DNA of 15,126 nucleotides, from positions 1 to 15,126 of the forward strand of contig JAIOQC010000003.1 in the NCBI GenBank assembly GCA_021413565.1, read 5' to 3'. The notes beneath the pieces are model-generated. The model saw only the letters and a list, made by a program, of their open reading frames with translations. It did no database searches and was not told the DNA's origin. Shown here in pieces: positions 1 through 15,126 of the stretch. Every line of letters begins with the position of its first letter. Within the stretch, counting starts at the first letter, position 1. Source of the stretch: Candidatus Nomurabacteria bacterium. GTDB taxonomy: Bacteria > Patescibacteriota > Minisyncoccia > Phycocordibacterales > UBA9973. The position numbers and the translations under genes were made by a program.

Positions 1-649
1 CATCTATCACCCGCACGTAAACTATGACTCCACGATGGTTATCATATTTAAAATCAAATACTAATGCTCGTCCTGAAGTAATTTCTTCTACTACCTGAGG
101 TGGTGGAATTATTTTTACCAGTTCTACGAGGAGATTATCAACTCCTTGGCCAGTTTTACCAGAAACTTCTAATATTGTATCAGGATCAATATCAAGAAGG
201 AGTGCAAGTTCCATTTTTACTTCATCAACACGTGCAAGTGGTGAATCAACCTTGGAAAGTACGGGAATAATAACGAGCCCAGAATCCCTAGCCAATTGTA
301 AGGTTGTAAGAGTTTGTGCTTGTACACCCTGTGTACAATCTACCAAAAGTATAGACCCTTCAACAGCTTTAAGTGCTCGAGAAACTTCGTAAGAGAAATC
401 TATGTGTCCTGGGGTGTCTATAAGATTAAGTACATATTGCTTACCATCAACCATATAATTCATACGAACTGGTTGCATTTTGATCGTAATACCACGCTCA
501 CGCTCAAGTTCCATCGAATCGAGAACTTGATCCTTCATTTTGCGTGCCTCAATAGTACCTGTAACTTCCAACATCCGATCAGCAAGTGTTGATTTACCGT
601 GGTCAATATGAGCAATAATTGAGAAATTTCTAATAGAATTTATATCCAT
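1..649 (-). CDS. lepA: Elongation factor 4 (LepA), N-terminal part, cut by window edge
   Basis: This is a ribosome-associated translational GTPase (back-translocase/EF4). Only the first 216 codons of a protein usually about 600 aa long are in the window. The GTPase domain is clear: P-loop AHIDHGKST (residues 13-21), switch I ERGITI (51-56) and DTPGH (78-82), followed by the start of domain 2. The G4 motif, normally NKxD, reads SKVD (132-135), so the guanine-specificity Asn is a Ser; the rest fits LepA. The ATG at 649 directly precedes the conserved N-terminus. It is the last gene of the leuS-murJ run, but a hairpin after murJ and its own extended -10 suggest separate transcription. The family assignment is very secure. 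Confidence 0.95.
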   Translation of the reverse strand, partial: MDINSIRNFSIIAHIDHGKSTLADRMLEVTGTIEARKMKDQVLDSMELERERGITIKMQPVRMNYMVDGKQYVLNLIDTPGHIDFSYEVSRALKAVEGSILLVDCTQGVQAQTLTTLQLARDSGLVIIPVLSKVDSPLARVDEVKMELALLLDIDPDTILEVSGKTGQGVDNLLVELVKIIPPPQVVEEITSGRALVFDFKYDNHRGVIVYVRVID

Positions 650-664
650 AGACCTATACTAGCA
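650..664 (-). promoter_or_regulatory. Putative extended -10 giving a leaderless lepA transcript
   Basis: On the minus strand TGC-TAGTAT is followed by 6 nt and the lepA ATG. This spacing would place transcription start at the A of the ATG. The hexamer is only a 4/6 match to TATAAT, but the TGn extension is present and the geometry matches that before ychF. It is inferred from sequence only. Confidence 0.4.
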
Positions 665-705
665 AAAAAAACCTTAAAACAAAAGGCAATTACAATTCCT
701 TTTGT
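664..705 (-). terminator. Probable terminator between murJ and lepA
   Basis: Perfect 8-bp arms ACAAAAGG/CCTTTTGT (679-686 and 698-705) straddle the murJ stop codon. Reading leftward, an imperfect T-rich stretch and then eight T's follow (664-671). The T-tract is about 7 nt from the stem, so termination may be partial. Confidence 0.5.
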
Positions 706-2378
706 TCGGGTGCCAATACACGACTACGCCAGAATTTATGACTCAATACATCAACAATATCAATTAATTCTTGATTTCTCATCCAAGCCAGAGCCAAAAC
801 TCCAAAACTAATACCAATAATACCAGCAAAGAAACCCTGTAAAAATATTCCAAGACCAGTAGATATCACAAAAACATCATCAAATAATGACAAGGCCAAA
901 TAAGCAACTATACCCATTACAAATGCTCCAATAATACTTTGTATAAATGTTTTTGAGATTTTAGATGACTTATTGTGTAGAAAATCTTTTTGGAACATTA
1001 CCCAGATTAAAATAAAATTCAAAAGTGAACCAAGTGCATACGCCATAGGTAGTGCAAGCATTATAGTCCCAGGAACATCTTTTACTCGCAACAATATTTC
1101 TAAATTAATTAATATTTGTGGATATGCTTTGAATATATAAATAAGCAAATAAGCAAAAATAATAGTCGCAAGTGAAGAAGAAACATTTATCAAAAGAGGT
1201 TTCTTTGTATTCCCTGATGCATAGTAACCACGTACAAACAAAAGTACCAATGATTGTGTTGCCAAAGATAAAACAAATAAAGCGGCGGCGGCGGCAGTTA
1301 GGCGTGTATCAATCCAAGAAAAAGTATCAGAACCTAAAACAACACGAACTATTTGTGCACGTAAAACAACAATCAAAGCAATCACTGGTAATGACCAGAA
1401 AATAATTGAACGAGCAGCGGAAGTTATGTGAGAAATAAAATTACCAATATCTTTTGCTGAAAATGATTTTACTAATACTGGAAAAGCTGCTACAGCATAT
1501 GAAATACCAATAATACCAACAGGTACTGATTGTAAATTGTAAGAGAAAGTAAAAAGTGAGATTGAACCTTCTTTTAATTCTGAAGCCATAGCAATCAAAG
1601 CTATGAAAGCTAAACTATTACAAGACAATGCTAATGTTCTAGGTAATGATTGCTTCACAACTTTCCAAATTTCTAACCATGCTATTTTTGAAACAAATCT
1701 AGGGAAAAAACCATGAGAAATCACAATTGGAACTTGGACAATAAAATGCATTAATGCACCAAGAATTACACCGAGGGCTAAGCCATACACACCTAAATAT
1801 TGGTACAAATAAATAATACCAAACAATATACCAATATTATAAAAAATTGGAGACAATGAGAAAATAAAGAAATTTTTATATAACTGAGTAATTGTTCCAA
1901 TTAAATTTGAAAGTCCAATAAAAATAGGAGAAAAAAGCATAATGCGACTTGTCATAACAAGCAGTGTCATTTGTGCCTCAGAAAAACCTGGGGCAATAAC
2001 TTTAGCAATGACTGGCATAAATATACCAATAAGTACGCTTATACAAATCATAAATAGCATATAAGCCGAGAAAACATTATTCATAAATGCTTTGGCTTTT
2101 GCCATTCCCTCTTCTTTTGAGTTCATCTTGTCCATTATAAATGGCATCAAGACAGTGATTGAAGCAAGTGATGCTATTGATAAATACAAGAAGTCTGGAA
2201 TACGAAATGCGGCATAGTAAACATCCAAGATTGGACCTGCGCCAACTATATGAGCAATAGTTCTATCACGAACAAGCCCTAATAATTGAGAAGCAAAAGC
2301 AAAACCGCCAAGCAATAAGGCGGCTTCGTTCACTCCATTAAATTCTTTATTCAGAAATGTCAGAATACGATTCACCAT
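690..2378 (-). CDS. murJ: Lipid II flippase MurJ (MviN family)
   Basis: A polytopic inner-membrane protein of 562 aa that moves lipid-linked peptidoglycan precursor to the outer face of the membrane. The hydrophobic profile runs the full length, consistent with the 14 helices of the MOP-superfamily flippases. The N-terminal signature is present: G-x-V-R-D-R near residues 34-39 and an Asp at 52 in the D-x-x-x-x-A-F-R-I-P-D stretch, corresponding to E. coli Arg24 and Asp39. The position of E. coli Arg18 is Gln31 here. It starts 12 nt after the stop of the O-antigen-ligase-like gene, with no Shine-Dalgarno, so it is probably cotranscribed. Its C-terminal cytoplasmic tail is short. The family call is secure. 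Confidence 0.93.
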   Translation of the reverse strand: MVNRILTFLNKEFNGVNEAALLLGGFAFASQLLGLVRDRTIAHIVGAGPILDVYYAAFRIPDFLYLSIASLASITVLMPFIMDKMNSKEEGMAKAKAFMNNVFSAYMLFMICISVLIGIFMPVIAKVIAPGFSEAQMTLLVMTSRIMLFSPIFIGLSNLIGTITQLYKNFFIFSLSPIFYNIGILFGIIYLYQYLGVYGLALGVILGALMHFIVQVPIVISHGFFPRFVSKIAWLEIWKVVKQSLPRTLALSCNSLAFIALIAMASELKEGSISLFTFSYNLQSVPVGIIGISYAVAAFPVLVKSFSAKDIGNFISHITSAARSIIFWSLPVIALIVVLRAQIVRVVLGSDTFSWIDTRLTAAAAALFVLSLATQSLVLLFVRGYYASGNTKKPLLINVSSSLATIIFAYLLIYIFKAYPQILINLEILLRVKDVPGTIMLALPMAYALGSLLNFILIWVMFQKDFLHNKSSKISKTFIQSIIGAFVMGIVAYLALSLFDDVFVISTGLGIFLQGFFAGIIGISFGVLALAWMRNQELIDIVDVLSHKFWRSRVLAPEQKEL

Positions 2379-2390
2379 GGAGTTATTATT

Positions 2391-4733
2391 TTATTGTGTT
2401 GATTCTAATGGAGTTTTTACAGTTGAAGATGTTTCAAGTGCTGGAGTTGTATCACTAGGTACTGTATCAGAGAATGAATTAATTTCATCTTTAATGTCTT
2501 GATTGTCAGGGACAATCTTAGTTAATATTTTGAATTGAATCAAAGCATCACTTGTTCTACCAACCTTCTTGTATGATTGACCCAAGAAATATCTAGCATT
2601 CAAATATGATGGATCAAGTATGACTGCTCTCTCAAATGCACTAACAGAACCTGCAAAGTTAGAATTACTGTATCTTAGTAATCCAAGTTTAAAGAACACA
2701 GTTGGATCATTTGGTGCTACAGAACTTGCGTATTCAGCTTGTTTAATAGCTTCAGCAATATTTCCTTCGTCTATTTCAATTTGAGCAAGCAAGAAGATTG
2801 CATCTGTATAATCTGGCTTCAGGGCCAATGCTTGTTCAATGAACTTTCTAGCTTCAGCCTTGGTCTTATTGGCAACTTCTAATGATGCACGAGCAAGCAG
2901 AATTGAAGGATTATTTGGTGCCAATTCATGAGCTTTTTCATAAGCCACAACTGCACTCTTGTAACTATTCACAACAGACAGAGGTACGAGTGCACTGTAA
3001 ACATTACCAAGGTTCATGTAGTTTAGATATTGTTTAGGATTTTGTGCAACAGCTAGACCTGCTGACTGAGAAGAAGCATTCACCAACTGTTGAACACTTG
3101 ATTTGAGTGTGTCAGATGATAGTGTTTTATCAGTAATAATAAGTCCAATTTGAGCAATATAAACTTGCGACAATGTTCGATAATAAATATCGTTTTTATC
3201 AAGAGAAATTGCATTACTTAACATACTTTCTGATTTGACCAATGACTCCATTGTATTATCGTTTGCTAAAGCTTTTGAGAAGTAAATAACTGAAGCAAAT
3301 TTTTCAGAGTAAATATATGTTGTAGAAAGAGTAGCAATCATCAATACGATTAATCCGAGAATTGAGAAGAAGCTATTACGTGGATCACTAAGGAATGAGA
3401 AGTGCGCAACTGGCATAACTTTCTTGTAAACCAAAATACTAATGAGTGCACCACTTGAAGCAAAAGCCAAAGCAATCATTACGATATTTGGAGTGTAGAA
3501 AATCAATGTTAGCCATGTATAAATTGACATCATAAACATTGTCACAATAAAGTAATTAGAGAGTGCTCCTTGCATTGCTACACGCAATGACTGAACTCCT
3601 CGAATCAGAAATACAACCATAAACAACAAGAATGACGCAATTCCAAGCAAGCCTGTGGTTACTACAAAACTAGGAATTAAACCGAAGCCATTTGAGAAAT
3701 CAACATTCCAGTAAATAGTTTCAGCAATACCTTTTGGTTGCCACGCTGCCCAGTCAATAGCAAATGTATTTGGACCTGTTCCAAAGAATGGATTATGTCG
3801 AATCGCCTTATATGCGACTTGCGCTGTTGCAGAAACAGATGGACGAACATCAACATTAGAAACACTGACATAACGAGAAATTAGAGAACCTAGAGAATTA
3901 CTGCCAACAAGGAAAATCAAAGCAATAAATAAAACAATCAAAGAAGCAAATGGAAACTTACGCTTATCATTTGGCTCCGAAGACATAGAAATCCCTGCTT
4001 TTTGCAATGAGATACTGTAAACAGTCAAAATCATTGAAAATAATCCAACGAGCAACCATACGAATGGAATATTCAAAATAATTAAGAATACTAGACCAAC
4101 AACAATCAAAAAATATTGTACGATTTTAAATATGCCTTTAGTTCTTAAAAATTCAAGTGTAAATAGTGACAACAATACAACTAGACCAAAGAATAATCCA
4201 AAATCATTCCAACTACCAAAAAGATTACCAGATGAAATACCTTGCAATAATCCAGGAAGTTTACCAAATCCTATAAAAACATAAAATAATTGAAATACTG
4301 CTAATAGCAATGAACCTAAAAATAGTCCGCCAAAGAAATACCATAGGCGTTTCTCTGTTTGGAAATACATTGTTGATAGGAAGAATAGAATGAACATAGT
4401 TAGCATTGAGCCAAAAGTTCCAATTTCAAAACCTCTACCAAACAAGGAGATATATAACGATGAAGAGAACAAAGACGCAACAAAGAAAACCAATGGAATG
4501 ACACCTGCGAAAAGAATTAATCTATCACGAGGTATTGTAAACTTTCCTTCTCCTAATCTAGCAACGAGCCAGAAAAATAGAGACATAGTCAACCCAACTG
4601 ACATCAGGAAGCCCTTACTTGCCTCAAGAGTTACTGGCATGTATGGGATAAAGAAGAATAAAGAACCGAATAATGTAGCGAACAAAGTTACGAATGACAA
4701 TTTATTAAAAAATAATACTTTTTTTGATTCCAT
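2391..4733 (-). CDS. O-antigen ligase-like membrane protein with C-terminal TPR repeats
   Basis: A 780-aa protein in two parts. Residues ~10-475 hold roughly a dozen hydrophobic helices, with a Wzy/WaaL-like extracytoplasmic region around 290-345 (R297 and the H-N-P-F-F-G-T-G-P-N-T stretch, 313-323) typical of O-antigen ligase/polymerase proteins. Residues ~570-750 hold tandem tetratricopeptide repeats with the usual A-x-x-x-x-x-x-A-L-x-L-x-P pattern. The tail (~752-780) is Ser/Thr-rich and probably disordered. Such fusions are common beside murJ in Parcubacteria-like genomes; a role in attaching or polymerising surface glycans is inferred. The substrate is unknown. It sits between leuS and murJ with a possible internal promoter. 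Confidence 0.82.
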   Translation of the reverse strand: MESKKVLFFNKLSFVTLFATLFGSLFFFIPYMPVTLEASKGFLMSVGLTMSLFFWLVARLGEGKFTIPRDRLILFAGVIPLVFFVASLFSSSLYISLFGRGFEIGTFGSMLTMFILFFLSTMYFQTEKRLWYFFGGLFLGSLLLAVFQLFYVFIGFGKLPGLLQGISSGNLFGSWNDFGLFFGLVVLLSLFTLEFLRTKGIFKIVQYFLIVVGLVFLIILNIPFVWLLVGLFSMILTVYSISLQKAGISMSSEPNDKRKFPFASLIVLFIALIFLVGSNSLGSLISRYVSVSNVDVRPSVSATAQVAYKAIRHNPFFGTGPNTFAIDWAAWQPKGIAETIYWNVDFSNGFGLIPSFVVTTGLLGIASFLLFMVVFLIRGVQSLRVAMQGALSNYFIVTMFMMSIYTWLTLIFYTPNIVMIALAFASSGALISILVYKKVMPVAHFSFLSDPRNSFFSILGLIVLMIATLSTTYIYSEKFASVIYFSKALANDNTMESLVKSESMLSNAISLDKNDIYYRTLSQVYIAQIGLIITDKTLSSDTLKSSVQQLVNASSQSAGLAVAQNPKQYLNYMNLGNVYSALVPLSVVNSYKSAVVAYEKAHELAPNNPSILLARASLEVANKTKAEARKFIEQALALKPDYTDAIFLLAQIEIDEGNIAEAIKQAEYASSVAPNDPTVFFKLGLLRYSNSNFAGSVSAFERAVILDPSYLNARYFLGQSYKKVGRTSDALIQFKILTKIVPDNQDIKDEINSFSDTVPSDTTPALETSSTVKTPLESTQ

Positions 4734-4764
4734 TGTTTTTTGCGTTATATATAATAATGTTTTT

Positions 4765-4770
4765 ATTATA
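4765..4770 (-). promoter_or_regulatory. Possible internal promoter (-10 TATAAT) before the O-antigen ligase gene
   Basis: The 57-nt gap after leuS contains a perfect TATAAT, 31 nt before the ATG at 4733, with no convincing -35. A second AT-rich TATAAC lies closer to the start. This could supply transcription in addition to read-through from leuS. Confidence 0.35.
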
Positions 4771-4790
4771 CCTAATAGGCATAAAAAATA

Positions 4791-7220
4791 CTAGACAACA
4801 ATACTCACAAGTCTACCTTTTACATAAATAATCTTCTTAACTTCCTTACCGTCTATCCAACCTAAGACAACTTTATCCTTTAATGCTAATTCTTTTATTT
4901 GTTCTTCAGAAATTGTTGATTCTACTGACAACTGGGTTCGTACTTTACCATTTACTTGAACTACTACAATAATTGTGTCGTCTATAATTTTCTTTTCATC
5001 AAAAATAGGCCAACCAGAAATATGAAGAGATGGGCCATTTTCATCACCATTCAATAAATTCCATAATTCTTCTGCAATATGTGGTGCAAATGGTGCAAGG
5101 ATTTGTAAATAAAGTTTATAATCTGAAATTGAAATTATTTTGTATTTCTCAATTTGATTAGAAAGCATCATCATTGATGAAATCGCAGTATTGAAACTCA
5201 TTGTCTCAATATCTTCAGAAACTTTTTTTATAGTTTTGTGTAATTCTTTTTCTAAATCTTCAGGTGTTTGTTGTGTTTTATTTTGAAGTGCATAAGATGA
5301 ACCTTTCCAAACTTTTTCCAAGAATCTACGAGAGCCTATTATACTTTGTGTATTCCAAGCAACTGCTTGATCAAAAGGACCCATAAACATTTCGTAGACA
5401 CGTAAAGTATCAGCACCATAAGTTTTCACTATCTCGTCTGGGTTTACTACATTACCCCATCTCTTACTCATCTTGCGTCCGTCAGAAGCAATAATTAATC
5501 CTTGATTTCGTAGAACTTTGAATGGCTCATCTGTTGGCACATGACCACGGTCGTATAAGAATTTGTGCCAGAAACGTGAATAAAGTAAATGCCCTGTTGC
5601 ATGCTCTTGCCCACCAACATACATATCTACATCTTTCCAGTATTCGAGTGCTTCCTCGCTTGCAAATGCATTATTATTATTTGGATCCATATATCGCAAG
5701 AAATACCATGAACTACCCGCCCACCCTGGCATTGTATTTGTCTCATAGCCTTCTTTTACCCAACTTGGAACACTACCGAGTGGAGATTCACCAGTTCCAA
5801 TTGGTTCATAAGAATCTACATTTGGTAATTCAAGTGGTAAATCTTTTTCTTCAAGTGCTGTAATTGTACCGTCAGCATTATGTTTAAGTGGTATCGGCTC
5901 ACCCCAGTATCTCTGACGAGCAAAAATCGCATCACGCATTTTGTATTTTGTGACAATCTTACCTCCAACTTTTTCTGTAATTTCTTTTGCATCAACTAAT
6001 GGCTTGTCGACAATAGGTAGATTAAACTTGGTAGCAAATTCCCTGTCTCGCTTATCATTTTTTGTACGGTCAGCTTCTGATTTATTTTTGAGACTCAAGA
6101 TATACGCTTTGACTTCTGGTAGGTTGTCTATTCTGTTTGACAATTCTTCTACTAATGTATGCTCTGGTGCAAGAACCATATATGTCGCACCAAAGATTGT
6201 ATCTGCTCGTGTTGTAAAGATTTTAATTGAGGTGGAGTTGTTAAAAATATTTTCTTCATGGTCTAGTTCCTCGTCCTCCCTCGTCCGAGGACCTGAAGAA
6301 AACTTTTTAACAACTCTAATATTAAAACTAATTTCACTTCCTTCGCTCTTGCCTATCCAGTTGCGTTGTATTTCTTTTATATGTGTAGACCATTCTATAT
6401 TTTCCAGTCCATCGATAAGTCTGTCAGAATAAGCAGTGATACGCATAAACCACTGACGCATTTGTACTTTTTCAACAGGATGTCCTCCACGCTCTGAAAC
6501 AGGATTACCGTCTTTATCATCTACTATTTCATCGTTTGCCAATACTGTGCCGAGATTTGGACACCAGTTTACCAATGCATAACCTTCATAAGCCAAGCGA
6601 TATTTCATCAAGATACTTTCTTTTTCAACTTCTGTGTATGATACCCATTCACTCGCAGTAAAGACAATATTGAAATTAATATCACAGACTGCATCAATAT
6701 TTGCATTACCATTCTTTATAAATATTTCTATCAATTCAGAAATAGGTCGTGCTTTATTAGCAGACGCTGATTTGTCATACCAAGAATTATATATTTCCAA
6801 AAATATCCACTGTGTCCATTTATAGTATGCAGGGTCAGTTGTATTTACTTTACGAGACCAATCATAAGACAAACCAATCATTGAGAGTTGTTTTTCGAAA
6901 GTAGCCACATTGATTGCAACTGCATTACTAGGATGAATCTTGTGTTCAATTGCATACTGCTCAGCCGGTAAACCGAAAGCATCGTAACCCATTGGATGCA
7001 AGACATTGTATCCAGCCATACGCTTCATACGCGCATATACATCGCTCCCTATATATCCACGAGGGTGACCCACATGAAGTCCTGCTCCTGATGGATAAGG
7101 GAACATATCCAGAACATAAAATTTCTTTTTTGTTGTCGCAGAATCTGTCTTGTAGATTTCTGTTGTATCCCATTCTTTCTGCCATTTCTTTTCGATTTTT
7201 GTATGGTCGTATTCTTTCAT
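4791..7220 (-). CDS. leuS: Leucyl-tRNA synthetase (class Ia)
   Basis: Charges tRNA-Leu with leucine in the cytoplasm. From the ATG at 7220 the protein is 809 aa and begins with the usual M-K-x-Y-D-H-x-K-I-E-K-K-W. An in-frame TTG at 7235 adds five atypical residues and is less likely. Landmarks: HVGH (49-52), G-Y-D-A-F-G-L-P-A-E (78-87), editing-domain TTRADT just after residue ~333, G-S-S-W-Y-F-L-R, and KMSKR (583-587), followed by the anticodon-binding domain. Two peculiarities stand out. A large insert sits before NWCP (R-P-I-S-E-L to L-M-K-Y-R-L-A-Y), with loss of the zinc-knuckle cysteines, resembling Bacteroidetes-type LeuRS. An additional ~25-residue stretch in the editing domain (~302-329) is encoded by a palindromic repeat. 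The enzyme is otherwise complete. Confidence 0.95.
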   Translation of the reverse strand: MKEYDHTKIEKKWQKEWDTTEIYKTDSATTKKKFYVLDMFPYPSGAGLHVGHPRGYIGSDVYARMKRMAGYNVLHPMGYDAFGLPAEQYAIEHKIHPSNAVAINVATFEKQLSMIGLSYDWSRKVNTTDPAYYKWTQWIFLEIYNSWYDKSASANKARPISELIEIFIKNGNANIDAVCDINFNIVFTASEWVSYTEVEKESILMKYRLAYEGYALVNWCPNLGTVLANDEIVDDKDGNPVSERGGHPVEKVQMRQWFMRITAYSDRLIDGLENIEWSTHIKEIQRNWIGKSEGSEISFNIRVVKKFSSGPRTREDEELDHEENIFNNSTSIKIFTTRADTIFGATYMVLAPEHTLVEELSNRIDNLPEVKAYILSLKNKSEADRTKNDKRDREFATKFNLPIVDKPLVDAKEITEKVGGKIVTKYKMRDAIFARQRYWGEPIPLKHNADGTITALEEKDLPLELPNVDSYEPIGTGESPLGSVPSWVKEGYETNTMPGWAGSSWYFLRYMDPNNNNAFASEEALEYWKDVDMYVGGQEHATGHLLYSRFWHKFLYDRGHVPTDEPFKVLRNQGLIIASDGRKMSKRWGNVVNPDEIVKTYGADTLRVYEMFMGPFDQAVAWNTQSIIGSRRFLEKVWKGSSYALQNKTQQTPEDLEKELHKTIKKVSEDIETMSFNTAISSMMMLSNQIEKYKIISISDYKLYLQILAPFAPHIAEELWNLLNGDENGPSLHISGWPIFDEKKIIDDTIIVVVQVNGKVRTQLSVESTISEEQIKELALKDKVVLGWIDGKEVKKIIYVKGRLVSIVV
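6235..6316 (-). repeat. Palindromic element inserted in frame within leuS
   Basis: An 82-bp stretch with inverted arms of about 27-29 nt beginning GAGTTGTTAAAAA on both strands, with two 1-nt bulges. A GC-rich centre (6260-6293) contains CCTCGTCCTCC and the shorter stem GGTC..CTCG/CGAG..GACC. The same GC-rich core recurs upstream of leuS (7254-7282). Within leuS it is read in frame as a charged segment (K-K-F-S-S-G-P-R-T-R-E-D-E-E-L-D-H) where family members have only a short loop. It behaves like the protein-coding palindromic elements known from Rickettsia; relationship to those is not implied. Confidence 0.75.
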
Positions 7221-7225
7221 GTTAA

Positions 7226-7234
7226 AGTATGGCA
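7226..7234 (-). promoter_or_regulatory. Putative extended -10 for leaderless leuS
   Basis: TGC-CATACT lies 5 nt before the preferred leuS ATG (7220). This would give transcription start at or next to the initiation codon. The hexamer matches TATAAT at 4 of 6 positions, so it is tentative. An alternative TAAAAT lies further upstream. Confidence 0.3.
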
Positions 7235-7246
7235 AATTATTTTATG

Positions 7247-7288
7247 AAAAAATGTCTGGCCCCTCGTCCTCCTAACCAAGACTTTTTT
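7247..7288. terminator. Bidirectional terminator-like hairpin with GC-rich repeat core
   Basis: Arms GTCTGG (7254-7259) and CCAAGAC (7276-7282) pair with one bulge and are flanked by A6 on the left and T6 on the right, so each strand reads hairpin then T-run. On the minus strand it would end transcription of the 183-aa gene before leuS. The loop carries CCTCGTCCTCC, the same 11-mer found in the element inside leuS. Confidence 0.65.
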
Positions 7289-7312
7289 GTTATTATAATT
7301 TGCATAGCGTCT

Positions 7313-7864
7313 CTATTTATGATTATCTAATTTTTTAATTGCTACCCAAATCAGCGCCCCAAGTGCACATGCCAAAATAATAACTTTCAAAAGTTTATCA
7401 GCACTAGTCCAATAACGCATAGATGCAATGATTAGAGATAAAACACCTGCCCATGAGAATGCCACAGGGATAATTGAAATAGTTACAAATGCACCCACAA
7501 CAATTGAAATGATTCCGAGTATAACAAGGGCGATAAATACATTGCGGTCATATATTTTTACAGCTGCTTGGTATTCTAGATTACTTGTATAAAATACATC
7601 ACAGTAACCTTTGAGAGCTGTTGTGCCATCAACTGGCTTTGGAGCGTATGTTGCATCATAATCATTCCATTGACCACCAGTTGCCACACATTCTTCTTGA
7701 TTATTAATATTTTTTACAACTTGAGTTGTTTTTACATAATCTTCATGATTGGGTTCATTATAAATAAAAGAAAGACTATAATTAAAGAATAGATTCACTA
7801 CTATAATAATAGCGACTACGAGAGATATCTTAAAAAATTTTGATTGACTATATGAGTTATTCAT
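7313..7864 (-). CDS. Small polytopic membrane protein with an extracytoplasmic Cys pair
   Basis: Function not recognised. The 183-aa protein has one N-terminal membrane segment (~14-34), a hydrophilic loop (~35-105) and three to four further hydrophobic segments (~108-128, 130-148, 158-176). The loop contains Cys59 in E-E-C-V-A-T-G-G-Q-W and Cys88 in G-Y-C-D, probably outside the membrane where they could form a disulfide. Proteins with this Cys/Trp loop pattern recur in Parcubacteria-like genomes as hypothetical proteins. It is separated from leuS by a terminator-like hairpin and is divergent from the coiled-coil gene. No Shine-Dalgarno precedes the ATG. Confidence 0.72.
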   Translation of the reverse strand: MNNSYSQSKFFKISLVVAIIIVVNLFFNYSLSFIYNEPNHEDYVKTTQVVKNINNQEECVATGGQWNDYDATYAPKPVDGTTALKGYCDVFYTSNLEYQAAVKIYDRNVFIALVILGIISIVVGAFVTISIIPVAFSWAGVLSLIIASMRYWTSADKLLKVIILACALGALIWVAIKKLDNHK

Positions 7865-7947
7865 ACGATTAGGAGTTTGGGGTCTTAGGCCTTGTGCTCA
7901 ATTAATGATAAATAGTAATATCTATAGAGTATAACAGAAAATAGGTG

Positions 7948-7953
7948 TATAAT
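7948..7953 (+). promoter_or_regulatory. -10 element for the coiled-coil membrane protein
   Basis: A perfect TATAAT lies 11 nt before the ATG at 7965, predicting a transcript with about a 5-nt leader. No good -35 is visible 16-18 nt upstream. The intergenic region (7865-7964) is shared with the divergent 183-aa gene. Confidence 0.5.
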
Positions 7954-7964
7954 AAAACAATCAT

Positions 7965-8510
7965 ATGAAGGCCAAAAAAGTAAAACCAATGAATACTTTA
8001 GAGCAAGCTGCTGTCCGTGCTACACAATGGCTGGGTTCTTCGGCTTCAATATTGATGCACACAGCATTTTTTGCAATTGCTTTTACTTTGTATTTCTGGG
8101 GAGTTGCTATCGACAAGATTCTATTAGTTGTCACAACTATCGTTTCTCTTGAAGCAATTTACTTATCTATCTTTATTCAAATGAGTATGAATATACAGGC
8201 TCGTCGATTGCTCGAAGTTGCTCAAGATGTCGAAGACATTCAAGAAAATGTTGAAGAAATTCAAGAAGACGTTGAGGGTATTGAGAAAGATGTGGAAGAG
8301 ATTCAAGAAGATGTCGAAGGAATTGAGAAAGATGTTGAAGAAATTCAGGAAGATGTCGACGAGATTCAGAAAGATGTCGAAGAAATCAACGAAGAAGAGG
8401 AAGAAATTTCAACTCACCGTTCCACAGAAGATGCAATGCTCAATCGTATCGAAGATACACTAAGTAAACTAATGAAAGAAATTGACGAACTAAAGAAAAA
8501 TCAAAAATAA
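7965..8510 (+). CDS. DUF1003-like membrane protein with long acidic coiled coil
   Basis: The 181-aa protein has two membrane helices (~27-47 and 52-72). The second ends in S-L-E-A-I-Y-L-S-I-F followed by a polar N-x-Q-A-R-R turn, reminiscent of DUF1003 and low-affinity iron-permease-like proteins. From ~84 to 178 it is an uninterrupted cytoplasmic coiled coil built of near-identical heptads alternating V-E-E-I-Q-E-D and V-E-G-I-E-K-D. The heptads are very acidic and will give a long rod. Function is unknown; a scaffold or membrane-tethered oligomer is plausible. It is transcribed alone and converges on tsaC, sharing a terminator. Heptad number may vary between strains because the DNA repeat is nearly exact. 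Confidence 0.8.
   Translation: MKAKKVKPMNTLEQAAVRATQWLGSSASILMHTAFFAIAFTLYFWGVAIDKILLVVTTIVSLEAIYLSIFIQMSMNIQARRLLEVAQDVEDIQENVEEIQEDVEGIEKDVEEIQEDVEGIEKDVEEIQEDVDEIQKDVEEINEEEEEISTHRSTEDAMLNRIEDTLSKLMKEIDELKKNQK
8235..8388 (+). repeat. 21/42-bp tandem repeat encoding heptads
   Basis: A 42-bp unit (two heptads, beginning ATTCAAGAAGA and then ATTGAGAAAGA) occurs about twice, followed by two or three more degenerate 21-bp units. The third codon positions differ between units, showing moderate age. It lies entirely inside the coiled-coil gene. Confidence 0.75.
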
Positions 8511-8532
8511 TCCACTTAAGTGGATTATTTTT
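8503..8532. terminator. Perfect 30-bp palindromic bidirectional terminator
   Basis: The palindrome has half-arm AAAAATAATCCACTT, flanked by A5 and T5, so both strands read a stem followed by T's. It overlaps the TAA of the plus-strand gene and abuts the TAG of tsaC. It serves both convergent genes. Confidence 0.9.
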
Positions 8533-9120
8533 CTATTTATAAATATCAACACTACCTTGTCTTAATATTTTTGGTTTTGAACCAAGCAATGAAACTAATG
8601 TGGACGGAGATTTATCATTTAATTTCCCGTCTATATATGCATCTACTTTATTCTTAAAATACATCTCGGCTTCCTTGACTGTACGAGCAGGTGCGAGCCC
8701 TTGAGGATTTGCTGATGGTGCTACCAGTGGACCAGTTTGCTGAAGTAAGTCATATAAATTGCGATTCTTCTTCCCTACCATACGAAAAGCAATTCCTCCT
8801 GTACCACGGTGTAAATATCGCCATTTCTCACTTGATGATGGCAAGACCACACTCACCGCCCCTGGCCAGATTTTCTTTAATAATAAATACCATTGATTTT
8901 CGGCTGTCATTTTTTGAACACCCAATTGCTCTAATTCTACAAGTGATGTTATAAGCACAATACAAGGTTTACCTTTCTCACGGCCTTTTATTTTATAAAT
9001 ACGCTCAACTGCTTTTTTTGAAGAAGCCCTACCAACAATGCCATACAATGTATCAGTTGGAATAATTACTACTCCATCTTTGTTTAGTATATCTGCAATT
9101 GTTTGCCATTGCGTTTTCAT
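8533..9120 (-). CDS. tsaC: L-threonylcarbamoyladenylate synthase (TsaC/Sua5/YrdC family)
   Basis: Makes threonylcarbamoyl-AMP from threonine, bicarbonate and ATP, the first step of the t6A modification at position 37 of ANN-decoding tRNAs. The 195 aa match a single YrdC domain with no Sua5 C-terminal extension. Motifs: PTDTLYG (21-27), K-I-K-G-R (43-47), K-P (51-52), WPG (85-87), PSAN (135-138), S-P-S-T-L-V (171-176) and R-Q-G (187-189). It begins one nucleotide after the phhB stop, so the pair is translationally coupled. Its partners TsaB, TsaD and TsaE are not in the window. Confidence 0.93.
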   Translation of the reverse strand: MKTQWQTIADILNKDGVVIIPTDTLYGIVGRASSKKAVERIYKIKGREKGKPCIVLITSLVELEQLGVQKMTAENQWYLLLKKIWPGAVSVVLPSSSEKWRYLHRGTGGIAFRMVGKKNRNLYDLLQQTGPLVAPSANPQGLAPARTVKEAEMYFKNKVDAYIDGKLNDKSPSTLVSLLGSKPKILRQGSVDIYK

Positions 9121-9121
9121 A

Positions 9122-9451
9122 TTATAATTCGTTTATTTTTGCAGCCATAATGAAATCATTTTGAGATAATCCATCAATAGCATGAGTAGATAAAACAACT
9201 TCAACAAACTTGTAGTCTATCAGATGAATATCAGGATGATGTTGCTCTACTTCTGCAATCTCGGCAACTTTATTTACAAAAGCCAATGCGCGCTTGAAAT
9301 CAGAAAAGATAAATTTCCGACTTATACTTTTTGAATCAAAGGCAAGAACCCAATCTTCTATATTCTTGAGCATTACTTCAGCCTCTATTCTATTGAGAGG
9401 TATTGTACTTCCTTCACAAGGAACGCACTTTTGTTTAGTTAAATCTGTCAT
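9122..9451 (-). CDS. phhB: Pterin-4a-carbinolamine dehydratase
   Basis: Family members dehydrate 4a-hydroxytetrahydrobiopterin to recycle the pterin cofactor. The 109-aa length is typical. The active-site signature is intact: E-Q-H-H-P-D (69-74), Tyr80, T-H (89-90), D-G-L-S (93-96) and N-D-F (98-100). An N-terminal C-x2-C (Cys9, Cys12) precedes E-G, as in many bacterial members. It is the first gene of the phhB-tsaC pair. No aromatic amino acid hydroxylase is visible nearby, so a moonlighting or alternative pterin role is possible. Confidence 0.92.
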   Translation of the reverse strand: MTDLTKQKCVPCEGSTIPLNRIEAEVMLKNIEDWVLAFDSKSISRKFIFSDFKRALAFVNKVAEIAEVEQHHPDIHLIDYKFVEVVLSTHAIDGLSQNDFIMAAKINEL

Positions 9452-9479
9452 ATGTAAATTACGCCAAAAACTATAGAGA

Positions 9480-9539
9480 TTAGAAGAGCCACTTAATGAT
9501 TACTACTACTATTATGATTATGAGTACTGTTCTTAACAT
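9480..9539 (-). CDS. Tiny hydrophobic peptide (19 aa), copy 1
   Basis: A 19-residue reading frame: M-L-R-T, then a run of Ile/Val/Leu, ending K-W-L-F before TAA. It is preceded by TGA-TATAAT with six nucleotides to the ATG, the same leaderless geometry as ychF, and by TTGAAT 17 nt further up. An ATG six bases upstream would give 21 aa. A related sequence follows at 9592-9669. Length and composition resemble type I toxin peptides of the Ibs class or single-pass microproteins. Function is unknown and expression unproven. Confidence 0.45.
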   Translation of the reverse strand: MLRTVLIIIIVVVIIKWLF

Positions 9540-9545
9540 GCTCAT

Positions 9546-9574
9546 ATTATATCAAAAAACACACGATTATTCAA
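9546..9574 (-). promoter_or_regulatory. Promoter for the tiny ORF and phhB-tsaC
   Basis: -35 TTGAAT (9569-9574), 17-nt spacer containing the TGA extension, -10 TATAAT (9546-9551). Predicted start is at 9539, which is the ATG of the tiny ORF. The same transcript would continue into phhB. Confidence 0.6.
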
Positions 9575-9591
9575 TCATGAATTTCCTTGTC

Positions 9592-9669
9592 TAGAAACTT
9601 ATATTGAAACCTCCGAAGAGAAGTTTTATTAATATGACAACTACTATGACAATAAGAATAGTTCGTAAA
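9592..9669 (-). pseudogene. Degenerate second copy of the tiny hydrophobic ORF
   Basis: Read from 9669 leftward the frame gives L-R-T-I-L-I-V-I-V-V-V-I-L-I-K-L-L-F and then a seven-residue tail before TAG. It matches copy 1 at 12 of 18 residues, with conservative changes elsewhere. The codon aligned with copy 1's ATG is TAT, preceded by an in-frame TAG, so there is no ordinary start. It is either a decayed duplicate or uses a non-standard initiator. Confidence 0.35.
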
Positions 9670-9674
9670 TACTA

Positions 9675-9702
9675 TTGACTTAATAACAAAAAATGGTAAT
9701 AT
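9675..9702 (+). promoter_or_regulatory. Promoter for the 254-aa orphan gene
   Basis: -35 TTGACT (9675-9680), 16-nt spacer ending in TGG, -10 TAATAT (9697-9702): an extended -10 promoter pointing rightwards. Predicted start is about 9709. A Shine-Dalgarno-like AGAGG follows at 9723-9727. Confidence 0.5.
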
Positions 9703-9741
9703 TTTGTAAAAATCACTCAATAGAGGTATGAAACATGGGCT

Positions 9742-10506
9742 ATGTACCTTTTAACAAATTGCCCAATTCTTTCACAATATAAACCATCCAAGATGATAGT
9801 ATTAAACTTTAAAGAAAACCCACCAGAATTCAGTGCTGCAAATTACGACGGCAATATGATTACACGAACAAAAGGTCCTTATCAGATTTTTGCAGAGCGT
9901 AAAAAATCAAAAGGAACAATTTTGTTGCACATAAGATGCTCTTGCGGTGATTCCCAATGTAAAAACAGTATAAGCCTTTATTACAATGGATTAAATCACT
10001 ACGCTGGTTCACGGAATATTGGTAATGATAAGCAAGTTGATATTCATCCTTCTCATAAAGAAGAAGGAAAAGCTTCCAACATTGTCTGGGATCCAACAGA
10101 AGAAAATATAGCTAGATTTGTTGAGTTTTCAGAAACTGCAAGAGAAGCAATTGCCTTCAAGCAAGAATTGCTAAAGGGATTGTTTGCGGAATTACAGATA
10201 AGGATCATAGGGTATGAAGAAATAGAAATAATTGTGCGAAAAGAAGATTCTGGAATACGCTTCATTCTTTTTAAAATCCCGCATGCTTTTCCTATCGTGC
10301 CATTGTTGTATAAAGCGAAAGGATATGATGAATGCTTAGGTGTTATCGCTACACTTCCGCCTGATACTGATACCAGTAAGATAAAAAATGAGTATGCCGA
10401 TACGGGAAATCTTTTTTTTGAACCCATTGTTACATGGGTAAAGTTATTAGGAGAACAGAATACGTTAAATCTTTATATTAGGAATGTATGGGTAATGCCA
10501 GAATAA
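9742..10506 (+). CDS. Orphan protein of unknown function with CxC-x4-C motif
   Basis: Not recognised. The 254-aa soluble protein has Cys66, Cys68 and Cys73 (C-S-C-G-D-S-Q-C) after His63, a possible metal site in the N-terminal half. The second half mixes strands and helices and ends in a hydrophobic segment (V-W-V-M-P-E). The start is uncertain. The ATG at 9742 is 14 nt past the AGAGG; an internal ATG at 9793 (residue 18) could be the true start. Two other ATGs (9728, 9735) begin frames of only 8 and 15 codons. It is a lone plus-strand gene among minus-strand genes with its own promoter and terminator, which suggests accessory acquisition. Confidence 0.72.
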   Translation: MYLLTNCPILSQYKPSKMIVLNFKENPPEFSAANYDGNMITRTKGPYQIFAERKKSKGTILLHIRCSCGDSQCKNSISLYYNGLNHYAGSRNIGNDKQVDIHPSHKEEGKASNIVWDPTEENIARFVEFSETAREAIAFKQELLKGLFAELQIRIIGYEEIEIIVRKEDSGIRFILFKIPHAFPIVPLLYKAKGYDECLGVIATLPPDTDTSKIKNEYADTGNLFFEPIVTWVKLLGEQNTLNLYIRNVWVMPE

Positions 10507-10513
10507 AATATCA

Positions 10514-10555
10514 AATGCTCCTTTCATCAATTAAATTGAAGAAAGGAGCATTTTT
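10514..10555. terminator. Long bidirectional terminator between the orphan gene and ychF
   Basis: Twelve-bp perfect arms AATGCTCCTTTC and GAAAGGAGCATT (10514-10525 and 10541-10552), with an inner TCAAT/ATTGA extension. A T-run follows on the plus strand. The minus-strand tail is less T-rich, so it mainly serves the plus-strand gene. Confidence 0.88.
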
Positions 10556-11625
10556 ATATCTTAAATTCAATCACATCCCCGTCTTTTACGATATATTCCT
10601 TCCCTTCTGTTCTCACCTTGCCTTTTGAGCGAGCCTCACCATAACTACCAGCATCGAGTAAGTCGCTCCAGTACACTACTTCTGCACGAATAAATTTATC
10701 TTTGAAATCTGTGTGTAATTGTCCATGCACGAGTTTCTTCCACCCCTGTTGTGAAATATGTATCAAGCCCGAGAAGTTTATAACACCCACCGATTAAATC
10801 ATTGATACCATCATGTTCACCACCGAGTTCCTTGCGGAAAATTTCTTTTTCTTCTCCTTCGAAATCTTTGAGTTCGTCTTCAATCTTCGCATCAATTAAA
10901 ATAAATTGTGAACCACCTGCAATAATCTCATCAGTCATTTCTTTGAAATATTCTGGCTTCTCTTCATCAAGATTTTTTGAGCCTGCTTTTTTATTCAAAC
11001 CATAAATCATTGGCTTACTAGTTAGCAAATTCAATTGTCGCACTTTCTTTTGTTCTTCTTCAGTGAAATCTATACTATTGGCAAGTTTGCCAAGTTCCAA
11101 AACTTTCTCAATGCGATTGAGAATACTTTCTTCGAGAATTGCTTCTTTATCACCTTTTCTTATGTCTTTTTGAATATTATTCAATCTCTTTGTGACTGTT
11201 TCAAAATCAGCCAATATCAGTTCCAGATTAATAACAGCAATATCTCTTATTGGGTCAACGCTACCATACACATGAGCGATTTCTTTGTCACCACCAGTTA
11301 ATGGAAAAAGTCTAACCATATGTAGTATCGCATCAGTCTCACGAATATTTGCTAGGAATTTATTACCCAATCCTTCACCTTTACTTGCACCTTCCACAAG
11401 CCCTGCAATGTCTACAAATTCAACAGCCGCAGGGATAGTTCTATTTGTTTTAGAAAATTCAGCGAGTTTATACAGTCTTTCATCAGGCACAGCAACAATA
11501 CCGACAGATGGGTCTATCGTACAGAATGGGTAATTCTCAGCCGGAACACACTTTTTCGTAAGCGCATTAAACAGCGTCGACTTCCCGACATTTGGCAAAC
11601 CTACAATCCCAATAGATAATGACAT
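10554..11625 (-). pseudogene. ychF: YchF/OLA1-type P-loop ATPase, frameshifted
   Basis: A nearly universal ribosome-associated TRAFAC nucleotidase. The first frame (11625 to 10696, 309 aa) has the P-loop G-L-P-N-V-G-K-S-T (9-17), D-I-A-G-L-V-E-G-A (72-80), the coiled-coil insert and the start of the TGS domain up to R-A-W-T-I. The G4-equivalent, N-x-x-E in most YchF proteins, reads N-K-K-A (211-214). The rest of the TGS domain (H-T-D-F to the C-terminal D-G-D-V-I-E-F-K-I) continues in another frame. Only one nucleotide separates the two where about 39 nt (the x-G-x-x-A-P-x-A-A-x-x segment) are expected, so ~38 nt are missing near 10716. It is either a real deletion or an assembly error. The start has an extended -10 directly upstream. 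Confidence 0.88.
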
Positions 11626-11631
11626 CCGTCT

Positions 11632-11640
11632 AATATAGCA
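11632..11640 (-). promoter_or_regulatory. Extended -10 giving a leaderless ychF transcript
   Basis: TGC-TATATT followed by exactly six nucleotides and the ATG at 11625, so the predicted +1 is the A of the start codon. There is no Shine-Dalgarno. The hexamer matches TATAAT at 5 of 6 positions. Confidence 0.55.
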
Positions 11641-11695
11641 GAAATATGCTGATTTTCAAAGATAAAAAAGTTACTTTAAATAAATTAAACATAAA

Positions 11696-12148
11696 TTATT
11701 TTATATTAAACTCTTTTGCTATACATTCAAAAGTCCCGTCTTTCATAAAAAATACAAAGTGATTAAAGTTCTCTTTTTCTTTATACTGACCATTAAGAAC
11801 CTTTGTTCCATTTCCTAATAAGTTGTTTTTCCAATCTACTCCTGTTACTTTATAAAAGGCATCGAAATCTAAATCAGGAAATGCTTTTTTAGAATAAATA
11901 CTATCATTATTTATTTTAGGATCAGCACCAAACAGATAAAAACCTTCGTCATTTGGAGATCCTATTCGATAAATCAAACAGTCTACAAATTCAATTTTTG
12001 CTATTTTAAAATTTTTGAAATCATAATCATTAAGCTCGTGAGATTCAAAACTAAGTAAGAGATTTGAATTAAGAACCTCTATTACAGGCATGGCCGTATT
12101 TGGATCTGGTTTAAAAGGTAAGTCAATTTTTTTAAAATCTATTTGCAT
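11696..12148 (-). CDS. Hypothetical 150-aa protein
   Basis: Not recognised. It is a soluble, acidic-to-neutral protein with no membrane segment or signal peptide. Its second half has a strand-rich pattern (Y-K-V-T-G-V-D-W, then H-F-V-F-F-M-K-D-G-T-F-E-C-I-A) suggesting a small beta-rich domain. It lies 70 nt upstream of ychF, which has its own promoter, and 126 nt downstream of the HD gene. That 126-nt gap holds an 8-bp palindrome CTTTAAAG beside AAAGGAGG but no clear terminator. Codon use resembles neighbouring genes. Confidence 0.65.
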   Translation of the reverse strand: MQIDFKKIDLPFKPDPNTAMPVIEVLNSNLLLSFESHELNDYDFKNFKIAKIEFVDCLIYRIGSPNDEGFYLFGADPKINNDSIYSKKAFPDLDFDAFYKVTGVDWKNNLLGNGTKVLNGQYKEKENFNHFVFFMKDGTFECIAKEFNIK

Positions 12149-12274
12149 TTCTTATTTTTACCACAAAAAGCATCTTAAATCTATATATACTTACTCGATC
12201 TAAACCCATAATCCACCACACTCTTTAAAGGAGGAGGACTCTTTCTCTGGTATTTGAATATTGTTATAGACCTT

Positions 12275-13156
12275 TTAATTAATTCCAGCTGATAGTATGG
12301 CAAGAGTATTTTTTTCACACCTTGGACATACGTTGTCTTCTGTTAGGACATTATACTGTTCCATTTTGCCATGTAGTTCACATACAACTCCAGCATCATT
12401 AACAGTATTTAAGTCTATGTTGAAGCCCATTCTATGCTCTTTGCAGAAGAAAAAAGTACAATTAGGAAACTTAAATTCCACAAGAAAACCACAACCTTCT
12501 TCATCTTCACAAGCTACATATACTATTCGTCGTATCTTTAATACTTCTGGGCTTAGATAAAATTCAACTTCTTCTTCCATTTCTGCTATACTTTTTATCC
12601 CCTCTAGTATATTTTCTAGATCATTGACCAAAGGACTTTCAGACCATTTCTTAAGAAGAGCATCAATTGATTCCATGTACCCTTTTAAAATTCTCTCTTT
12701 TGGGGCATTGAACCTCTTGAATGTCTCCTTTCCTTCTTTTTTATAATCATCAAGGAGCTCAGAAGTGTTCGCAATAATATCTGCTGATTTCAGTAATAGA
12801 GAATCGTTTGAGAAAGTTTTAATATGTTCTAGTGCCTCAGCCTTTCTTTCTTCCCAAGATAGAGATTTGTCTTGCTCGGTTACACTTATGACCAAATCAG
12901 ATACATTCTGACCAAACTCTTCGGCTATCATTTCTTTGGTAACCTTTTTTCCCTCAATGCTGTCCTCTATGGTGTCATGCAGTATTCCGGCTACTATAAC
13001 GTCCTCATTCGCCCCTGCAGAGGCCAGTATGAGCCCTAACGCTAGGGGATGTGTGATATACGGCACGTCTTTACCCTTTCTCTTTTGTTTCTGGTCTATT
13101 TCGTGAGTTTGTATTGCGAATTGAATTGCGTTTTGTATTTTTTGTGTATAAATCAT
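12275..13156 (-). CDS. HD-domain hydrolase (SpoT/MESH1-like) with Cys-rich C-terminus
   Basis: Residues 1-~175 form an HD_4-type domain like the (p)ppGpp hydrolase half of RelA/SpoT: Y-I-T-H (33-36), H-D (60-61) followed by E64-D65, and K-S-A-D-I-I-A-N (123-130), supplying H36, H60, D61 and D126 for metal binding. There is no synthetase domain, so it would be a hydrolase only. Residues ~196-293 form a separate domain with Cys216, 222, 233, 238, 259, 277 and 280 plus nearby His, including C-P-R-C, which suggests zinc binding. This pairing is unfamiliar. Likely substrates are alarmones or other nucleotides, but this is inferred. A TATAAT nine nucleotides before the ATG suggests a near-leaderless transcript. 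Confidence 0.8.
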   Translation of the reverse strand: MIYTQKIQNAIQFAIQTHEIDQKQKRKGKDVPYITHPLALGLILASAGANEDVIVAGILHDTIEDSIEGKKVTKEMIAEEFGQNVSDLVISVTEQDKSLSWEERKAEALEHIKTFSNDSLLLKSADIIANTSELLDDYKKEGKETFKRFNAPKERILKGYMESIDALLKKWSESPLVNDLENILEGIKSIAEMEEEVEFYLSPEVLKIRRIVYVACEDEEGCGFLVEFKFPNCTFFFCKEHRMGFNIDLNTVNDAGVVCELHGKMEQYNVLTEDNVCPRCEKNTLAILSAGIN

Positions 13157-13165
13157 ATTAATTTA

Positions 13166-13171
13166 ATTATA
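13166..13171 (-). promoter_or_regulatory. -10 element of the HD gene
   Basis: A perfect TATAAT ends nine nucleotides before the ATG at 13156, predicting a ~3-nt leader. There is no recognisable -35. Its presence allows the HD gene to be expressed even if the upstream RNA terminates. Confidence 0.4.
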
Positions 13172-13189
13172 ACTATTAATACTCTTAAC

Positions 13190-13209
13190 GCCCTAGTTGC
13201 AGACTAGGC
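13190..13209 (-). other. Stem-loop between the structured RNA and the HD gene
   Basis: CCTAGT and ACTAGG (6 bp) with loop TTGCA on the plus strand. On the minus strand its 3' half is followed by GGGCGTTAAGAG, which echoes AACTAGCGTTAAAG further up in the RNA. Not T-rich afterwards, so not a terminator. Confidence 0.5.
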
Positions 13210-13213
13210 AAAC

Positions 13214-13275
13214 AAAAAAGCGACTAAGAGATTTACACCAGTACGACATACTGATAGAAATCTCCCAACCGCTTT
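13214..13275 (-). terminator. Long hairpin terminator of the structured RNA
   Basis: Nested stems AAAGCG/CGCTTT, GAGATTT/AAATCTC and CAGTA/TACTG separated by symmetric internal loops of 5/5 and 4/4 nt, with a TGTCG loop, ending in TTTTTT on the minus strand. It shuts off transcripts starting near 13400, or acts as an attenuator for the HD gene. Confidence 0.7.
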
Positions 13276-13400
13276 AACGCTAGTTAGTCATTTATAACTT
13301 GTGGCTCATCGCAGATTTCCCAACTTGCCTACCTATTTAAAGGAGATATAAACGGTCCGATTTGCTTGCTCGGACTACAATGTTTTTAATAAAGAACTAT
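13214..13400 (-). ncRNA. Candidate structured RNA (independent ncRNA or leader of the HD gene)
   Basis: A roughly 187-nt non-coding transcript is predicted from the extended -10 at 13407-13415 to the T-run at 13214-13219. It is visibly richer in G+C and stems than surrounding intergenic DNA. Elements: stem GTCCGA/TCGGAC (13355-13375), C-C-T/A-G-G stem around AAATA, a middle region with GTTGGGAAATCTGCG repeated later as GTTGGGAGATTTC, then the terminator hairpin. A GACTAA at 13284-13289 can pair with TTAGTC in the terminator's 3' side, offering an alternative fold. It shows no match that I recognise to tmRNA, RNase P, SRP, T-box or common riboswitch cores. Identity is unknown. Confidence 0.5.
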
Positions 13401-13406
13401 GTTAGT

Positions 13407-13415
13407 ATTATAGCA
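13407..13415 (-). promoter_or_regulatory. Extended -10 promoter of the structured RNA
   Basis: TGC-TATAAT, a perfect extended -10, ends 18 nt after the stop of the 168-aa gene. No usable -35 is seen (TTTACA lies only 13 nt up). Predicted start is about 13400. Confidence 0.6.
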
Positions 13416-13432
13416 TAAATTTTATTGTAAAG

Positions 13433-13939
13433 CTACGTTGTTTTATTAGAAACTAACCCAGAAAATATGCCCGCCAAAGATAGCTTTTCTTCTACCTGCA
13501 TCTTATCAACTAGATCTTTTATGAGTGCTTCGTTTTCCAAAGCAACCCCACTAGAAATACTAAAACCTGTTGATTTGTTGGTTATATAGGAAGAAACGAC
13601 AAATCCTTTTGCGTCGCACAATTCTTTATTGAATTGTATCCAGCTTTTAGCGACCCCGAGTGCAGTTTCATAATTTGAGGACAATTTACTTTCTGTATTT
13701 TCTATTCTTAAATTACTATCCTCTTTTTTCCTCTGGATTGCAACATGCAACTTCAGCACTGTGTGAAAATAAGCAAGACGATGCCAATGACCAGCAACCA
13801 TTCTGTCATACTCATACTTGTTTATTTCTATTGCTACATTGTCAACTTGGTAAAAATACCTACCATAATATTCTATTACTTCTGCAAAATATCTAAAATC
13901 ATTATTCAACGAGACAACTGCTGTTTTTTCTACCTTCAT
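13433..13939 (-). CDS. Unknown 168-aa protein under SAM-I riboswitch control
   Basis: I do not recognise the family. The protein is soluble, with no membrane segment, and appears mainly helical in the middle (residues ~45-110, rich in Tyr/His near G-H-W-H-R-L-A-Y) and C-terminal third. It is preceded by a SAM-I aptamer and terminator, so it should be made when S-adenosylmethionine is scarce. The ATG lies 4 nt after the terminator T-run. AGAGGA in the terminator's 3' arm is the only Shine-Dalgarno candidate and would be masked by the hairpin. SAM-I switches normally govern methionine/SAM synthesis or transport genes, which this is not. It is downstream of a type III restriction locus. Confidence 0.78.
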   Translation of the reverse strand: MKVEKTAVVSLNNDFRYFAEVIEYYGRYFYQVDNVAIEINKYEYDRMVAGHWHRLAYFHTVLKLHVAIQRKKEDSNLRIENTESKLSSNYETALGVAKSWIQFNKELCDAKGFVVSSYITNKSTGFSISSGVALENEALIKDLVDKMQVEEKLSLAGIFSGLVSNKTT

Positions 13940-13943
13940 AAAT

Positions 13944-13967
13944 AAAAAATTCCTCTAATAAGAGGAA
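13944..13967 (-). terminator. Riboswitch expression platform: terminator
   Basis: TTCCTCT/AGAGGAA, a perfect 7-bp stem with loop TATT, followed by six T's. Its 5' arm overlaps the 3' arm of the antiterminator. Confidence 0.88.
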
Positions 13968-14005
13968 AGATTTTTTGTGTGGACTAGACACAAACACATC
14001 TTTCC
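13964..14005 (-). promoter_or_regulatory. Riboswitch antiterminator
   Basis: GGAAAGAT (14005-13998) is perfectly complementary to ATCTTTCC (13971-13964), with further GTTTGTG/CACACAAA pairing inside. The first half is the 3' strand of aptamer helix P1; the second is the 5' part of the terminator. Pairing therefore excludes both, the standard SAM-I OFF-switch logic. Confidence 0.85.
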
Positions 14006-14100
14006 TGACACTTTCGTGTCTGGTTGGATTTAGCACCTTACAATTGCAGGTTGCTGTGGGGTCATCGAGCCAATTCTCTACCACCACTCTTGATCAAACT
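13995..14100 (-). ncRNA. SAM-I (S-box) riboswitch aptamer
   Basis: Conserved SAM-I elements occur in order: ATCAAGAG at the start, GGTGG, the kink-turn CGATGA, AGCAACC, P3 ACCT/AGGT, GGTGCTAAATCC, P4 GACAC/GTGTC capped by a GAAA tetraloop, and terminal GGAAAGAT. Loop TTGG of P2 can pair with CCAA after P3, the expected pseudoknot. P1 appears short (ATC/GAT) with mismatches beyond, which is unusual. It binds S-adenosylmethionine and, when bound, favours the downstream terminator. Confidence 0.95.
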
Positions 14101-14116
14101 ATTCAGTTGTAAATAC

Positions 14117-14146
14117 ACTATATCATTCTTTTACAAATCTTGCCAA
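14117..14146 (-). promoter_or_regulatory. Promoter of the SAM riboswitch transcript
   Basis: -35 TTGGCA (14141-14146), 18-nt spacer ending in TGA, -10 TATAGT (14117-14122). Predicted start is about 14110, ten nucleotides before the aptamer. The -35 lies within the last codons of the 43-aa gene. Confidence 0.65.
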
Positions 14147-14262
14147 ACTTCTAATGCTTCGTCGACATCAAGCCCTGTCTCATCAACAAAATCTTGAAGT
14201 TCTTCTGCTTCCTCTAAACTTAAATCATTATCTTTTGCTATTTCAAATGTTTCTTCGTCCAT
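14131..14262 (-). CDS. Small acidic helical protein (43 aa)
   Basis: A 43-aa reading frame starts 3 nt after the stop of the HEPN-like gene, an arrangement typical of translational coupling. The peptide is very acidic (about 16 Asp/Glu, 2 Lys/Arg counting) and helical, with two similar motifs L-S-L-E-E-A-E-E-L and L-D-V-D-E-A-L-E-V. Its role is unknown; given its position a modulator or antitoxin-like partner of the upstream protein is possible but unproven. No Shine-Dalgarno is visible. Confidence 0.6.
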   Translation of the reverse strand: MDEETFEIAKDNDLSLEEAEELQDFVDETGLDVDEALEVWQDL

Positions 14263-14265
14263 ATA

Positions 14266-14832
14266 TTATTTTATTTCATTAAACTTTACTCTCTTTTCTT
14301 CAAAAGCAATCATTGATAATGAATCAAGGAATGATACAAGATTTGGATTGTTAAACCCATTTATAAGATTTGGTTTTGAAGCAAAAGCTCCATATCGTAT
14401 AGATTCAAGATTCTTCAAGTAAATATATTTACCATCTTTAAAAAAAATTCTATATTCATTTATATAACCATTTGAATTTTCGATTTTAACATCTTCAATG
14501 CCCATTTTATTCATGACTTCCGCATTTGCACGAAACAAGTCATCTAAACGGTGACCGAATTTTCGAAAAGAATTATCTATTAACATTTTTATACAATCCT
14601 CACTTGAATCTTTATTTTTTAAACAAATCTCAGAAGCTATAATAACTTTAAGAAAATTTTCAACGCACTGCGTACTAAGTAGTTCTATTGTATAACAATT
14701 ATTACTATTACTAACACTGAGTTCTTTTACTGCATCAAGATATGCCTTACTAATAGTCCATAAATACCCAACATTCCCAACCATTAAAAATGACGGTTTA
14801 AATACTATTTCTTTTTTATTTTCTTTACTCAT
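14266..14832 (-). CDS. HEPN-like protein downstream of type III restriction subunit
   Basis: A mostly helical 188-aa protein. The pattern E50-L-L-S-x-x-C-V-E-N-F-L-K (50-62), G-H-R-L-D-D-L-F (93-100) and L-E-S-I-R-Y-G (142-148) resembles HEPN-type proteins, where an E-x-x-L-K helix is followed by G-H-x-L-x-x-L and a late R-Y. The classical catalytic R-x4-6-H is not evident, so it could be a non-catalytic or nucleotide-binding member. It begins 8 nt after the Res stop and is followed by the 43-aa gene, forming one operon. An accessory defence role is inferred from context. The family call is moderate. Confidence 0.6.
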   Translation of the reverse strand: MSKENKKEIVFKPSFLMVGNVGYLWTISKAYLDAVKELSVSNSNNCYTIELLSTQCVENFLKVIIASEICLKNKDSSEDCIKMLIDNSFRKFGHRLDDLFRANAEVMNKMGIEDVKIENSNGYINEYRIFFKDGKYIYLKNLESIRYGAFASKPNLINGFNNPNLVSFLDSLSMIAFEEKRVKFNEIK

Positions 14833-14840
14833 TGTGTGGT

Positions 14841-15126
14841 CTATTTATTATTTCTCCACCCGTCGTAACTATCAGCCTTTTCGAATTTTATACCCGTATT
14901 TATCGCTTCAAAGTGTTTCTCTCCACACTTGATTTTAGAGTCTTCAATATATCTTAAATTCTCAGATAAAATACTACCCTTAGTTTCAATTACAAAATAA
15001 AGTTTATCTTCACCGTTTTTATTTAGAACAACAGCCCAGTCTGGATTATAAGAACCTAGTGGTGTTTCAACCTTAAACCATGCTGGTAATTTAATAAATA
15101 TTTTTACATATCTATCATTATTTAAT
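14841..15126 (-). CDS. res: Type III restriction enzyme Res subunit, C-terminal end, cut by window edge
   Basis: The last 94 or so residues of a protein that normally approaches 1000 aa. They contain the endonuclease signature: L-P-A-W-F-K-V-x-T-P-L-G-S-Y-N-P-D-W-A-V-V, then L-Y-F-V-I-E-T-K-G, that is PD...ExK, followed by I-K-C-G-x-K-H-F-E-A and V/I-K-F-E-x-A-D-S-Y, all typical of type III Res proteins. Res supplies ATP-dependent translocation and cleavage together with the SAM-dependent Mod subunit, which would lie further right outside the window. The stop TAG is at 14841-14843. Confidence 0.9.
   Translation of the reverse strand, partial: LNNDRYVKIFIKLPAWFKVETPLGSYNPDWAVVLNKNGEDKLYFVIETKGSILSENLRYIEDSKIKCGEKHFEAINTGIKFEKADSYDGWRNNK

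Follow-up and report, generated by a model that had tools for sequence, protein, structure and literature searches.

The window, i.e., the whole stretch of 15,126 nucleotides analysed here, closes with a series of minus-strand features in which a SAM-I riboswitch separates the end of a type III restriction gene from a 168-aa open reading frame (ORF). Genomes are denoted below by G numbers, the window genome being G000. In the direction of transcription, the features are as follows.

14841..15125, minus strand: C-terminal 94 aa of Res, the restriction subunit of a type III system, truncated where the contig stops (PF19778, PADLOC REase_III)
14266..14832, minus strand: 188-aa ORF between Res and the switch (ORF list; no family match)
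14131..14262, minus strand: 43-aa acidic ORF directly upstream of the switch, putatively coding, its end overlapping the promoter-like site
14117..14146, minus strand: promoter-like site TTGGCA-18-TATAGT with an extended TG (site scan)
13993..14099, minus strand: SAM-I aptamer, RF00162 (covariance model match)
13964..14005, minus strand: predicted antiterminator, GGAAAGAT (13998-14005) with ATCTTTCC (13964-13971), enclosing a hairpin with a CUAGUCC-type loop (predicted fold)
13940..13967, minus strand: predicted intrinsic terminator with T run (fold and terminator scan; stem 13950-13967)
13951..13956, minus strand: Shine-Dalgarno-like AGAGGA within the terminator 3' arm (sequence reading)
13433..13939, minus strand: 168-aa ORF behind the switch, joining a family A part to a family C part (ORF list and sequence comparison)
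13712..13939, minus strand: family A part, residues 1-76 (identity to a G138 protein, and profile)
13436..13711, minus strand: family C part, about residues 77-168 (identity to P0002 and a G172 protein, and profile)

The Res fragment is recognized by PF19778 (E 6.5e-31) and PADLOC REase_III (E 1.3e-27), as well as by an NCBIfam type III endonuclease model, in this last case far under the whole-protein cut-off. A reading of this DNA made from the sequence alone (the sequence-only reading) had placed both the Mod and the Res subunits of a type III system upstream of the switch; the Res end is there, and Mod is absent from the window because the contig ends inside Res. The 188-aa ORF had no match in the Pfam, PADLOC, PHROG, or NCBIfam libraries, and the 43-aa ORF had a single sub-cut-off Pfam match. 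The GC content of the last full kilobase of the window (30%) is the lowest of 15, within a narrow range of 30-37%.

Downstream of the 168-aa ORF, positions 13157-13345 (minus strand) form a structured intergenic element, marked by copies of a TTGGGA(A/G)AT motif and a strong hairpin at 13205-13290 (-31.4 kcal/mol, z -5.2). The element had no Rfam match; a 73% identical relative (175 nt) lies in G006, directly upstream of restriction-modification (R-M) genes, and the hairpin arms differ between the two copies with the pairing retained. Farther away, ychF (10554-11625, minus strand) is apparently split by a frameshift into 309-aa and 78-aa ORFs, perhaps through an assembly error.

Anatomy and relatives of the SAM-I leader

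RF00162 matches positions 13993-14099 of the minus strand over its full length (model positions 1-108), scoring 58.9 bits against a gathering cut-off of 44.4 (E 1e-11), so that the complete SAM-I riboswitch recognized in the sequence-only reading is upheld by the covariance model. At E <= 0.001, the genome, a 500-kb assembly of 102 contigs that is 84% complete, has no second RF00162 match. Apart from SAM-I, Rfam yielded no RNA in the window at its cut-offs and chance-level matches only in positions 13140-14265. The promoter that had been placed in front of the switch is likewise seen as a promoter-like site; with five such sites in the scanned stretch against 4.2 expected, what singles it out is where it lies and its resemblance to related leaders, most of which carry a TGnTATAAT-like block in the same place.

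By fold prediction, the antiterminator GGAAAGAT/ATCTTTCC (-14.7 kcal/mol) competes with the terminator TTCCTCT-TATT-AGAGGAA and its T run (-8.6 kcal/mol). Two terminator-like sites were found against 0.5 expected, the second being the identical stem on the opposite strand. Folded without constraint, the leader is most stable with the antiterminator formed (-44.3 kcal/mol), and forcing the three Watson-Crick pairs of P1 gives -40.0 kcal/mol with the terminator formed. Since the antiterminator fold is the more stable one, SAM would have to bind for the terminator to prevail, which is the usual OFF logic of the SAM-I family. The window's P1 is weak (of 8 modelled pairs, 5 form and 3 are mismatches); on the predicted folds it is mutually exclusive with the antiterminator, and a terminator is present, which favors the OFF switch proposed earlier. 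The AGAGGA motif lies inside the 3' arm of the terminator, so that translation might be gated as well.

SAM-I units were found in 31 of 100 relatives scanned and, in the same family, in 39 of 147 genomes, with 44 matches. Behind these 44 lie metK in 33 cases (including one frameshifted metK and one after an intervening ORF) and other genes in 9, and two run off their contigs. A sample of the class gave 42 matches (three of them already known) in 40 of 236 genomes; with the four weakest (G598, G537, G579, and G587) left out, metK follows at 19 of 27 new loci (other genes at 7, contig end at 1) and at 4 of 8 further loci (other genes at 2, unclear at 2). No clear gene was seen downstream of SAM-I in G659 and G553, and some of the matches are below the family cut-off, including those in G011 (43.2 bits) and G649 (36.5 bits). 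These counts indicate that a minority of SAM-I units in these bacteria serve something besides metK. An order-wide search with the leader found matches, mostly partial, in 24 of 397 genomes. In the window genome, metK was not found, a weak absence given its 84% completeness. Within genus g1, metK is present in 10 of 24 genomes (9 of the 21 well-completed ones), a patchiness suggesting that SAM supply may differ among close relatives.

Seven of the nine non-metK leaders of the family, those of G000, G138, G172, G176, G182, G010, and G006, constitute class X; where a genome has two leaders, the non-metK copy was compared. They are 71-86% mutually identical over ~200 bases, and the window leader is 36-60% identical to other leaders, the exceptions being the metK leaders of G150, G014, and G111 (63-70%) and the contig-end leader of G168 (67%). 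In a maximum-likelihood tree, class X falls on one side of a branch (99/88) separating it from the other non-metK leaders; genera g1 and g17 are interleaved within it, and some metK leaders are placed inside its clade. The antiterminator is found in all seven leaders and the terminator in six (not in G138); the CUAGUCC-type loop is nearly constant, and stem bases vary with the pairing kept. Four of these genomes (G006, G138, G172, and G176) carry, besides the class-X unit, a separate metK with a SAM-I leader of its own. Loss of metK alone therefore does not account for class X, and a metK relic was rejected, or at least weakened, as a candidate on this ground. We read class X as a metK-type leader that appears to have been recruited and later moved between genera.

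Payload families A and C

At the thresholds used, the 168-aa protein had no match in Pfam, NCBIfam, PADLOC, or PHROG, and in particular none to an enzyme, transporter, toxin, or nuclease. It is thus as unrecognized as it was in the sequence-only reading, and Pfam and NCBIfam do not make its gene a known SAM/methionine gene or transport component. Residues 15-76 share 52% identity over 62 residues with an 89-aa protein of G138, and the family A profile, which includes the window's own row, matches 13712..13939 exactly (E 4.5e-38). Residues 71-168 are 73% identical to P0002 over 98 residues, and residues 77-165 are 48% identical (over 92 residues) to a 153-aa protein of G172; a family C profile made without the window matches 13442-13714 (E 2.1e-30). 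The A-C fusion was seen in the window genome only, and its junction coincides with a short similar sequence.

A joint profile matched 54 database proteins (the window protein, 5 of family A, and 48 aligned as family C), and the family A profile matched 104. Where named, these are hypothetical proteins and, where the organism is given, come from Patescibacteria, Paceibacterota, or Moranbacteria; one family A record, from Verrucomicrobia, is outside the window's group. No recorded function was found for families A and C. A Pfam search of 34 family A proteins gave weak scattered matches only, with 2 TAT signals; PADLOC matched neither P0021 (family C) nor P0051 (family A). Fold comparisons for the payload proteins gave no clear match, an alpha-lytic protease prodomain-like fold being a candidate weighed for family C. 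Net charge (K+R minus D+E) is 0 for the window protein and averages +1.6 in family C (n = 47, range -9 to +16) and +4.0 in family A (n = 103, range -6 to +14); an acidic DNA-mimic anti-restriction protein was rejected, or at least weakened, as a candidate by this near-neutral charge.

Payloads change from one class-X leader to the next. The window has its 168-aa ORF and G138 has ORFs of 89 and 92 aa; in G172, a cysteine-rich protein accompanies one of 153 aa. G006 and G010 carry proteins of ~87-89 and 143-165 aa, G176 one of 138 aa, and G182 one of 55 aa. Family C was detected in three genomes (in overlapping searches of 147, 383, and 379 genomes), each time within a SAM-I unit, and both convincing family A matches in 147 genomes are the first gene behind SAM-I. 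The N terminus of P0023 reads like a translated riboswitch platform (compare G172), so that its gene, too, probably lies behind a class-X type leader. In G774, a member of a different family, the SAM-I match (53.8 bits) is clearly unlike class X in sequence. Another uncharacterized family, of 133-142 aa, forms the first ORF behind SAM-I in G611, G087, and G774 (L180, L183, and L100). In two families, SAM-I (weak in G649) precedes a two-gene unit in G562 and G649 (L178 and L189) that encodes a cobalamin adenosyltransferase-like protein (PF01923, E 3.2e-24 in G562) and a 174-183-aa partner.

Restriction-modification neighborhood and possible mobility

Co-occurrence of the 168-aa protein's homologs with SAM-I aptamers or R-M systems, named as a check in the sequence-only reading, is seen: at all four A/C loci inspected, the window included, R-M genes lie 0.1-4.3 kb upstream on the same strand. 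These four loci, and P0023 through its own sequence, make up the genomic contexts inspected, against 48 database proteins that align as family C and 104 that match the family A profile.

G000 (window): type III Res end, 0.7 kb upstream, same strand
G774: type III Mod and Res, 2.1 kb upstream, same strand
G172: type I M and S, 4.3 kb upstream, same strand
G138: C5 and N4/N6 methylases with AlwI-like nucleases (type II), 0.1 kb upstream, same strand

Given the clearly different SAM-I leader of G774, the link of A/C payloads to SAM-I and R-M probably reflects function.

More generally, 12 of 20 non-metK SAM-I loci have no clear R-M gene within ~8 kb by the detectors used, counting among them G182, with a C5-methylase-like ORF ~5 kb off on the other strand, G611, with a weak match, and G010, where a contig start 3 kb upstream of the switch limits the view. 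R-M genes near the other 8 (G000, G138, G172, G006, G017b, G697, G616, and G774), versus 4 of 37 metK switches, give p 0.016 in an unequal comparison, the non-metK loci being judged on all evidence and the metK loci only by the profiles built for this analysis, with G774, which joined the 20 via its family C gene and not via the SAM-I scan, biasing toward a link. With equal detectors, methylases are near 5 of 20 non-metK versus 4 of 37 metK switches by profiles (p 0.25, in a test that dropped same-genome query matches and so also lost G172, G774, G616, and G000) and near 5 of 20 versus 2 of 37 by motif search (p 0.08). As neither is significant, a general R-M enrichment beside non-metK switches is only suggestive. 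SAM-I units that precede uncharacterized small proteins recur, and some of them are tied to R-M genes. In G017 (L033 9747-10075), a SAM-I unit (G017b) precedes a 27-aa hydrophobic ORF, behind which come a C5 methylase and more genes of R-M-like type; the metK SAM-I unit of the same genome also adjoins two C5 methylases.

In G176, G182, and G011, the SAM-I unit has a serine recombinase gene nearby (Pfam Resolvase and Recombinase) that adjoins or overlaps a tRNA gene; the window has no serine recombinase gene. LOOT RNA (RF03000) occurs near two recombinase-adjacent SAM-I units (L092 11533-11655 and L090 7865-7987). The leader had no match in phages and one weak match in plasmids (in Priestia, covering 37% of the query); P0002 and P0118 had none in either, and no relative of the leader core, of the window protein, or of either payload family turned up in scans of viral contigs. 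A phage or plasmid origin is therefore unsupported by these searches. Parts of PMC12455944 report that horizontally acquired genes of Patescibacteria are enriched in defense functions and describe an island in which a type I R-M system is present in full. The SAM-I leader might travel together with its payload and the R-M genes.

A proposed SAM-shortage response beside R-M genes

The riboswitch anatomy, a leader class mixed across genera, the payload families, and the repeated position of these families in SAM-I units downstream of R-M genes are computed observations. R-M systems need SAM for protection, and those of types I and III also need it for, or are aided by it in, cutting. In the working mechanism, a SAM-shortage guard for an R-M island, high SAM would let the aptamer form, followed by the terminator, and the gene would be off; when SAM falls, the antiterminator would form, transcription would run on, and the gene, encoding an accessory protein of the island, would be expressed. 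The RNA would thus respond to SAM in the OFF direction, and the protein would act when SAM-dependent methylation or restriction fails. A protein made at low SAM beside R-M genes would be well placed to prevent self-damage or to replace a disabled system, and the recurrence of SAM-I leaders with small payloads beside R-M genes in several lineages, the payloads apparently swapped behind a near-constant leader, is consistent with such a role. The general statement, in which falling SAM turns on accessory proteins of R-M islands through an OFF switch, is given a probability of roughly 0.55. That the payload specifically restrains restriction or limits self-damage is less likely than not. Type I and III restriction itself needs, or is helped by, SAM, so that a guard against it would be less needed when SAM is low. 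The wider proposal of a mobile, modular SAM-shortage response in Patescibacteria, in which a travelling SAM-I leader switches on exchangeable small proteins beside R-M genes, is tentative, with the odds somewhat against it.

A special form of the general statement is a back-up defense, as suggested in the sequence-only reading: phage enzymes would destroy SAM and disable restriction, and the switch would release an antiviral or abortive effector. Two type III neighbors and one of type I are SAM dependent, the varied payloads behind one leader class resemble effector turnover, and G017b precedes its short hydrophobic ORF beside R-M genes. Several neighbors are type II, though, and type II restriction generally cuts without SAM; we know of no SAM-cleaving phage of these hosts, and the window protein had no match to a toxin, to a nuclease, or in PADLOC, where P0021 of family C and P0051 of family A had none either. 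The idea, unlikely as it seems, is kept alive by the SAM lyase of phage T3, which, according to parts of PMC11842806, blocks BREX by SAM depletion, showing that phages can turn the loss of SAM against their hosts.

The payload could instead belong to the SAM/methionine economy, saving, importing, or recycling SAM or a precursor, with the R-M genes nearby as a main SAM consumer or as neighbors in a shared variable region. This would be the usual role of SAM-I, borne out by metK behind 33 of the 44 family matches, and the missing metK of the window genome (a weak point at 84% completeness) and its patchiness in the genus would fit. The cobalamin adenosyltransferase-like payload in G562, with a relative in G649, keeps salvage as a rival. 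Against it, the window protein and 34 family A proteins lack enzyme or transporter matches, payloads differ among loci of one leader class, and four class-X genomes have a separate SAM-I metK; the salvage helper offered by the sequence-only reading as the simpler alternative has lost ground, and the economy reading as a whole is quite improbable. Least probable is a metK leader captured by chance before an unrelated or dying ORF, possibly an artifactual fusion, to which the single-genome fusion, its junction at a short similar sequence, the weak P1, and the metK leaders inside the class-X clade would point, but which is countered by a leader and platform conserved across two genera with pairing-preserving changes, by payload homologs that other genomes also carry in SAM-I units, in one case behind a divergent leader, and by the four genomes that retain both switches.

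If the SAM-shortage response holds, RNA metabolite sensing would be joined to genome defense via a conserved, apparently horizontally moving SAM-I unit, and the cell or island would react to depletion of its methyl donor, e.g., by phage or through a lost host supply; it would also open a way to study families A and C. In titles and abstracts, the subscription literature being thinly covered, nothing was found that ties a SAM-I switch to R-M genes, and PMC11665869, the single paper retrieved with both "riboswitch" and "Patescibacteria," treats riboswitches in the parts seen as expression tools only.

Among known systems, the closest is the SAM-I (S-box) riboswitch of RF00162 itself, with which the window leader shares the aptamer core, the predicted P1-antiterminator-terminator logic, and a promoter-like site in front. 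Methionine and SAM genes are the textbook targets of SAM-I riboswitches, whereas the window switch precedes an uncharacterized fusion protein beside R-M genes and no recognized methionine/SAM gene. The metK leaders of the same family have a related aptamer and platform, including a hairpin with a UAGUC-containing loop in G150, G014, and G111; unlike them, the leaders of class X resemble each other more closely across genera (71-86%) and stand before changing small genes. R-M accessory or controller genes and anti-restriction proteins offer a likeness in being small genes beside R-M that could tune it, but there is no sequence match, and the near-neutral window protein differs in charge from Ocr, an acidic DNA mimic. 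With the T3 SAM lyase acting on BREX, as presented in parts of PMC11842806, the window would share the SAM level as the point of contest in phage defense; the lyase is a counter-defense enzyme of the phage, whereas in the window an RNA sensor on the host side would detect the drop.
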